Shown here one piece after another: positions 1 to 64,000 of a DNA stretch of 64,000 bases. The notes under the pieces are model-generated. The model was given only the letters and a program-made list of their open reading frames with translations, had not been told where the DNA came from and did not search any database. The stretch is from Phreatobacter stygius (GTDB lineage Bacteria > Pseudomonadota > Alphaproteobacteria > Rhizobiales > Phreatobacteraceae). The DNA is taken from NCBI RefSeq assembly GCF_005144885.1, contig NZ_CP039690.1, positions 3,361,001 to 3,425,000 on the forward strand. The letters run 5' to 3'. Each line of letters starts with the position of its first letter. Position 1 is the first letter of the stretch. The position numbers were made by a program, and so were the translations under genes.

Positions 1-775
1 GGTCGCTGATGTCGTAGTCGATCAGCCGCTCGGTGCCGACAATGCCGCCGATATTGCGGTTCGACCAGGAGAAGTGGAAGCCTTCATTGGCGATCACGCC
101 CATGCCCATGCCGAGCACCCAGGGGCTGGCGGCCTGCAGCACGGTGGTGCCGGTGTCGCTCGACGCCTTCACCCGGGGGTCGATCAGGATGGTCGAGAGC
201 GAGCCGGAATCGGCGCGATAGGCAACCGCCGCCTCGCGCGTGGTCGAGGGCAGGTCGGCATAAACGAAACCGCGGCGCGCCTCGCAATAGGGCTCGATGG
301 CCGCCAGGATCGGATTCTTGGCATCGCCCAGGCGATGCGCGGTGAACGAGCCGAAGGTGAAATGGTTGGGCGTCAGGCCGGTCTCGACCTTGGCCTTCTT
401 GAAAGCGTGCCAGCCGGTAAAGGCGCTGGCATTGCCGACCATGTTGGCAATGGTCTCCTCGAGCTTGGTCGCGGCATTGGCGTTGGTGCTCTCGGCGGTG
501 CGGACCGCGACGATGCGCGCCTGGCCGCCGGAGGCGACCCGGATGGCGTTGATCTTGATCGCCAGGTCCGAACCCGGCGTCAGCGCGGCGATCTTGGCGT
601 CGTCGGCATCGTCATTGATCAGCCCGACCGGCTTGTTCAGCTCCCAGATCGGGCTGACGGTCGCGGCATCGATCCCCATGACGCCAATGACGTCGCGATC
701 CGGCACGCGCAACAGCGGCTGGTCGTCGTTCAACCTGATAATGCGTGTGCCGTGGTGGCGCGGAAGCTCGGTCAT
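1..775 (-). CDS. Phage tail sheath protein, 3' part missing
   Basis: This is the N-terminal 258 residues of a contractile tail sheath protein; the rest lies past the left edge. The start MTELPRHHGTRIIRLND and the following RDVIGVMGIDA match the N-terminus of P2 FI-type sheath subunits (HHGTRV...VIGLVGTA). Further in, a G-S-D-L-A-I stretch and the turn WVLGMGMGVIANEGFHFSWS are typical of the family. In the virion it would polymerise around the tail tube and contract on infection. It follows the fibre and radical SAM genes after a hairpin and a dyad element, so it probably begins a separate late transcript. Confidence 0.85.
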   Translation of the reverse strand, partial: MTELPRHHGTRIIRLNDDQPLLRVPDRDVIGVMGIDAATVSPIWELNKPVGLINDDADDAKIAALTPGSDLAIKINAIRVASGGQARIVAVRTAESTNANAATKLEETIANMVGNASAFTGWHAFKKAKVETGLTPNHFTFGSFTAHRLGDAKNPILAAIEPYCEARRGFVYADLPSTTREAAVAYRADSGSLSTILIDPRVKASSDTGTTVLQAASPWVLGMGMGVIANEGFHFSWSNRNIGGIVGTERLIDYDISD

Positions 776-849
776 GAGCGGTCGGTCCTCGTTTCATTGG
801 CGTCAGGGCCTTCGAGGAGCAGTTGACCATGCCGCGCGCGCGCGCATGA

Positions 850-867
850 GGGCGGCAAATGCGGCCC
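850..867 (-). promoter_or_regulatory. Late-gene dyad, site A (upstream of sheath gene)
   Basis: On the minus strand this reads GGGCCGCATTTGCCGCCC, a near-palindrome 74 nt before the sheath start. The same dyad occurs at 12703-12720 and 13928-13945, each just upstream of another late gene block. The shared consensus is GGGMSGCRWWTGCSGCCC with 12 invariant positions. I infer a binding site for the Mor/C-like activator encoded at 13959-14372. Confidence 0.55.
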
Positions 868-935
868 CTTCGGGGGGCGAATAGCGCGTGGTGAATGGCG
901 AATGGGGGCGGACGGCGTCGGGCGCGCGAAACGAA

Positions 936-971
936 ACCGGCCCGGCCTCGCGGGTGCGAGGCCGGGCCGGT
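936..971 (-). terminator. Strong hairpin, probable terminator after the radical SAM gene
   Basis: Two perfectly complementary 15-base arms (936-950 and 957-971) flank a 6-base loop. Read on the minus strand the stem is followed by TTCGTTTCG, moderately U-rich. It lies 64 bases after the radical SAM stop codon and before dyad site A, so it probably separates the fibre/cassette transcript from the sheath transcript. Confidence 0.6.
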
Positions 972-1035
972 GGCTGGTGCGGGCGGCGCGAGGCCGGCCG
1001 GGTCGAAGGTCTTGAGCCGGCCAGGCGGCCGGAGC

Positions 1036-2346
1036 TCAGGCGTATTGCGGCCTGAGCGCGGGGCCGTCGAGCGACACGACGCGCGTGCCGGTGAGCAACT
1101 GCACGGCGACGATGAGGAAGGCCATGTTATAGGCGAATTCGGCATTGCAGGACGACACCCAGCCGTCACCGGTCTGATACATGCAGGCGCCTTGGCAGAG
1201 CTGCAGCACCGGGCAGGTCGGACACTCCTTGCGGGCCGACCAGCGCCAGGAGGTATTGAGCCTGACCTTGTCCATCGCCATGACATGGCCGATGCGATGC
1301 GGCCCCTTGGTCGAGACGTTCTGGCAGGTGCCGACATTGCCGAGCAGGTCGACGGCGAGCTGGTCTTCCCGATCCATTCCGCATTTCTGCCCGAGCACCG
1401 ACGAGGGGCGCTGCCGAAGGATAGAGTTCATGCAATCCCTGACCTTGCGCTGAAAGGCCGGGACCTTGGTGAGCGCGCCCGTCATGACGCCGTCCACGAC
1501 ACGGCTTGTCAGCTCGGCGAGCTGCGCCGGAGAGAACCTCGAGGTCGGGTCGCCTTCGTTGTACTCGTGGACGACCCCCTCGAAGCTCACCACAAGCTCG
1601 GGCCGGTCCAAACGCTTGCGCAGCCACGTCGTGACAGCGACAGGGTCGCTCGACACGGGCGTGAGCACGGCGTTGATGGACAGGCGATGGCCGAACGTGT
1701 CTGCCGCATAGCGCCACAGGTCCAGGACTTCGGGATCGTCCAGTGGGTCGGGACCACGGATGCCCTGACCGGGGCCATCATGGGAGATCGCGAAGTGGAA
1801 CCCCCATTCCCGCATCCGGTCCAGGCGCTCGCGCGTCATCAGCGGCTTGTCGCCCTCGCGAGACCCGTTCGTAACCGTGCCGAATTCTGCTTGCGGGAAC
1901 CGCGCCCTGAGAGCCGGCGCAAGAACTTCGATCTTGTGCCAATACAACAGCGGTTCGCCGCCCCAGAATTCGATGCGGGTCAGGCTCGAAGGATCGAGCC
2001 AGCGGTCGAGCTGCGCGAGGAAGATTTCGGCGTCGCGGGTGGAGGTCTTCTCGGCTGTCCCTTTCTGCTGCCCCTGAAGGCAGTAGGAGCAGCCATAGTT
2101 GCAGCCAAGACCGAGCTGGATTTTCAAGCGGCGCGGGGCTGCGCTCTTGCGGCCGGGCTCATCCGGCGTCAGCGGGCCGAGCGGCACGGGCCACGCGCCG
2201 GGCGGGGAGACGCCGGACATCGTGTGGATCGGCGACCCCGGTTGCACGACAAGGTCCCCGCGCTCGTCCGTCAGGCGGGACGTGTGCTGGTCGTAGCCGA
2301 ACGTCCGCTGGCGACCGGCCTTGTCCATGGCATGAATTGAAAACAT
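1036..2346 (-). CDS. Radical SAM/SPASM peptide-modifying enzyme
   Basis: The 436-residue protein has the radical SAM cluster motif CNYGCSYC (Cys82, 86, 89) and GGEP at 129-132, the SAM-binding motif. The C-terminal third carries seven further cysteines (322, 341, 375, 378, 384, 388, 400) in the SPASM pattern CxxCx5CxxxC, which holds auxiliary 4Fe-4S clusters. SPASM enzymes usually modify ribosomally made peptides or active-site residues, for example by thioether bonds. The ATG shares its A with the TGA of the preceding gene (TGATG), so translation is coupled. A longer in-frame reading exists upstream, but it would run deep inside the neighbour. The best local substrate is the Cys-tailed 92-residue protein at 2909-3187; the reaction itself is unknown. 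Confidence 0.88.
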   Translation of the reverse strand: MFSIHAMDKAGRQRTFGYDQHTSRLTDERGDLVVQPGSPIHTMSGVSPPGAWPVPLGPLTPDEPGRKSAAPRRLKIQLGLGCNYGCSYCLQGQQKGTAEKTSTRDAEIFLAQLDRWLDPSSLTRIEFWGGEPLLYWHKIEVLAPALRARFPQAEFGTVTNGSREGDKPLMTRERLDRMREWGFHFAISHDGPGQGIRGPDPLDDPEVLDLWRYAADTFGHRLSINAVLTPVSSDPVAVTTWLRKRLDRPELVVSFEGVVHEYNEGDPTSRFSPAQLAELTSRVVDGVMTGALTKVPAFQRKVRDCMNSILRQRPSSVLGQKCGMDREDQLAVDLLGNVGTCQNVSTKGPHRIGHVMAMDKVRLNTSWRWSARKECPTCPVLQLCQGACMYQTGDGWVSSCNAEFAYNMAFLIVAVQLLTGTRVVSLDGPALRPQYA

Positions 2347-2912
2347 CAGGCGGGCCTGTCGTAGCGGATGACGGAACGGTCCATGGGCATCGGCGGCGAC
2401 GCCAGATAGGTTCGTCGGTCTGGTTGCAGCCACGGCACGCTCGGATCGTGCGTCGGCGGCGGGAGGTTCGGGAACGACACGCCTGCCGGAATGATCCCCG
2501 TCACAGTGCGGCGATAGGTGCCGAGCCTGCCGGCGGGATTGTCGGCGGCTGTCGCCTGGTCGAAGCCAGCCGGAGCGGTTGCCCAGCACGCCCGGCAGTC
2601 CAGGCCTTCAAAATGGGTCACGGCGTGGTCAACGAGCGCGACCGCCGCGGCAGGACCAGCGAAGACGGCGGCAAGCTCCGATTGGATCAACCACTCGCGG
2701 CTCCCTGGCTCGTTCACGCACACGATCATGGCGTCGCGTATCGCGTCGTCAAAGAACAATGCATGCGTCGTGACCGTCCAGAGGCGGCGCAACAACGCCG
2801 ACTGCATCGCTATCTTATGGGACAGCGACATTTCGAGGCCGTTCGCGTGGATCATGCGGTCGCCGAATTCAACGGTCGATCGGGCGTCGTCTGTCGTGAG
2901 CTTGCGTATCAT
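2346..2912 (-). CDS. Unknown 188-residue protein of the radical SAM cassette
   Basis: I do not recognise a family. The ATG overlaps the stop of the 92-residue gene as ATGA, and its own stop overlaps the radical SAM start, so it is translated between presumed substrate and enzyme. The first 100 residues look helical; the tail is rich in proline and aromatic residues (positions 143-188). It has three cysteines, two of them in CRAC at 106-109. A TTG two codons earlier (2918) is an alternative start. Position suggests a partner, chaperone or leader-binding component of the modification system, but nothing in the sequence proves that. Base composition is less GC-rich than the baseplate genes. Confidence 0.7.
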   Translation of the reverse strand: MIRKLTTDDARSTVEFGDRMIHANGLEMSLSHKIAMQSALLRRLWTVTTHALFFDDAIRDAMIVCVNEPGSREWLIQSELAAVFAGPAAAVALVDHAVTHFEGLDCRACWATAPAGFDQATAADNPAGRLGTYRRTVTGIIPAGVSFPNLPPPTHDPSVPWLQPDRRTYLASPPMPMDRSVIRYDRPA

Positions 2913-3187
2913 GCGCAATCACCACAGGCACAGGCGCTGAGCGCGAATGTCACCTTCCCGTAGAAGTCGGCGATCGATATCGTCCCGGTCGGGAACTGTT
3001 CCGGAGCGTTATCGAGGCCATGAATTCGCCCACGGTACCAGTTCAAATCGTAGGTGCCGTATTTTGGGTATGGGCCGGCGTCGAGATTGGTGACAGCATT
3101 CCGATTGCCCCACCCGGAATTGTACGGGGGGTCCGTGTGGTTCCTGATGGTGTAGAGGCTCAGCTCTCCGCTGGTGGGCAATGGCAT
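2909..3187 (-). CDS. Small fibre-associated protein with CACGDCA tail; candidate substrate
   Basis: The 92-residue protein starts MPLPTSGELSL and has TGTISIADFYGK at 67-78. Both elements occur in many small phage tail-associated proteins (pattern PLPTSG...I(S)..DFYGK). The odd part is the end: after FALSA come the only three cysteines of the protein, Cys86, 88 and 91, in CACGDCA at the extreme C-terminus. A cysteine-only tail followed by a coupled unknown gene and a radical SAM/SPASM gene suggests that the tail is modified after translation. It begins 2 bases after the stop of the 124-residue tail gene and overlaps the next gene as ATGA. A plain structural role with metal-binding cysteines is the alternative. 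Confidence 0.75.
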   Translation of the reverse strand: MPLPTSGELSLYTIRNHTDPPYNSGWGNRNAVTNLDAGPYPKYGTYDLNWYRGRIHGLDNAPEQFPTGTISIADFYGKVTFALSACACGDCA

Positions 3188-3189
3188 GT

Positions 3190-3564
3190 TCAGCCCCCCT
3201 TGGTATTCACGGAGGCGAGAACGAACATCTGGTCGAGGACGGACGGGACCTGCGGGACAGCTGCGAGCATCGGGACCTTTAGTGCGTATTCGGCCATCAA
3301 GATGCGCGCGACGGTCTCATCGCACATGGTGTTGCGCGCGAATTGCAACACGGTCGGCCGGTCGAGCTGATCGAACGGGGTGAAGGAGGCCTGATCCGGC
3401 GGGGCGAGGAAGGTGGTTCCCTCGCGCTGCACGAAATAGGCGCTCGTGCCGTACGAGCAGCGCCACGTGACGGCTTCAACGACATTGGTCAGGCCGTTGA
3501 GTTCCGGGGCGACATGAACGACGGTCGCAGTCCAGGAGAATTCAGGGGCTGGGGCGGTGGTCAT
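3190..3564 (-). CDS. Small phage tail-region protein (124 aa)
   Basis: The protein reads FSWTATVVHVAPELNGLTNVV near the start, a pattern I associate with small conserved phage proteins encoded beside tail fibres (strand-rich, W-T-V then G-L-T-D-V-V, later an F-x-P-F-D and a helical C-terminus). Function is not established; a fibre-assembly or structural role is likely from position. The ATG overlaps the tail-fibre stop as ATGA, fixing the start. Base composition begins to drop in this gene relative to the baseplate genes. Confidence 0.65.
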   Translation of the reverse strand: MTTAPAPEFSWTATVVHVAPELNGLTNVVEAVTWRCSYGTSAYFVQREGTTFLAPPDQASFTPFDQLDRPTVLQFARNTMCDETVARILMAEYALKVPMLAAVPQVPSVLDQMFVLASVNTKGG

Positions 3565-6200
3565 GCGACCTCCTTCGCGAGGTTGGCTTTGAGGCTGTCG
3601 ACTTCGGCCATCAGGCCCTTCACGGCCTGGACGAGTACGGGGATGAGCTTTTCCGGGCGCACGGTCAGATAGGGATCGGCCGGATCGACGGGGACGTCGG
3701 TGCGCGGCGTCTTGTGTTCGTCCTGGTACTGGAGGAGTTGCTCGGCGACGCCCTGGGGCAGCACACTGGCCACCTCCTGGGCGATGAAGCCGACCTGGTC
3801 CTGCCCGGCCTCGGCCTCGCCGACAAGTTGGCGGCCGATGCCGTTCCAGCGGAACCGGACGCCTCGGATGCCCTCGATGATGGCGCGCCAGTCGTCGATC
3901 GGACGGATCTCGTCCTTCAGCCGCCGGTCCGAATAATAGGCGACCACATTGCCGGTGGCGTAGAAGTTGCCCGCGCCCTCCAGGAAGGCTCGCACCGCGC
4001 CGGCACCGTCCTGCCATTGATGGAACCAGCTTCCATAGCCTCGCCATGTCGAGGGGCCGGCGTTCTCGAAATGCATCCGGGGGTGGCCGTCATTGGTGTT
4101 TTTCCAGGCGCTGACCTGGTTGTTGAAGTAGCCCGCCGGGGTGAAATTGCCGCTGTGCCAGAGCGTGTAGGCGAGCGCGCCGGTCGACCAGCCGCCGACC
4201 TTCCACTGGTTGTCACTGTCGAGGCCGAAATAGGCGGCGAAGGCATTCGGGCGGTGGAACCCGATCATCGCCGCGGAGGTGGCGCCGCTGCTGCGGATCT
4301 CGAGCGAGCCGAGGCCGCCCGTGGCGGTGGCCATGGCCGTGCTATTGGTGTCGATTGCCGACAGGCGGCCGTTCAGGGTCACCGCGCCCGACAGGGCGGC
4401 GCCGGCCTTGACGGCATAACGGGCATCGCCCCAGGCGGTGTCGAAGGCCAGGCTGCGGCTCGCCGCAAGGCTGCCGCCGCCGGAAAGCCCGGTGCCGGCG
4501 GCGATGGCGGTGGTGCCGAGCGCGTAGCGCGCATCGCCCCAGGCGGAGTCGAAGGCGAGCGTGCGGCTGGCGGCGAGCGTGCCGCCGCCGGTGAGCCCGG
4601 TGCCGGCCGTGATGGTGGTGGCGCCGAGCGCGAAGGCCGCGGCATGCTGGCCGTCGATGAGGTCGGCATCGAGGCCGGAGCCCGCGCCGTCGACGGTCTG
4701 CAGCTTGGCCATGACGTCGGCCGCGCTATAGCTCGCGGCCGGCAGCTTGGTGGCGAGCGAGGTGGTGATGGTGGTGGCGAAATTGGGATCATTGCCCAGC
4801 GCATTGGCGAATTCGACGAATGTGTCGAGCGCCGCCGGCGCAGCGCCGGTGATCGCGGCGATCTTGGCGTCGAGCGCCTGTTTCAGCCCGGCCGGATCGA
4901 CCGCCAGGGTGGTGGAGGTGCCGGCTGTCGCCTCCGCGCCGGTGGCCAGCCTGACGATGCCGGCGACCGTCTGGCTGGCCGAGGGTGCCAGTGCCGCGAT
5001 CGCCTCGGCGGTCCTGAGCGGCGTCATGGCGGTGGCATTGTCGCTGCCGGCGATCGCCTGGGCCTGCGACGCGGCGGTCACGGTGATCGCGCGGTCGGCC
5101 GTCAGGTCGCCGCCGCCGGACGCAAGCCCGCTGCCGGTGACCGTGCGGGTGGTGAGCGGCCGGGCGGCGAGCCCGGTCCCGATCGCGTTGAGGATCGCCT
5201 GGACCGTGGTGCCGCTCAGGCCCGCCGGGGCCGTGCCGGTCACCAGGGCCGCGCTGTAATCGCCGGCGGTCGGGTTGACGCCGCCGACCCGGCCGTTGAA
5301 CGAGGTCACCGAGGTGTCGGAGGCGGCCACCAGCGAGCGCCAGGTGACCGGCGCGATACTGGCGACGAAGTCGATATAATAGGTCGCCGGCGGGCCCGGC
5401 ACCTCATGAAAATACCAGTTGCCGACGGCGAGCGGCGTGCCGTCGGTCTGGGTCGCGGGCGGGCTCGTATGCACGCCGAGGAAACCGCGCATATGGGCGA
5501 TGGCCGCCGCCGCCGCCGTTTCGGTCTGGCCTTGGGCGATCTGCGCCTGGTTGCGCGAGCTGTCGGCTGCCGCCGCCTCGGCGAGCGCGACGTCGCGCGC
5601 CGCCAGCGCATCGGCCGAGGATTGCGCCGCCTCGTCGCGCCGGCTGAGCGCCTGGACCGCGGCGGCTTCCGCCGCCACCCGGTGGCCATGGACCGCGGGG
5701 ATCGCCGCGGCATTGTCGGTGGCCGAGGCCGCCGAAATGGTCCAGCCCGCGTGGAAGCCGGAACCGGCGGCCCGGTCGACATCGATGGTCAGTTCGCCTG
5801 ATGTCGGGTCATAGGCGACCAGGCTGCCGAGCATGGCTTCGGTCGGCTCGCCGGTCTTGATCATGGCGAGATAGGCGGCGGGTGCGAATTGCCGGCGATG
5901 GTCCGCGTCGACGATGAACACCTTGCGGTCGACGCTGACCTCGATCTGGCTCGCCGACGAGGTCGTCAGGATCGCGCCGAGCGAGGCATAGTCGTTCAGG
6001 TTCTCGACGATCGGCGCCATGATCTCGTCGAGGCGGGCAAGCCCCGCCGAGACGAATTTTGCTTTCTCCTGGTCGAACGAGACGGCCTTGTCCTCGATCG
6101 CAGCGGTGCGCACATCCAGATCCTTGAGGATCGGGTTGACGGTTGCGGCATTGGCGAAGTCGCCGTCCTTGATACGGTATTTTTCGAAGCGGATCGGCAT
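3561..6200 (-). CDS. Tail fibre protein with C-terminal S74 chaperone domain
   Basis: The 879-residue protein is a receptor-binding fibre. Residues 1-170 are a proximal part with a GS-rich linker; 180-250 are Ala-rich and probably coiled coil. The middle contains near-identical modules built on AGTGLTGGGTLAASRTLAFD and WGDARYA, as in trimeric phage fibres. The last 110 residues start YSDRRLKDEI and match the Peptidase_S74 intramolecular chaperone, which trims itself off after trimerisation using that Ser-Asp pair; a coiled coil closes the protein. The ATG at 6200 was chosen because the reading frame further upstream overlaps the neighbouring 70-residue gene. It is transcribed with the baseplate genes. 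Confidence 0.88.
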   Translation of the reverse strand: MPIRFEKYRIKDGDFANAATVNPILKDLDVRTAAIEDKAVSFDQEKAKFVSAGLARLDEIMAPIVENLNDYASLGAILTTSSASQIEVSVDRKVFIVDADHRRQFAPAAYLAMIKTGEPTEAMLGSLVAYDPTSGELTIDVDRAAGSGFHAGWTISAASATDNAAAIPAVHGHRVAAEAAAVQALSRRDEAAQSSADALAARDVALAEAAAADSSRNQAQIAQGQTETAAAAAIAHMRGFLGVHTSPPATQTDGTPLAVGNWYFHEVPGPPATYYIDFVASIAPVTWRSLVAASDTSVTSFNGRVGGVNPTAGDYSAALVTGTAPAGLSGTTVQAILNAIGTGLAARPLTTRTVTGSGLASGGGDLTADRAITVTAASQAQAIAGSDNATAMTPLRTAEAIAALAPSASQTVAGIVRLATGAEATAGTSTTLAVDPAGLKQALDAKIAAITGAAPAALDTFVEFANALGNDPNFATTITTSLATKLPAASYSAADVMAKLQTVDGAGSGLDADLIDGQHAAAFALGATTITAGTGLTGGGTLAASRTLAFDSAWGDARYALGTTAIAAGTGLSGGGSLAASRSLAFDTAWGDARYAVKAGAALSGAVTLNGRLSAIDTNSTAMATATGGLGSLEIRSSGATSAAMIGFHRPNAFAAYFGLDSDNQWKVGGWSTGALAYTLWHSGNFTPAGYFNNQVSAWKNTNDGHPRMHFENAGPSTWRGYGSWFHQWQDGAGAVRAFLEGAGNFYATGNVVAYYSDRRLKDEIRPIDDWRAIIEGIRGVRFRWNGIGRQLVGEAEAGQDQVGFIAQEVASVLPQGVAEQLLQYQDEHKTPRTDVPVDPADPYLTVRPEKLIPVLVQAVKGLMAEVDSLKANLAKEVA

Positions 6201-6240
6201 CGGGCATGGACCTCGGCGATGAGGAGAGGGGGCTGGTCGG

Positions 6241-6453
6241 TCAGGCGGCGGCCGCGGCCACGGGATAGGCCGAGGCGATGTCGTCGCCGATCGCCTCCTT
6301 GACCCTTTGCTTGACCGTGTAGGTCTTGCCCGGGCGGAACACGACGCCGGCGACCTTGGGTGTGACGCGGGCGACCGTGATGTCGAAGAAGACGTCTTTG
6401 GTCGCGGCCGGCAGGCTTTCGGCCGGGGTGTCGGGGCTGGGTTTCTTGGCCAT
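6241..6453 (-). CDS. Small phage protein (70 aa), unknown
   Basis: A short basic protein, MAKKPSPDTPAESLP onward, with a core DVFFDITVARVTPKVAGVVF and a motif RPGKTYTVKQRV, ending in an Ala run. It fills the gap between two fibre/baseplate genes in the same direction. I do not recognise a family; the compact strand pattern resembles small accessory proteins of the fibre region. GC-rich third codon positions support it being coding. Confidence 0.6.
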   Translation of the reverse strand: MAKKPSPDTPAESLPAATKDVFFDITVARVTPKVAGVVFRPGKTYTVKQRVKEAIGDDIASAYPVAAAAA

Positions 6454-6493
6454 GGGAGGCGCTCCGTTCGGATGTCTGAAGGGGCTTGGAGGC

Positions 6494-8761
6494 TCAGAAG
6501 GCAATGTCGACGCGGGTCGACACGAGATAGGTGTCGAGCGCCGTCGAGGTGGTGCCGCTCTGCTCGATCTTGTAGGCCGAGACCGGCGCCGTGGTGTTGA
6601 AGGTGTAGGTCCGGATGATCGCCTTCGGATCTTCGGTCGGCGTCGTATCGGTGACGTCGGGCAGCTCGATCGTGGCAAAGCCCGGCGCGCCGCACAGAAG
6701 CCGCATGGCATGGGCGTGGCGGGTGCCGCTCCAGTTCTCCAGACGCACGGTCACCTGCACTTGGGATGTCGGCACCGGCAGGGTGCGCGGCGTCGAGATG
6801 TGCTTGAACGTGGTGCGCGGCCGGGACAGCCTGACGCGCGACCCCGACAGCCGGATGCCCGGCGCGACATCGGTGGTGCCGATCAGCACCGCGCGGAACT
6901 GCAGCAAGGGCGGCAGGCCGATCAGCTTGGCCGGCGTCAGGCTGTCGATCGGTTCCCAGCCGGAGCCGGATTTCTGCACCTCGAAATAGCACTGGCAGGA
7001 GCGCGGCACGACCATGCCGGCCAGGATGTCGAGCGAGGAAATGCCGCCATTGAGCTGCAGCGGCTGCAGTTCCACCACGGTGCGCACCCGTTCGAACCTG
7101 GCGAATTCCACCGAGAACACCAGGTCCTTGGTGAAGTCGCCTTCGAACCAGGCGCCATCGGTCGAATAGAACAATGTCCCCTGGGCATATTCGCCCCCCG
7201 AGGCTACCGCCGCATAGTGGTCGGCCGCCGTCACCAGCACGATGGCGTAACGGCCGCCGGCCGACAGGAAGGTCGGCGCGAGCGGGAACAGCGTCATGCC
7301 GTCCTGCGGGAACAGTCTCAGGTCGGCGCGCTGCACGGTCACCTGGGCGACCGTCTTGGAGAGATCAGGCGCGCCGAGATAGGTCTCGCAGACGGCAAGC
7401 GTGATGGCGCCGGAGCCGGCGAGCCGGGTCAGGCCGACGCGCAGGCCGGTCAGCCAGCCGTCCTGGGAGTTCAGGAAGGTCTGCGCCACCGTCTGGCCGT
7501 TGACCACCGTTGTGGTGGTCAGGACGTCCCAATAGGGCTCCTCGTAGCTGTCGATCCAATATTGCTGCAGGCGGATGAAATTATGCGCGCCGCGCAGCTC
7601 CTCCGGATTGTTGATGATGAAGCTCTCGCCGTTCAGCGTGAAGACGTTGCTGGTCGGGTCGATCTGGCCTTGCGCCCAATAGTTGCGGGCATTGGTGCAG
7701 ACCGAGAACTCCTGGCCGTAACGCACCCGTTGCCGGCTCATGGTCTTCTGGACGATGGTCTGGGCCTGGCTCTGGTACTGCGACAGGCGCAGCTCGCCGG
7801 CATAAGACGCGACCGTGATGCGCGGGATCGAGGCATGCGCCGGCAGCAGCACGCCGTTCTTCACCACCTGGGCCGGATCCAGCGCATTGAACACGCTGAT
7901 CTGGCTGTCGCCCTGGTTCTCCGGCCCGAAACGCACGCCTTCCTCGACCTTGGCCAGGAGGTCGAGATTGGTGACGTCGGTTTCCGCCGAGGTCAGGTAG
8001 AAATCGGCGGCATAGCTCGAATAGTCGTCGGGCAGGCCGACGACATCCTTCAGCCGGGCGATGTCGGAGGCCATTTCGATGATGGCGCGGGTCGAGGCGC
8101 TGCCCTTCAGCCGGTTGGCCAGCGCCGAGATGTCGGAACCGATGGTCTGGATCCGCGGTTCGGCGGACGCCTGGAATTTCTCCAGCAGGCCGACGCGGCT
8201 GTCGACCTCGGTCAGCCGCGGCATGCGGTTGCCGGCGATCATGGTGATGCCGCCATCGGCAATGCCGGTCGGGGTCAACAGGATGTCGCAGACCGCCAGG
8301 AACTGGGCGCCGAGCGGCGAGCGCTGCGGGTCGGCGCTTTCAAGGCCCGCGATCAGGCCGACATTGGCGACCCGGTCGTGGCGCATCGACACGGTCTGCG
8401 ACTGGGTCACGTCATTGTCGACGTCGATCAGGTAGGAGCGCGGCTGGATGTCGACCTCCGCCGTGCCTTGCCAGATATAGACGGTGACCAGGCGCTTGGC
8501 GGCGGCGGGCAGGAAATCGAACAGCGATTTCTGCACCGTCGCGGCCGCCGCATAGACTTCGCCGGACGCGAACAGCCGGCCCGGCGCGACATTGATCTCG
8601 GTCGCCGAGACGCTGGTCACCTCGAAGCCGGAAAAGCGCTTCTGGGTCGAAATGGTATCGGCGACCAGGTGGTCCAGGGTTGCCTCGACATGGCCCTGGA
8701 GATTGTTGAAGTCGTTCTCGACGACCTCCTGGCGGGCACGAAACGTCACTTTGCTCAGCAT
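6494..8761 (-). CDS. Large tail/baseplate appendage protein (755 aa)
   Basis: The start MLSKVTFRARQEVVENDFNN and the long beta-rich body (for example QPRSYLIDVDNDVTQSQTVS) resemble large phage structural proteins of the DUF4815 type, found between baseplate and fibre genes. A probable helical linker lies near residues 195-245. It likely connects the baseplate rim to the S74 fibre. It starts one base after the gpI stop, so it belongs to the same transcript. The family name is from memory of the N-terminal pattern; that it is a virion protein is much surer than its exact place. Confidence 0.65.
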   Translation of the reverse strand: MLSKVTFRARQEVVENDFNNLQGHVEATLDHLVADTISTQKRFSGFEVTSVSATEINVAPGRLFASGEVYAAAATVQKSLFDFLPAAAKRLVTVYIWQGTAEVDIQPRSYLIDVDNDVTQSQTVSMRHDRVANVGLIAGLESADPQRSPLGAQFLAVCDILLTPTGIADGGITMIAGNRMPRLTEVDSRVGLLEKFQASAEPRIQTIGSDISALANRLKGSASTRAIIEMASDIARLKDVVGLPDDYSSYAADFYLTSAETDVTNLDLLAKVEEGVRFGPENQGDSQISVFNALDPAQVVKNGVLLPAHASIPRITVASYAGELRLSQYQSQAQTIVQKTMSRQRVRYGQEFSVCTNARNYWAQGQIDPTSNVFTLNGESFIINNPEELRGAHNFIRLQQYWIDSYEEPYWDVLTTTTVVNGQTVAQTFLNSQDGWLTGLRVGLTRLAGSGAITLAVCETYLGAPDLSKTVAQVTVQRADLRLFPQDGMTLFPLAPTFLSAGGRYAIVLVTAADHYAAVASGGEYAQGTLFYSTDGAWFEGDFTKDLVFSVEFARFERVRTVVELQPLQLNGGISSLDILAGMVVPRSCQCYFEVQKSGSGWEPIDSLTPAKLIGLPPLLQFRAVLIGTTDVAPGIRLSGSRVRLSRPRTTFKHISTPRTLPVPTSQVQVTVRLENWSGTRHAHAMRLLCGAPGFATIELPDVTDTTPTEDPKAIIRTYTFNTTAPVSAYKIEQSGTTSTALDTYLVSTRVDIAF

Positions 8762-8762
8762 G

Positions 8763-10028
8763 TCAGCCTCTCACGGGTTGGCCAAATCGGAAGGCGCCGA
8801 AATAGAGGTCGCCGCCGAAGATCGGCGGGCGGTAGACCTCGGTATCGACGAGGATGGTGTCGCGCGCCGACTTGGCGGTGCGGATGGCGTCGAGTACGCG
8901 CGCGAGCTTGGTCTGGTCGGATCGGACGAGATAACCCTGGACATAACGGCCGAAGGTCCAGCGGTGCCGGCGGCCGAGCACCGCCACCGCCAGTTCCGCG
9001 GTGCGCGGCGCGATGCCGAGCCGGGCCTTGCCCATGAAGGCGATGGCGCCGGTCCTGGCGATGCTGCGGCGCGGGTCGTGCAGCCTGATGCTGTCATAGA
9101 TGGTCAGCGCCGCCCGGCTCGGCACCAGATAGCGGCCGGTCGGGATCACGCCCGAGAACAGGCTCTTGCCGCCGCGGCCGAGCTCGTGGACCGTCTCCGG
9201 CACGATCGAGACCGGGCTCAGGCCCTCGGTCGCCGAGGTCAGCCGGTCGTAACCGTCGAGCGAGGCGGCGGCAAAGGACACCGAGACGATGCGGCTCGCC
9301 TGCACCGGCTTGGTGAAATAGCGGGCGTAACGATGCCCGGCGCCGAGGAAATAGCCGCCGCGGCCGCGGCCGGGGATCAGGTAGCGTTCGGCGCCATGGA
9401 CCGGCTGGCCGGTGTCGGTCGCCACCGTCTCGATCTGCAGGGGCGTCACCGTGCCCTGGTCGTGCAGGCTGGCCCGCCGGCCGAACAGGAGCGGCGCCCG
9501 GCTCGGCAAGGGAAAGGCCGGGATGCGGTTGCCGGCATCCGACAGGAACGAGCGGATGCTTCCCATGAGCGGGCCGCAGATCAGCCGGCGCCCGGCCCGC
9601 TCGCGGTCGGAGCGGGTGCGGATGCGGATCTCCGGCAGGCGCTTCATGAACTCGAGCCGCTCGGCGAGCGTCAGGCCGGCGGAAACATAAAACTTGGCCG
9701 GCGGCACCACGGCGCGCACCAGTTCGCCGCCGGCGAGCTGGACATAGCGGCGGATGCCCTCGAGCGTGCCCTTTTGCCGGTGCAGCGCCAGCGACTGGGC
9801 GCAGACCCAGCGCTTGCGGTCGAGCGGCCAGTCCTCGTACCAGATATCGACCGACAGCGCCCAGGCGAGATAGGGCAGCAGCCGTTCCGGGCAGGTCCAG
9901 GGGTTCCACAGGGTGTCGATCGGGAAGGCGAGATCGAAGGCACGGCCCTTCAGGCTCGCCAGCGCGCGCTCGGGCGTGGTCGCATTGCGCGGCAGGAGAT
10001 GGTCGGCGAAGGCGAACCCGTCAGCCAT
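8763..10028 (-). CDS. Tail protein I (P2 gpI-like) with long C-terminal extension
   Basis: The first 150 residues carry the gpI signature: LLPRNATTPERALA, then LWNPWTCPERLLPYLAWALS and DIWYEDWP, followed by the RKGTLEGI-type helix (HRQKGTLEGIRRYV). P2 gpI sits in the baseplate wedge and contacts the fibre. P2 gpI is about 176 residues, whereas this one has 421; the extra 270 residues have repeated GR.....GRY and AGHRYARYF-like elements and no family I can name. The ATG lies 8 bases inside the gpJ gene, the same overlap style seen in P2-type tails. Confidence 0.85.
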   Translation of the reverse strand: MADGFAFADHLLPRNATTPERALASLKGRAFDLAFPIDTLWNPWTCPERLLPYLAWALSVDIWYEDWPLDRKRWVCAQSLALHRQKGTLEGIRRYVQLAGGELVRAVVPPAKFYVSAGLTLAERLEFMKRLPEIRIRTRSDRERAGRRLICGPLMGSIRSFLSDAGNRIPAFPLPSRAPLLFGRRASLHDQGTVTPLQIETVATDTGQPVHGAERYLIPGRGRGGYFLGAGHRYARYFTKPVQASRIVSVSFAAASLDGYDRLTSATEGLSPVSIVPETVHELGRGGKSLFSGVIPTGRYLVPSRAALTIYDSIRLHDPRRSIARTGAIAFMGKARLGIAPRTAELAVAVLGRRHRWTFGRYVQGYLVRSDQTKLARVLDAIRTAKSARDTILVDTEVYRPPIFGGDLYFGAFRFGQPVRG

Positions 10029-10938
10029 CCCGGCGCTCCGTGCGGATGTCGATCGAGACGGCGCGGGCCACGCCGTCGAAGCCGGGGTCGAAATGCTGGA
10101 GCGGTTCTTCCAGCAGGCAGCGGGTGACGCCGGGCACCCGCATGGCGGCGATCAGCGCATCGGTGCCGACGATCTCGCCGACATGGGCGCTCGCGTGATC
10201 GGCGACCGCCCGGCAGCGTTCCACCGCGATCTGGCGCAGCATGGCCGGATCGGCGCCGGCGCCGTGCTGCAGCACGCCCTTGATGCGATAGGCCATGGGC
10301 CGGGCGATGCCGACCGAGACGACATCGGTCAGGGGCTTGTGTTTCCTGACCTCGTCGAGAATGGCGAGCGACACCGCGGCCGGGTCGAGATCGTCGGGCG
10401 GCAGGGCGATCAGGGTCAGCCGCCGGTCCAGGTCGTCGGAGACGCCGAGGCCGGCATCCATCAGCCGGGGCACGGCGGTCAGCGCCCAATAACGATAGCC
10501 GCCTTCGGTGCCGGTGCCGGCATAGGCTTCGGGCGCCAGGCGGATGCGGTCGCGGAAGCGGTCGTCGCTTTCCATGACCGGCGCCACCGGCGGCACGGCA
10601 TCGGCGTCGCCGGCCGTGACGACCAGCCGCCGGACGCCGAGATCGGCATAATAGGTCGCGGCGATCTGGTCGAGATCGGCGCCGCTGGAGGTTGCCAGCA
10701 GCACCGCCTCGCAGCGCTTGTTGTCGCGGGCGAGCTTGTTCGCCAGCGCATAGGCCCAGACATGGCAGGCCTTGACGAAGGGATCCTGGTCGAACACCCC
10801 GGTCCACTCCGGCAGGCGCCGCTTCAGGTCGGCGATCCAGTCGAGCACCAGGCGGTCGGGATCGATCGGATCGATGATCGTCGGCGGCGCGAGCAGCGTC
10901 AGGTCGATCGGGGTTGCGCGTGGTGAGACCGGGATCAT
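10021..10938 (-). CDS. Baseplate assembly protein J (P2 gpJ-like)
   Basis: The 305-residue protein matches P2 gpJ/Mu gp47-type baseplate wedge proteins: acidic N-terminus, LLATSSGADLDQIAATYY (the L..A.G..LD.lA...gv.R motif), the ESDDRFRDRIRLAPEAYAGT segment and the G..YWAL helix. It forms the inner baseplate ring with gpW. ATG and the preceding gpW stop form ATGA, fixing the start at 10938. Length is normal for the family. Confidence 0.9.
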   Translation of the reverse strand: MIPVSPRATPIDLTLLAPPTIIDPIDPDRLVLDWIADLKRRLPEWTGVFDQDPFVKACHVWAYALANKLARDNKRCEAVLLATSSGADLDQIAATYYADLGVRRLVVTAGDADAVPPVAPVMESDDRFRDRIRLAPEAYAGTGTEGGYRYWALTAVPRLMDAGLGVSDDLDRRLTLIALPPDDLDPAAVSLAILDEVRKHKPLTDVVSVGIARPMAYRIKGVLQHGAGADPAMLRQIAVERCRAVADHASAHVGEIVGTDALIAAMRVPGVTRCLLEEPLQHFDPGFDGVARAVSIDIRTERRDG

Positions 10939-11297
10939 CGGGCGATCTCCCGCTCGGCGCCGACATCGTCGACCAGGTCTTCGAGCCTGACCGTCAGCCT
11001 GGTGACGCCGTCCTGGCCGATGGTCCGAGGCGTGATGCCGCGAAAGCGCAAGGGCGCCGCGCCGGTCTCGCGGTGGCGGATCTGGTCGAGCGCGCGGGCC
11101 ATGGCGACGCTGACCCGCGCCAGGGTCTCGCCATTGGCGGGTCGGTCGACCAGCGCCATGTGCCCGGCGCCGAGCTCACGCTGCAGCACGCGCGTGCCGG
11201 ATGGCGTGGTCAGCGCGTCGGCGACCAGGGTGCCGGCGACATAGGTCCAGCCGCTCACCAGCGCGAAGCTCTCGCGGTCGATGCCCGTGATCGTCAC
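10935..11297 (-). CDS. Baseplate wedge protein W (gp25-like)
   Basis: The 120-residue protein fits the GPW/gp25 family in size and position between V and J. Its middle has RVLQRELGAGHMALVDRPAN, close to the family's R.l.P.yG..l..lid.p, and it ends in a strand-rich LTVRLEDLVDD. The start is GTG at 11297 preceded by AAGGGG at a suitable distance; no ATG gives a better length. The protein nucleates the baseplate inner disk with gpJ. Confidence 0.82.
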   Translation of the reverse strand: MTITGIDRESFALVSGWTYVAGTLVADALTTPSGTRVLQRELGAGHMALVDRPANGETLARVSVAMARALDQIRHRETGAAPLRFRGITPRTIGQDGVTRLTVRLEDLVDDVGAEREIAR

Positions 11298-11367
11298 CTG
11301 ATGTCCCCTTCCGGTTTGCAGTCGTTCGCTGCGGTCTTTGGCTTCGGTTCGGTCAAGACGGCCCGCG

Positions 11368-11913
11368 TCAGAGATCGGGGTTCGGATCGGCGCCGACCAC
11401 CACCTCGGAGGAGGCGACGATCCGGCCGCCCGACACCGCGATGAAGGCCGAGCCGACACGCAGCTTGGCAACCCCGTTGCCGGCCGAGAACGAGGCGGCG
11501 TTGGCGCCCTCGCCGACGCGGCCATGGAGCCGGTCCTCGCGCCAGGTCATGCGGGTCTTGCCGGTCTGAATGACGCCTTCGTCGGCGCGATCCGACGGGC
11601 TTTCCTTCTGATCCGAATAGGTGCCGGGCTCGACGACGCTGGCTTCCGAAATCTCGCCGTCGACCGAGACGACGGTGACCTTCTCGCCGGCTTTCGGCAG
11701 GAAATGGGTCTGGAACCGGCCGTTCATCTCACGCGTGCGGATCCACGGCGTCATCAGCTCCTGGCCGGGCGTGCCGACATCCACCTTGATCCGGCGCTTG
11801 GCCGCATCGACCTGTTTGACCGTGCCCTCGACGCGGTTGTTGGCGCGCCGGCGGTCCTCGTCCTGCTGGCGAAACACGATCTCGCCGATGATGTCTTCCA
11901 GCGAGGTGCTCAT
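11368..11913 (-). CDS. Baseplate assembly protein V (spike)
   Basis: At 181 residues it matches P2 gpV-type central spike proteins. Visible features are the OB-fold part with GTVKQVDAAKRRIKVDVGT (G.V..vd...R.rV..G), WIRTREMNG, FLPKAGEKVTVVSVDGE (the G..V.v..p.GE pattern) and a C-terminal beta-helix portion with SAFIAVSGGRIVASS. In the virion it forms the membrane-piercing tip. ATG and the previous stop form ATGA. Confidence 0.88.
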   Translation of the reverse strand: MSTSLEDIIGEIVFRQQDEDRRRANNRVEGTVKQVDAAKRRIKVDVGTPGQELMTPWIRTREMNGRFQTHFLPKAGEKVTVVSVDGEISEASVVEPGTYSDQKESPSDRADEGVIQTGKTRMTWREDRLHGRVGEGANAASFSAGNGVAKLRVGSAFIAVSGGRIVASSEVVVGADPNPDL

Positions 11914-12497
11914 GACGGGGCTCCCAGTTCGGCGATGACCTCGGCCGGCATGACCGCGACGACGGTCTCGCCGCGCTCCCATTCGGCGCTGACCAGCGCC
12001 GCGCCGATCTCGGCATCGAAGCTGTCGGCTTGCGGGGTGCCGATGATCAGCTGATGGACCCAGGACACGGTGTGGCAGACGATGCCGTCGGGCTGCAGCT
12101 CGATCGGCGTGTCGAAATCGACCGCCAGCGCGCGCGTCTCGGTGACCCGGTCGATGCCCGGCAGCCAGGAGACCAGCTGGGCGGCGAGGCCGACCGCCGC
12201 ATCGGCGGTGGCGCGGCCGGCCGCGGCCAGCGTCGGGAAGCTCAAGGACGCCCCGCCGCGGGCGACGAAACAGGCGGAAAAGGTGATGGCCAGCGCGCCG
12301 TCGCCGGCCTCGACCGGCTCGACCGTGGCCTTGCCGCGGGACCCGAGAATGACCCGCAGCGCCGGATCGGCCATGGCGAGCGCGCGGATGTCGGCGATGC
12401 CGGGCGTGCCGGGAATTTCGGTGATCGGCGTCGCCGCCGGCACATGGGTGCCGGCAAAGGTGGTGATGCGGTCGACCAGCGGTCCGAACAGGCTCAT
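11910..12497 (-). CDS. Phage protein before the baseplate spike gene (195 aa), unknown
   Basis: Position immediately before V corresponds to the tail-completion genes R and S of P2, but I cannot see their motifs. The protein starts MSLFGPLVDRITTFAGTH, has a strand-rich middle (GDGALAITFSACFVARGGAS) and ends AEWERGETVVAVMPAEVIAE. A tail terminator/completion role is the natural guess from order only. Start and stop both use ATGA overlaps with neighbours, so it is surely coding. Confidence 0.68.
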   Translation of the reverse strand: MSLFGPLVDRITTFAGTHVPAATPITEIPGTPGIADIRALAMADPALRVILGSRGKATVEPVEAGDGALAITFSACFVARGGASLSFPTLAAAGRATADAAVGLAAQLVSWLPGIDRVTETRALAVDFDTPIELQPDGIVCHTVSWVHQLIIGTPQADSFDAEIGAALVSAEWERGETVVAVMPAEVIAELGAPS

Positions 12498-12667
12498 GCC
12501 GGCCTCCGCGGGCTTGCGCCGAGGCCGACGACCGCCACCCGAACCGCGCGGGCGATGACAGGGATCGCGCCGGCGGCAGCAAGGGCCACGCTGGCAGGAG
12601 CCGCCGAGGCGCGGAGAGGTCTCGCGCGGGCCGGCTCGGCAACAGGGGTGTGGGTGGCGGTCGTCAT
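12494..12667 (-). CDS. Small hydrophobic phage protein (57 aa)
   Basis: Residues 20-48 (ASAAPASVALAAAGAIPVIA and onward) form one weakly hydrophobic helix with Arg residues on the flanks; the rest is Ala/Arg/Pro rich. The stop overlaps the next start as ATGA, and AAGG precedes the ATG. It is the first gene after dyad site B. A small membrane protein such as a holin-like factor is possible, but sequence gives no family. Confidence 0.45.
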   Translation of the reverse strand: MTTATHTPVAEPARARPLRASAAPASVALAAAGAIPVIARAVRVAVVGLGASPRRPA

Positions 12668-13032
12668 GAATGGACCTTGGCCCACCCGCGTCCGCGCAAT
12701 GAGGGCCGCATTTGCGGCCCGGGGCGCCGGTTCGGCAAACGAACCGGCGCGCAGGGAGCCTAACGCGGCGGGCGCCGGGCGTCCAATGGCGCGCCCGAGG
12801 GCCGGGACGCGTCGCCGGCGGTGTCCGGGGGGTTTGGACATGTGGGATGGGCAGCGGAGGGGGAGGGGGCGCCGGGGGCACTCCGGCGGGGGAAGTGACT
12901 TGGCAGCGCGGGCGCGGCGCATTCCGCGCCGCCCCTGTGCAAAACCCGACCTCTTGCGAGCCTCGAAGGACGGCCGACCTCTGTGCTGCGCATGAGACGC
13001 GAGCTTTGCGTCCGCCTCGCCGCCACCCGCCC
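12668..13032. other. Spacer between lysis and baseplate blocks
   Basis: This 365-base spacer contains dyad site B at 12703-12720. No convincing gene was seen: the longest reading on the minus strand (12760-13026) lacks a start signal, overlap or recognisable motif. The remainder is G-run rich and has no recognised terminator with a U tract. Confidence 0.5.
12703..12720 (-). promoter_or_regulatory. Late-gene dyad, site B (upstream of baseplate block)
   Basis: GGGCCGCAAATGCGGCCC, a perfect 8-base inverted repeat around a 2-base centre (minus strand), 35 nt before the first gene of the baseplate block. It is followed by CATTGCGCG, and site A by CATGCGCG. Most likely an activator-binding site; a simple terminator hairpin is the alternative, but no U-run follows. 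Confidence 0.55.
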
Positions 13033-13386
13033 CTACCGGCTGCGGTCCTCGATCAGATAGTCCTGCATGCGGCTGGCCATGGCCGCGACCGGCTTCAGCC
13101 GTTCGTCCATGGTCTCGAGCCGGCCTTCCAGCCGGGCGATCGCCATTTTCATGCGATGCGCGGTGTCCTTGTCGGGCAGGTGTTCCAGCTCGCCTTCGGC
13201 GCGGGTCAGGCGGTCGTCGAGCTGGTCGATCTTCAGCGCCAGCGCGCCGTGCCGGCCGGCCGCCTCGGTGCGGTTTTTCTCGACATCGTCCTTGGCCGCC
13301 CGCGACCGGCTGGCCACCACCGTATAGGTCAGCGCCACGGTGGTGACGATGATCGATAGCCAGCTCGGGATCGAACCCGGGTCCAT
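13033..13386 (-). CDS. DUF2730-type phage protein (membrane anchor plus coiled coil)
   Basis: The 117-residue protein has a single N-terminal membrane helix (WLSIIVTTVALTYTVVAS, residues 9-26) followed by a long charged coiled coil with LALKIDQLDDRLTRAEGELE. This architecture matches DUF2730 proteins of Mu-like phages, encoded near the lysis and packaging genes. Function is unknown; a spanin-like role has been suggested by architecture only. Its ATG shares one base with the endolysin stop (TGATG), so the two are coupled. Confidence 0.75.
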   Translation of the reverse strand: MDPGSIPSWLSIIVTTVALTYTVVASRSRAAKDDVEKNRTEAAGRHGALALKIDQLDDRLTRAEGELEHLPDKDTAHRMKMAIARLEGRLETMDERLKPVAAMASRMQDYLIEDRSR

Positions 13387-13850
13387 CACGACGGCCCGCC
13401 GGCCGGCATGTCCGCCGGCGCGGCCGGGGCTCGGCGCTGCAGCCGCGCCGCCGTCGGGTCCGGATAGGCGACGCGGTCGAGCTCGAAATGCCGGCCGTCG
13501 AAAAGCCCCTTGATATGGCCGCCCCAGCGGATCCTGACGCCTTCGGCCGCTGCCGCCGCGGCAAAGCTGCGGGCGATCGCCTGATAGGACGCGGCGCGAT
13601 GATGTGGCTTGCCGCCATCGGTCGCCACGACATCGACGGCGAAACCGCCGAGGTGGCGCGACTGAAGCGTCCTGGACTTGCCGTCGCGGACCAGCTGGCG
13701 CTGGCGGGCGAGACTGCGGCGGCCCTCGGTGACCTCGAACGGCGTGCCGGCCTCGGCGGCTTGCGCGGCGGCGCGCAACACGACGCGCCGGAGATCGGCA
13801 TGGACGCCGTCGAGCTGGGCCAGCGACGGAGGGGTGAGGAATCGACTCAT
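13386..13850 (-). CDS. Endolysin, M15 peptidase (VanY/Ply type)
   Basis: The 154-residue protein has the zinc peptidase motif SRHLGGFAVDVV (SxHxxGxAxD) at about residues 64-75 and the second histidine in HFEL. GRRSLARQRQLVRDGKS is the usual loop before it. Such enzymes cut the stem peptide of peptidoglycan for host lysis. MSRFLTPPSLAQLDGVHADL is a typical N-terminus, so ATG 13850 was chosen; an ATG three codons earlier (13859) is possible. No signal peptide is seen, so it would need a holin or spanin. It is the first gene after dyad site C. Confidence 0.9.
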   Translation of the reverse strand: MSRFLTPPSLAQLDGVHADLRRVVLRAAAQAAEAGTPFEVTEGRRSLARQRQLVRDGKSRTLQSRHLGGFAVDVVATDGGKPHHRAASYQAIARSFAAAAAAEGVRIRWGGHIKGLFDGRHFELDRVAYPDPTAARLQRRAPAAPADMPAGGPS

Positions 13851-13927
13851 GACGGACATCCAAGGCACCGGCCGCACCGCGACGGCGCGCTGGCGCTGAG
13901 AGTGGTTGATGGGGCGGGCAATAGGAG

Positions 13928-13945
13928 GGGCGGCAAACGCCTCCC
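13928..13945 (-). promoter_or_regulatory. Late-gene dyad, site C (upstream of lysis block)
   Basis: GGGAGGCGTTTGCCGCCC on the minus strand, 77 nt before the endolysin start and just after the Mor/C-like gene. It shares the spacing and the 12 invariant bases with sites A and B, then TATTGC follows. Position matches the lysis promoter of Mu, which the C protein activates. Confidence 0.5.
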
Positions 13946-13958
13946 CAATCGCGGCGAC

Positions 13959-14372
13959 CTAGTCGAACAGATCGTCCTGGCCGCGGCGGCCGCGCGCCTT
14001 GGCGAGCTTCGGTCCGCCGCGCGCCTTTTGCTGGTTGCGCTGCACCGTGGTGCGGTCGATGCCCAGCGCATGGGCGATTTCGGTCTGGCTGGCGCCGGCA
14101 GCACTCATCCGGATGATCGCCTCGCGCCGCCGCCGGGCCTCGCCCGCCAGCGCCGGCGGGATCAGCACGGTCTCGCCGCCGAACAGCGACACCAGCTTGC
14201 GCGCCGCCTCCAGCCCGAGCAGCTGCGTCAGCGGATGCTGCTGGCCGAGCCGTTTCGGCACATAGAACCGCCGCCCGGCATAAGCGACGCCGAGGCTCAG
14301 CGCCGCCTTGGTGCCGGCGGCCTCGGCGATCTCCATCAGCCGGGGCGGCAGATAGGTCCGGCGCTCGGTCAT
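13959..14372 (-). CDS. Mor/C-type transcription activator
   Basis: At 137 residues it matches the Mor family that switches Mu from early to middle or late transcription. The family hallmark QxxxIP with a following Arg-rich helix appears as GGETVLIPPALAGEARRRRE, then a helix-turn-helix IRMSAAGASQTEIAHALGID and RTTVQR. The N-terminal part is the dimerisation region. It is the last early gene, coupled to gemA by ATGA and followed at once by dyad site C. Mu has two such proteins, Mor and C; only one is seen here, so it may do both jobs. Confidence 0.85.
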   Translation of the reverse strand: MTERRTYLPPRLMEIAEAAGTKAALSLGVAYAGRRFYVPKRLGQQHPLTQLLGLEAARKLVSLFGGETVLIPPALAGEARRRREAIIRMSAAGASQTEIAHALGIDRTTVQRNQQKARGGPKLAKARGRRGQDDLFD

Positions 14373-14866
14373 GATCCGGGCTTCCCGCCAGCCAGCTTGC
14401 TGGCCATCCTGCCCGCCACCTTGGCCAGGTGGCGGGCCCGCATGGCCTTCAGCGCCTCGGTCACGCCGGTGGCTCCGGCGACATCCAGCCATTCGGGCTC
14501 GTCGACACCGGCCATACGCTTGACGAAGGCGCCGAGGGCAGAACGGCTGCCATCGTCGAGCGCGCCGAGCCGGCCGAGATCGGTCCACAGCGCGAAGACC
14601 TTGCGGACATGGCGCTTGGCCGACGCGGTCGGGCCCGCCATCCCGCCGCCAACCTTGGACCTCCAGCCGAGCCGCTCGAATCGGGCGACCACCCGCGCGA
14701 GTTCGGCCCTGTCACAATCCGCCGCGCTGTGCTTCGCCGTCTCGGCGGCGAGCAAGGCGCGATAGCTGGCCTCGTCCAGGCCGAGGTCGCGGCGCGCGAT
14801 ATGGATCTTGGCGAGCAGCGCGCGCCTCGCCGGGCGATCGTCGTCGATAGGCTCAGACGCGTTCAT
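14369..14866 (-). CDS. gemA: GemA-like protein (gp16, DUF1018)
   Basis: The 165-residue protein carries the DUF1018 signature LLAKIHIARRDLGLDEASYR near the N-terminus and a C-terminal helical part with KMRARHLAKVAGRM-like basic residues. Mu GemA affects host gene expression and DNA topology, and is encoded just before mor, as here. Start and stop both use ATGA overlaps. Confidence 0.85.
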   Translation of the reverse strand: MNASEPIDDDRPARRALLAKIHIARRDLGLDEASYRALLAAETAKHSAADCDRAELARVVARFERLGWRSKVGGGMAGPTASAKRHVRKVFALWTDLGRLGALDDGSRSALGAFVKRMAGVDEPEWLDVAGATGVTEALKAMRARHLAKVAGRMASKLAGGKPGS

Positions 14867-15084
14867 CGAACCTCGCCCCAGAAGGCCGGATGACCTGATA
14901 TGGCCAGGCACAGCACGGCGATGCCGAGCGCCATCAGGAAGGCGCCGAACGTGCCTTTCGGGGCGGCCTCGGCCGGGGCCAGGCGGCCGGCCGCCGAGGC
15001 GGCGAGCCACCAGCCGAGCGCGAGCGCCATGGCGACGGCACCGCCGGTCGAACTCAGGAGGATGGCCAGCGGCAGCGGGCTCAT
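14863..15084 (-). CDS. Small phage membrane protein (73 aa)
   Basis: Two hydrophobic helices (LPLAILLSSTGGAVAMALAL and FLMALGIAVLCLAISG) joined by an Ala/Pro-rich loop; no family recognised. ATGA overlaps link it to genes on both sides, which fixes ATG 15084. It sits in the early operon, so it may act on the host or in superinfection control rather than in lysis. Confidence 0.65.
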   Translation of the reverse strand: MSPLPLAILLSSTGGAVAMALALGWWLAASAAGRLAPAEAAPKGTFGAFLMALGIAVLCLAISGHPAFWGEVR

Positions 15085-15458
15085 GGCTCTTCTCCCCCGG
15101 CCGGATGGCGTTCGCAAGGCACCGCCATCAGCGGAATGATCGTCGCCGGCGCCTGGTCGACGGTGGTCCGGGCTGGGCCGGGCGCCCTGTCGCGCCCGAG
15201 GAAATTCGGGAGGTCGATGATCACGGCGCTCGCAGCCGGGTCGTGCGCTTCCGACGCCGTTTCGGCGCGATCGGCCGGTTCGGCGCAGAGCGCCATCAGC
15301 CGGCGCTCGCTGTCCTCCAGCCGGCGGGCCTCGGCGGCGAGATCCCTCAAGCCCTCGGCGAGCCGGCCGGCAAGCCCGGCCGAGAGCGGCAGCCGGGCCC
15401 GGCTGGTCCGCTGGAACAGTTCGGCCAGGTCGGCGAGCAGGCCGGACACTGTGGTCAT
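15081..15458 (-). CDS. Early-operon protein, unknown (125 aa)
   Basis: The N-terminal 70 residues are probably a helical bundle or coiled coil (LAEGLRDLAAEARRLEDSER). The C-terminal part is Pro/Ala rich without structure signals. No family recognised. It is coupled by ATGA at both ends to the small membrane protein and the winged-helix-like gene. Confidence 0.6.
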   Translation of the reverse strand: MTTVSGLLADLAELFQRTSRARLPLSAGLAGRLAEGLRDLAAEARRLEDSERRLMALCAEPADRAETASEAHDPAASAVIIDLPNFLGRDRAPGPARTTVDQAPATIIPLMAVPCERHPAGGEEP

Positions 15459-15847
15459 GGCGCGGTTTCCTCCGGGTCTTGCAGGCAGGCGACCACCGGC
15501 GTGGTTGCCAGGGTGGTCACCGGCATTTGGCGGTTGGCGTCGAACAGCCGGTCGCCGCGCGGCTCCGGCGCGCGCGGCCCGCTATTGGCGGCCGGGTTCA
15601 GCCGCCAGTGGCAGCTGCGGCCGGCGGCGAGCCGGAACACATAGCCGGCACGCGCCAGCCGGCGCAGAAAGGCGCCGGCCGCGGCGGGCGAGACCACCAC
15701 CGTGTCGGTGCTGGCGGTCAGGCTCAGCTCGCGCGTGTCCACCGCGCCTTTCAGGCCGCGCAGCGCGGTCCAGATCTGTTGCCGGCTTTCGGCCGCCGGC
15801 TTCGGCCTTTTGACCGTCATCGTCGTGGCTCCGGCCCGGCGGGTCAT
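15455..15847 (-). CDS. Early-operon protein with winged-helix-like core (130 aa)
   Basis: Residues 20-80 (IWTALRGLKGAVDTRELSLT, then GAFLRRLARAGYVFRLAAGR) look like a winged helix found after MuB in several Mu-like phages. The C-terminus is unstructured. ATG 15847 makes ATGA with the MuB-type stop, like all its neighbours; an internal ATG at 15820 is the alternative. Probably DNA-binding, target unknown. Confidence 0.6.
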   Translation of the reverse strand: MTRRAGATTMTVKRPKPAAESRQQIWTALRGLKGAVDTRELSLTASTDTVVVSPAAAGAFLRRLARAGYVFRLAAGRSCHWRLNPAANSGPRAPEPRGDRLFDANRQMPVTTLATTPVVACLQDPEETAP

Positions 15848-16653
15848 CGGCGCTGCCTGACCGGCGCGGCGCCGGTGAAGAAACCGCCGCCATAGGCGGC
15901 CCGGTCGACCGCCGTCGCGCCCTTCACCGCGGCCCATTCGGCGACCCGGTTGAGATTGACCACGATGCGCCGCGCGCGGCCCTCGGCGATCTCCCGGATA
16001 TGGTCGATGAGGTCGTCGGCGAGCGTCACGCGGGCGGCGAAAAGCCCCGCCAGCTTGCGCGCGTCGTCGAGGTCGCAGGGTTCGGCCATGGCCCAGTCGA
16101 GCACCCGGCTATGGGTGCGCTCGGATCTCATGAGCTTTTGCGGCAGGGCCTCCTCGCCGATCAGCACGACCGGCACCTGCGCCCCCTCGTGGATCTCGCG
16201 GATGAGTTCGATCATGCCCTTGTCGACCAGCCGGTCGGCCTCGTCGATGAAGACGGGGGCATGACCGGGCGCCGCCAGCCGGATGATCAACTGCTCGGCC
16301 ATGTCGGCGACGGTGCCGCGCGGCTCGCTCACGCCGTCCTCGCGCAGCAGCGCGCGCAACAGGCTTTTCCGGGTCCAGCTGTCGCCGATCTCGACGCGCA
16401 GCGCGCCGCGGATCTTGTTCTGGGCATAGATCGCCGCCCAGGTCTTGCCGAAGCCGGAATGGCCATAGAAGGCGCCGAGCCCCGGCAGATTGGCCGGCCG
16501 GGCGATCAGCCCGTTGACCAGGCCCATCATCGCCACGACGTTCTTCAGCGGCGCGAAGCTCGGCGGCGCGGCGGCCGGCGGGGTCGATCGGGGTGTCGAT
16601 CCGGTGGTCGACAGGGTTGTCGATAGGGTTGTCGACAGGGTTTTGGAGCTCAT
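15844..16653 (-). CDS. MuB-type AAA+ target-selection ATPase
   Basis: The 269-residue protein has Walker A GHSGFGKT (64-71) and Walker B PVFIDEAD (133-140), matching the transposition ATPases that pair with Mu transposase. MuB coats target DNA, prevents self-integration and stimulates the transposase. The first 35 residues are a low-complexity Ser/Thr tail made by a 12-bp DNA tandem repeat (16583-16642), not the helix-turn-helix domain present in Mu's own MuB; here the winged-helix function may be in the neighbouring gene. It starts 61 bases after the transposase stop. Confidence 0.87.
   Translation of the reverse strand: MSSKTLSTTLSTTLSTTGSTPRSTPPAAAPPSFAPLKNVVAMMGLVNGLIARPANLPGLGAFYGHSGFGKTWAAIYAQNKIRGALRVEIGDSWTRKSLLRALLREDGVSEPRGTVADMAEQLIIRLAAPGHAPVFIDEADRLVDKGMIELIREIHEGAQVPVVLIGEEALPQKLMRSERTHSRVLDWAMAEPCDLDDARKLAGLFAARVTLADDLIDHIREIAEGRARRIVVNLNRVAEWAAVKGATAVDRAAYGGGFFTGAAPVRQRR
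16583..16642. repeat. Five 12-bp tandem units (GTCGACAGGGTT type)
   Basis: Units start at 16583, 16595, 16607, 16619 and 16631; the last three are GTCGACAGGGTT or differ by one base, the first two are degenerate. They encode the Thr-Leu-Ser-Thr repeats at the N-terminus of the MuB-type protein and each contains GTCGA. Copy number may vary between isolates. Confidence 0.85.
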
Positions 16654-16714
16654 CGCTTGTCCCTCTTGCGTGATGCTTGGGCCCCGCTGCCGGGGCGGTC
16701 TGGTCCAGCCGCGT

Positions 16715-18868
16715 TCAGCGCAAGGCCTGGTCGCCGAAATCGGCGTAGAGCGTGGCGAGCGACCGGTATTCCGGGGTCTGGCGGTAGCCGCCGAGCCAGA
16801 GCGCCTCCTCGGTCGACAGCGTCTCGGCGGCGGCGAGCCGGGCCTCCAGCCCGAGCGCCCGGCGATAGCGGATCTGCGGTGTTTCGAAGGAGCGAAGCGG
16901 GGTGACCTCGGGCGTCGGATCGGCCGCGGGCGCCGGCCCCGGCACGGCCTCGCCATGGCTCGGTGGCACCGCTGCGCGGCCAGCCCTGACGGCGCTGCCG
17001 GCGGCGGCGAGTTCCGGGGTCGAATGCGCTTCGGCGCGTTTCGGAAATTCCACCAGCGTGCCGGCGCGCGCCGCCGCCCGCCGGTTCAGGGCCTCGACCA
17101 CGTCGCGCGGCTTGATCGCCCGGGCCTCGCGGCGCAACGCCTTGGTCCCCTGGTCGATGAAGCGCTTCTGGCTGGCGCGGGTCTCGGCGACGATCGCCGC
17201 CCGGTCGAGGCCGGCCATGCCGGGAGCGAGCGCAATGGCCCGAAACGTCTCGCCGTCCTCGGCGAAGACGAAGACCCGGCCCATGTCGGCCGGATCGAGC
17301 CGCACGAAGACCCGCTCGCCGACCCTCAGCTCCGGGCTGAGATAGAACAGGTGGTCGATCCTCAGGCCCTGCTTGCCGACCGTGCGATAGCCGTCCTGGC
17401 CGGCGATCGGCGCGCAGAGCAGGGCGAGCGCCGCCTCGTCGGCGACCCGGCGCACCGGCTGGCGCCAGGCCGCCGCGACCTGGAACGGCGTCGCGCCGGC
17501 AAGGCCGCCATGCGGCCGGTGGGCATAGCGCCCCTCGGCCCAGGTGTCGCAATAGCGGCCGAGCTCCGCGGCCGAGAGGTCGACGCAAAAGGCCTGGGCG
17601 TCGTCCTGGCCGAGCCTCGCGGCAAAGGCCTTGCGCTGCTCGATCACCTTGCGGTCGGCCACCGAATGGCCAATGAAGCCGGGCAAGGTCGCCATCAGGT
17701 CGCGCTGCACCGTGCCGATGGCGCGTTCGACCGTGCCCTTCTCCTCGGGGCTGAAGGGGTTGGCCGTATCGGCCTCGATGCCGAGCGCGGCGAACAGCCG
17801 TTTCGACGCCTTGGCGACAAAATCCGAGCCATTGTCGGTCTTGATCCGTTCGGGCACGCCCCAGGCGATCAGCGCCTTGCGGATCAAGAGCGCCACGGCC
17901 TCGGCGCGCGGCGTCCGGGTCACCAGGATGGTGAGCCGGCGCGAGAACACGTCGATGCAGACATAGAGGCTGTAGCGGCCGTCGCGGGTCAGCACGTCGG
18001 CGGGCGAGGCGTCGATCTCCCACAAGGCGTTCAGCGCGGTGACCAGATGGGCGCGCGCGCCCGACGCCCGGTAGCGGCTCTTGAAGCCGTCGGGATGGGT
18101 CAGCGCCATCAGTTCCATGGCGTGGCCGGCGCGCCAGCGCTTCAGCGCGGCCTGGAAGGCCCGCACCGTCGGCATGGCGACGCTGCGGCCGCGATAGCTC
18201 AGCGTCTCGCCATAGAGGTCGATCAGATAGTCCCTGACATGGTCGGCCGAGAGCGCCGGCTGGCGCACGATCAGCGCCAGCGCCTTGACCTTGATCTCGC
18301 CGTTCTCGGCCTGCTCGAGAATGCCCTGGCCGCGCCTGGCCGCGCCGCGGTCGACCGCCAGCCGACCGATATCGCCGCTGCGCCGCATGGCGAGCCAGCG
18401 CATCAGGGTGCGCCCGGAGAGCCGCTTGACGGTGGCGCGGACAAAATCCGGCACGGCGAGGTCGCCGCGCCGATAGAGCCTTGCAAAGATCGACACGGCG
18501 GCCATGCGCGGCAGGTCGGCCGAGCGTTCGAAGGCGTCATAGGCGCCGATCAGGGCGAGCCTGGCGTCGCGCTCGGCCTGGGCCTGCCGGGTGGTTGCCG
18601 CCGCGATGTCGGGGGCGGCCTGGACCGCCGCGAGCCCGGCTTCGATCGTGCCACCCATCTGGCGCGCGGCATAAGCGAGCCTGGCGTCGAGCGGCAGCAG
18701 CCCGACGTGATATTCGAAGCCGCCGCCGCGGCCGGCGCGCGGCCGGGCCAGGGCGCGATGGCTCGACCAGCCGTCGCGGGCGGCCTTGCGCGACATGGCC
18801 TCGCGGCTCTCCGGCAGGCCGGGCAAGGCGAGCCTGGCAATCTCATCCGCGGTCAGCCAGGTTTTCAC
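16715..18868 (-). CDS. DDE transposase, MuA type
   Basis: The 717-residue protein is the phage transposase. An N-terminal winged helix (TWLTADEIARLALPGLPESR) binds the ends; a helical linker follows. The catalytic core holds Asp286 (WEIDASPADV), Asp345 (KTDNGSDF) and Glu381 (EEKGTVERA), spaced as DDE. The C-terminal third is the Mu-type non-specific DNA and MuB-contact region. GTG 18868 overlaps the ParB-like stop as GTGA, so I chose it over further-upstream reading; translation is coupled. It would integrate and replicate the phage by transposition. Confidence 0.95.
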   Translation of the reverse strand: MKTWLTADEIARLALPGLPESREAMSRKAARDGWSSHRALARPRAGRGGGFEYHVGLLPLDARLAYAARQMGGTIEAGLAAVQAAPDIAAATTRQAQAERDARLALIGAYDAFERSADLPRMAAVSIFARLYRRGDLAVPDFVRATVKRLSGRTLMRWLAMRRSGDIGRLAVDRGAARRGQGILEQAENGEIKVKALALIVRQPALSADHVRDYLIDLYGETLSYRGRSVAMPTVRAFQAALKRWRAGHAMELMALTHPDGFKSRYRASGARAHLVTALNALWEIDASPADVLTRDGRYSLYVCIDVFSRRLTILVTRTPRAEAVALLIRKALIAWGVPERIKTDNGSDFVAKASKRLFAALGIEADTANPFSPEEKGTVERAIGTVQRDLMATLPGFIGHSVADRKVIEQRKAFAARLGQDDAQAFCVDLSAAELGRYCDTWAEGRYAHRPHGGLAGATPFQVAAAWRQPVRRVADEAALALLCAPIAGQDGYRTVGKQGLRIDHLFYLSPELRVGERVFVRLDPADMGRVFVFAEDGETFRAIALAPGMAGLDRAAIVAETRASQKRFIDQGTKALRREARAIKPRDVVEALNRRAAARAGTLVEFPKRAEAHSTPELAAAGSAVRAGRAAVPPSHGEAVPGPAPAADPTPEVTPLRSFETPQIRYRRALGLEARLAAAETLSTEEALWLGGYRQTPEYRSLATLYADFGDQALR

Positions 18869-19800
18869 GGGCCCGTGGCCTCGCATGCTTCGGCGGCCTC
18901 GCGTGCTTCGGCGGCCGCGCATGCTTCGGCGGCCTGATGCGCCCCGGCCGTAAGGTCGATGACGCCCGCGCCAATATGGCTTTCGATCCGCCGGCGCAGC
19001 CGGAGCGAGCCGCGTTCCCACAGCGCGACGAAGCGCTGGAACGCCTGTTCGTCGGGGTCGGTCAGGCGCGGCGGAGCGAGCCGGGTGGCGATCCGCGCGG
19101 CCTGGACGCTGCGCGCCGCGCCGGTGGCGATCGCCTCGGCGCAGGCCTGCTGCTGATCGGCCGGCAGCGCCGCCAGCGCCATGAGCTCTGCCTGGTTGTC
19201 GGCGATCGGCGCATGCCTGATCGCCGCGACAATGGCGGGCGACAGGCGCCCCGCCAGTTCGACCGCCCGCTGCACCACGCGCTCGGACAGGCCGGTGCGT
19301 TTCGCCGCGTCTTTCGAATAGCGCTGGAAAGTCGCCATGGTGGCGACATTGCCGGCGAACTCGCCCAGGGCCTTGCCATCTCCGCGCGGCTCGGTCTTGC
19401 GGCCTTTCCTGGCCTTGCCGTGGGCGGCCTCCGGGTGGAGGCTCTCATAGATGCGCTTGCGTTCGGCCAGGAAAATCGCCCGGTCGAGCGCGGTCAGCTC
19501 GTGGCGGATCAGGTTCTCGTCGATCTCGACCAGCCGCGCTTCGGCTGCCGAGAGATCGAGCCTGATCGCCGGGATCTCGGTCCAGCCGAGCCGTTCCGCC
19601 GCCGCCACCCGGTGGCCGCCGGCGACCAGGATGATGCTGTTCGCCGCATCCGGGCCGGGCCGCACGATGATCGGCGCCTGCAGGCCGATCTCGGCCATGG
19701 AGGCCGCCAGCGCCTCGACACGGGCGGCGTCGCTCGGCCGGAGCCGGCCGGAACGGTCGATCGCGGCGAGCGGGCAGGGGAAGATCAGGCCTTGCATCAT
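18865..19800 (-). CDS. ParB/Spo0J-like protein of the early operon
   Basis: The 311-residue protein has the ParB N-terminal domain: IVRPGPDAANSIILVAGGHR (the G.HR box), AAERLGWTEIPAI, then EIDENLIRHELTALDRAIFL (E.NL.R..L). A helix-turn-helix follows (TGLSERVVQRAVELA). No parA is present, so plasmid-style partitioning is unlikely; it may be an early regulator. The C-terminus has a short Ala/Glu repeat from an 18-bp DNA repeat. ATGA overlaps the preceding Ner-like gene. Confidence 0.83.
   Translation of the reverse strand: MMQGLIFPCPLAAIDRSGRLRPSDAARVEALAASMAEIGLQAPIIVRPGPDAANSIILVAGGHRVAAAERLGWTEIPAIRLDLSAAEARLVEIDENLIRHELTALDRAIFLAERKRIYESLHPEAAHGKARKGRKTEPRGDGKALGEFAGNVATMATFQRYSKDAAKRTGLSERVVQRAVELAGRLSPAIVAAIRHAPIADNQAELMALAALPADQQQACAEAIATGAARSVQAARIATRLAPPRLTDPDEQAFQRFVALWERGSLRLRRRIESHIGAGVIDLTAGAHQAAEACAAAEAREAAEACEATGP
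18883..18936. repeat. Three 18-bp tandem units at the ParB-like 3' end
   Basis: Units GCATGCTTCGGCGGCCTC, with one or two changes, start at 18883, 18901 and 18919. They encode the Ala-Glu-Ala repeats just before the stop and lie directly before the transposase start. Confidence 0.85.
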
Positions 19801-20078
19801 GCGGCCCTCCGGTCGCCCGGCCGGCTGGTCGCCGCGGCCGCCTTGATGCGGGATCGGCCGGGCGCGCTGAGTCGGTTGCCGGTCTTGTCCCAGCGTTCGG
19901 GCCAGAGCTCGTGCAGTTTTTTGCCGACGGCCGTGGCAATGGCGATTTCGGCGCGCCGTTGCGGCCGCCGGAGCGCCGTGCGCAGCGTGGTCGGCGCGAT
20001 GTTGGACGCCCGGGCAATATTGGTCAGGAAGCGGAACCTGGATTTTTTCACCAGCGCCAGGATGTCGGCTGCGTGCAT
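19797..20078 (-). CDS. Ner-like DNA-binding regulator
   Basis: The 93-residue protein fits the Ner/Nlp family of Mu-like phages: SNIAPTTLRTALRRPQRRAE is the helix-turn-helix and ALGKKLHELWPERW-like residues (VGKKLHELWPERW) are the family's typical tail. In Mu, Ner represses the early promoter and repressor promoter once lytic growth has begun. It is the first minus-strand gene facing the repressor, with the shared promoter region at 20079-20209. Confidence 0.85.
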   Translation of the reverse strand: MHAADILALVKKSRFRFLTNIARASNIAPTTLRTALRRPQRRAEIAIATAVGKKLHELWPERWDKTGNRLSAPGRSRIKAAAATSRPGDRRAA

Positions 20079-20130
20079 GGGGTGTTCCCGCAGGTCAGGT
20101 CATTCACGTCGCCGTCGCAAGCATCGAAAG

Positions 20131-20173
20131 GCAACTTATGTTGCTTGTAGTGCGATGCCGAAGCGCCTACAAC
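20131..20173. promoter_or_regulatory. Divergent early/repressor control region
   Basis: GCAAC-TTAT-GTTGC (20131-20144) is a 5+5 inverted repeat. TTGTAG (20145-20150) and CTACAA (20167-20172) form a second one. This allows face-to-face promoters: plus strand TTGTAG-17-TACAAC toward the repressor, minus strand TTGTAG-17-TACAAG toward the Ner-like operon. The dyads are candidates for repressor or Ner operators. The promoter assignment is by eye only. Confidence 0.45.
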
Positions 20174-20209
20174 GAGAAGAGAACGTGAATTGCCTAAATT
20201 GGGGCCAAT

Positions 20210-20911
20210 ATGATGGATGATGCGCAAGAAATGGCATCAAGGCTGCTGGCGAACCGGCTGCGCCGGGCCATCGCCGCAGCCGGCGGCCCGCGCCGGGTCG
20301 CGCGGGCGACCGGCGTGTCGGAACGCACCCTGCAGCTCTATCTCGCCAGCAAGGCCGACCCGAAGATCGGCAAGCTCGCGGTCATCGCGCAGGCCTGCGG
20401 GGTCTCGCTGGACTGGCTCGCCGGGCTTTCGGAGCGCGCCGCACCGGCCGGCGCCGCACCCGACGAGGCCGGCATCGGCATCGAGGCCGATCCCGACACC
20501 GTCCAGCTTGCCATTCTCAATGTCGCGGCGGCGGCCGGGCCCGGCCGCTGGAACGAGCGCGCCGAAATTGTCGGCCGGCTGCCCTTCTCGTTCGATAAGC
20601 TCAGGCGCCACGGCGTCGATCCCGCCAGGGCCCATGCCATCCGCGCCGCCGGCGACAGCATGTGGCCAACCATTGCCGACCAGGCCCTGGTGCTGGTCGA
20701 TACCGGCAGGCGCGACATTGTCGAGGACGCCATCTATGCCTTCGTGGTCGACGACCAGGCGCGCATCAAGCGGATCCAGCGCGGCCTCGACGGCAGCCTG
20801 ATCTTCATTTCCGACAATGCCGCGCTCTACGGCCCGGACCGGCTGGCGCGCGACCGGCTCGACCAGCTCGAGGTCGTCGGCCGGGTGTTCTGGAGCGAGC
20901 GCCTGTTCTGA
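20210..20911 (+). CDS. Phage repressor, HTH plus S24 (LexA/CI-type) peptidase
   Basis: The 233-residue protein has an N-terminal helix-turn-helix (GPRRVARATGVSERTLQLYL, residues 27-46) and a C-terminal S24 domain with Ser150 (AGDSMWPTI) and Lys187 (DDQARIKRIQ), the autocleavage dyad. It would keep the lytic operon off and be inactivated through RecA during DNA damage. Mu's own repressor uses ClpX, so an SOS-inducible repressor is a difference from Mu. Two ATGs in tandem (20210, 20213) are both usable. It reads toward the phage end, as Mu c does. Confidence 0.92.
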   Translation: MMDDAQEMASRLLANRLRRAIAAAGGPRRVARATGVSERTLQLYLASKADPKIGKLAVIAQACGVSLDWLAGLSERAAPAGAAPDEAGIGIEADPDTVQLAILNVAAAAGPGRWNERAEIVGRLPFSFDKLRRHGVDPARAHAIRAAGDSMWPTIADQALVLVDTGRRDIVEDAIYAFVVDDQARIKRIQRGLDGSLIFISDNAALYGPDRLARDRLDQLEVVGRVFWSERLF

Positions 20912-21061
20912 GCCCCGCCAGGCCCGGACCACCGCCTGAACCGCCCGCCGGCGTGGCAGACAGATCCCCTGCCGCGCGTCCGTCCAGCCGGCCCCCGGCC
21001 GCCGGCCGCCGCCGCGACGCATCATCTCGACATGGCGTCGTCCGGCCACGGCGACGTCGAC

Positions 21062-21212
21062 CTGCGCCCTTGACCTGCACCCTTGGCCTGCACCCTTGGC
21101 CTGCACCCTTGGCCCGGACGCCTGGCCTGGACGTTTGACCGGTTCGCCTGGACGTTTGACCTGGACGTTCGGCCGGGTCGCTTGGCCTGCACGCCTGGCC
21201 GGCTCGCTTGGC
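21062..21212. repeat. Imperfect 13-bp tandem repeat array
   Basis: About eleven units of the type CTGCACCCTTGGC, with one 8-base insertion (21140-21147). The three units at 21075-21113 are identical; later ones drift to CTGGACGTTTGAC. The position, between the repressor and the phage terminus, is where Mu-type ends carry transposase-binding sites, but 13 bases is shorter than Mu's 22-base sites. Confidence 0.85.
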
Positions 21213-21253
21213 CGGCAATCTCCCGCGGCCTCGCTTCGGCCCCCGGGGCCGGC

Positions 21254-21369
21254 GGTCACGGTTCGCCGCCGCCCGCGGCCCGGTCATTCCCGGCGCAAGC
21301 GCTTGATCTTCCGAACACAACAACCGGCCGACCGCGCCCGCCCCGGGGGCCGCCGCCGCGGTCACGGTT
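21254..21369 (+). repeat. Direct repeat around GGTCACGGTT near the phage end
   Basis: GGTCACGGTT occurs at 21254-21263 and 21360-21369, each with GCCCC..GGGGCCG before it and GCCGCCGCC after it. Candidate transposase end-binding sites; the host side is equally possible. Confidence 0.4.
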
Positions 21370-21593
21370 GGCGCCGCCGCCACGCCCGGTTCCGCCGCCT
21401 TGCCGGCACTCCGGCGGCTCGGATCACCGACCACTGCCATGCGATCCATCGCCGGCCCCGCCCCCCGCGATCCGCCCGGCCCGGTCCCCGCCGCACCTCA
21501 AGCCTCTGCGATAATGACAACTTTCCCAACCCCCGCGGCATCTTGCCGGCCCCTGCGGGATGCCACCTGATGCTTCGCGTTACAGGTACAAAG

Positions 21594-23828
21594 TCAGCGG
21601 AAGAAGCGGTCGAAGAAGCCTGCGCCCGGCTGCGGACGGATCACGTCGCCGCGGTTTTCAGGTTCGCCTGACCGGCCGGCCACCCGCCGCGGTGCCTGGT
21701 CGGTGCGGGACATCAGCATCGGCTGATCGATGATCTCACCAGGCAGGGCGCGGGTCGGAACACCGAAGGAGCGCCAGTTGCCCGGCAGATCGACGACCTG
21801 CTGGCCACGATGGGCCTCGGCCATGACCCGGTTCCAGATCTCGACCGGCAGGCTGCCGCCGGACAGCCGCTTGGTCGGCTGGCCGTCGTCATTGCCGAGC
21901 CAGACACCGGCGACATAGCGGCCGGTATAACCGAGGAACCAGGCGTCGCGGAAATCCTGGCTGGTGCCGCTCTTGCCGGCGGCGATCCAGCCGGGCAGCC
22001 TGAGCGCGCGGGCCGTGCCCGAGACCGTGGTTTCGTGCATCATGGCGTTCATCATCGCCGAATGCTGCGGCTCGATGACCCGGCCCGGATTGACCGGCGT
22101 GCGCCGGAACAGCACACGGCCATTGGTGGTGCGGATGCGGGTGATGACATGCGGGATCACGCCGTTGCCGCCATTGGCGAAGGGCACATAGGCCCCGGTC
22201 AGCTCGAGCAGCGTCACTTCCGAGGTGCCGAGCGAGATCGACGGATTGGCCTGCAGCGGCGAGCCGATGCCGAGCTTCTGGGCGGTGCGCACGACGCTGC
22301 GCGGCCCGACCTCATTGGTCAGCCGGACGGCGACCGTGTTGAGCGAGGCGGACAGCGCCGTCGACAGCGTCACCTCGCCGCGATAGTCGCGAGTATAGTT
22401 TTCCGGACGCCAGCCGGCGATGGCCACTGGCGCGTCGGCCCGGGTCGTGTCGGGCGTCATGCCGCGCTCCAGCGCGCTCAGATAGACGAAGGCCTTGAAC
22501 GCCGAACCGGGCTGACGCCGGGCCGCCACCGCACGGTTGAACTGGCTTTGGGCATAGTCGCGGCCGCCGACCAAAGCGCGCACCGCGCCTTCGGTATCGA
22601 GCACGACCACGGCGCCCTGGCGCACGTCGTACCGCGTGCCGCTGCGCGAAAGCACCTCGTTCAGCGCGGCCTCGGCGGCCTGCTGCAGCGGCGCGACGAT
22701 GGTGGTTTCGATCACCAGGTCGGTCTCGACCTTGCCGACATAATCGTCCAGCAGGTCCATGACCCAGTCGGCGACATAATTGATCGAGCCGCTGGCGGCG
22801 GTGCGGCTGGTTTCGGCCGGATTGGCGATCGCCGCCTTGGCCTGCGCCTCGGTGATGTAGCCCTGCTCGGCCATGGCCATCAGCACGAGCTGGGCGCGCG
22901 CTTCGGCCGCTTCCGGGTTGCGGGTTGGCGCCAGCCGCGAGGGCGCCTTGACCAGGCCGGCAATGGTCGCTGCTTCGGCGAGCGTCAGCGCGGTGGCCGG
23001 CTTGTCGTAATAGCGCCGCGCCGCGGCTTCGATGCCATAGGCGCCGGCGCCGAAATAGACCCGGTTCAGATAGAGTTCGAGGATCTGATCCTTGGAATAA
23101 TTGGTCTCCAGCCAGAGCGCCAGGATCGCTTCCTGGATCTTCCGGCCCATGGTCCGATCGGGCGTCAGGAACAGGTTCTTGGCGAGCTGCTGGCTCAGCG
23201 TCGAGCCGCCCTGCGACACGCCCCGGTTGGTAATATTGGTCACGACGGCACGGGTTAGACCGATCACGTCGAGGCCGAAATGTGAATAGAAGCGCCGGTC
23301 CTCGATGGCGATCAGTGCCTGCGGCACGTGGCGCGGCAGGCTTCTGAGCTGTACCGCCGCGCCGCCGGTATCGCCGCGATTGGCCAGTTCCGCGCCGTCG
23401 GCGGCAACGATCGCGATGTTCGGCGGTCGCCTCGGCACTTCCAGCGTATGGGTCGGCGGCAGGCGGGCGGCATACCAGGCGACGACGCCGGCGCAAATGA
23501 TCAGTCCCCAGACCGCCGCGGTCAGACCCCAGACCATCAACCGGCCAAAAATGCCCCGCCGTTTGCGGCGCCTTGGCGCCTCATCCTTGCTCGGCCGGCG
23601 TTTTGGCTGCTTGCGTGGCATAGGGCGCGGTTCGGGCTCCTGGATGTCTTGCGGATCGGGGCGGCGCTTGGCTGGCTTGGCGGGGCTTGCAACGCGCACG
23701 GAAGGTCTGTCCTCGGGCATCGCGCGAAGGTCCATGCCGCCGCGCGCCGTCCCGAAGCTCGGCTCGATTCGATCGTTGCCGCCGCGTCCCCGTGCCATCG
23801 CCCTGGATATCACCACCCGGCCCGCCAT
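21594..23828 (-). CDS. mrcA: Penicillin-binding protein 1A
   Basis: The 744-residue class A PBP polymerises and cross-links peptidoglycan in the periplasm. It has a basic cytoplasmic tail, a membrane helix near residues 98-120, the glycosyltransferase Glu in AIEDRRFYSHFG (Glu176), GGSTLSQQLAKNLFL, then a transpeptidase domain with SAFK, SLN and KSGTS motifs. The C-terminus GFFDRFFR looks natural, so the prophage inserted downstream without cutting it. ATG 23828 was chosen because AAAGGG lies 8 bases upstream; ATG 23798 is an alternative. Confidence 0.95.
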   Translation of the reverse strand: MAGRVVISRAMARGRGGNDRIEPSFGTARGGMDLRAMPEDRPSVRVASPAKPAKRRPDPQDIQEPEPRPMPRKQPKRRPSKDEAPRRRKRRGIFGRLMVWGLTAAVWGLIICAGVVAWYAARLPPTHTLEVPRRPPNIAIVAADGAELANRGDTGGAAVQLRSLPRHVPQALIAIEDRRFYSHFGLDVIGLTRAVVTNITNRGVSQGGSTLSQQLAKNLFLTPDRTMGRKIQEAILALWLETNYSKDQILELYLNRVYFGAGAYGIEAAARRYYDKPATALTLAEAATIAGLVKAPSRLAPTRNPEAAEARAQLVLMAMAEQGYITEAQAKAAIANPAETSRTAASGSINYVADWVMDLLDDYVGKVETDLVIETTIVAPLQQAAEAALNEVLSRSGTRYDVRQGAVVVLDTEGAVRALVGGRDYAQSQFNRAVAARRQPGSAFKAFVYLSALERGMTPDTTRADAPVAIAGWRPENYTRDYRGEVTLSTALSASLNTVAVRLTNEVGPRSVVRTAQKLGIGSPLQANPSISLGTSEVTLLELTGAYVPFANGGNGVIPHVITRIRTTNGRVLFRRTPVNPGRVIEPQHSAMMNAMMHETTVSGTARALRLPGWIAAGKSGTSQDFRDAWFLGYTGRYVAGVWLGNDDGQPTKRLSGGSLPVEIWNRVMAEAHRGQQVVDLPGNWRSFGVPTRALPGEIIDQPMLMSRTDQAPRRVAGRSGEPENRGDVIRPQPGAGFFDRFFR

Positions 23829-24012
23829 GGGCCGCACCCTTTCCTCGCTTCTTTGCAATAATCAGGGCGCAATGAAGGGGTCGTTAAGGCGATATCGCGT
23901 CACGCTTTCATTGTTGGTCAAGGTAAAGGGACATTTACCGCTTTGCCGGGGTTTTGACAGGAAACATGAAACAACCGGGCGGGTACATCGTCTCCTCTTG
24001 GAGCCCGTGCAG

Positions 24013-24270
24013 ATGTCGTCAAGTCCCGCCGGCGTGCCGCCCGAAGCCGGCGACAGAGTGTCTGAGACCATCATCGCCGAAGCCCTGTCGATTGCCCTGC
24101 TGGCCCGGGTACGCACCATGCGCGTTCTGCTCGAGACCGAAGATGGCGGCCTTGTGCCGGCCTCGGACGCTGCCGTCCTGCACGGCCGCCTGGAAAAGAT
24201 CGAGGCTCAACTCGAGGCGCGCCGCCGCCCGCCCGACGACCAAGGGGTCGACATCGTCTATCTCGATTGA
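24013..24270 (+). CDS. Conserved-looking small protein (85 aa), unknown
   Basis: MSSSPAGVPPEAGDRVSETI opens an acidic, helical protein with ALSIALLARVRTMRVLLETE and a C-terminal LEKIEAQLEARRR coiled stretch, ending DIVYLD. GC at third codon positions is high and GGAG precedes the ATG. It is divergent from PBP1A and convergent with glnD. No function can be assigned. Confidence 0.55.
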   Translation: MSSSPAGVPPEAGDRVSETIIAEALSIALLARVRTMRVLLETEDGGLVPASDAAVLHGRLEKIEAQLEARRRPPDDQGVDIVYLD

Positions 24271-24280
24271 TGGTCTTCCC

Positions 24281-24350
24281 ATCAATCCTGATTGATCGGT
24301 TTCGGTCGATCCCGATTGGTCGGCTTGTTCATCAATCCCGATCGATGAGC
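24281..24350. terminator. Bidirectional terminator region between convergent genes
   Basis: ATCAATC-CT-GATTGAT (24281-24296) is a perfect 7-base hairpin. Related, degenerate copies follow around GATCCCGATTGG and CATCAATCCCGATCGATG. The region lies between the 85-residue gene and glnD, which converge. Confidence 0.5.
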
Positions 24351-24356
24351 CGGCCT

Positions 24357-27170
24357 TCAGCGGCTGCCGTCGTCTTCCAGCACGCTGGTCAGCACCCTGC
24401 GGATCGCCGCCTGGCGTTGCGCGGTCTGCACCTTGGCGCCCATCAGGTCGGTGACATAAAACACGTCCACCGCCTTCTCGCCGAAGGTCGCGACATAGGC
24501 CGAGCCGATATTCAGGCTGTGGCGCGACAGGGCGGCCGTCAGGTCGTGCAGCAGGCCCGGCCGGTCGAGCCCGGACACCTCGATCACCGTGTAGCGGTTC
24601 GACCAGGTGTTGTTGATGGCGACGTCCGGGGCGATCCGGAAGGTGCGTGAACGCTGCCGGGCCGATGATTTGCGGTGTGCCGCCGCGACCGCCTCGCCGA
24701 CCTTGATCTCACCGCGCAGCGCCTTCTCGATACTGTCGGCAATACGCTTGGCGCGCCGCTCCTCGTCCTCGTCGCGATCGAAGCCACGGCTGATCGAGAT
24801 CGTGTCGAGCGCCAGGCCATCGGTCGTCGTGTAGATCTGCGCGCCGATGATATTGGCGCCGGCTGCGGCGCAGGCGCCGGCGATGATCGACAGGAGCCTC
24901 GGGTGGTCGGGGGCGAGCACGGTGAGATGTGTCACCCCTTGTCCGGCGACCAGGTCGACGCGGGTCGCCAGCGACTGGCCGGCAGCCTCCGCTGCCAGCA
25001 GGAAGCGGGCATGTTCGATCTTGGTGGCGAGGTCGACCTTCAGCCAATAGGCGGCATAGTGACGGCCGATATAGGCCTCGAGCGTCGGGCCGGAGAGATC
25101 GGGCAGCGCCTCCGGCACGGTCCGGCGAAACTCCTCCTGGGCGATTTCGACCCGCCGCGTGCGGTTCACCTCCGAGAAGCCGCCGGTCACCACCGGTTCG
25201 GTTTCGTAATAGAGCGTGCGCAGCAACTGGCTCTTCCAGCCGTTCCAGACGCCGGGCCCGACGGCGATGATATCGGCCGTGGTCAGGATCAGCAGCATCT
25301 TCATGCGCTCGAGCGACTGCACCACGCCGGCGAAGGTCTCGATGGTCTTGCGGTCGCTGAGATCACGTGACTGGGCGATGGTCGACATGACCAGGTGGTT
25401 CTCGACCAGCCAGGCGACCGTTTCAGTCTCGGCCTTGGTCAGCCCGAACCGCGGCCCGAGCCGGCGCGCCACCTTGGCGCCGGCGATCGAGTGATCCTCC
25501 GGCCGGCCCTTGGAAATGTCATGCAGGAACAGCGTGATATAGAGCAGATCGCGGTTGCGTGGCTGGATCGTCTTGATCAGGTCGGCGGCCAGCCCCAGGT
25601 TCGGATCGCCGCCCCGCTCGATCTGCTGCAGCGTGCCGATGCAACGCAACAGATGCTCGTCCACCGTATAATGGTGGTACATGTTGAACTGCATCATCGC
25701 CACGACGCGGCCGAAATCCGGCACGAAGCGGCCGAGCAGGCCCGCCTCGTTCATGCGCCGGAGCACCACCTCGGCGGTATTGGCCGAGGTGAGGATGGCG
25801 ATGAACAGCTGGTTGGCGATCGGATCGTGGCGCAACTTTTCGTCGACCAGCTTGAGCGAGCGGGTCAAGAGCCGCATGGCGTCGGGATGGAGCGCCAGGT
25901 TGTAGCGGTCGGCGAGCGCGAAGATGCGGATCAGGTTGACCGGGTCACGTGCGAAGGCCTCGGCGTCGGAGACGGTGATCCGGTCGTGATCGATCTGGAA
26001 GTCCGGGCTCTCCTTGAAGCCGCGCGGCGATTTCGGCCGGAGCCTGGCGATGAACCGGTCGAGCACCGGCGCCGGCTTTTCGTGCCGCTCTTCCAGTTCG
26101 GCGCAGAGGATGGCGGTGAGGTCGCCGACATCCTTGGCCACCAGGAAATAGTGCTTCATGAAGCGCTCGACATCGACCAGGCCCGAATGGCCGCGATAGC
26201 CGAGGCGCGGCGCCAGTTCGCGCTGCAGGTCGAAGGACAGCCGCTCCTCGGCGCGGCCGGTGAGAAAATGCAGGTGGCAGCGGACGGTCCAGAGGAACCG
26301 CTCGCAGCGCCGGAAGGTCTGCGCCTCGCGGCGGGTGAAGACGCCTTTCTTGGCGAGTTCCTCATCGGTCTTCACCCGATAGGCGTAGCGGGCGATCCAG
26401 AACAGCGTGTGCAGGTCGCGTAAGCCCCCCTTGCCGTCCTTTACATTGGGCTCGACCAGATAACGCGACTGGCCGGTCTTGCGGTGCCGCTCGTCGCGTT
26501 CGGCAAGCTTGGCGGCAACAAATTGCGGCACGGTGCCACGCACCACCTCGGCGCCGAAGCGCTGTTCCAGCTCGTTGAACAGCACCATGTCGCCGAGGAT
26601 ATGGCGCGCCTCCAGGATCGCGGTCCGGATGGTCTGGTCGGCGCGCGCCTGGCGGATGCATTCGTCGACCGAGCGGGTGGCGTGGCCAACCTTCAGGCCC
26701 ATGTCCCACAGGCAGTAGAGAATGGCCTCGGCGACGCTCTCGCCCCAGGCGGTCTGCTTGTAGGGCAGCAGGAACAGGAGGTCGATGTCGGAGCCCGGCG
26801 CCAGCATGCCACGGCCATAACCGCCGGTCGCCACGACCGTCATCCGTTCGCCGGATGACGGGTTGTCGGAGGGGTAGAGCTTGGTGACGATCCAGTCGTA
26901 GACGACGCGGATCACGTCGTCCTGGAAGCGCGACAGGGCCTCGGCGCAGCTGCGCCCGTCGGCGTCGGCGATCAGCCGCTGCTCGGCCGTCTTGCGCGCT
27001 TCGGCAAGCCAGCGCTTGAGGATCTGGACGACAGCCGCGCGGGCTTCACGGCTATTGCCGGCATGGACGCCGACGGCGCCGATATCGCGGGCGATATCGG
27101 CGGGATCGACCAGCGGGCCGTGGTCTGCGGCCCGTCGGCGCGGGCTGACTTCGAGGGTCGTCTGATCCAT
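24357..27170 (-). CDS. glnD: Bifunctional PII uridylyltransferase/uridylyl-removing enzyme
   Basis: The 937-residue GlnD senses glutamine and adds or removes UMP on PII proteins (GlnB/GlnK). Nucleotidyltransferase motif GGYGRG (116-121) with Asp128 and Asp130 (GSDIDLLFLL); HD hydrolase motif in FLHDISKGRPEDHS; two C-terminal ACT domains (VLAPDHPRLLSIIAGACAAA and VIEVSGLDRPGLLHDLTAAL). Length is normal. Its neighbourhood includes the urt operon with a sigma-54 promoter, consistent with nitrogen control. Confidence 0.96.
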   Translation of the reverse strand: MDQTTLEVSPRRRAADHGPLVDPADIARDIGAVGVHAGNSREARAAVVQILKRWLAEARKTAEQRLIADADGRSCAEALSRFQDDVIRVVYDWIVTKLYPSDNPSSGERMTVVATGGYGRGMLAPGSDIDLLFLLPYKQTAWGESVAEAILYCLWDMGLKVGHATRSVDECIRQARADQTIRTAILEARHILGDMVLFNELEQRFGAEVVRGTVPQFVAAKLAERDERHRKTGQSRYLVEPNVKDGKGGLRDLHTLFWIARYAYRVKTDEELAKKGVFTRREAQTFRRCERFLWTVRCHLHFLTGRAEERLSFDLQRELAPRLGYRGHSGLVDVERFMKHYFLVAKDVGDLTAILCAELEERHEKPAPVLDRFIARLRPKSPRGFKESPDFQIDHDRITVSDAEAFARDPVNLIRIFALADRYNLALHPDAMRLLTRSLKLVDEKLRHDPIANQLFIAILTSANTAEVVLRRMNEAGLLGRFVPDFGRVVAMMQFNMYHHYTVDEHLLRCIGTLQQIERGGDPNLGLAADLIKTIQPRNRDLLYITLFLHDISKGRPEDHSIAGAKVARRLGPRFGLTKAETETVAWLVENHLVMSTIAQSRDLSDRKTIETFAGVVQSLERMKMLLILTTADIIAVGPGVWNGWKSQLLRTLYYETEPVVTGGFSEVNRTRRVEIAQEEFRRTVPEALPDLSGPTLEAYIGRHYAAYWLKVDLATKIEHARFLLAAEAAGQSLATRVDLVAGQGVTHLTVLAPDHPRLLSIIAGACAAAGANIIGAQIYTTTDGLALDTISISRGFDRDEDEERRAKRIADSIEKALRGEIKVGEAVAAAHRKSSARQRSRTFRIAPDVAINNTWSNRYTVIEVSGLDRPGLLHDLTAALSRHSLNIGSAYVATFGEKAVDVFYVTDLMGAKVQTAQRQAAIRRVLTSVLEDDGSR

Positions 27171-27247
27171 CGGTTCTCACGGTCGCATACGGACTGGCGA
27201 CCATACGCGTTTCGCATGGACCGCGCGATATCGCCAAGGTTTTCGAT

Positions 27248-28849
27248 CTAGATCCCCGCGGCACCGCCGTCGGCGCGCGGGTCATGGGCGCCGAGCATAG
27301 ACCGGTCCGGGAACCAGGTGACGCCGCCGGCATGGCCCATCGTATCGGAATAGGCCTCGGGAATGGTTTCGGCGGCATGGCCCATGCGCTGCAGCGCCGT
27401 GACCAGGCTGTCATCGAAGCGGTTTTCCAGGCGCAGCCCGGTGACCGCCGAACCCCAGGTGCGGCCGAGCAGCCAGCGCGGCCGGTCGAGCGTCTCGTCC
27501 AATGGCACGCCGTGACGGACATGGCGCTCGAACACCATGGCCTGGGTCTGCGGCTGGCCCTCGCCGCCCATCGTGCCATAAGAAAACACCCGGCCGTCAT
27601 GGAGCCTGGCGAGAGCCGGATTGAGTGTGTGGAACGGCCGGCGCCCCGGTTCCAGCGGGTTCACCGCCTTCGGATCGAGGGCGAAGCTGGCGCCGCGGTT
27701 CTGCATCAGGAAGCCGGTCGAGCCCGAGATGCAGCCGGAACCGAATTCCCAATAGATCGACTGGATATAGGAGACGACGCGGCCCTCGGCATCGGCCGCG
27801 CCCATCCAGATTGTGTCGCCGGGCGCTGCCCGCTGCGGCCAGGCCAGTGCCTGCTTCAGCTTCACCGCCTGCGCCTCGCGGTCGAGCGCCTTGATCGTCA
27901 GGAAGTCCTGCGGATCGCCAGTGAGCCGGTCGAAATCAGTCACGAAACTGTCGCGGATCATGAAGGCGCGCTTGGTCGCTTCGACCAGGCGGTGGACGAA
28001 GCCGACGGTCTCTGGCGTCACCGGGCCGTGCATCGCTTCCAGCCGGTCGACGATGCCGAGGATCATCAGCGAGGCCAGCCCCTGGGTCGGCGGCGGCATG
28101 TTGAAAATCTGGCCGAGCGAATGGTCGAGCGTCAGCGGCGCGCGCTCGACGGCATAATAGGCCTGCAGGTCGGCGCGGCTGACCGGCGCGCCCATCTTTT
28201 CCAGATCGTTCGCCAGCTCGCGCGCGATATCGCCGCGATAGGTATCCTCGAAACCGGCGCGCGCCATATGTTCGAGGGATGCCGCCAGCGCCGGCTGTTT
28301 CATGACGGTGCCTTCGGCCGGCGGCCGTCCGTCGACCAGGAAGGTGTCGGCAAAGCCGGGACAATCCTTTAGCTCGAACAGCTTGTCGACGGTCAGCCGC
28401 GCCTGCGACCGCGTCACCACATAGCCGTCGCGCGCGGCGCGGATCGCCGGTTCGAGCAGGACCGTGCGAGGCAGCCGGCCACCGGCGGCCTTGGCCATGG
28501 CATTGGCCATGCGCCAGCCACCGATCGCACCCGGGACGGTCAGGGCCGCGCGCGGCCCGCGGGTCGGGATCTCATAGTCGCCGCGGTCCCAGTAGGAGCG
28601 CATGGTCGCGCTCTCGCCGGCAAACCCGCAGGCTTCGATGCCGTGCACCCGGCCGTTCGGCTGGTGGATCAGCCAGAAGCCGTCGCCGCCGACATGGGTC
28701 ATGTGCGGATAGACCGCTGCAATCGCCGCGGCGGCGGCGATCATCGCTTCGATCGCATTGCCGCCCTCCGCCAGAATCTGACGCCCGGCCTCGGCCGCGG
28801 CCGAATGGGGCGCAGCGACGACACCGCGCGAGAATGGGCCTTGCGTCAT
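27248..28849 (-). CDS. Gamma-glutamyltransferase-family protein
   Basis: The 533-residue protein follows the Ntn-hydrolase GGT fold: VVAAPHSAAAEAGRQILAEG near the start, VPGAIGGWRMA, PPPTQGLASLMIL, and a GDTIWMGAADAEGRVVSYIQ segment where Thr would be the nucleophile that starts the small subunit. The classical TTH and GGSPGG motifs are replaced by TIW and MGGEGQPQTQ, marking a GGT-like subfamily whose substrate is not sure. No signal peptide is visible. ATG 28849 has GAGGGA 8 bases upstream. It follows urtE in the same direction. Confidence 0.8.
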   Translation of the reverse strand: MTQGPFSRGVVAAPHSAAAEAGRQILAEGGNAIEAMIAAAAAIAAVYPHMTHVGGDGFWLIHQPNGRVHGIEACGFAGESATMRSYWDRGDYEIPTRGPRAALTVPGAIGGWRMANAMAKAAGGRLPRTVLLEPAIRAARDGYVVTRSQARLTVDKLFELKDCPGFADTFLVDGRPPAEGTVMKQPALAASLEHMARAGFEDTYRGDIARELANDLEKMGAPVSRADLQAYYAVERAPLTLDHSLGQIFNMPPPTQGLASLMILGIVDRLEAMHGPVTPETVGFVHRLVEATKRAFMIRDSFVTDFDRLTGDPQDFLTIKALDREAQAVKLKQALAWPQRAAPGDTIWMGAADAEGRVVSYIQSIYWEFGSGCISGSTGFLMQNRGASFALDPKAVNPLEPGRRPFHTLNPALARLHDGRVFSYGTMGGEGQPQTQAMVFERHVRHGVPLDETLDRPRWLLGRTWGSAVTGLRLENRFDDSLVTALQRMGHAAETIPEAYSDTMGHAGGVTWFPDRSMLGAHDPRADGGAAGI

Positions 28850-28963
28850 CAGGAACGATCCCTCGAATGCTGGCCGAGGATAGCGGAGCAGCGCGCCCAC
28901 GGCGAACCGTCGTAGCGCCAGTGCAAACCCCGACGCAATCCCACCGCGCGTAAGCGTTTGTTT

Positions 28964-28993
28964 CTAGCCGAAAGCTTCGATCCTTTTGGCTAG
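28964..28993 (-). terminator. Stem-loop at the end of urtE
   Basis: CTAGCCGAAAG (28964-28974) pairs with CTTTTGGCTAG (28983-28993), overlapping the urtE stop codon. On the minus strand one A-C mismatch remains and no U-run follows, so it may stabilise or only partly terminate the transcript before the GGT-like gene. Confidence 0.4.
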
Positions 28994-29685
28994 AGCGCCA
29001 TCGAGCGGCCGAGCGCCTCGCGCGACACCTCGCCCTTGGCACCTGACAGCACCACCCGGCCGCGTTCCATCACGGCGAAGCGGTTGCCGAGCTCCTCGGC
29101 GAAATCCAGATATTGCTCGACCAGCAGGATCGCGATGTCGCCCTTCTGGCGGAGATAGACGATGGCCCGGCCGATATCCTTGATGATGGAGGGCTGGATG
29201 CCCTCGGTCGGTTCGTCGAGCACCAGCAGGCGCGGCCGGGTGACCAGCGCCCGGCCAATGGCGAGTTGCTGCTGCTGGCCGCCTGAGAGATCGCCGCCGC
29301 GCCGTCCCAGCATGGTGCTGAGCACCGGGAACAGGGAGAATATGTCGTCGGGAATCGTCCGGTCGGAACGGCGGAGCGGCGCGAAACCGGTCTCCAGGTT
29401 CTCCTTCACCGTCAACAGCGGGAAGATCTCCCGGCCTTGCGGAACATAAGCGATGCCGCGCCGCGCCCGCTCGAAAGGCGGCATGCGGGTGATGTCGCGC
29501 CCTTCCCACACGATCTCGCCGGCCGAAATCGGCTGGTGTCCGACAATGGCGCGCAACAGCGAGCTCTTGCCGACGCCGTTGCGGCCGAGCACGCAGGTGA
29601 CCGCCCCCGGCACGACCGCCAGCGAGACATCGCGCAGCGCCTGGGCCGCACCATAATGCAGGTCGACGTTTTTGACTTCCAACAT
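28990..29685 (-). CDS. urtE: Urea ABC transporter ATPase UrtE
   Basis: The 231-residue ATPase has Walker A GRNGVGKS, signature LSGGQQQQLAIGRAL and Walker B LLVLDEPTEGIQPS, the last being typical of branched-chain amino acid/urea type LivF-like subunits. With UrtD it drives urea import through UrtBC. It starts 3 bases after the urtD stop and ends the five-gene operon. Confidence 0.94.
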   Translation of the reverse strand: MLEVKNVDLHYGAAQALRDVSLAVVPGAVTCVLGRNGVGKSSLLRAIVGHQPISAGEIVWEGRDITRMPPFERARRGIAYVPQGREIFPLLTVKENLETGFAPLRRSDRTIPDDIFSLFPVLSTMLGRRGGDLSGGQQQQLAIGRALVTRPRLLVLDEPTEGIQPSIIKDIGRAIVYLRQKGDIAILLVEQYLDFAEELGNRFAVMERGRVVLSGAKGEVSREALGRSMAL

Positions 29686-29688
29686 GAC

Positions 29689-30513
29689 TTACCGTCCGAG
29701 ATAGACTTCGATGACCCGATCGTCGGAACTGACCTGATCGAGCGTGCCCTCGGCCAGCACCGAGCCTTCGTGCAGGCAGGTGACCTTCACACCGAGCTCG
29801 CGGATGAAACCCATGTCGTGTTCCACCACGACGACCGAATGGCTCTTGGCGATGTCCTTCAGCAGGTCGGCGGTCGCTGCCGTTTCGGCATCCGTCATGC
29901 CGGCGGCAGGCTCGTCGACCAGCAGGAGCTTCGGGTCCTGGGCCAGCAGCATGCCGATCTCGAGCCACTGCTTCTGGCCATGCGACAGTTCGGAGGCCAT
30001 GCGGGCGCGGTGATCGCCGAGCCTGACAATGCCCAGGATCTCGTCGACGCGTGCCATGATCGGTCGGGAATGGCGCGAGAACAGCGTACCGAACACGGTG
30101 CGGTCGGCCTTGACCGCCATCAGCACATTGTCCTCCACCGTGTGGCTTTCGAACACGGTGGGTTTCTGGAACTTCCGGCCGATGCCGAGATTGGCGATCG
30201 CCGTCTCGTCGAGCTGGGTCAGGTCGGTTTCGCCGGCGAAGATCACGTCGCCGGTATCCGGCTTGGTCTTGCCGGTGATGACATCCATCATCGTGGTCTT
30301 GCCGGCGCCGTTCGGGCCGATAATGGCGCGCATCTCGCCGGGCGCGATGATGAAGCTCAATTGGTTGAGCGCGCGAAAGCCGTCGAAGGTGACCGACACC
30401 CCGTCGACATAGAGCAGCGACTGGGTGACCACCTGCGGCCGGGTCATCGCCTGAACCGGCTCCAGATTCAGCGACGCTCCCACCGGGTCCAGCAACATGT
30501 CGTTAGTCCTCAT
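29689..30513 (-). CDS. urtD: Urea ABC transporter ATPase UrtD
   Basis: The 274-residue ATPase has GPNGAGKT (Walker A), the UrtD-specific signature LSHGQKQWLEIGMLLAQDPK and Walker B LLLVDEPAAGMTD. Residues 1-30 are a variable lead. ATG 30513 forms ATGA with the urtC stop; a second ATG 15 bases later is possible. Confidence 0.94.
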   Translation of the reverse strand: MRTNDMLLDPVGASLNLEPVQAMTRPQVVTQSLLYVDGVSVTFDGFRALNQLSFIIAPGEMRAIIGPNGAGKTTMMDVITGKTKPDTGDVIFAGETDLTQLDETAIANLGIGRKFQKPTVFESHTVEDNVLMAVKADRTVFGTLFSRHSRPIMARVDEILGIVRLGDHRARMASELSHGQKQWLEIGMLLAQDPKLLLVDEPAAGMTDAETAATADLLKDIAKSHSVVVVEHDMGFIRELGVKVTCLHEGSVLAEGTLDQVSSDDRVIEVYLGR

Positions 30514-31652
30514 TCTGCCGGCTGGGTGGCGGCACTGGCCGGCGGCTTGGGCGCCGACCGGCGCGCGTTCCACCATTCGGTGAAGGTGCCGAGCACACCC
30601 TTCGGCAGGAACAGCGTGACGAAGACGAACAGACCGCCGAGTGCGAATAGCCAGCCCTGCGGGAAGGCGCCGGTGAACCAGCTCTTGGCGAAATTGACGA
30701 TTCCGGCGCCGAGCGCCGCGCCGACCAGGGTGCCGCGCCCGCCGACCGCTACCCAAATGATCGTCTCGATCGAATTGGCAGGCTGGAATTCGGAGGGGTT
30801 GATGATGCCGACCTGCGGCACATAGAGCGCGCCGGCAATGCCCGCCATGACCGCCGAGACGGTCCAGACGAACAGCTTGAAATGCTCGACGCGGTAGCCG
30901 AGGAAGCGGGTGCGGGCTTCGGCGTCGCGGATCGCGATCAGGATCTTGCCAGCCTTCGAGGTGACGATGGCGCGGGCCGCGAGATAGCCGAGCATCAGGG
31001 CGATGACCGACAGCGAGAACAGGACCGCACGGGTCGGCTGCGCCTGGATGTTGAAACCGGCAATGTCCTTGAAGTCGGTCAGGCCGTTATTGCCGCCGAA
31101 ACCCATGTCGTTGCGAAAAAACGCCAGCAGCAGCGCATAGGTCAGCGCCTGCGTGATGATCGACAGATAGACGCCGGTGACGCGCGACCGGAAGGCGAAC
31201 CAGCCGAACACGAAGGCCAGGAGACCCGGCACCAGGCAGACCATCAACAAGGCATAGGGCAGCGAGGAAAAGCCCCACCAGGTGAACGGCAGTTCCTTCC
31301 AGTTCAGGAACACCATGAAATCCGGCAGGATCGGATTGGCATAGACGCCGCGCGGCCCGATCTGGCGCATCAGATACATGCCCATGGCATAGCCGCCGAG
31401 CGCGAAGAAGGCGCCATGGCCGAGCGACAGGATGCCGCAATAGCCCCAGACCAGGTCGACCGCCACCGCCAGCAGGGCATAGGTCATGTATTTGCCCCAC
31501 AGCCCCATGGCGGTGTTCGACACGTGAAACACCGAAGTCGGTGGCACCGCCAGATTGAGGATCGGCACGAGCACGCAGGTGACGGCCAGCAGCACCAGGA
31601 AGATCCATCCGGAGCGGTCGATCTTTTCGAACAGGAAACGGCTGAACATCAT
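30510..31652 (-). CDS. urtC: Urea ABC transporter permease UrtC
   Basis: The 380-residue membrane protein has about ten hydrophobic helices and the LivM-type segment GHGAFFALGGYAMGMYLM, with WVAVGGRGTLVGAALGA near the end. It forms the channel with UrtB. The tandem ATGATG start overlaps the urtB stop. Confidence 0.93.
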   Translation of the reverse strand: MMFSRFLFEKIDRSGWIFLVLLAVTCVLVPILNLAVPPTSVFHVSNTAMGLWGKYMTYALLAVAVDLVWGYCGILSLGHGAFFALGGYAMGMYLMRQIGPRGVYANPILPDFMVFLNWKELPFTWWGFSSLPYALLMVCLVPGLLAFVFGWFAFRSRVTGVYLSIITQALTYALLLAFFRNDMGFGGNNGLTDFKDIAGFNIQAQPTRAVLFSLSVIALMLGYLAARAIVTSKAGKILIAIRDAEARTRFLGYRVEHFKLFVWTVSAVMAGIAGALYVPQVGIINPSEFQPANSIETIIWVAVGGRGTLVGAALGAGIVNFAKSWFTGAFPQGWLFALGGLFVFVTLFLPKGVLGTFTEWWNARRSAPKPPASAATQPAE

Positions 31653-33259
31653 TCCACCGCCCGGCCCTTGAGGGCGAACAGGCCTCGCGGACGCTTCTGA
31701 ATGAACAGGATGATGAAGACCAGCAGCAGGATCTTGCCGAGCACGGCGCCGGCATAAGGCTCGAGGAACTTGTTGGCGATACCGAGCGTCAGCGCACCGA
31801 CCAGCGTGCCCCAGAGATTGCCGACGCCGCCGAACACGACGACCATGAACGAGTCGATGATATAGCCCTGGCCGAGATTGGGGCTGACATTGTCGATCTG
31901 GCTGAGCGCCACCCCGGCTAGCCCCGCAATGCCCGAGCCGAGCCCGAAGGTGAAGGCATCGACCCAGTTGGTGCGAATGCCCATGGCGCCGGCCATGCGC
32001 CGGTTCTGGGTCACCGCGCGGGTCTGCAGGCCGAACGGCGTGCGCTTCAGCACCAAGAGCAGCGCGGCGAACACCAGGCCGGCGAAGATGATGATGGCAA
32101 GCCGGTTGGTGGTGATGGCGAGATTGCCGATCTCGAACGAGCCGGACATCCAGGACGGCGTACCGACCTCGCGATTGGTCGGGCCGAACCAGGAGCGCAC
32201 CGCCTGCTGCAGGATCAGGCTGACGCCCCAGGTGGCGAGCAGCGTCTCCAGCGGTCGGCCGTAGAGATGGCGGATGATCAGCCGCTCGATCAGCACGCCG
32301 ACACCGCCGGCGACCAGGAAGGCCAGCGGCAGGGCAATGAACAGCGAGACGTCGAACAGCGCCGGCGCCGAGGTGCGGATCACCTGCTGCACGACGAAGG
32401 TGGTATAGGCGCCGATCATCACCATCTCGCCATGGGCCATGTTGATGATGCCCATGACGCCGAAGGTGATGGCCAGCCCAATGGCCGCGAGCAGCAGCAC
32501 CGAGCCGAGCGACAGGCCATACCAGACGTTCTGGGCCGCTTCCCAGACCACCAGCGAGCGGCCAACCGCGGTGATCGCGTTGTCAGCAGCTTGCCGGACC
32601 AGTGGCGAGGTATCCGATGGCAGCGAGCCGAGCATGGCGAGCGCATCCTGGTCGCCGCGCCGTTGAATGACCCCGATGGCCTCGATGCGCTCGGCATCCG
32701 GCGCCTTGCTGTCGGCGACCAGGATGGCCGCGCGTGCCTCTTCCATCCGTTTTTTTACCCGCGCATCGCGCTCCCCGGGCAGCGCAATGGCGAGGGCGGC
32801 AAGCGCGGTCGCGTCGCGCGACTTGAACACGGCCTCGGCCGCCGCCACGCGACGGGCGGGGTCGGGATGCATCAGGCTGAGGGCGCCCATGGCGGCGTCG
32901 ATGGCACGCCGGACATTGTTGTTGAGCCGGACCGGGCGGGTGCCTTCCGGAGCCGGCGCGGCGGTGCCGGTGGCGGCGAGCGCGAAGCTGCCGTCGGCCT
33001 GGCGGATGAAGACGCTGCGGTCGGCTGGCCGGTAGACCAGGCGGCCGTCGCGCAGCGCCTCGATGATCGGCGCGGCCTGGGACGAGCCGGAGCTGGCAAG
33101 GGCTGCGACGGCGCCGGCGATCTCGTTGAAATTCTCGGTGGCGAAACGCTGGGCGAGCGCCTGGCTGTCCGGGCCATGACCCGTCTGGGCCAAGGCCGGG
33201 CCGGTGATGATCAGCGCCGCGAGCGCCAGGATTGTCGCGAAGAATGACAAGCGTCGCAT
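31649..33259 (-). CDS. urtB: Urea ABC transporter permease UrtB
   Basis: The 536-residue protein has a signal peptide (LSFFATILALAALIITGPAL) and a roughly 210-residue periplasmic domain before the permease part, which is the mark of UrtB versus LivH. The permease has GVMGIINMAHGEMVMIGAYT and VVVFGGVGNLWGTLVGAL. It is separated from urtA by 113 bases holding a strong hairpin. Confidence 0.94.
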   Translation of the reverse strand: MRRLSFFATILALAALIITGPALAQTGHGPDSQALAQRFATENFNEIAGAVAALASSGSSQAAPIIEALRDGRLVYRPADRSVFIRQADGSFALAATGTAAPAPEGTRPVRLNNNVRRAIDAAMGALSLMHPDPARRVAAAEAVFKSRDATALAALAIALPGERDARVKKRMEEARAAILVADSKAPDAERIEAIGVIQRRGDQDALAMLGSLPSDTSPLVRQAADNAITAVGRSLVVWEAAQNVWYGLSLGSVLLLAAIGLAITFGVMGIINMAHGEMVMIGAYTTFVVQQVIRTSAPALFDVSLFIALPLAFLVAGGVGVLIERLIIRHLYGRPLETLLATWGVSLILQQAVRSWFGPTNREVGTPSWMSGSFEIGNLAITTNRLAIIIFAGLVFAALLLVLKRTPFGLQTRAVTQNRRMAGAMGIRTNWVDAFTFGLGSGIAGLAGVALSQIDNVSPNLGQGYIIDSFMVVVFGGVGNLWGTLVGALTLGIANKFLEPYAGAVLGKILLLVFIILFIQKRPRGLFALKGRAVE

Positions 33260-33327
33260 GAACGATCCCGAATGAGGGGCGAGACCCCGGTCTTGGCGGT
33301 CGGCGGCAGGGCGGTCGCCGCGAATGA

Positions 33328-33354
33328 GGGGCGCGCCATTGGCCGGCGCGCCCC
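33328..33354 (-). other. Intercistronic hairpin between urtA and urtB
   Basis: GGGGCGCGCC (33328-33337) and GGCGCGCCCC (33345-33354) form a perfect 10-base stem with a 7-base loop. No U-run follows on the minus strand. Such hairpins after binding-protein genes commonly protect the upstream message and reduce downstream transcription. Confidence 0.6.
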
Positions 33355-33372
33355 CGTCGTCATCGGTCGATG

Positions 33373-34668
33373 TCAGCGTTGCGCCGCGCCGCCGCAGCGG
33401 CCGGTCCTGACGTTGAAATTGCCGCAGCGCATCGGGGCGCGATGGTCGGCGATCAGGTCGCGCGAGCCCTCCAGATGCGGCGACCATTCCTGCGCCACCA
33501 CCGTGCCGGCCGTCTGCCAGACGGTCGAGAACTGGCCGTTCTCCTGGATTTCCCCGATCAGCACCGGCTTGGTGATGTGGTGGTTCGGCATCATGGTGGA
33601 GAGGCCGCCCGACAGGTTGGGAACGGCGATGCCGATCATTGCTTCGCGCACCTTGGTCGGGTCGGTGGTTCCGGCCGCTTCCACCGCCTTCACCCACATG
33701 GCGAAGCCGATCACATGGGCTTCCATCGGGTCGTTGGTGACGGCGCGCGCATTGTTCTTGAAAGCGCGCCAGCGCGCGATGAAGTCGCGATTGGCCGGAT
33801 TGTCCACCGACTGGAAATAGTTCCACGCGGCGAGGTGGCCGACCAGCGGCTTGGTGTCGAAACCGGCGAGCTCCTCTTCGCCGACCGAGAAGGCAATCAC
33901 CGGGATGTCGGTGGCCTTGACGCCCTGGTTGCCCAGTTCCTTGTAGAACGGCACATTGGCGTCGCCATTGACCGTCGAGATGACGGCGGTCTTCTTGCCG
34001 GCCGCGCCGAAACGCTTGATCGCGGCGACCCGGGTCTGCCAGTCGGAATGGCCGAACGGCGTATAGTTGACCGAGATATCCTCCGGCTTGATGCCTTTCG
34101 ACAGGAGATAGGCTTCCAGGATCTTGTTGGTGGTGCGCGGATAGACGTAGTCGGTGCCTTCGAGCACGAAGCGCTGGACGCCTTCGGCGATGAGATAGTC
34201 GACTGCCGGGATCGCTTGCTGGTTCGGCGCCGCACCGGTGTAGAAGATGTTTGGCGAGGATTCCTCGCCCTCATATTGCACGGGATAGAACAGGATCGAA
34301 TTCAGTTCCTCGAACACCGGCAGCACGGATTTGCGCGACACCGAGGTCCAGCAGCCGAAGGTCACGGCGACGCGGTTGCGGGTGATCAGTTCGCGGGCTT
34401 TTTCCGCGAACAGCGGCCAGTTCGAAGCCGGGTCGACCACCACCGCCTCGAGTTTCTTGCCGAGCAGGCCGCCGCGCTTGTTCTGCTCGTCGATCAGCAT
34501 GAGCATGACGTCCTTCAGCGTCGACTCGCTGATCGCCATGGTTCCCGACAGCGAATGCAGGATGCCGACCTTGATCGTGTCCTGCGCCTTGGCCGGCCCG
34601 GCCATCAGGCCTGCCGCAAGTGCTACGCTGGCCGCCAGGCCGAGCACTTTTGACTTGAGGTTCAACAT
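33373..34668 (-). CDS. urtA: Urea ABC transporter substrate-binding protein UrtA
   Basis: The 431-residue periplasmic protein has a signal peptide (LGLAASVALAAGLMAGPAKA ending AQD) and the UrtA body: TIKVGILHSLSGTMAISEST, FGCWTSVSRKSVLPVFEELN, LFYPVQYEGEESSPNIFYTG. These residues form the urea pocket. It heads the urt operon behind a sigma-54 promoter. Confidence 0.96.
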   Translation of the reverse strand: MLNLKSKVLGLAASVALAAGLMAGPAKAQDTIKVGILHSLSGTMAISESTLKDVMLMLIDEQNKRGGLLGKKLEAVVVDPASNWPLFAEKARELITRNRVAVTFGCWTSVSRKSVLPVFEELNSILFYPVQYEGEESSPNIFYTGAAPNQQAIPAVDYLIAEGVQRFVLEGTDYVYPRTTNKILEAYLLSKGIKPEDISVNYTPFGHSDWQTRVAAIKRFGAAGKKTAVISTVNGDANVPFYKELGNQGVKATDIPVIAFSVGEEELAGFDTKPLVGHLAAWNYFQSVDNPANRDFIARWRAFKNNARAVTNDPMEAHVIGFAMWVKAVEAAGTTDPTKVREAMIGIAVPNLSGGLSTMMPNHHITKPVLIGEIQENGQFSTVWQTAGTVVAQEWSPHLEGSRDLIADHRAPMRCGNFNVRTGRCGGAAQR

Positions 34669-35041
34669 GGAGGTTTCCCGTTTCTCGTGTTTGCCGTCGG
34701 CTCTGGAAGGCCTGTCGACCGCCGGTCAGCAGGATCATCTCGCAACCGCTGTGCCAGCCCCCTGCTGGATAGCCAAAGCCTTGACTCGGTTTCCGAATCC
34801 GTCGCGATCGCGGCGCGGCTACGGGAAAATGCGAGGGGTGCGGTTGCTGCAACGCAATGCGGCTGCCTAAGATTTAGTCAACGGCATATGCATAAATATG
34901 CGGCAGGCACTGGCGGTGCGGCCAATTCAGGCAGGTGACGTTTGGGCAGGCCCGCCGAAGTCCGCGCAATGATCTGGCCTTCAATTTTCTTTAACCATAA
35001 GAGGGTCACCTCGGACCGGGACCCGAACGAGGAGGGGCTTC
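34669..35041. other. Intergenic region between urtA and ampG
   Basis: The 373 bases hold the urtA promoter (34742-34756), the inverted repeat GCATAT-GCATAA-ATATGC (34884-34901) in an AT-rich island, and GTTGC-T-GCAAC near 34853. The leftmost 60 bases are the urtA leader. The AT-rich dyad may serve either divergent gene. Confidence 0.6.
34742..34756 (-). promoter_or_regulatory. Sigma-54 promoter of the urt operon
   Basis: TGGCAC-AGCGG-TTGC on the minus strand matches the -24/-12 consensus TGGCACN5TTGC at every fixed base, 73 nt upstream of the urtA ATG. NtrC-dependent control under nitrogen limitation is the expected meaning; the enhancer site was not identified with confidence. Confidence 0.82.
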
Positions 35042-36442
35042 ATGACCGTCAGCGAGACCGTGGCCAAGACCTCGGACACAGGCCCGGCCCCGGACAAGAC
35101 CAGCTGGCGCGAGGCCGCTGCCGTCTATTTCCGTCGCGACGTCCTGGTGGTCCTGTTCCTCGGCTTTGCCGCCGGCCTGCCGCTGGCACTGTCCGGCTCG
35201 ACGCTGCTGGTCTGGATGGCCGAAAGCTCGGTCAATCTGACGACGATCGGACTGTTCGCCCTGGTCGGCACGCCCTACACGATCAAGTTCCTCTGGGCGC
35301 CCGTTGTCGACGCCCTCGACATACCCTGGCTGTCCGGCTGGTTGGGCCGCCGCCGCGGCTGGCTGATCTTCAGCCAGATCCTGCTGATGGTGGCGATCGC
35401 CTTCCTCGGGCTGCAGAACCCCGATGTCTCGCCCGCCATGATCGCCGTCGGTGCCGTGCTGGTGGCGACCGCCGCGGCCACCCAGGACATTGTCATCGAC
35501 GCCTATCGCGTCGAGAAGTTGGATACCTCGGAACAGGCTGCCGGGATGGGCTCCTATGTTGCGGCCTATCGCATCGGCATGCTGGTTTCGACCGCCGGCG
35601 CGCTGTTGATCGTGTCCTATTTCGAAAAGGTCCAGGGCTTCGCCAAGGCGACGTCCTGGTCGCTCGGCTATTGCGTCATGGCCGGCTTCGTCCTGGTCGG
35701 CATGATCACGACCCTGGTCGCGCGCGAACCGGCACGCTCGGCCGAGGCGGTTGCCCGCGCCCGCGCCGGCGGCAATCCGATGGCGCGCGTCGCGGCCGCC
35801 GCGGTCGGGGCTTTCTCGCAGTTTCTCACCCGCGAGATGGCCTTCGTGGTGCTGGCCTTCGTCGTGCTGTTCAAGTTCTGCGACGCCTTTGTCGGTGCCA
35901 TGACCGGCCCCTTCGTGATCCGGGGCATGGGTTATAGCCGCGAGGAATATGCCGCGATCGTCAAAGGCTTGGGGCTGGCGGCGACGCTCGGCGGCGGTTT
36001 TGCCGGCGGTTTCGTGGCGCGCGCCCTGGATCTGAAGACCAGTCTGTGGCTTGCCGGCTTCCTGCAAATGGCCTCGAACCTGGTCTTCGCGCTACAGGCC
36101 CAGGCCGGCGCCAGCTATGGCATGCTCGCCTTCGTCATCGTCGTGGAGAACTTCACCGGCGCCATCGGCACGGTGATCTTCGTCGCTTATCTGTCGTCGC
36201 TGTGCAATTCGCCGCTGCACACGGCCACCCAATATGCGCTATTGTCGGCGCTGGCTGCGGTCGGGCGCACTTATCTGTCGGCGCCGGCCGGCTCGATCGC
36301 CGAACAGACCGGTTGGTTCTGGTTCTTCGTGCTGTCATGCCTGACCGCCATCCCGAGCTTCCTGCTGCTCTGGTGGTTGCAGGCGCGCGGCCATTTCGAT
36401 GCGCTCGTCCGACCGAGCGGCCCCTTGTCCGCGGACGATTGA
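35042..36442 (+). CDS. ampG: AmpG-type muropeptide permease (MFS)
   Basis: The 466-residue protein has 12-14 predicted membrane helices and the AmpG hallmarks LGFAAGLPLALSGSTLLVWM, GTPYTIKFLWAPVVDAL and AAATQDIVIDAYRVE. AmpG brings cell-wall breakdown products into the cytoplasm for recycling. GAGG precedes the ATG. It is divergent from urtA and followed 4 bases later by a methyltransferase gene. Confidence 0.88.
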   Translation: MTVSETVAKTSDTGPAPDKTSWREAAAVYFRRDVLVVLFLGFAAGLPLALSGSTLLVWMAESSVNLTTIGLFALVGTPYTIKFLWAPVVDALDIPWLSGWLGRRRGWLIFSQILLMVAIAFLGLQNPDVSPAMIAVGAVLVATAAATQDIVIDAYRVEKLDTSEQAAGMGSYVAAYRIGMLVSTAGALLIVSYFEKVQGFAKATSWSLGYCVMAGFVLVGMITTLVAREPARSAEAVARARAGGNPMARVAAAAVGAFSQFLTREMAFVVLAFVVLFKFCDAFVGAMTGPFVIRGMGYSREEYAAIVKGLGLAATLGGGFAGGFVARALDLKTSLWLAGFLQMASNLVFALQAQAGASYGMLAFVIVVENFTGAIGTVIFVAYLSSLCNSPLHTATQYALLSALAAVGRTYLSAPAGSIAEQTGWFWFFVLSCLTAIPSFLLLWWLQARGHFDALVRPSGPLSADD

Positions 36443-36446
36443 TGTC

Positions 36447-37379
36447 ATGACCAATTCCGTCTTCCGCTCGTCCGGCGATTTTCTCGCCGATCGCCGCTAC
36501 GACTACGCCATGGCGGCCAAGGACGACGGCGATCTGGTCGCCAGCGCCGATCTGTTGCGTCAGGCGCTCGAAATCGCACCTGGCTGGGCCGCCGGCTGGT
36601 TCGCGCTGGGCGAGGTCGAGCTCTCGCAGGACTTGACCGAACCGGCGATCATGGCGTTCCGCGCGGCCGGCGAGCGTGATCCGGCCGATGCGCTCGGCGC
36701 CGGGCTGATGCTGGCGCGGCTCGGCGCCGGCGACGGTGCCACGGCCATGTCGGCCGCCTATGTCGCGACCCTGTTCGACCAATATGCCCCGCGTTTCGAT
36801 CAAGCCCTGCGCCAGGGCCTTGGCTATCGTGGTCCGGAGATCTTGACCGAGGCGGTCGAGCGCGCCTGCGGGCTGCGCGACCGGCAGTTCCGGTTCGCCC
36901 GCATGCTCGATCTCGGCTGCGGCACCGGGCTCGCCGCCGCGGCCTTCAAGGCCCATGCCGACGCCATCGACGGCGTCGACCTGTCGCGCAAGATGGTCGA
37001 AATCGCCAAAACCAAGGGTCTCTACGCCACGGTCGAGGCGGGCGATCTCTTGGCCTTTCTAGGCCGCCGGCCGTCTGCCGGAGCCGACCTGATCGTGGCG
37101 GCGGATGTCTTCGTCTATTGCGCCGATCTTGGCCCCATCTTCGCCGAATGCGCGCGGGTGCTTCAGCCGGGCGGCCTCCTTGCCTTCACGGTCGAAAGTC
37201 ATGACGGCAAGGACGCCGTCTTGGGCGCCGGTCTTCGTTATGCCCATGCTGAAACCTATCTGCGCACGGTCATGGCCGGGCTGCCGCTCGGCATGGTGAG
37301 CTGCGACGACGTTTCATCCCGGCTCGAGGGCAAGCTGCCGGTGCCGGGACTGGTCGTCGTGGCGGAACGGCTTGGCTGA
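36447..37379 (+). CDS. TPR-containing class I SAM methyltransferase
   Basis: Of 310 residues, the first 90 form TPR-like helices (LLRQALEIAPGWAAGWFALG) and residues 150-270 a class I methyltransferase with motif I MLDLGCGTGLAAAAF. VFVYCADLGPIFAECARVLQ and PGGLLAFTVE complete the fold. Substrate is not known. The gene starts 4 bases after ampG, so the two are probably cotranscribed. Confidence 0.8.
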   Translation: MTNSVFRSSGDFLADRRYDYAMAAKDDGDLVASADLLRQALEIAPGWAAGWFALGEVELSQDLTEPAIMAFRAAGERDPADALGAGLMLARLGAGDGATAMSAAYVATLFDQYAPRFDQALRQGLGYRGPEILTEAVERACGLRDRQFRFARMLDLGCGTGLAAAAFKAHADAIDGVDLSRKMVEIAKTKGLYATVEAGDLLAFLGRRPSAGADLIVAADVFVYCADLGPIFAECARVLQPGGLLAFTVESHDGKDAVLGAGLRYAHAETYLRTVMAGLPLGMVSCDDVSSRLEGKLPVPGLVVVAERLG

Positions 37380-37455
37380 GCCGCACGATGAAAGCGCGGG
37401 GGATCGGCGCATCGCCGATTGACGCTGGCCGTTCGCGGGGCCACAGCATCGCTCC

Positions 37456-38295
37456 ATGAACTATCGTCACGCCTACCATGCCGGCAACCCGGCCGATGTG
37501 ATCAAGCACGCCGTGCTGGCCTTCATGATCGACTACCTCATGCAGAAGCAGGCACCGATCCGGGTCATCGACACCCATGCCGGCATCGGCCGCTATGACC
37601 TGACCTCGGATGCTGCCGAACGCACCGGCGAATGGGTCGAGGGCATTGGCCGGCTGTGGGGGCAGGCCATTCCGGATGATCTGGAGGCCTTGCTCGGGCC
37701 TTATCTCGATCTGGTGGCAAGGCTCAATCCGGACGGACGGCTGCGCTTCTATCCCGGCAGTCCCGAGATTGCCCGGCTGATGACCCGGCCGACCGACGGC
37801 ATCACCTGTTGCGAACTGCATCCGGAGGACGGCGCTTCGCTTGCCGGCCTCTATGCCCGCGAAAAGCGCATCAAGGTGATCAATCTCGACGGCTGGCTGG
37901 CGCCCAAGGCCTTTCTGCCGCCAAAGGAGAAGCGCGGGCTGGTGCTGATCGATCCGCCCTTCGAGGAGCGCGGCGACTATGACCGTCTGGTCGAAGCGCT
38001 CGATGCCGGCCACAAGCGCTGGGCCGGCGGCGTCTTCCTCTTGTGGTATCCGGTCAAGGACGCCGCCGAGGTCAGGCGCTTCCATCGGATGATCGGTGAT
38101 CTCGCCATTCCGAAATGTGTGACGATCGAGGCGACCTGGCGCGCCGTCGACGGCGAGCGCCTGTCCGGCGCCGGCCTCGTCACCGTCAATGCGCCGTACA
38201 CGCTGGCGCCCACCTGCCGGGCGGCGTCCCGTCTCTTGTGGGACGCGCTGCGCGTCCCGAACGGCCGGATGACCGTGACCGGCGACGTCGACTGA
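37456..38295 (+). CDS. rlmJ: 23S rRNA (adenine2030-N6)-methyltransferase RlmJ
   Basis: The 279-residue protein starts MNYRHAYHAGNPADVIKHAV, which is the RlmJ signature, has IDTHAGIGRYDL (SAM binding) and the catalytic DPPF motif in LVLIDPPFEERGDY. Length matches the family. It methylates A2030 of 23S rRNA. Confidence 0.95.
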   Translation: MNYRHAYHAGNPADVIKHAVLAFMIDYLMQKQAPIRVIDTHAGIGRYDLTSDAAERTGEWVEGIGRLWGQAIPDDLEALLGPYLDLVARLNPDGRLRFYPGSPEIARLMTRPTDGITCCELHPEDGASLAGLYAREKRIKVINLDGWLAPKAFLPPKEKRGLVLIDPPFEERGDYDRLVEALDAGHKRWAGGVFLLWYPVKDAAEVRRFHRMIGDLAIPKCVTIEATWRAVDGERLSGAGLVTVNAPYTLAPTCRAASRLLWDALRVPNGRMTVTGDVD

Positions 38296-38302
38296 TACAG
38301 CT

Positions 38303-38422
38303 TTACGGGTCGGTGCGCAGGTTCATCTGTTTCGCCGTATCGACGACGAACAGGGCGAGCGCAGCTCCGACCGCGAGGCCGATGGCAACGATGGCGAGAT
38401 CGGCAAGGACAAGTTCGATCAT
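38303..38422 (-). CDS. Possible 39-residue single-pass membrane peptide
   Basis: MIELVLADLAIVAIGLAVGA continues ALALFVVDTAKQMNLRTDP: one clear membrane helix and a charged tail. AGGGG lies 7 bases before the ATG. No family is recognised and it is short, so confidence is limited. Confidence 0.4.
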   Translation of the reverse strand: MIELVLADLAIVAIGLAVGAALALFVVDTAKQMNLRTDP

Positions 38423-38570
38423 GACAAACCCCTGAAGGCTCGGGTGACGGTCGTCATCCGCGGCTTCGGCCGTCGGGGATTCGCTGCGGCTTACGACAGG
38501 GGCATGGTTCCGTGATTTGTGCGTCGCAGCAATGCTGCTTTCGGACTGCTGCAATGCAACATTGCGATGC

Positions 38571-39464
38571 CTACCGATGCGTTTGCCCATCGCCCCCGGC
38601 GGCCAAGGCCTGGAGCGCCTTCCTGAAGTTTGGATGTAACAGATTAACAGACAGTTCACCTTTCAAGCGCTGGTTCGACACGCGTTTGCACTCGCCGTAG
38701 AAGCTCAGGCCCATCGGCGAGAGACCAGCCTGATCGATCGGAATATCCGGCGGCACCGGCAGGCCGATGAGTTCGGCGGCATAGCTGACCACGTCCTGGG
38801 CCGGCGCCGGTTCGTCATCGGTGACGTTGACGATGCCGTCATAACGCTTGGCGAAGGCCGCCAGCACCGCCGCCGCGATGTCGTCGACATGGATGCGGTT
38901 GAACACCTGGCCCGGCTTGATGATGCGCCGCGCGGTGCCGCGTCGCAGATTGACCAGCGCATTGTTGCCGGGCCCGTAGATGCCGGCGAGCCTGAGGATG
39001 GCGACCGGCACGCCTTGCGCCGTGCCGAAGGCGGCCCAGGCTGCTTCCGCCTCCAGCCGTTCGACGCTGCGCGGGCTGACCGGCTTTGGCGGCGTGGTCT
39101 CGTCGACCCAGCCACCCTGGTGGTCGCCATAGACGCCGACGGTGGAGAGATAGACGATCGCCCTGGGCTTTCGCGCGGCAAGCACAGCTTGGCAAACCTT
39201 CAGGACGGGGTCGCCGGTTTCATCCGGCGGTGCGGAAACCAGGACATCGTCGGCCTCGGCAATGGCGGCGGCGAGCTCCGGCGAAAGGCTTGACCCGTCG
39301 AATGGCCGGACGGTCACCGGGCGGCCTTCGACGCCTTGCGCGCTGAGCGTCCCGGCACGCTCGGGCGACCGGACGGTGGCGACGATGCGCCGATAGCGCT
39401 CGCCGGCGGCGCCGACGGTGGCGACCGAGGAATAGCCGAGGCCGAAGATCAGCAATGTCGTCAT
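38571..39464 (-). CDS. NAD-dependent epimerase/SDR-type protein
   Basis: The 297-residue protein has the Rossmann start LLIFGLGYSSVATVGAAG, YLSTVGVYGDHQGGWVDETT (catalytic-like S, Y present in VYGD), ILRLAGIYGPGNNALV and INVTDDEPAPAQDV-type later segments. Substrate unknown. ATGA links it to queG upstream, giving start 39464. Confidence 0.82.
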   Translation of the reverse strand: MTTLLIFGLGYSSVATVGAAGERYRRIVATVRSPERAGTLSAQGVEGRPVTVRPFDGSSLSPELAAAIAEADDVLVSAPPDETGDPVLKVCQAVLAARKPRAIVYLSTVGVYGDHQGGWVDETTPPKPVSPRSVERLEAEAAWAAFGTAQGVPVAILRLAGIYGPGNNALVNLRRGTARRIIKPGQVFNRIHVDDIAAAVLAAFAKRYDGIVNVTDDEPAPAQDVVSYAAELIGLPVPPDIPIDQAGLSPMGLSFYGECKRVSNQRLKGELSVNLLHPNFRKALQALAAGGDGQTHR

Positions 39465-40567
39465 GAAGCCCATTCCAGCAGCACGTCGGGATCGGTTTCG
39501 GCGCCGCGGTCGAGGGCCGCGAGCCGCGCCGGTGCAAGCTCGCGCAAGGCCCAGACAGCGGCACCGCGCACCAGGGCCGAGGCGTCGGCCATCAGGCTTT
39601 CGGCCTCCGCCGCCAGCTCTACGTCGCCGCTATTGCCGATGGCGATCAGCACGTTGCGAATGAACCGGTCGCGGCCGATGCGCTTGACCGGGCTTTTCGA
39701 GAACAGCGCACGAAAGCCCGGATCGTCGAGCCGGGCGAGATCGGCGAGCGCCGGCCGGCGCAGCCCGTCGCGGGCGGCGAGCTTCAGTTCATGGCCCTGT
39801 TTGGCGAACTTGTTCCACGGACAGACGGCCAGGCAATCGTCGCAGCCATAGATCCGGTTGCCCATGGCCTTGCGGAATTCGCGCGGGATCGGCCCCTTGT
39901 TCTCGATGGTGAGATAGCTGATGCAACGGCGCGCATCGAGCCGATAGGGCGCCGGAAAGGCCGATGTCGGGCAGACATCGAGGCAGGCGCGGCACGAGCC
40001 GCAGCGGTCATGCTCCGGTTCGTCGACGTCGATCTCGAGCGTCGTCATGACCGAGCCGAGGAACAGCCAGGAACCGAAATCGCGCGAAACGAGATTGGTG
40101 TGCTTGCCCTGCCAGCCGAGGCCGGCGGCGGCGGCCAGCGGCTTTTCCATCAAGGGGGCGGTGTCGACGAAGACCTTCAGCTCGCAGCCAGTCTCGTCGC
40201 CGAGCCAGCGCCCGAGGGCCTTCAGCCGGCTCTTGACCAGGTCATGATAGTCGTCGCCCCGGGCATAGACCGACAGGAGGCCAGAGCTGCGATCGGCAAG
40301 CCCGTCCAGCGGGTTCTCGTCCGGTCCGTAGTTGAGGCCCAGCATGATGACGCTCCTGGCCGCCGGCCAGAGCACGCCCGGATCGGCACGCCGTTCCACG
40401 GTCTCTTCCATCCACGCCATGGCACCGTGGAACCCCTCGGCAATGGCCTCGGCCAGGCGCGGGGCTGCTTCGGGGATCGCGTCGGGCCGGGTGAAGCCGA
40501 TCGCGGTGAAGCCCTGCAGGCGGGCCTGATCGGTGATCGCCTGGCGGAGCGCTGGCGGGTCGTTCAG
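39461..40567 (-). CDS. queG: Epoxyqueuosine reductase QueG, CTG start
   Basis: QueG makes queuosine in tRNA, using cobalamin and 4Fe-4S clusters. Two ferredoxin-like clusters are visible: CGSCRACLDVCPTSAF and CDDCLAVCPWNKF; further motifs are GWQGKHTNLVSRDFGSWLFL and ISYLTIENKGPIP. A HEAT-like end follows. The family N-terminus aligns exactly at LNDPPALRQAITDQARLQGF, and no ATG, GTG or TTG exists near it in frame; CTG 40567 overlaps the fzlA stop as CTGA. I therefore infer a CTG start with 368 residues. Confidence 0.88.
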   Translation of the reverse strand: MNDPPALRQAITDQARLQGFTAIGFTRPDAIPEAAPRLAEAIAEGFHGAMAWMEETVERRADPGVLWPAARSVIMLGLNYGPDENPLDGLADRSSGLLSVYARGDDYHDLVKSRLKALGRWLGDETGCELKVFVDTAPLMEKPLAAAAGLGWQGKHTNLVSRDFGSWLFLGSVMTTLEIDVDEPEHDRCGSCRACLDVCPTSAFPAPYRLDARRCISYLTIENKGPIPREFRKAMGNRIYGCDDCLAVCPWNKFAKQGHELKLAARDGLRRPALADLARLDDPGFRALFSKSPVKRIGRDRFIRNVLIAIGNSGDVELAAEAESLMADASALVRGAAVWALRELAPARLAALDRGAETDPDVLLEWAS

Positions 40568-41250
40568 AAGTCGAGATCGGCGTAGGTCGCGCTCGCGGGC
40601 GTGCCGACCACCCGATCCGCCAGCAGCGGCCGGAATGCCGGGCGCGATTTCACCCGCGCATACCAATCCTTGGCTGTCTCGTCGTCGTTCCACGGTACTT
40701 CGCCCAGATAGTCGGCGACCGACAGGTGGGCGGCCGCGACGAGATCGGCGTAACTCAATTCGGGCCCCGCGAGCCAGTCATTCCGCGCGGCGAGCCAGCC
40801 GATATAACGAATATGATAACGGATATTGGCGCGTGCCGCGCGCAGGGCATTGGTATCCGGCGCGCCGCCGCCATGTTCGGGCGCCATGAACCGCTTGTCG
40901 ATCTTTTCGGCGACCAGCGGGCCAGACACCTCTTCGAAGAACTTGACGTTGAACCAATGGATCAGGCGCCTGACCTCGACCCTGGCGATCGCGCCTTGCG
41001 GCATCAGCCGGCGATCGGTCTCGGGCCGGTCGAGCTCGTCGAAATAGGCGGCAATGATCTCCGAGCCCGGAATGGCGAGCCCGCTGCCCACCGTCAGGAT
41101 CGGCGTCGTGCCCTCGGGATTGAGCCGGAGAAACTCCTCGCGCCGCTCCCAGGGCCTTTCTTCGATGAGTTCCACCTCGACCCCGCGCTCGGCCAGAATC
41201 AGCCTGACGAAGCGCGAATGAGGACAGAAGAATCGATGGTGCAATTGCAT
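40564..41250 (-). CDS. fzlA: FzlA, FtsZ-associated GST-family protein
   Basis: The 228-residue protein has a GST N-domain (RFFCPHSRFVRLILAERGVE, EERPWERREEFLRLNPEGTT) and a C-domain with ANIRYHIRYIGWLAARNDWL, AAAHLSVADYLGEVPWN and the closing RVVGTPASATYADLDF. This set matches alphaproteobacterial FzlA, which binds FtsZ filaments and is needed for normal constriction in Caulobacter. Assignment is by pattern memory. It is the first gene of an overlapping group with queG and the SDR gene, and divergent from uppP. Confidence 0.87.
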   Translation of the reverse strand: MQLHHRFFCPHSRFVRLILAERGVEVELIEERPWERREEFLRLNPEGTTPILTVGSGLAIPGSEIIAAYFDELDRPETDRRLMPQGAIARVEVRRLIHWFNVKFFEEVSGPLVAEKIDKRFMAPEHGGGAPDTNALRAARANIRYHIRYIGWLAARNDWLAGPELSYADLVAAAHLSVADYLGEVPWNDDETAKDWYARVKSRPAFRPLLADRVVGTPASATYADLDF

Positions 41251-41459
41251 TCGATCAAACCTGGACGGTCCGCAATCGACGGACCCGATGTGGTTTTTCG
41301 ATGACATATGGTTCGGAAGTGGGGTGCATAGCCTCCCCGCGCCGGCGAAACAACCTCGGGATTTGCATGATGAGTTTAACGCCGTGTCATGCTTAACCGT
41401 TCATGAAGGCGGTTGCGCTATGAACCCGCCGGTGCGGCATTGCTCATTCGGAGAGAACC

Positions 41460-42263
41460 ATGGACATCGCCAATCTCGCCAAGGCGCTGATCCTCGGCCT
41501 CGTCGAGGGCGGCACCGAGTTCATTCCCGTCTCGTCCACCGGCCACCTGATTCTCCTCGGCCATTTCCTCGGCTTCCTGTCGACTGGCAAGACCTTCGAG
41601 GTGCTGATCCAGCTTGGCGCCATCCTGGCCATCCTGCTGGTCTATTTCACCCGGCTGCTGGGTGTCGTCCTGTGCCTGCCGACCGATGCCTGGGCGCGTC
41701 GCTTCGTCGTCTCGGTGCTGGTCGCCTTCCTGCCGGCGGCGGCGCTGGGCGCGGTCCTGCACAGCACCATCAAGTCGCTGTTCGAGCGCCCGGACCTCGT
41801 CTGCGTGGCGCTGATCCTCGGCGGCGTGGTCCTGCTGTTCGTCGACCGGCTCAAGCTCGAGCCGACCGAGGACAACGCCTTCCGCTTCTCGCCCATGCTG
41901 GCGCTCAAAATCGGCCTTTGCCAGTGTGCGGCGCTGTTTCCCGGGGTTTCGCGGTCGGGTGCCACCATTGTCGGCGCGCTCCTGCTCGGCACCACCAAGC
42001 GCGCGGCGGCCGAGTTTTCGTTCTTTCTCGCCATGCCGACCATGGCGGGGGCCTTCGCTTATGATCTCTACAAGAACTACAAGCTGCTCGACTTTTCCGA
42101 CGTGACCACGATTGGCCTCGGTTTCGTCGCCGCCTTCGTTTCCGGCCTGATCGTGGTGCGCTTCCTGCTCGACTATGTCAGCCGCCACGGCTTCGCGCTC
42201 TTCGCCTGGTGGCGGATCACTGTCGGCACGGTCGGCCTGATCGGGCTTTTCGCTTTCCGCTGA
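41460..42263 (+). CDS. uppP: Undecaprenyl-diphosphatase UppP (BacA)
   Basis: The 267-residue membrane protein has both UppP signatures: [20 protein letters not shown] and [19 protein letters not shown]. It regenerates undecaprenyl phosphate, the lipid carrier of cell-wall precursors, and gives bacitracin tolerance. A GAGAG box precedes the ATG. Confidence 0.95.
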
Positions 42264-42281
42264 AGCCCGGCTCTATCGGCC

Positions 42282-43244
42282 TTATTGCGCCTGTTCGGTG
42301 AACTGGCCATGGCGCCGGAAGCGCCAGAGATAGCTCGGCGCGATCGCCTCGATCGATTTCGGCCCGATGCCCAGGCCCTCGAGGGTGCGGCCGTCGGCGC
42401 TCGCGCCCGCACTCACCACGCTATCGGACTTCAAGAGCTTGACCTGGTCGGGGGTCAGCGGCGCGCCCGGCACATATTGCAGGAACTTCGCCTGGAATGC
42501 GGCAAGTCCGAAGGGCAGCGACATCAGGAGACGCTTGCGGCCGATCGTCTCCAGGACGAATTCGACCACCTCCTTGAATGTCTTCACCGCCGGGCCGCCG
42601 AGTTCGTAAACCGTTCCGGCCGTGGTCTTGCCGTCGATCGCGGCCATCACCGCGTCGGCGACGTCGCCAACGAAGACCGGCTGGAACCGGGTCGTGCCGC
42701 CGCCGATCAGCGGCAGCACCGGCAGCATGCGCGCCATGGCGGCCAGGCGGTTGAAGAAATCGTCCTCCGGCCCGAATATGACCGACGGACGCAGGATCAC
42801 CGCGCCGGGCTGCTGGCGCAGCACGCCGGCTTCGCCGGCGGCCTTCGAGCGTGCGTAGAGCGCTTCGCCCTCGGCATCGGCGCCGATCGCCGAAACATGG
42901 ATCAGCTTCGCGCCGGCCTCGGCCGCGGCCCGGGCGACCGTCTCGGCGCCGCGCGCCTGCACGGCATCGAATTTCTGGCGGCCGGTTTCATGCATGATGC
43001 CGACGCAGTTGATCACGATTTCCGCGCCTTCGGCGGCATGGCGTACCGAGTCCGGATAACGCAGATTGGCCTGGACCGCATTGATCTGGCCGACTGCGCC
43101 GAGCGGCTGCAGATGGCCGGCCAGGTCGGGCCGGCGGACCGCGACGCGCACGCGGAAGCCGCGCCGGGCCAGCGCTCTCACCACATGCCGTCCGACGAAA
43201 CCCGAACCGCCGTAAACCGTCACGAGCCGGTCGAAGGTCTGCAT
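42282..43244 (-). CDS. Complex I NDUFA9-subunit family protein
   Basis: The 320-residue extended SDR protein has LVTVYGGSGFVGRHVVRALA, a non-canonical active site (VINCVGIMHETGRQKF), IHVSAIGADAEGEALYARSK and VILRPSVIFGPEDDFFNRLA, all typical of the NDUFA9-like group in alphaproteobacteria. In mitochondria the homologue binds NADPH within complex I. It is convergent with uppP. Confidence 0.88.
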   Translation of the reverse strand: MQTFDRLVTVYGGSGFVGRHVVRALARRGFRVRVAVRRPDLAGHLQPLGAVGQINAVQANLRYPDSVRHAAEGAEIVINCVGIMHETGRQKFDAVQARGAETVARAAAEAGAKLIHVSAIGADAEGEALYARSKAAGEAGVLRQQPGAVILRPSVIFGPEDDFFNRLAAMARMLPVLPLIGGGTTRFQPVFVGDVADAVMAAIDGKTTAGTVYELGGPAVKTFKEVVEFVLETIGRKRLLMSLPFGLAAFQAKFLQYVPGAPLTPDQVKLLKSDSVVSAGASADGRTLEGLGIGPKSIEAIAPSYLWRFRRHGQFTEQAQ

Positions 43245-43349
43245 CTCGTGCCTCTTTGAAATCGCATCTCGAATGCCGGGTGATTAGTCCATTTCAAAAG
43301 AGCCGTACAGAGCGACCTCAGCATGAAGGGGTGCCGATGCGTCCGCTGC

Positions 43350-44552
43350 TTAGAGCGCCGGACCGCGCCGCGCTGCTCCGGACGCGAGGAAGACCGTCAG
43401 CGCGATGAGCGCCGTGGCGCTGACGGCGATCGCCAGGGGCCAGGCGCTGTCGCCGAGCCCATGGCCGACCAGGATGCCGGTGGCGGCGCCCGAGGTCATC
43501 TGGATGAAACCGGCCAGCGACGAGGCGGCGCCGGCCTTGTCGGGGAACGGTTTCATCGCGCCGGCCAGCGTCTGCGGCATGGTCAGCCCGAAGCCGCAGG
43601 TATAGATCGCCATCGGCACCAGGATGCCGGCCGGGCCGAGCCCGCCGACCAAAAGCGCAGCGGCCATGGCGAGGCCGCCGAGCGCCAGCAGGCTGACGCC
43701 GGCGCGGATCGTCCAGCTTTCGCCCTTGCGCACCACCAGCCGGGTGCCGCCGAGACTGCCGGAGACGAAACCGACGCCGCAACTGGCGAAGGCGGCACCG
43801 GCTGCGACCGGGCCAAGGCCATAGACCCCCTGCAGCACGAAAGAGGAGGCTGAAATGAAAGCGAACAGCCCGGAATAACCGGCTGCGAAGATCGCGGTAT
43901 TGGCGATGAAGGTGTGGTTGCGGATGATCTGGCCGAAGGTCCTGAGGATGCCGATCGGCGATATCGCCGCGGTCGAGCGCTGTTTCAGCGTCTCCGGCAA
44001 GCTGAACACCACCAGCAGCAGCGCCCCGAGCCCGAAGGCGAGCGCCGCGAAGAAAGTCGCGCGCCAGCCGAAGGCGACATGGAACAGGCCGCCGGCGATC
44101 GGCGCCAGCGTCGGCACCAGGCTCATGATGGTGCCCATCAGGGCCAGTTCCTTGGCGGCCCGGCGGCCCTCGTAGAGGTCGCGCACGATGGCGCGGGCCA
44201 GCACGATCGGCCCGGCCGCCCCGAGCGCCTGCAGGAAACGCGCGGCGGTCAGCATGTCGATCGAATTGGATGCGGCGCAGACCGCCGTGCCGACGCCATA
44301 GAGCGTCAGGGCCGCGACCAGCACGGGCTTGCGGCCATATTTGTCGGAGATCGGGCCATAGAAGATCTGACCGACGGCGAAGCCGCCGAGAAAGGCCGAG
44401 AGCGTCAGCTGCACCTGGGCGGTGCTTGCACCGAGCAGCCGGCCGATATCGGGGAGCGACGGCAGATACATGTCGGTCGAAACGGGTCCGAGCCCGATGA
44501 GCACCGCCAGAAGCGCAGTCAAGGCGAAGGTATCGGGGCGCAGCAGCATCAA
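43350..44552 (-). CDS. Bcr/CflA-family multidrug efflux MFS transporter
   Basis: The 400-residue protein has 12 membrane helices and DMYLPSLPDIGRLLGAS at the first loop, a mark of the Bcr/CflA (DHA1) group, plus GPISDKYGRKPVL, the MFS loop motif. GTIMSLVPTLAPIAGG is motif C of drug-proton antiporters. Substrate is not predictable. Confidence 0.9.
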   Translation of the reverse strand: MMLLRPDTFALTALLAVLIGLGPVSTDMYLPSLPDIGRLLGASTAQVQLTLSAFLGGFAVGQIFYGPISDKYGRKPVLVAALTLYGVGTAVCAASNSIDMLTAARFLQALGAAGPIVLARAIVRDLYEGRRAAKELALMGTIMSLVPTLAPIAGGLFHVAFGWRATFFAALAFGLGALLLVVFSLPETLKQRSTAAISPIGILRTFGQIIRNHTFIANTAIFAAGYSGLFAFISASSFVLQGVYGLGPVAAGAAFASCGVGFVSGSLGGTRLVVRKGESWTIRAGVSLLALGGLAMAAALLVGGLGPAGILVPMAIYTCGFGLTMPQTLAGAMKPFPDKAGAASSLAGFIQMTSGAATGILVGHGLGDSAWPLAIAVSATALIALTVFLASGAARRGPAL

Positions 44553-44610
44553 TGCGATTCCGGCAATGGCGCTGGCTCTACGCTGCGGTCATCGGGGAGT
44601 CGAGCATGGC

Positions 44611-45087
44611 TCAGCCGCCGAGCGCGCCGAGCAGCCCTGCGGCGGTGAGCCAGATGAGCGCGTAACGCAGCATCCGCGCAATGCCGGTCAGCACGGCGGT
44701 CGGTAGCAGCGGATAGCGCGCCATGCCGGCAACCAGGGTGATCGGATCACCGATAACCGGCACCCAGCAGAGCAGCAATGCTGCCCAGCCGAAGCGGCCG
44801 AACAGGCGCTCGACGCGGTCAATCATGTCGGGTGGCAGCTTGAAGCGCTCGAGCCAGGCATGGCCGGCCTGGCTATCGGCGCCGCGCGCGATCAGCGTGC
44901 CGATCCACCAATTGGTAAGGCCGCCGGCGATATTGGCTGAGGTCGCGACCAGAAACAGCGCCAGAGGGTGCTGGTAGCCGGCCGCGAGAAATCCGACGAA
45001 GACCAGCTCCGACCCGCCTGGCAGCAATGTCGCCGCCGAAAAGGCGGCGAAGGCCATGGTCGTAAGGGTGGCGAGATCGGCCAGCAA
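44611..45087 (-). CDS. YqaA-type membrane protein (VTT/DedA-like)
   Basis: The 158-residue protein matches the short DedA-related YqaA group: SAATLLPGGSELVFVGFLAA, TSANIAGGLTNWWIGTLIAR and FGRFGWAALLLCWVPVIGDP. It probably acts in the inner membrane in lipid or proton-linked homeostasis. The start is TTG 45087 with GGAG five bases upstream; ATG 45054 would remove a conserved helix. Confidence 0.82.
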   Translation of the reverse strand: MLADLATLTTMAFAAFSAATLLPGGSELVFVGFLAAGYQHPLALFLVATSANIAGGLTNWWIGTLIARGADSQAGHAWLERFKLPPDMIDRVERLFGRFGWAALLLCWVPVIGDPITLVAGMARYPLLPTAVLTGIARMLRYALIWLTAAGLLGALGG

Positions 45088-45252
45088 GAAGGCTCCGTGT
45101 GGCGACGAGCGCGGACGACAAGGACCCGCATCCGGATGGCCCGGGCCATCAGGCGGCCCGGTCGGCGCGCTCTCTTGCCATTTCGGCTCCCTCTTGCACA
45201 GGGGCTTTCACCGCCGTTTAATACGGCTCCGTAACGAGTTTGGTGCGTGTTG

Positions 45253-45603
45253 ATGGCTGTTCAGTTGCGTCCCGCCCAGGCAATCAAGCTGATGCACGAA
45301 CTGTCGCTGGCCCTGGTCCACGATGGCGAGCCGGATCTGAGCTCCCGTCAACTGGCGATCCTCCTGACCATCTATCTCGAGCCGCCGCCGCACCACGTGC
45401 GCGACCTGGCCGCCCGGCTGAAAGTGACCAAGCCGGTGATCACACGGGCGCTCGACAGCATGGGCAAGCTCGAACTGGTGTCGCGCCGCCGTGACGAACG
45501 CGACCGTCGCGACGTGATCATCCAGCGCACAGTGAAGGGTGCGCTCGCGGTCGAGCGGATCGGCGACCTGATCGTCGAACAGGCGAAGTCGCTGCCGCCT
45601 TAG
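45253..45603 (+). CDS. MarR-like winged-helix regulator
   Basis: The 116-residue protein has a winged helix: SSRQLAILLTIYLEPPPHHV, LAARLKVTKPVITRALDSMG and the wing VSRRRDERDRRDVI. It is shorter than usual MarR proteins, lacking the long flanking helices. ATG 45253 was chosen; GTG and TTG codons directly before it could also start. Target unknown, possibly the downstream NlpC/P60 gene. Confidence 0.83.
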   Translation: MAVQLRPAQAIKLMHELSLALVHDGEPDLSSRQLAILLTIYLEPPPHHVRDLAARLKVTKPVITRALDSMGKLELVSRRRDERDRRDVIIQRTVKGALAVERIGDLIVEQAKSLPP

Positions 45604-45676
45604 GATTTCAGGTCATCCCCGCGAGCATCTGGCTCGCGGCGACGCACCGTTAAGGCCAAACCGCTAGAAGGAAGAC

Positions 45677-46525
45677 ATGACTTTCATGGATCGTCGCCTG
45701 ACCCCGGCCCGTCCCGACCTTGCAGCCATCAGCCTGAAAGGGCTGGTGGAGGCCGAGCGGTTCGTCGAGGGTCGGCCGGCAAGAGTGGTGCAGCCGGTCG
45801 TGCCACTGCGCGGCGCGCCGCGGGACGATGCCATGCTCGATACCGAACTGACCTATGGCGAGCCGGTCGCAATCTATGACGAGCGTGACGGCTGGGCCTA
45901 TCTGCAATCGGCGCGCGACAACTATGTCGGTTACGCGCCGATCGGTGCCTTCGGTGCCGCGGGACCCGCAACCCATCGGGTGACGGCGCTGCGCACCTTT
46001 CTCTATCCGGGGCCGAGCATCAAATCGCCGCCGCTCGGCCTGATCCCGATGAATGCCCTCGTCACGGTCACGCACCTGACCGGCGTTTTTGCCGTCACCG
46101 ACAGCGGTGCCCATGTCTTCGCCCGCCATCTCGCCGGCCTCGGCGAGCACGAGGCGGATTACGTCGCGGTCGCCGAGCGCTATCTCGGCACACCCTATTT
46201 GTGGGGCGGGCGCACCAGCCTGGGGCTGGATTGTTCGGGCCTGGTGCAGACGGCGCTGGAGGCGGCCGGGTTTCAGGCGCCGCGCGATTCCGACCTGCAG
46301 GAGCAGCAGGTCGGCACGGCCTTCACGCTTGCGCCAGATCTGTCCAATCTCCGGCGCGGCGACCTGCTGTTCTGGAAAGGCCATGTCGGCATCATGACCA
46401 GCCCGGCGGAACTCCTCCACGCCAACGGCTATCACATGGCGGTCGCCGCCGAGCCGGTGGCCGAAGCGGTCAGGCGGATTGCCGACAAATCCTTTGGCGC
46501 GGTGACCAGCGCCCGGCGGCTCTAG
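45677..46525 (+). CDS. NlpC/P60 peptidoglycan hydrolase with SH3-like domains
   Basis: The 282-residue protein has an SH3b-like N-terminal part (DTELTYGEPVAIYDERDGWA and a second copy) and a C-terminal NlpC/P60 domain: YLWGGRTSLGLDCSGLVQTA with the catalytic Cys, His in WKGHVGIMTSP and a third His in LLHANGYHMAVA. It cleaves cell-wall stem peptides. No signal peptide is visible, as in many alphaproteobacterial homologues. Confidence 0.92.
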   Translation: MTFMDRRLTPARPDLAAISLKGLVEAERFVEGRPARVVQPVVPLRGAPRDDAMLDTELTYGEPVAIYDERDGWAYLQSARDNYVGYAPIGAFGAAGPATHRVTALRTFLYPGPSIKSPPLGLIPMNALVTVTHLTGVFAVTDSGAHVFARHLAGLGEHEADYVAVAERYLGTPYLWGGRTSLGLDCSGLVQTALEAAGFQAPRDSDLQEQQVGTAFTLAPDLSNLRRGDLLFWKGHVGIMTSPAELLHANGYHMAVAAEPVAEAVRRIADKSFGAVTSARRL

Positions 46526-46531
46526 GATCGG

Positions 46532-47224
46532 CTAACTGCAGACCGGCTTGTCGCATTCGCGTACGGCGCGCACCGCGGCCTCGATAGTGCCGCGCCCCGG
46601 CCAGCCGATCAGCGCCACGCCGGCGATCAGCCAGGACGGGGTTGCCGCGAGATTGGTGGCATTGGCGAGCCGGACCGCCTGGGCCAGCACCTGGCCGGTC
46701 TCCGGCTTGTCGGCGACGGTCTCGATCTCGTTGTCATCGAGGCCGATATCCTTGGCCGCTTCGAGCGCGCGCAGGCCGTCGAACACGCCGCGGGCGGCCA
46801 TCGAGATGTCGAAGAACGCGCGCGCCTTGGCTTCGCCGCCGACCAGCTTCACGGCATATTCGACGCGTGCCGCCTGGAACGACGGCAACCCCAGGCTCGG
46901 CGCGTTGACGAAGCGGATGCGCAGGTCCGGATCGGCCTCGGCCATGGCCTTCACGTCATTGGCGGCGCGCCGGCAATAGCCGCAATTGGAGTCATAGATC
47001 TCGGTCAGCGTGATATCCGGGCTTTCCGAGCCGATCGAAAAACCATTGTCGAGTTCGGCGATTTCGGTCTCGAGTTCGACCGGCACCCGGAAATTCGACA
47101 CCTCGCGGCCGTCAGGACCGCGCAAGGGGAACCAGGCATCGTCGGCGCCGCTAGCCGGCACGGCCATGGGGGCCATGGCAGCGACGGCTCCGGTTGCGAT
47201 CAGGCGGCGGCGGGTCAGGATCAT
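46532..47224 (-). CDS. DsbA-family thioredoxin-like protein
   Basis: Of 230 residues the first 27 form a Tat-like signal (TRRRLIATGAVAAMAPMAVP). The redox motif CGYC lies in EIYDSNCGYCRRAAND and a cis-Pro is in ATPSWLIAG. It is likely a periplasmic disulfide oxidase or isomerase. It is convergent with the NlpC/P60 gene, six bases apart. Confidence 0.85.
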   Translation of the reverse strand: MILTRRRLIATGAVAAMAPMAVPASGADDAWFPLRGPDGREVSNFRVPVELETEIAELDNGFSIGSESPDITLTEIYDSNCGYCRRAANDVKAMAEADPDLRIRFVNAPSLGLPSFQAARVEYAVKLVGGEAKARAFFDISMAARGVFDGLRALEAAKDIGLDDNEIETVADKPETGQVLAQAVRLANATNLAATPSWLIAGVALIGWPGRGTIEAAVRAVRECDKPVCS

Positions 47225-47282
47225 CGGCACATCATGGTCTGCTCTGATGGCCGCACCATGGCTGCCGCGCCGCGTCAGGCAA

Positions 47283-47298
47283 GTCACGCCTGCGTGAC
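47283..47298 (-). terminator. Short hairpin after the chemoreceptor gene
   Basis: GTCACGC-CT-GCGTGAC is a perfect 7-base stem 22 bases after the chemoreceptor stop. No U-run follows, so termination is only possible. Confidence 0.35.
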
Positions 47299-47319
47299 GA
47301 GCGCGGCGCAGCTGCCCGA

Positions 47320-49413
47320 TCAGGCAGCCCGCACCGTGGTGACGAACTTCTCGACCTCGTGGCGCAGGTGGCTGCTCTCGCGCGACAGGTCCTGCGCCGA
47401 GCCGAGCACCTGGGCCGAAGCCGACCCGGTCTCGGCCGCACCGCGGCTGACATCGGAAATATTCGCCGCAACCTGGGTCGTGCCCTGGGCGGCCTCCTGG
47501 ACATTGCGCGAGATTTCCTGGGTCGCCGCGCCCTGCTGTTCGACCGCCGCGGCAATTGCCGAGGCGATCTCGGCGAGCCGGCCGATGGTGCCGCCGATCT
47601 CCTTGATCGCCAGGACCGAATCCTGGGTGGCCGACTGCATCGTGGCGATCTGCATGCTGATCTCGTCGGTCGCCTTGGCGGTCTGGGTGGCCAGCGCCTT
47701 GACCTCCGAGGCGACCACCGCAAAGCCCTTGCCCGACTCGCCGGCCCGCGCCGCCTCGATGGTGGCGTTGAGCGCGAGCAGGTTGGTCTGCTGGGCGATC
47801 GCGGTGATCAGCTTCACGACATCGCCGATCCGGCTGGCGGCGGCCGACAGTTCGGCGATGCGGGTGTCGGTCAGTTCGGCCTGTTTCACCGCCTCGAAGG
47901 CGATCTTGCTCGATTCTTCCACCTGCCGGCCGATTTCGGCGACCGAACTGCTCATCTCCTCCGCAGCACTCGCCACCGACTGGACATTGCTCGATGCATC
48001 GTCGGAAGCGCCGGCGACGACGCCGGCAAGCAGCTGGGTGCTCTCGGCGGTACGGGTCAATTGCCCGGCCGCCGACTCAAGTTCGCTCGAGGCCCGGGAC
48101 ACCGCGGCGACGATGTCGCCGACTGCCGTCTGGAATTCGTCGGCGAGCCTGGCCATCTGGTCCTTGCGCTCGGCCGCCGAGCGCTGCTCGAGCGCCTTCT
48201 GTTCGCCGCGCAGCCGATCGGCCTCGACCATGCTGTTCTTGAAGGTCTGCATGGCGCCGCCGAGCGCCCCGATCTCGTCGCGCCGGTTGGCGTAAGCCGT
48301 TTCGACCGAGAGGTCGCCGCCGGCGAGCTTCAGCATGGCTTCCTGCATGACCTTGAGCGGGCCGGTGACGCGGTGCGAAACCGCGATCGTCATGCCGGCT
48401 GCCGCGATGATGGCGAGCAACAGAAGTCCAAGCTGACCATAGAGCCTGGCGGTTGCCTCGGCCTGCTGGCGGGCGGCATGGGTCTTGGCCGCGTTCAGCG
48501 CGGCATCGGCGACTCCCAGCAGCGTCACCAGCCGCGCAACCGCCACCGGCGTCCATTGGCCGACGGTTACGCCCGGCGGCTGCCCGGCGACCAGCGCGGT
48601 CAAGATCTCCAGGCGATAGGCGACGTAATCCGGATCGAGATAGCCCTTCCTGGCGGCGGTAACCGCCTCGGCGAATTGCGGCGGCAGCGGCAGGCCGGCG
48701 GCGAGTTTCTCAAGCTCCGACCACGCGGTTTCCAGCCGGGTATTGATGGCGGCGTATTTCACCAGCGGGTCGGCCGGCAACGGCTGGCCCGCCAACGGGT
48801 TGGAAATGAACACCGAAGCGTCGCCGGCGGCCTCGCGGGCGACCCAGGCCAGCTGCTTCAACTGCATCACCTGGTCGATGAAGGCGTCGTCGAGCTTGAC
48901 CAGGGCGGTCAACTGGCCCGACAGCTTCTCGAGCAATTCGATCATGCCCGACGTATGGGCGACGAATTCCTGGGCGAGGCCGGCGCGCCGCTCGGCCTTC
49001 GGCTGCATCACTGCGCGCCCGGTTTCGGCATGCAGCGCGGCCAGTTTCGCCACCGCCTGATCGAGGTTCGCGACCAGCGGGGCGCCCGCCGGAAAGTCGA
49101 GCTCGCGCAGCGCGACGAGCGCCGCCCTGAGGGCCGGCATCTCGGCCGCGCGGTTCTGGGCGGTCTGCGGGTTCATCGCGGTCAGGCGCGCCTCGCCGAT
49201 GAGGTCGCGATTGGTCGTCGAGCGATCGACCCGCAGGTTGTGAAGCGCGGTGAACAGCTGGGCGGTCGCCTCGCTCACCGTGGCGATCCGGCTTGCCGTC
49301 CTGAGCTGGGTCCAGGACGTCCAGGCGCCGTTGGCGACCAGCACGACGACCGCCAGGATCAGGATCGAAATCACCGACTTGAGGAGGGCATTCACCGATA
49401 GGCGATTCAACAT
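47320..49413 (-). CDS. Methyl-accepting chemotaxis protein
   Basis: The 697-residue receptor has a first membrane helix ([17 protein letters not shown]), a helical periplasmic sensor of about 320 residues, a second helix ([18 protein letters not shown]), HAMP, and the cytoplasmic signalling hairpin [20 protein letters not shown]. No C-terminal pentapeptide is seen. ATG 49413 was preferred over a TTG 14 codons upstream because GGAG precedes it. Ligand unknown. Confidence 0.93.
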
Positions 49414-49485
49414 TCCAACGCGCTCCAGCAGGCCGATCCTGTCCTGAAGCCGCAATTTCTAATGGCTGTGTAAACGAACCGCTAA

Positions 49486-49510
49486 GAAATGTGGCGGGTT
49501 GCCACATTTC
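49486..49510 (-). terminator. Strong hairpin between ghrA-like gene and chemoreceptor
   Basis: GAAATGTGGC (49486-49495) and GCCACATTTC (49501-49510) form a perfect 10-base stem with a 5-base loop, followed on the minus strand by TTAGCGGTT. Likely terminator of the yej-type operon. Confidence 0.6.
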
Positions 49511-49555
49511 GCGTGAGTTTCTTGTGTTGCCGCAACGTCAGATGGCCCGAGGCCG

Positions 49556-50502
49556 TCAATATCCGTGTGCCGGGTCGACCACATTGACCAGGGGTTGTCC
49601 GGTTTCGGCCGCCAGGATCTGTTGCGCCACATAGGCCGCGATCGCCGGCGGCGACGAGATCGCCGAGTTATGCGGCGTCACCGTCACCTTCGGATGCAGC
49701 CAGAGCCGGCTCGATTCGGGCAAGGGTTCGGTCTCGAACACGTCGAGCACGGCCGCGCCGAGCTGGCCCGTGTCGAGAGCGGCGAGAATATCGGCCTCGA
49801 CCTGCAATCCGCCGCGGCCGACATTGATCAGCACCGGTCCGCCAATGGCTTCCGCCTTGGGCATCCGGGCGAACAGCCGGGCGTTGAGGAAGCCGGCGGT
49901 GTCCGGGGTCAGCGGCAGGATCGCCACCAGGATGTCGGATACCGCTGTCATGGCCGCCAGCCCGTCGTCGCCGTCGAACATTTCGACGCCTGCGACGGCC
50001 TTCGGCCGGCGGCTCCAGCCGGCGACCTGGAAGCCCATGACGCCAAGCTTGCGGGCGGCGTCCTGGCCGAGCTTGCCCATGCCGAGCAGGCCGACACGGA
50101 TGTCGCTGGCCTGCGGCTGATCACGCAGGTCGGTCCATGCGCGCTGGCGCTGGAAGCCGTCATAGATGCGCACCCGGCGCAGGGCCATCAGGCAGTGCAT
50201 GACCACATATTCGGACATGCGGGTGGTCAGGTCGGGATCGACCACGCGGACGATCGGCACGCCCGGCGGCAGTTTCCGGTCCTTGAACAGATGGTCGACG
50301 CCGGCGCCGAGCGAAAAGATCGCCTTCAGGTTCGGCAGGCCGGAGAATGCGCCCTCCGGCTGCTTCCAGGCGGCGCTGTAGGCGATCGTCGCCGGGTCGT
50401 AATCTTCGGTGTGGAGGACGACGTTCCAGCCCGGCAGGGCTTTCTGGAAACGGGCGCGCCAGGGTTCGGGGTCCCAGGCGGTGATGCCGAGAAGCAGGTT
50501 AT

Positions 50503-50506
<4 letters not shown>
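49556..50506 (-). CDS. D-2-hydroxyacid dehydrogenase, GhrA-like
   Basis: The 316-residue protein has the NAD motif GLLGMGKLGQDAARKL, NVGRGGLQVEADILAALD and catalytic His in VTVTPHNSAISSP. AIFSLGAGVDHLFKDRKLPP is typical of glyoxylate/hydroxypyruvate reductases of GhrA type. ATGA joins it to the ABC ATPase gene upstream. Confidence 0.88.
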
Positions 50507-52163
<1,657 letters not shown>

Positions 52164-52167
<4 letters not shown>

Positions 52168-52640
52168 GGCAGCGCCGTCAGAAAGCGGTCGATGTCGTGG
52201 CGGGAGTCCGGGTCGATGAAGCTCACCTGGTCAAGCACTCCAAGCTTTCTGTCACTGGAAACAAAGGCGGCGCAGGCGGCCGCCTCGGCGGTGGCCAGAT
52301 GGATCGTATCGGGCAGTTTCAGCGCCGGCCATCGTGCACGCAGGACAGCCGAGGCGCGAAGGATTTGTTCGGACACGCCGACGCAGGCGAGCGGCAGCAT
52401 GCGGCCGGCGAAGAGGTCCTCATAAGCCAGCACCAGGCCTTCGCTGTCGTCGCGCAGCGGCTGCACCAGCACTTCGCCATAGGTCAGCCAGCTCGTCACC
52501 GCCCGCACCCGGCCGGCTTCGACAATGTCCCAGAGCCGGTCGTGTGCCGACACGTTCGCCGTCGCGCTCTCGAACAGCCGGATGAAGAAATTCGCGTCGA
52601 GATAGAGCGCTGGCGCCACGTCAGAGCGGCCCGCCGTCAC
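52164..52640 (-). CDS. PIN-domain toxin, VapC-like
   Basis: The 158-residue protein has PIN acidic residues Asp15 (LYLDANFFIRLFE), Glu56 (TYGEVLVQPL), Asp111 (LKLPDTIHLATA) and Asp130 (FVSSDRKLG), typical of Mg-dependent RNases in toxin-antitoxin pairs. GTG 52640 overlaps the antitoxin; GTG 52619, one base after the antitoxin stop, is a good alternative. Its stop overlaps yejF as ATGA. Confidence 0.87.
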
Positions 52641-52848
52641 GGATCCGCCGGACCCGCGCCACCGCTTCCACAGAGGAGCCGATACGCTTGAAGTCGAGCT
52701 TCGCCATGCGGGCGCGCAGCCGTTGCGAGGCGGAGAGTGCCGGCGCGCTGCGCTGGACGAGCTCGACCGGCACCAGCGGGTCGAACCCGTGGCGAAGTGG
52801 TTCGGGAAGGTCTCGGACCGACACGATCTTCCTGATCTCCGCGTTCAT
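52621..52848 (-). CDS. Antitoxin of the PIN-domain pair
   Basis: The 75-residue protein has a short N-terminal part (MNAEIRKIVSVRDLPEPLRH) and a basic, helical C-terminus (RLRARMAKLDFKRIGSSVEA) that would wrap the toxin. No known antitoxin family is recognised. Order, size and overlap with the PIN gene support the call. The operator-like element at 52866-52911 lies just upstream. Confidence 0.72.
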   Translation of the reverse strand: MNAEIRKIVSVRDLPEPLRHGFDPLVPVELVQRSAPALSASQRLRARMAKLDFKRIGSSVEAVARVRRIRDGGPL

Positions 52849-52865
52849 CGCCCGATCCTGCTCTC

Positions 52866-52911
52866 GTTCATGTGACGGCCTCGGTTCAGGTGAGAATCTG
52901 GTTCACGTGAA
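52866..52911 (-). promoter_or_regulatory. Three TTCAnGTGA elements upstream of the antitoxin
   Basis: GTTCATGTGA (52866-52875), GTTCAGGTGA (52884-52893) and GTTCACGTGA (52901-52910) lie 18-63 bases upstream of the antitoxin ATG, 18 and 17 bases apart. The last contains the perfect palindrome TTCACGTGAA and overlaps the yejE stop codon. Candidate autorepression operator. Confidence 0.6.
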
Positions 52912-54081
52912 GGTTTTGCGCGGGTCGAAGGCATCGCGCACGGCTTCGCCGACAAAAATCAAAAGCGACAGCATGACGGCGACAGTGATGAAAGCGGTCA
53001 GCGCCAGCCAGGGCGCCTGCAGGTTGGACTTGCCCTGTTGCAACAATTCGCCGAGCGACGGCGAGCCGACCGGCAGGCCGAAACCGAGGAAGTCGAGGGC
53101 GGTCAGCGTCATCACGGAGCCCGACAGGACGAAGGGCAGGAAAGTGACCGTCGCCACCATGGCATTGGGCAGAAGGTGGCGCGTCATGATGGTCATCGAG
53201 GAGACGCCCAGGGCACGCGCCGCATTGACATATTCGAAATTGCGGGCGCGCAGGAACTCGGCCCTGACCACCCCGACCAGCGCGACCCAGGAGAATAGCA
53301 GGAGGATGCCGAGCAGCACGAAGAAGCTGGGTGCCAGCACCGAGGAGATGATCAAGAGCAGATAGAGCGACGGGATCGCGGTCCAGATTTCGATGAAGCG
53401 CTGGAACAGGAGGTCGGTCCAGCCGCCGAAATAGCCCTGCACGGCGCCGGCGGCGACCCCGACCAGCGACGAAATGATGGTGAGCGTCAGCCCGAACAGC
53501 ACGGAAATCCGAAAGCCGTAGATGACCCTGGCGACCACGTCGCGGCCCTGGTCGTCGGTGCCGAGCCAGTTCCAGTTGCCGAGCGCGCAATAGCTCGAAC
53601 CGGCCGGCCTCTGGCCGCGTGGCAGCCGTTCGGCGGCCGCGCAGTCCGGCAGCCTGTCGCGCTGCATCCAGGTTGGCGCCGAGGGGAAGGGGGTCACCGG
53701 GTCCTTGACGGTGGAGGAGGCGTTGTTGCGCACCAGCGGCCAGATCAGGAAGGCCTTTTTCTCCTCGAAATGGTCGAGCAGGAAGGCGTCCTTGTAATCG
53801 GCCGGGGTCTCGAACTCGCCGCCAAGCGTCTTTTCCGAATAGTCGAACAGGACCGGGAAGAAATGCTGGCCTTCGAGATTCACATAGAGCGGCCGGTCAT
53901 TGGCGATCAGCTCGGCGAACAGCGTCACCACGAACAGCACCATGAAGATCCGGAAGCTCCAGAAGCCGCGGCCGTTGGCTCTGAAATTGGCCAGCCGGCG
54001 CTGATTGAGCGGCGACAGCCGGCTTTTGTTCGCAGCGGCATCGGCCGGCACAGCAGCGGTCCTGGTGGTGGCGTCCATCAT
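52903..54081 (-). CDS. yejE: Peptide ABC transporter permease, YejE-like
   Basis: The 392-residue permease has a long N-terminal periplasmic stretch before LGTDDQGRDVVARVIYGFRI (typical YejE) and about six membrane helices, then EFLRARNFEYVNAARALGVS, the EAA loop that docks the ATPase. The start overlaps the yejB stop by one base (TGATG). Confidence 0.93.
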   Translation of the reverse strand: MMDATTRTAAVPADAAANKSRLSPLNQRRLANFRANGRGFWSFRIFMVLFVVTLFAELIANDRPLYVNLEGQHFFPVLFDYSEKTLGGEFETPADYKDAFLLDHFEEKKAFLIWPLVRNNASSTVKDPVTPFPSAPTWMQRDRLPDCAAAERLPRGQRPAGSSYCALGNWNWLGTDDQGRDVVARVIYGFRISVLFGLTLTIISSLVGVAAGAVQGYFGGWTDLLFQRFIEIWTAIPSLYLLLIISSVLAPSFFVLLGILLLFSWVALVGVVRAEFLRARNFEYVNAARALGVSSMTIMTRHLLPNAMVATVTFLPFVLSGSVMTLTALDFLGFGLPVGSPSLGELLQQGKSNLQAPWLALTAFITVAVMLSLLIFVGEAVRDAFDPRKTFT

Positions 54082-55184
54082 CAGACCTCACGCGCCTCGA
54101 AGTCGATGCGTGGATCGACCCAGGTGTACATGAGGTCGGAGATGAGGTTCACCACCAATCCGACCAGCGAGAAGATGAACAGGGTGGCGAAGACCACCGG
54201 ATAGTCGCGGTTGAGCACGCTTTCGAAACCGAGCAGGCCCAGGCCGTCGAGCGAAAAAATCGTCTCGATCAACAGCGAGCCGGTGAAGAAGGCGTGCACG
54301 AAGGCGCCGGGGAAACCGGCGATGATGATCAGCATGGCGTTGCGGAAGACGTGACCATAAAGCACCTGGCTTTCGTCCAGTCCCTTGGCTCTTGCGGTCA
54401 TGACATATTGCTTGCGGATCTCGTCGAGGAACGAGTTCTTGGTCAGCAAGGTCATGGTGGCGAAGGCGCCGAGCGCCATGGCGGTCAAGGGCAGGGCCAG
54501 GTGCCAGGCATAGTCGAGCGCCTTCGCGCCGAGGCTCATCTGGGCGTAATTGTCGGAATGCAGGCCACGCAGCGGAAACCAGTCGAGAAACGAGCCGCCG
54601 GCGAAGACCACGATCAGCAGGATGGCGAACAGGAAGCCTGGAATGGCGTAGCCGACAATGATCACCGCCGAGGTCCAGACGTCGAAGCGCGAACCGTCGG
54701 ACACCGCCTTGCGAATGCCGAGCGGGATGGAAATGGCATAGGTCAGCAGGGTCAGCCAGAGCCCGAGCGACACGGAGACCGGCAATTTTTCCTTGATCAG
54801 GGTGAGCACCGAAACGTCGCGGAAATAGCTCTTGCCGAAATCGAAGGTGGCGTAATTCTTCAGCATCAGGAAGAAGCGTTCATGCGCTGGCTTGTCGAAG
54901 CCGAACTGCTTCTCGAGCTGGGCGATGAATTGCGGGTCGAGCCCCTGGGCGCCGCGATAGCGGCTGGCGGCGGCGTCCGCCGCGGTCGAAGCCGCCTGGC
55001 GCGCGGCGTCGGCGCCACCACCCGAGACGCGCTGCGACGCCGAGACGTCATTGCCGGTGAGCTGGGCGATGACCCGCTCCACCGGTCCGCCCGGTGCGAA
55101 CTGGATGACCACGAAGGACACGAGCATGATCCCGAGCAAGGTCGGGATCATCAGCAGGATACGGCGGACGATGTAGGTCAGCAT
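54081..55184 (-). CDS. yejB: Peptide ABC transporter permease, YejB-like
   Basis: The 367-residue permease begins MLTYIVRRILLMIPTLLGIM and has the YejB-type Gly/Ala-rich periplasmic insert (residues 45-80), PVSVSLGLWLTLLTYAISIP, and QYVMTARAKGLDESQVLYGH, the EAA loop. Six membrane helices. The binding protein yejA is not nearby. Confidence 0.93.
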   Translation of the reverse strand: MLTYIVRRILLMIPTLLGIMLVSFVVIQFAPGGPVERVIAQLTGNDVSASQRVSGGGADAARQAASTAADAAASRYRGAQGLDPQFIAQLEKQFGFDKPAHERFFLMLKNYATFDFGKSYFRDVSVLTLIKEKLPVSVSLGLWLTLLTYAISIPLGIRKAVSDGSRFDVWTSAVIIVGYAIPGFLFAILLIVVFAGGSFLDWFPLRGLHSDNYAQMSLGAKALDYAWHLALPLTAMALGAFATMTLLTKNSFLDEIRKQYVMTARAKGLDESQVLYGHVFRNAMLIIIAGFPGAFVHAFFTGSLLIETIFSLDGLGLLGFESVLNRDYPVVFATLFIFSLVGLVVNLISDLMYTWVDPRIDFEAREV

Positions 55185-55414
55185 GGGCAGAGACTCGGAC
55201 GCCCGGACTCTGGCGTCAATGGGGCCGACCGTGGCCGAACGACACGCCCGGGCGATTTCTGGGCCGGCGGCGATCAATAGCCGAAAATGGATAGGAACGA
55301 GAAGAATTTGGCATTTCACAACGGGCGCGCGTCACGCGATGCTCCGGCCTTGTTCGCGCACATGACGGTTTATGCGGCGGGCGCTTGCCGACGGATTCGG
55401 ACGGTGGAGGCAAA

Positions 55415-56161
55415 ATGAACGCGGCGCATCGTGTCATGACCGAGATCAATTGCGACATGGGCGAAGGCTTCGGCCTCTACAGCATGGGCGACGACGAGGC
55501 GCTGATGCCGCTGATCTCGGTGGCCAATGTCGCCTGCGGTTTCCACGCCTCGGACTTCAACCACATGCGCCGCACGGTGCAATTGGCGCGCGGGCACGGC
55601 ATCCGGGTCGGCGCCCACCCGTCCTTGCCCGATCTCCAGGGTTTCGGCCGGCGCGAGATGAAGATGAGCCGCGAGGAGCTCGCCAACTGCATCATCTACC
55701 AGATCGGCGCGCTGAAGGGGTTCCTGGACGCCGAGGGCATGAGCCTGAACCATATCAAGCCGCATGGCGCGCTTTACGGCATGGCGGCGCAGCAGGAGCA
55801 CGCGGCCGAGGCGATCTGCGACGCAGCCGACATCTTTCGGGTGCCGATTTTCGGCATGGCCGGAACCCTTCACGAGACCGTCTACCAAGGCCGGGGACAC
55901 CGGCTGGTCTCGGAATTCTATGCCGACCTGGATTATGCCGACAGCGGCCATCTGGTGATCGTGCGTTCGCGTGGCGCGATCGACCCGGAGCGTGCCGCAG
56001 CGCGCGCGCTGCGCGCGGTGACGGAAGGCAAGGTTGCGTCCCAGGGTGGCAAGGATATCGCGGTGAGAGCGGATTCGATCTGCATCCATTCGGATACGCC
56101 AAACGCGATCGACGTCTTGCGGGCCGTGCGCGATGCGATCGGGCCCTACCTGCCCGCCTGA
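55415..56161 (+). CDS. pxpA: 5-oxoprolinase subunit PxpA (LamB/YcsF)
   Basis: The 248-residue protein has INCDMGEGFGLYSMGDDEAL, VACGFHASDFNHMRRTV, VGAHPSLPDLQGFGRREM and LNHIKPHGALYGMAA, the full LamB/YcsF set. PxpA works with PxpBC to open 5-oxoproline to glutamate; PxpBC are not seen nearby. ATG 55415 has GGAGG 4 bases upstream; ATG 55436 is the alternative. Confidence 0.92.
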   Translation: MNAAHRVMTEINCDMGEGFGLYSMGDDEALMPLISVANVACGFHASDFNHMRRTVQLARGHGIRVGAHPSLPDLQGFGRREMKMSREELANCIIYQIGALKGFLDAEGMSLNHIKPHGALYGMAAQQEHAAEAICDAADIFRVPIFGMAGTLHETVYQGRGHRLVSEFYADLDYADSGHLVIVRSRGAIDPERAAARALRAVTEGKVASQGGKDIAVRADSICIHSDTPNAIDVLRAVRDAIGPYLPA

Positions 56162-56197
56162 TACGCGCCGACCGGCGCCGGCTCGCGGCGGCGGTGG

Positions 56198-57130
56198 TCA
56201 GCCTTGGGCCGATCGACCGGCCTGCTGGCGGCGCCACGTCGTTGCGAAGGCGATGAAGGCGGCGAGCGCCGGCGGCGGCTGGCGCCGGCTCGGGTAATAG
56301 AGCAAGGGGCCGGCAAAGGCTGGGCACCAGTCCTCCAGCAGGCTGACCAGCCGCCCGTCGCCGATCGCGCTGCGCGCATCGGCCTCGAAGGTCATCAGGA
56401 AGCCCAGTCCGTCGACCGCGGCCTTGATCTGCAGGCCGACATGCTGGGTCGCCAGCGGCCCCTTCGGCGCGATCTTGACCACCTGGCCCGCCTTCTCGAA
56501 CTCCCAGGGCGGCAGGAGGCCGCTCGGAAAGCAGGTTGCGATCAGCGGCTGGCCGAGCAGGTCCCGCGGCTCCAGCGGCCGCGGCCGGCCGGCAAGAAAG
56601 TCCGGCGCGGCGACCACGACATAGCGCTGCGGCGGGCCGAGCGGCACGGCGATCATGTCCTGGTCGAGATGTTCTTCGTAGCGGATGCCGGCATCGAAAC
56701 CACCGTCGACAATATCGATCAGCGATGGTTCGGCGACGATCTCGAGATTGATGCCGGGGAATTGTTGCAGGAACGGCGCGACCATCGGTGCCAGCACATG
56801 ATCGATCGCCGGCGCCGGAGCATTGATCCTGAGCCGGCCCGACGGGCGGTCGCTGAAGCTCCTGATATCGCCGACGGCGTCGTACAGTTCCCGCAGCGCC
56901 GGTCCGACACGGGCGACCAGCCGCTCGCCGGCTTCGGTCGGCGCGACGCTGCGTGTCGTACGGTTGAGCAGGCGCACGCCGAGCCGGGCTTCCAGGTCGC
57001 TGAGACGCTGGCTGAGCGTCGAGACCGAAACCCTCAGCTCGACCGCGGCCCGGCGGAAATTGCGATGGCGCGCAACCGCTGCGAAGGCGTCGAGATCGCG
57101 CAGGTCGGCATCGCTCATCGTGGTCTCCAT
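56198..57130 (-). CDS. LysR-type transcriptional regulator
   Basis: The 310-residue protein has the LysR helix-turn-helix FAAVARHRNFRRAAVELRVS with VSTLSQRLSDLEARLGVRLL and an effector domain similar to the CrgA/YhaJ group (GVRLLNRTTRSVAPTEAGER). It is divergent from the aldo-keto reductase, its likely target. A palindrome overlaps its start codon. Confidence 0.92.
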   Translation of the reverse strand: METTMSDADLRDLDAFAAVARHRNFRRAAVELRVSVSTLSQRLSDLEARLGVRLLNRTTRSVAPTEAGERLVARVGPALRELYDAVGDIRSFSDRPSGRLRINAPAPAIDHVLAPMVAPFLQQFPGINLEIVAEPSLIDIVDGGFDAGIRYEEHLDQDMIAVPLGPPQRYVVVAAPDFLAGRPRPLEPRDLLGQPLIATCFPSGLLPPWEFEKAGQVVKIAPKGPLATQHVGLQIKAAVDGLGFLMTFEADARSAIGDGRLVSLLEDWCPAFAGPLLYYPSRRQPPPALAAFIAFATTWRRQQAGRSAQG

Positions 57131-57149
57131 TGTTCGGAATGCCGAACAA
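57130..57149. promoter_or_regulatory. Perfect palindrome at the LysR start
   Basis: TTGTTCGG-AATG-CCGAACAA has 8-base arms; its first base is also the first base of the LysR ATG. Contains T-N11-A spacing typical of LysR operators. Binding here would block translation-start-proximal transcription of lysR itself. Confidence 0.5.
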
Positions 57150-57252
57150 GCTATTTGGATTTAGCCAGATTATCGAATGATCTGACCAGTGTCATATCGC
57201 TTGACCAGGATGACGCGAGATTTTCACGCGTCGCGGCCAAGGAGCCAACACC

Positions 57253-58263
57253 ATGATCAATCGCAAACTCGGCCATAGCGGTCCGGTCGTCTCGGCGCTC
57301 GGCCTCGGCTGCATGGGCATGTCGGGTCTCTATGGCCCGGCCGATCGGACCGAGAGCATCGCCACCATCCACGCAGCCCTCGATGCCGGTGTCACGCTCA
57401 TCGACACTGGCGATTTCTATGGCATGGGCGACAACGAGCTTCTGATCCGCGAGGCGCTCCAGGGCGTCGACCGCGACAAGGCCCTGATCAGCGTCAAGTT
57501 CGGCGCGTTGCGTGATCCGGCCGGCGGCTGGTCGGGTTATGATTGCCGGCCCGCCGCGGTGAAGAACTTCCTGACCTATTCGCTGCACCGGCTGGGTGTC
57601 GACCACATCGACATCTACCGCCCGGCCCGGCTCGATCCCGCCGTGCCGATCGAGGATACGGTCGGCGCCATCGCCGATCTGGTGAAGGCCGGCTACGTCA
57701 GACATGTCGGACTGTCCGAGGTCGGTTCCGACACCATCCGCCGCGCCCAGACGGTGCATCCGATCGCCGATCTGCAGATCGAATATTCGCTGATCTCGCG
57801 CGGCATCGAGCGGGACATCCTACCGACCTGCCGCGAGCTCGGCATCGGCATCACTGCCTATGGCGTGCTGTCGCGCGGGCTGATCAGCGGCCATTGGTCG
57901 AAACAAGGCGTGGCGCCCGGCGATTTTCGCGGTTCCGGCCCGCGTTTCCAGGGCGACAATCTGGAGGCCAACCTCGCCCTGGTCGAGCGGATCCGCGCCA
58001 TTGCCGGCGAAGCCGGGGCGTCGGTCGCCGAACTCGCCATTGCCTGGGTGCTGGCGCAGGGCACCGATATCGTCCCGCTGGTCGGCGCACGCCGGCGCGA
58101 CCGGCTGGCCGAGGCCCTGAGGGCACTCGACGTCACCGTGTCGGCCGACACTTTGGCGGCGCTGGCAGGGGCGGTGCCGCCCGACGCTGCCGCCGGCGAC
58201 CGTTACCCGGCCGCCCAACTGGCCCATCTCGACAGCGAGAAGGCCAATGGACGCCACGCCTGA
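57253..58263 (+). CDS. Aldo/keto reductase
   Basis: The 336-residue protein has the AKR start SALGLGCMGMSGLYGPADRT, catalytic Asp and Tyr in DTGDFYGMGDNELL and Lys in ISVKFG. The usual catalytic His position reads IYRPARLDP, so His is replaced by Ala, as I recall from some AKR13-type enzymes. NADPH-binding tail includes VGARRRDRLAEAL. Substrate unknown; LysR-divergent. Confidence 0.9.
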   Translation: MINRKLGHSGPVVSALGLGCMGMSGLYGPADRTESIATIHAALDAGVTLIDTGDFYGMGDNELLIREALQGVDRDKALISVKFGALRDPAGGWSGYDCRPAAVKNFLTYSLHRLGVDHIDIYRPARLDPAVPIEDTVGAIADLVKAGYVRHVGLSEVGSDTIRRAQTVHPIADLQIEYSLISRGIERDILPTCRELGIGITAYGVLSRGLISGHWSKQGVAPGDFRGSGPRFQGDNLEANLALVERIRAIAGEAGASVAELAIAWVLAQGTDIVPLVGARRRDRLAEALRALDVTVSADTLAALAGAVPPDAAAGDRYPAAQLAHLDSEKANGRHA

Positions 58264-58335
58264 CACGGTCTGCCGAGATGCGGGCCACCATGCCCGCAAG
58301 GGGACGGCGCCGGCGTGCGGCGCCGTCCGATGGGC

Positions 58336-58896
58336 TCAGCTTGTGGTCGCGTCCGACTGTTCGCAGAAGCGCAGCCGGTTGCCGAAGGGATCGAGGACGG
58401 TGATTTCCAGGCCCCAGCCGGGCTCCTCGATGCCCGGTTTCATATAGGCATAATGTTTGGCCATCAGTTCGGCATGAAAGGCCCTGAGGCCGCGCATCCG
58501 GATGAACGAGGTGCCGCCGGGGCTGGCATCGCCGTGGTGCTCGCTCAGGTGCAGTTGCAGGCCGGCGCGCGAGATCTGAGTGTAGAGCGGGAAGCCTTCG
58601 CCGAACCGGTGTTCCCAATCGGTCGCGAAGCCGAGGAAACCGAAATAGAACTCCTTGGCCTTGGCGATATCGAAAATACGGATGATCGGGATCGCCTGCT
58701 CGAAGCTGATCGCACCGCCCGGCTCGGGCTCGGTGCTGTCGGCGGCGATTTTTGCGGCCAGCACATTCCAGCTGTCGTAGCCGAACTGGGCGGCGACCAG
58801 TTCCAGGGCTTCGCCGTGGCTGAGGTGGGTGTCTTTTTTCGCCAGGGACTCGCGCAGAGCCTTGGCCATGGTCTTTGCATCGCGGAACGAGCGCAT
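58336..58896 (-). CDS. Glyoxalase/bleomycin-resistance-like protein
   Basis: The 186-residue protein has an N-terminal helical part (MAKALRESLAKKDTHLSHGE, residues 10-29) and one VOC fold: IPIIRIFDIAKAKEFYFGFL, LQLHLSEHHGDASPGGTSFI and LEITVLDPFGNRLRFCE. The latter set is typical of bleomycin-resistance-like members. Metal ligands (His, Glu) are partly present. Substrate unknown. Confidence 0.85.
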   Translation of the reverse strand: MRSFRDAKTMAKALRESLAKKDTHLSHGEALELVAAQFGYDSWNVLAAKIAADSTEPEPGGAISFEQAIPIIRIFDIAKAKEFYFGFLGFATDWEHRFGEGFPLYTQISRAGLQLHLSEHHGDASPGGTSFIRMRGLRAFHAELMAKHYAYMKPGIEEPGWGLEITVLDPFGNRLRFCEQSDATTS

Positions 58897-59200
58897 CGCT
58901 TCCGATCCTTTTCGTCAGGCGAACAAGATGATCAGGGCTCGCATTGCTGACTCGTTCGCCGTCCGGTCGGACCAGGAAGAACGGGCTTGTCGTGGATACG
59001 TTCACCGAACCCTGGCGGGCGCGAGCGGCGGGCCGTATCAGCCTTCTGCAAGCCATATCTGCTAAAATCGCCTGCGGTCAAGCAAGGCGCCGCCGCAAGC
59101 CGGAAGACCTTGGCAGGCCAGGGTTCCATCGCCGGCTCATTCTTGCTGCCGCGGGGTGGTGCCGCCTCGGCCCTGCCGAAATCAGTGGTGGTGCTGGCGC
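58897..59200. other. Intergenic, mostly featureless
   Basis: This 304-base divergent gap holds the promoters of both flanking genes. A TAAAAT-like hexamer near 59062 is the only -10-like element I noticed; no clear dyad or coding sequence was seen. Confidence 0.4.
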
Positions 59201-60223
59201 ATGAAGGACGAGATCTTGAAAACGCATGCTGGTCGTCGCGATCTCCTGAAGGGCGCCGGGGCCCTGGCGCTTGCCGCTGCCCTGCCGGCGCCGGCCTCTG
59301 GCCAGGTCCGGCGCGACCGTGTGACGCTCGCCTGGATGCCGCTGCTGCAATCCTTGCCGTTCTGCGTCGCCCGCCAGGACGGCTTGTTCGACAAGGCCGG
59401 CCTGGAGGTCGAGGTCATGCGCCTGCAGGCCCAGGCCCATCTGGTCGAGACCCTGGTCGCCGGCCGCGCCGACTGCAGCGCGCCGGGCGCTTCGGCCGGG
59501 CTTGCGACCATCGCCGAATCCAACACGCCGGGCAGCCTCAAGCTGTCCGGCCTGCAGGGCGGCAGCATTGCCTTGAACCGGGTCGCCGACGGGCTGATCG
59601 CGCTGCGCAAGGCGCCGATCGGCACGCTCGCCGACCTGCGCGGCCGGTCGTTGGGCCATTTGCCCGGCGCCTCCTGGCGCACCGTCGCCCGCCACATGAT
59701 CCGCCGGGCCGGCCTCGATCCGGACCGCGATGTCCGCTTTGTCGAACTGGCCGCCGATCTGCACGCCCAGGCGCTCGCTTCGGGCACGGTCGAGGCCGTG
59801 CTGTCGATCGAACCGACCGTCTCGCTTGCCGTCGCCGGCGGTACAGCCAAGCGGGTGATGACCAATCTCTGTGCAACCTCGATCGCCGATCCGTTCTTCG
59901 CCGGCGTGTCCTTGCTGAGCACCAAGTTTGTCCGCGAACGGCCGGAGGTTGCGTCCCGCCTGGTCGGCGTGCTGGACGAGGCGACACACCGCGTCGAGGC
60001 CGATTTCGACAAATACCGGCCGCTGCTGACGAGTTGCACCGTGGTCGCGGCGAGCCAGGCAGGCCTCGTGCCGCAGCCTTATCTGAAAGGCTGGCGTGAT
60101 CTCGGCGAGGCCGATCACCATTCCTACCAGGCCTTTGTCGAGACCCTGGTTACCGAGCGGGTGGTGCGCTCCTCGGCGCGCACCAGCGGCATCATCCTGA
60201 AAGCGAGCGACTTCGCCGCCTGA
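59201..60223 (+). CDS. ABC transporter substrate-binding protein, NitT/TauT type
   Basis: The 340-residue protein has a Tat signal (HAGRRDLLKGAGALALAAAL ending ASGQ) and a periplasmic two-lobe fold: VTLAWMPLLQSLPFCVARQD, GLFDKAGLEVEVMRLQAQ and ADCSAPGASAGLATIAE. It lies beside a racemase and an amidohydrolase, suggesting a hydantoin, pyrimidine or related ligand. No permease or ATPase is beside it. Start ATG 59201; an upstream in-frame start would add unlikely Trp-rich residues. Confidence 0.85.
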   Translation: MKDEILKTHAGRRDLLKGAGALALAAALPAPASGQVRRDRVTLAWMPLLQSLPFCVARQDGLFDKAGLEVEVMRLQAQAHLVETLVAGRADCSAPGASAGLATIAESNTPGSLKLSGLQGGSIALNRVADGLIALRKAPIGTLADLRGRSLGHLPGASWRTVARHMIRRAGLDPDRDVRFVELAADLHAQALASGTVEAVLSIEPTVSLAVAGGTAKRVMTNLCATSIADPFFAGVSLLSTKFVRERPEVASRLVGVLDEATHRVEADFDKYRPLLTSCTVVAASQAGLVPQPYLKGWRDLGEADHHSYQAFVETLVTERVVRSSARTSGIILKASDFAA

Positions 60224-60229
60224 TGGGCT

Positions 60230-60889
60230 TCAGCCCACCGCGATCGTGCCGATCGCCATGGTGACGGCGGCCTGGGTCGGATCGATGACGGGGATGCCGA
60301 GCGCTTCTTCGAGCGGCTTTCTGTGCCGGGCCATGCCGGCGCAGCCCATGACGATGGCGCCGGCACCGTCCAGGTCCCGCAACTGCCTGCCGATCTCGAT
60401 CATCCGCTCCAGCGTCTTGTCGCCGGTGGCGGTCTCGGCGACCGACATTTCCAAGGCCCGTTCGCCGGCCAGCCGGTCCATCAGCGCCATCTGGCGCAGA
60501 TAACGCAGGTGCCGCGGGATCGACCGGCTCTTGATGGCGATCACGCCGAAACGTTCGGCCCGGGCGAGCGCGGTCAGCACGCCGCTTTCGGCAATGCCGA
60601 AGACCGGCCGGCTGGTGCCCTCGCGCGCCACATGGATGCCCGGATCGGAATAACAGGCGATGACGAAGGCGTCGGCGTCATTGGTCGCCTCGATCTTGCG
60701 CCGAAGCGGAATGGCGAGGCTGTCGACATGTTCCTGTGTTTCGATGCCGAACGGTCCTTCGGCCAGCGTCGTGCAGACGATCTCCGGCCCCTCGGCATAA
60801 CTCAACGGCTTCACCGCCTGGCGCAGGCCTTCGGTGACGGCCTCGTTGGAATTGGGATTGATGACGAGGATACGGGGTCTGCGTGTCAT
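60230..60889 (-). CDS. Asp/Glu/hydantoin racemase-family protein
   Basis: The 219-residue protein has ILVINPNSNEAVTEGLRQAV, catalytic Cys in FVIACYSDPGIHVA and a second in AIVMGCAGMARHR, the two-cysteine racemase set close to HyuE. It likely racemises a hydantoin or related compound. It is divergent from the amidohydrolase gene. Confidence 0.88.
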   Translation of the reverse strand: MTRRPRILVINPNSNEAVTEGLRQAVKPLSYAEGPEIVCTTLAEGPFGIETQEHVDSLAIPLRRKIEATNDADAFVIACYSDPGIHVAREGTSRPVFGIAESGVLTALARAERFGVIAIKSRSIPRHLRYLRQMALMDRLAGERALEMSVAETATGDKTLERMIEIGRQLRDLDGAGAIVMGCAGMARHRKPLEEALGIPVIDPTQAAVTMAIGTIAVG

Positions 60890-60960
60890 GGAGTTCCGCT
60901 CGGGCTGATCGCATGTCTATTGTCGGCCCGAACCGGAATCCCGTCCAGTCGGAGAAAGAC

Positions 60961-62442
60961 ATGCCCGCTTCCCTCTACGACCTCGTCATTCGCGGCGGCA
61001 CCGTCGCGACGGCAACCGGCAGTTTCAAGGCCGACGTGGCGGTGACGGGCGAGACCATCGTCGCGGTCGGCCTCGGCTTGGCCGAAGGGGCGCGCGAGAT
61101 CGACGCCACGGGCAAGCTGGTTTTGCCTGGCGGCATCGACACTCATACCCATATCGAGCAGGTCTCGGCCGGCGGGCTGCTGAATGCCGATAGCTTCGAG
61201 AGCGCCACGACATCCGCCGCCTTTGGCGGCAACACGACGGTGATCTCCTTTGCCGCCCAGCACCGCGGGCTCGATCTGAGGAACGTCGTCGACGATTATG
61301 CGGCGCTCGCCGCGCGCGGCGCCCTGATCGACTACGCCTTCCACATGATCGTGGCGAACCCGGACAAGAAGACCATCGAGACCGACCTGCCGGCGCTGAT
61401 CAAGGAAGGTCACGCCTCGGTCAAGGTGTTCATGACCTATGACCTGATCAAGGTCGACGACGAGCCGCTGCTCGACGTGTTGCTGACGGCGCGGGAAAAC
61501 CGCGCGCTGGTCTGTGTCCACGCCGAGAACCACGGCATGATTTCCTGGCTGGGCAAGCGGCTGGTGGCCAAGGGTTATACCGCGCCGAAATATCACGCCA
61601 TCAGCCATCCACGCGGCTCGGAAGCCGAGGCCTTCACCCGGCTGATCGCCGCCGCCGCCCTGATCGACCAGCCGATCATGATCTTCCACGTCTCGACGTC
61701 GGAGGGCGCCGAGGTGATCCGCCAGGCGCGCGGCCAGGGCCTTAAGGTGTTCGCCGAGACCTGCCCGCAATATCTGTTCATGACCCGGCACGATCTCGAC
61801 AAGCCCGGGCTCGAGGGCGCCAAGTGGATGTGCTCGCCGCCGCCGCGCGAGGCCGCCGACCAGGACGCCCTGTGGCGGGCACTGGCGCTCGGCGACATCC
61901 AGACGGTCACCTCCGATCACGCGCCATACCGGTTCGACGAGACCGGCAAGCTGTCGGCCGGGCCGAACCCGAACTTCAAGCAGATCGCCAACGGCTTGCC
62001 GGGCCTCGAGGTGCGCCTGCCCTTGATGTTCGACGCGATGGTGTCGAAGGGCCGGCCGGAATTCGAGGGCAGAGGGCTCGAAGCCTTCGTCAATCTGACC
62101 GCAACCGCCCCGGCCTCGATCTACAACCTGCCGAACAAGGGCACCATCGCGCCGGGCATGGATGCCGATATCGCGGTCTGGGACCCCAAGAGATCGGTGA
62201 CCATCACCGACGAATTGATGCACGACAAGACCGGCTTCACGCCGTTCGCCGGGCGCACCGTCACCGGTTGGCCGGACCATGTCCTCGTGCGCGGCCGCAA
62301 CGTGGTGGCCAACGGCGCGCTCGCGGCGAAACCGGGCGCGGGCAAATGGCTGAAGCGGACCGGCGGTTGGGCGGCCGAGCCGACCGGCAGACTGACCGCG
62401 GACATGAACCCCGAGACCAATTTCGGCGCAAAAATTCTGTAG
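60961..62442 (+). CDS. hydA: Dihydropyrimidinase/hydantoinase-type amidohydrolase
   Basis: The 493-residue protein shows the binuclear metal site: HTH (His62, 64), carboxylated Lys154 (ASVKVFMTYD), His186 (VHAENH), His242 (IFHVSTSEG) and Asp318 (TSDHAPY). GAKWMCSPPPREAADQDALW and ATAPASIYNLPNKGTIAPGM are typical D-hydantoinase/dihydropyrimidinase segments. It opens the cyclic ring to an N-carbamoyl product. AAGGA-like GGAGA lies before ATG 60961. Confidence 0.92.
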   Translation: MPASLYDLVIRGGTVATATGSFKADVAVTGETIVAVGLGLAEGAREIDATGKLVLPGGIDTHTHIEQVSAGGLLNADSFESATTSAAFGGNTTVISFAAQHRGLDLRNVVDDYAALAARGALIDYAFHMIVANPDKKTIETDLPALIKEGHASVKVFMTYDLIKVDDEPLLDVLLTARENRALVCVHAENHGMISWLGKRLVAKGYTAPKYHAISHPRGSEAEAFTRLIAAAALIDQPIMIFHVSTSEGAEVIRQARGQGLKVFAETCPQYLFMTRHDLDKPGLEGAKWMCSPPPREAADQDALWRALALGDIQTVTSDHAPYRFDETGKLSAGPNPNFKQIANGLPGLEVRLPLMFDAMVSKGRPEFEGRGLEAFVNLTATAPASIYNLPNKGTIAPGMDADIAVWDPKRSVTITDELMHDKTGFTPFAGRTVTGWPDHVLVRGRNVVANGALAAKPGAGKWLKRTGGWAAEPTGRLTADMNPETNFGAKIL

Positions 62443-62546
62443 CCCATGGTCTGGTCGCGGCGCGGATGACAGGCAGGCCATGAACAATCGGGACCCTGAA
62501 CGACCAGGGCCTTGAGCAATCGGGTATGGCCCGCCACATTGGCCCC

Positions 62547-64000
62547 ATGACCCAGCACAGCCAGACTGCCACCGCCGCCAATCCCTTCTTCCGTCCCTGG
62601 ACCACGCCTTTCGGCATCGCGCCTTTCGGCGAGATCGCCATTGACGACTACCGTCCGGCATTCGACAGCGCGCTTGCCGAACATCGCGCCGAGATCGAGG
62701 TGATCGCAACCCAGGCGGAAGCGCCGAGCTTTGCCAATACGATCGACGCTCTGGAGAAAGCTGGCCATGCGCTGGATCGGCTCTGCGGCGTGTTCTTCAA
62801 CATCGCCTCGTCCGATGCCGACGAGGCGATCCAGGCGATCCAGCGCGACATGGCGCCGATCCTTGCCCAGCACGGCAATGCGATCAGCCTGGACGTCAGG
62901 CTGTTCGCGCGGGTCAAGGCGCTGCACGACGCGCGCGCCAGCCTCGGCATCAGCCCTGAGCAGATCCGCGTGCTCGAAAAGACCTATAAGAACTTCGTCC
63001 GCGCCGGCGCCGAACTCGGCGACGAGGCCAAGCAGCGCATGCGTGCCGTCACCGAGCGGCTCGCCACGCTCGGCACCCAGTTCGCCCAGAATGTGCTGAA
63101 GGACGAGGCGACCTGGACCTTGCAGCTCGCCGAGGCCGATCTCGAAGGCCTGCCGGATTATCTCGTCTCCGCGCTGCATCAGGCGGCGAGCGATCGCGGG
63201 CTCGACGGGGCGGTGATGACGCTCGGCCGGTCGATGGTCGAGCCCTTTCTCGCCGTGTCGCCGCGCCGCGACCTGCGCGAAAAGGTGTTCAAGGCCTGGG
63301 TCCGGCGCGGCGAGATGGGTGGGGCGACCGACAATACGGCGATCGTCGCCGAAACCGTGGCGCTGCGCATCGAGCGCGCCCGGTTGCTCGGTTACCCGAC
63401 CTTCGCCGCCTTCAAGCTCGACGATACCATGGCCAAGACGCCGGATGCGGTGCGCTCGCTGCTCGACCGGGTCTGGGTGCGCGCCAAGGATCGTGTCGGC
63501 GAGGAGCGCGAGGCGTTGGCCGAGGTCGCGCGTACCGAGGGCATGAATGACAAGATCGAGCCGTGGGACTGGCGCTTCTACGCCGAGAAGGTCCGCCAGC
63601 AGCGCCATGCGCTCGATGAAGCCGAGCTGAAGCCCTATTTCCAACTCGACCGGATGATCGCGGCGGCCTTCGATGTGGCGACGCGCCTGTTCGGCGTCAC
63701 GTTCGAGCGGCGCCACGACGTGCCGGTCTATCATCCCGATGTGCGCGCCTATCAGGTGTCGCGCGGCGGCAAGCCGATCGGCCTGTTCCTGGGCGACTAT
63801 TTCGCCCGTCCGACCAAGCGTTCGGGCGCCTGGATGAGCGCTTTCCGCAGCCAGGAGAAACTGTCGGGCGAGGTCCTTCCGATCATCGTCAATGTGATGA
63901 ATTTCGCCAAGCCGCCGGAAGGCAAGCCGGCGCTCCTGTCCTTCGACGATGCCCGCACCCTGTTCCATGAGTTCGGCCACGGGCTGCATGGCCTGCTGTC
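62547..64000 (+). CDS. dcp: M3 family peptidyl-dipeptidase (Dcp), 3' part missing
   Basis: The visible 484 residues match Dcp/oligopeptidase A: NPFFRPWTTPFGIAPFGEIA, AFDSALAEHRAEIEVIATQA, FNIASSDADEAIQAIQRDMA and the zinc motif HEFGH right at the edge (TLFHEFGHGLHGLLS). It trims dipeptides in the cytoplasm. ATG 62547 was chosen; ATG 62526 in frame is an alternative. The C-terminal end lies past the window. Confidence 0.93.
   Translation, partial: MTQHSQTATAANPFFRPWTTPFGIAPFGEIAIDDYRPAFDSALAEHRAEIEVIATQAEAPSFANTIDALEKAGHALDRLCGVFFNIASSDADEAIQAIQRDMAPILAQHGNAISLDVRLFARVKALHDARASLGISPEQIRVLEKTYKNFVRAGAELGDEAKQRMRAVTERLATLGTQFAQNVLKDEATWTLQLAEADLEGLPDYLVSALHQAASDRGLDGAVMTLGRSMVEPFLAVSPRRDLREKVFKAWVRRGEMGGATDNTAIVAETVALRIERARLLGYPTFAAFKLDDTMAKTPDAVRSLLDRVWVRAKDRVGEEREALAEVARTEGMNDKIEPWDWRFYAEKVRQQRHALDEAELKPYFQLDRMIAAAFDVATRLFGVTFERRHDVPVYHPDVRAYQVSRGGKPIGLFLGDYFARPTKRSGAWMSAFRSQEKLSGEVLPIIVNVMNFAKPPEGKPALLSFDDARTLFHEFGHGLHGLL

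Follow-up and report, generated by a model that had tools for sequence, protein, structure and literature searches.

In the window (the whole stretch of 64,000 nucleotides of Phreatobacter stygius DNA analysed here), a radical SAM/SPASM enzyme is encoded together with a 188-residue protein and a 92-residue protein next to contractile-tail genes (Table 1). The translational coupling of the three minus-strand genes claimed by the sequence-only reading is confirmed: an ATGA overlap joins the stop codon of the 92-residue gene to the ATG codon of the 188-residue gene, and a TGATG overlap joins the 188-residue gene to the enzyme gene. All cysteines of the 92-residue protein lie, as claimed, within the sequence CACGDCA at its C-terminus. 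According to Pfam and PHROG matches, the cassette is flanked on one side by a tail sheath gene, while its opposite flank holds genes for an S74 fibre, a tail protein and the baseplate. Since the tail sheath belongs to phrog_23, the tail is contractile, and the cassette lies in a contractile-tail prophage.

Table 1. Features of the cassette and its surroundings (window positions; L numbers denote loci)
Feature	Positions	Strand	Remarks
Tail sheath, truncated by the window edge; downstream of the enzyme	2..775	-	phrog_23 tail sheath, E 1e-20
Radical SAM/SPASM enzyme, 436 aa, phrog_1802 family	1036..2346	-	Proposed tail-modifying enzyme; PF04055, TIGR04085, phrog_1802
188-aa partner protein, fold unassigned	2346..2912	-	Homologue in L014; alignment
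C-terminal Cys tail CACGDCA, three cysteines	codons 2912..2932	-	Sequence; shorter than in relatives
92-aa fibre-associated small protein, proposed substrate	2909..3187	-	Homologue in L014; aligned Cys-tailed small proteins in L016, L024 (two) and L032
124-aa protein, DUF7936, between the fibre and the Cys-tailed protein	3190..3564	-	PF25590 37.4 bits, cut-off 27
Tail fibre with C-terminal Peptidase_S74; start picked within a longer frame	3561..6281	-	PF13884 53.2 bits; PHROG tail-fibre matches

The enzyme has the radical SAM motif C82-x3-C86-x2-C89 and seven SPASM cysteines (C322, C341, C375, C378, C384, C388 and C400), in agreement with the initial assignment, and these ten cluster cysteines are invariant in all 36 aligned family members. 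It belongs to the radical SAM superfamily (PF04055 Radical_SAM, 40.5 bits against a cut-off of 29.5, plus CX3CX2C), to the SPASM-domain proteins (NCBIfam TIGR04085, 33.1 bits against a cut-off of 27, plus the seven-Cys arrangement) and to PHROG 1802 (E 2e-50; enzyme residues 21–404 of 436, profile 10–392 of 556). The enzymes of L014 and L046 also match PHROG 1802, and phage 2-1 is annotated with a PHROG 1802 protein. The SPASM spacing is C322-x18-C341 with G336-x4-C341, C375-x2-C378-x5-C384-x3-C388 and C400. The first spacing of the seven-Cys SPASM arrangement is 9–15, a range that the window enzyme exceeds. The enzyme scores below the curated cut-offs of the PapB-type ranthipeptide maturases (NF047865, 46.9 bits against 340), the C-rich RiPP maturases (TIGR04463, 47.3 bits against 525) and the anaerobic sulfatase maturases (TIGR03942, 22.8 bits against 349.45). 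Among NCBIfam matches, PapB ranks first or second both for the window enzyme and for the four further members examined, which score 59.9–79.5 bits against NF047865. In a fold search with the structure model of the enzyme (pLDDT 92.9), the sactipeptide-maturase entries 5why and 5wgg, which we take to be CteB, together with anSME and ChlB occupy the first 14 places with TM of about 0.53–0.59. From rank 15 onward the matches also include viperin-like enzymes, whose substrates are not peptides. Judged from the model, the closest folds are those of peptide or protein maturases. The first 70 residues of the model form three strands and a short helix; no RiPP recognition element is seen in the enzyme, and no such Pfam family is listed for it. 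The family scores disfavour a radical SAM enzyme acting on DNA or a cofactor, and a host metabolic gene caught in the prophage is ruled out by relatives in phage records with a like place in the operon. A search of 11 genomes of the same genus at E 1e-30 revealed no other member of the enzyme family.

The 92-residue protein has a clear homologue at the same position in L014 (41% over 90 columns, two-sequence E 4e-15), which ends with ACACACDCLCK. The earlier placement in a small phage tail family is a label that Pfam does not support and for which PHROG gives only a weak match to a family of unknown function (E 0.071). A search of the phage collection gave only five weak, chance-like matches (E 2 to 8), and the genome itself contains a weak second match (E 0.14) with one internal stop. 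The sole viral match, L010, looks spurious, since it spans 20 residues that lie within a different protein, and a search of its record gave no enzyme. The tail CACGDCA is short and imperfect and does not match C.C.C. It is a poor fit to the NxxC thioether spacing that is possible in (NC)n tails, although CX3D is present in it. The 188-residue protein also has a homologue in L014 (two-sequence E 9e-9), and in the nearest phages its homologues are encoded just ahead of the enzyme; it is probably an accessory of the tail-modification step. No Pfam, NCBIfam or PHROG family of note was found for it, nor any Pfam or PHROG family of note for its homologues in L014 and L016, and a search of the phage collection gave no match. 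Its structure model (pLDDT 43) is too poor for use. The order of its elements is GNAT-like, which serves as a lead only.

An enzyme profile search detected relatives in 530 viral stretches, of which 80 were kept, and 98 relatives in bacterial genomes including weak ones, of which 78 loci were kept. The set of 148 loci, some of them one contig fetched twice, was reduced to 96 at 90% identity and to 85 with at least 3 kb upstream; L010–L013 were not included in the HMM search, and loci below 160 bits and L151 (Halomonas), in which the enzyme occurs only as several separate pieces, were left out. Beyond the window, 84 non-redundant loci extend 3 kb or more upstream, and a fixed rule for a same-strand alternating-Cys tail identified one in 70 of them; with the window, which passes only through the CACGDCA motif added to the rule, the count is 71/85. 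The rule covered the entire same-strand locus, and L145, with its tail downstream, counts as a pass. Typical tails are NCNCNCRC and CACACACACGK, and the extreme form is a long CKCKCK run. Free C-terminal tails upstream of the enzyme are found on the same strand in 60/85 loci and on the opposite strand in 5/85, and those downstream in 2/62 and 1/62, respectively. With the first pattern, applied within 4.5 kb, 18 of the 85 loci fail, including the window; with the wider rule 14 fail, namely seven of a bacterial clade, L068, L133 and five others. L068 and L133 have Cys-rich stretches outside the rule, and L120, L135, L143, L144 and L146 have the enzyme, yet no tail was found, which counts against a fixed pairing. 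The seven bacterial family members have no such Cys tail; in one bacterial clade six of seven enzymes adjoin a gene of one kind, and the single product tested (L142) is a YcaO and nitroreductase RiPP-type fusion.

The association also holds in the reverse direction. Of 48 viral records whose tail has the form NCNCNCxC, 42 match the enzyme profile, against 1 of 32 control records (Fisher p 4.6e-15, the IMG/VR records being partly redundant), and the six misses are contigs that break off no more than 1.13 kb from the tail gene. The tails in this test were N-type with a small set of A-type, and the 42 matches include a few partial or divergent ones, of which one covers only 55 residues. For FYG-type small proteins, to which that of the window belongs, the enzyme is present in 7/7 records with real tails, all previously known via the enzyme, against 0/5 chance matches. 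The proposed check of tail and enzyme co-occurrence thus gave a positive answer both from enzyme to tail (70/84 loci) and from tail to enzyme (42/48 records against 1/32 controls): Cys tails and this enzyme family are reciprocally associated beyond chance. A chance Cys run is ruled out by the association tests.

The tail forms the free C-terminus of its carrier protein or is followed at once by a domain of a self-cleaving kind, Hint or Peptidase_S74. Among representative loci it directly precedes Hint in seven and S74 in two; in six such proteins analysed with Pfam, Hint is above the cut-off in 2/4 and S74 in 2/2. PHROG tail-protein matches were obtained for 7/9 tailed proteins tested. The enzyme tree contains 17 changes of carrier label without the 14 'none' rows and 29 with them, the labels being rough and partly based on length alone ('small' and 'long' are split at 150 aa) and undercounting tails, with L034 (Hint) and L133 entered as 'none'. 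The carrier type changes while the alternating-Cys tail persists. The pairing is not special to the window, and apparently not to contractile tails either: it also occurs in phages JWF and 2-1, whose annotations name a central fibre or hub protein of the lambda-J type. JWF, an Achromobacter phage, is cultivated.

These observations lead to the hypothesis, to which we give a probability of roughly 0.8, that the cassette is a virion-maturation module in which the radical SAM/SPASM enzyme modifies the Cys tail of the 92-residue protein at the fibre tip. The 92-residue protein would present its C-terminal tail as substrate, and the enzyme from the coupled downstream gene would modify it in the cytoplasm during assembly, much as related enzymes do with peptides that contain Cys, presumably by the SAM-dependent radical chemistry of its class. 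By analogy, it is moderately likely that the sulfur of the cysteines is cross-linked to carbons of neighbouring residues through thioethers, which would withstand the reducing cytoplasm. In relatives, self-cleavage of the following Hint or S74 domain could turn the tail into a C-terminus, and neighbouring 2OG oxygenases may hydroxylate it. More speculatively, the modified tip may stiffen or lock the fibre end, or contact the receptor. The enzyme–tail pairing in many phages suggests that the particle tip is chemically rebuilt after translation. The odds lean slightly towards a widespread form of virion maturation, in which a cross-linked, redox-stable Cys tip is made by an enzyme that reads the tail itself on many carriers, is uncovered by Hint or S74 and is tailored by 2OG oxygenases, a second radical SAM protein or halogenase-like proteins.

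CxC repeats resemble thiol metal sites, and the tails are very Cys-rich, up to the long CKCKCK runs, raising the alternative that the tail forms a knot at the end of the fibre, held by metal or by disulfides, with the enzyme acting on something else in the operon. Such a knot would be a thiol version of the T4 gp37 HxH iron needle, and HxH iron motifs are described for tail fibres of T4 gp37 and marine phages in the part of the literature source drawn on here (PMC11705849). A knot is nevertheless improbable, as it leaves unexplained the reciprocal link with an enzyme of peptide-maturase type across carriers and enzyme clades. About equally improbable is an anSME-like oxidation of the tail cysteines to formylglycine, by which the fibre tip would bear aldehydes instead of thioethers. 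In both fold and PDB sequence comparisons, anSME appears among the best matches to the window enzyme, and the JWF enzyme is deposited as 'anaerobic sulfatase-maturating enzyme'. anSME, like QhpD, targets cysteines in proteins, not in secreted peptides. However, the score of the window enzyme for the anSME family is far under the cut-off (22.8 against 349.45 bits), and CxPxR/CxAxR, the motif of sulfatase-type maturation, is present in 0/86 tails of representative loci.

Finally, a cofactor, nucleic-acid or host-peptide modification enzyme may merely travel in the fibre region. In marine myophages, the tail fibres lie in host-recognition regions that vary by cassettes related to radical SAM proteins (PMC7029224), and other roles such as DNA protection by methylation have been proposed earlier for phage radical SAM proteins, as stated in a passage of another report (PMC3322345). 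Such hitch-hiking is very unlikely, since tail-bearing records have the enzyme whereas the controls, all but one, are without it, and since the tail remains Cys-alternating though the type of carrier protein varies.

A literature search for the pairing of the enzyme with Cys-tailed fibre proteins found no description, and the Cys-tail partnering of PHROG 1802 enzymes emerged from the present analysis. If tail modification by the radical SAM/SPASM enzyme is true, many tailed phages have tips, receptor-contacting or structural, that are enzyme-modified and not plain protein, and sequence-only structure prediction and synthetic reconstitution of their fibres would be wrong at the part that meets the host. 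Radical SAM peptide chemistry would then reach into virion assembly, which could account for the presence, in the fibre regions of phages, of many genes for radical SAM proteins and 2OG oxygenases. Protein engineering would gain useful enzymes able to modify short C-terminal tags on varied scaffolds.

Thioether-forming radical SAM/SPASM RiPP maturases include the CteB, PapB and NxxcB types. The window enzyme resembles them in combining radical SAM and SPASM and in its proposed Cys-containing target, and its top fold matches, 5why and 5wgg, are titled as thioether-forming enzymes of sactipeptide biosynthesis. Unlike these maturases, it scores far under the curated equivalog cut-offs, is encoded in phage fibre operons and has no visible recognition domain, and it would act on the C-terminal end of a tail-fibre protein instead of a short precursor with a leader. 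It matches PHROG 1802, 'radical SAM domain-containing protein', an entry that gives neither function nor partner. QhpD and anSME, which the window enzyme matches in sequence or fold, target protein cysteines instead of those of a secreted peptide, in part according to PMC8326336; in contrast to the window system, their substrates are enzyme subunits and sulfatases, the motif and operon differ, and the window enzyme scores below the cut-off. The pelagimyophage host-recognition clusters, like the window, have radical SAM genes in a variable region with tail fibres, whereas the relevant part of that report proposes no substrate, tail motif or function for these genes (PMC7029224). The T4 gp37-type HxH tips share with the Cys tails alternating ligand-type residues at the tip of a tail fibre; there the residue is histidine and the ligand iron, with no enzyme mentioned in the part of the source consulted (PMC11705849), whereas here cysteine is paired with a dedicated radical SAM enzyme.

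The 92-residue protein ending in CACGDCA, the 188-residue protein and the radical SAM/SPASM enzyme of the window belong to a series of six minus-strand genes, upstream of which the baseplate and tail genes are located. The gene overlaps ATGA and TGATG and the sequence motifs are present exactly as the sequence-only reading had described them. The enzyme is the single match within its 7.35-Mb contig, and relatives were found at E 1e-30 in none of 11 genomes of the same genus (0/11). Homologues of the 188-residue protein adjoin the enzyme in the nearest phages with 21–25% identity, and a poor model of this protein has an order of helices and strands that may be GNAT-like.

Gene order around the enzyme in the window, listed in strand order
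Feature	Position	Strand	Remark
Tail fibre with S74	3561-6281	minus	first of six genes in strand order
DUF7936 protein	3190-3564	minus	between S74 fibre and 92-residue protein
92-residue Cys-tailed protein	2909-3187	minus	
188-residue protein	2346-2912	minus	
Radical SAM enzyme	1036-2346	minus	
Tail sheath	2-775	minus	after the enzyme

The window enzyme scores above the cut-off for Pfam Radical_SAM and for the NCBIfam SPASM domain and matches PHROG 1802 with an E-value of 2e-50. Among curated families, the peptide maturases TIGR04463 and PapB rank highest, each with 47 bits and under the curated cut-offs of 525 and 340 bits, respectively. Four other family members tested fall into the same group, with PapB ranking first or second in each at 59.9–79.5 bits. 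When 36 members are aligned, none of the three radical SAM cysteines and none of the seven SPASM cysteines varies. The best PDB sequence match is 8vpo, titled merely radical SAM protein, followed by anSME and 5wgg. The AlphaFold model of the window enzyme is confident (pLDDT 92.9, pTM 0.91), and Foldseek ranks 1–14 in the PDB are taken by 5why and 5wgg, which are thioether-forming sactipeptide biosynthesis entries that we take to be CteB, by anSME with or without peptide, and by ChlB with leader or precursor; viperin-like enzymes come after rank 14, and SuiB is at rank 17. The TM-scores of these matches, about 0.53–0.59 on the query, mean that they are akin to the enzyme in fold but not closely related. 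Since the N-terminal 70 residues form three strands and a short helix, no recognition element was seen on inspecting the model.

Enzyme matches are present in 14 of 50,697 records of the phage collection and extend over 80% of the enzyme in only three of them, Achromobacter phage JWF twice and phage 2-1. A profile search of IMG/VR gave 530 stretches encoding a relative, the best 80 of which were kept, and the same kind of search in GTDB genomes gave 98 stretches, the weak end of which lies outside the enzyme family, leaving 78 loci. The gene order in JWF is central fibre J, a small protein, a Hint-domain fibre, a 240-residue protein and the enzyme. The nearest relative, 54% identical to the window enzyme, is encoded by locus L014 in a window-like order of fibre-like proteins, a 112-residue protein ending in DFYSTTPVIDACACACDCLCK, intervening genes, a homologue of the 188-residue protein and the enzyme. 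A Halomonas sulfidaeris locus (L151) shows the enzyme in several disconnected pieces only, and close to them a Cys tail that is followed by an apparent Hint domain.

In the loci inspected, proteins ending in alternating cysteines are encoded upstream of the enzyme on the same strand, and the tails take the forms NCNCNCRC, NCNCACRC, CACACACACGK, NCNCNCNC and others. Across the 371 positions between alternating cysteines in 83 tails from 73 representative loci, N is the most frequent residue (173), followed by A (54), D (44) and K (40), K coming mostly from two long CKCKCK tails; N also precedes the first cysteine in 65 of the 83 tails. The carriers vary from small proteins of less than 150 residues, including FYG-type ones, to long fibres and a collagen-repeat protein (L034), and seven of the nine Cys-tailed proteins tested match PHROG tail proteins, in L046 via the S74 part. 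A Hint-type start directly follows the tail in seven representative loci (JWF, 2-1, L034, L036, L038, L085 and L086), with Pfam Hint families seen in all four tested and above the cut-off in two, and Peptidase_S74, above the cut-off in both cases, directly follows the long CKCKCK tail in L046 and L079. Hint and S74 domains are known to be self-cleaving, with the cut on or close to the first residue of the domain, and so a tail lying before them could become a C-terminus.

Pairing in the direction from enzyme to tail was analyzed on 148 loci scoring at least 160 bits, which were reduced to 96 at 90% identity and to 85 having at least 3 kb upstream. Within 4.5 kb of the enzyme, 67/85 loci have C.C.C upstream on the enzyme's strand, compared with 7/69 downstream on that strand, 17/85 upstream on the other strand and 5/69 downstream on the other strand; some of the 17 seem to be nothing but the tail repeats read in reverse complement. 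When the motif must lie no more than 12 residues from the C-terminus, these values become 60/85, 2/62, 5/85 and 1/62, respectively. A wider rule, which also accepts Hint, S74 and the motif of the window itself and covers the whole same-strand locus, gives 71/85, or 70/84 without the window. Among the 14 misses, L068 and L133 have Cys-rich stretches outside the rule, seven belong to one clade, and no tail was found in the remaining five (L120, L135, L143, L144 and L146). In L144, a Sutterellaceae MAG, five consecutive ORFs (2628-9278) match the radical SAM profile.

The seven tail-less enzymes, from Variovorax, Ramlibacter and one gammaproteobacterial MAG (L095-L100, L142), form a single clade on an enzyme tree whose root position is not known. 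One kind of gene adjoins six of them, and its tested member (L142) is a fusion of YcaO and nitroreductase. In L095, L097 and L099, a small ORF of about 70 residues from the likely start directly precedes the enzyme, and its C-terminal parts are alike (SDCGCFISP, GDCGCAISP and SDCSAISP). The clade's loci look like a bacterial peptide-natural-product cluster of apparently RiPP-like type, which supports peptide maturation as the activity of the enzyme family.

In the reverse direction, IMG/VR was scanned for stretches that encode NCNCNCxC; there are at least 120, and the 80 listed were sorted by judgement into 48 with the motif in frame as a tail, in one of which (L196) it lies 56 residues from the end, and 32 controls without it. 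The enzyme profile matches 42/48 tail records versus 1/32 controls (Fisher p 4.6e-15, some records being near copies), and the one control, L199, holds an NCNCNCNC stretch classed beforehand as not a tail. The 42 include divergent matches (records G014, E 2e-49; G011, E 2e-36; G007, E 4e-28) and partial ones (G033, half of the length; G045, 55 residues only, E 9e-12). The six misses (L176, L223, L235, L240, L242 and L247) lie on contigs that stop 0.27–1.13 kb after the tail gene. All of them except L223 have a sibling record among those covered that shares the tail kind and has an enzyme match 1.2–1.8 kb away, past those contig ends. A scan for FYG-x8-CACxC, the window's type, gave 12 stretches, and the enzyme accompanies all seven real tails versus none of five chance matches in tail-less frames. 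Since these seven records had already been reached via the enzyme, they speak for completeness, not independence. Enzyme and Cys tail are genuinely paired, in both directions and widely across the viral collection. No description of this pairing was found, by title or abstract start, among the papers listed in searches of the open-access PMC literature, and since subscription papers and preprints were outside this search, the absence is weak evidence of novelty.

Other tailoring genes are found nearby. One gene family is common to 33/96 representative loci, and its five tested members match PHROG 81 (2OG-Fe(II) oxygenase) with E-values of at most 0.0015, two of them also scoring above the cut-off for PF13759. 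PF13759 is likewise matched above the cut-off by the tested member of a gene common to eleven loci, some overlapping the 33, and PF13640 by that of a further group, the union of the 2OG groups covering 42/96 loci. Adding groups that are 2OG-like by eye, whose tested members are below the cut-off (L016, L024, L082) or without a match (L046), gives 49/96. A second radical SAM gene is present in eleven loci (one member tested), and the tested member of a gene found in five loci matches Trp_halogenase. The fibres of L046, L068 and L079 have long CKCKCK runs; a neighbourhood gene matches Trp_halogenase in its tested member, L068, and genes that are 2OG-like by eye are also present, the one tested (L046) having no Pfam match. 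In Erwinia phage Huxley (L291, 7036-11210) and phiEaH2 (L294, 7003-11203), two other radical SAM genes adjoin small ORFs that are rich in CSGxC repeats at their C-terminal end, two of which in Huxley overlap genes annotated on the opposite strand. In NCBIfam, the longer Huxley enzyme best matches the CXXX-repeat maturase family, with 126.6 bits and below the cut-off of 350. It is possible that these ORFs represent a second flavour of Cys-tailed phage proteins.

The best explanation of the pairing is that the enzyme modifies the Cys tail, with a probability of about 0.78. Among its rivals, formylglycine formation would likewise act at the tail cysteines, but a sulfatase-type motif is found in none of 86 tails; another rival is metal binding by the Cys tail. 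The odds that the enzyme makes thioethers are about even.

PMC8326336 describes NxxcA, in which Asn is joined at its beta carbon by a thioether to the Cys three residues on, and freyrasin, in which Cys is joined to Asp. The NxxC spacing is present in every (NC)n tail, and so tandem beta-thioethers are a concrete hypothesis for these tails. The window tail fits NxxC-type spacing only via AxxC, and it contains one CX3D.
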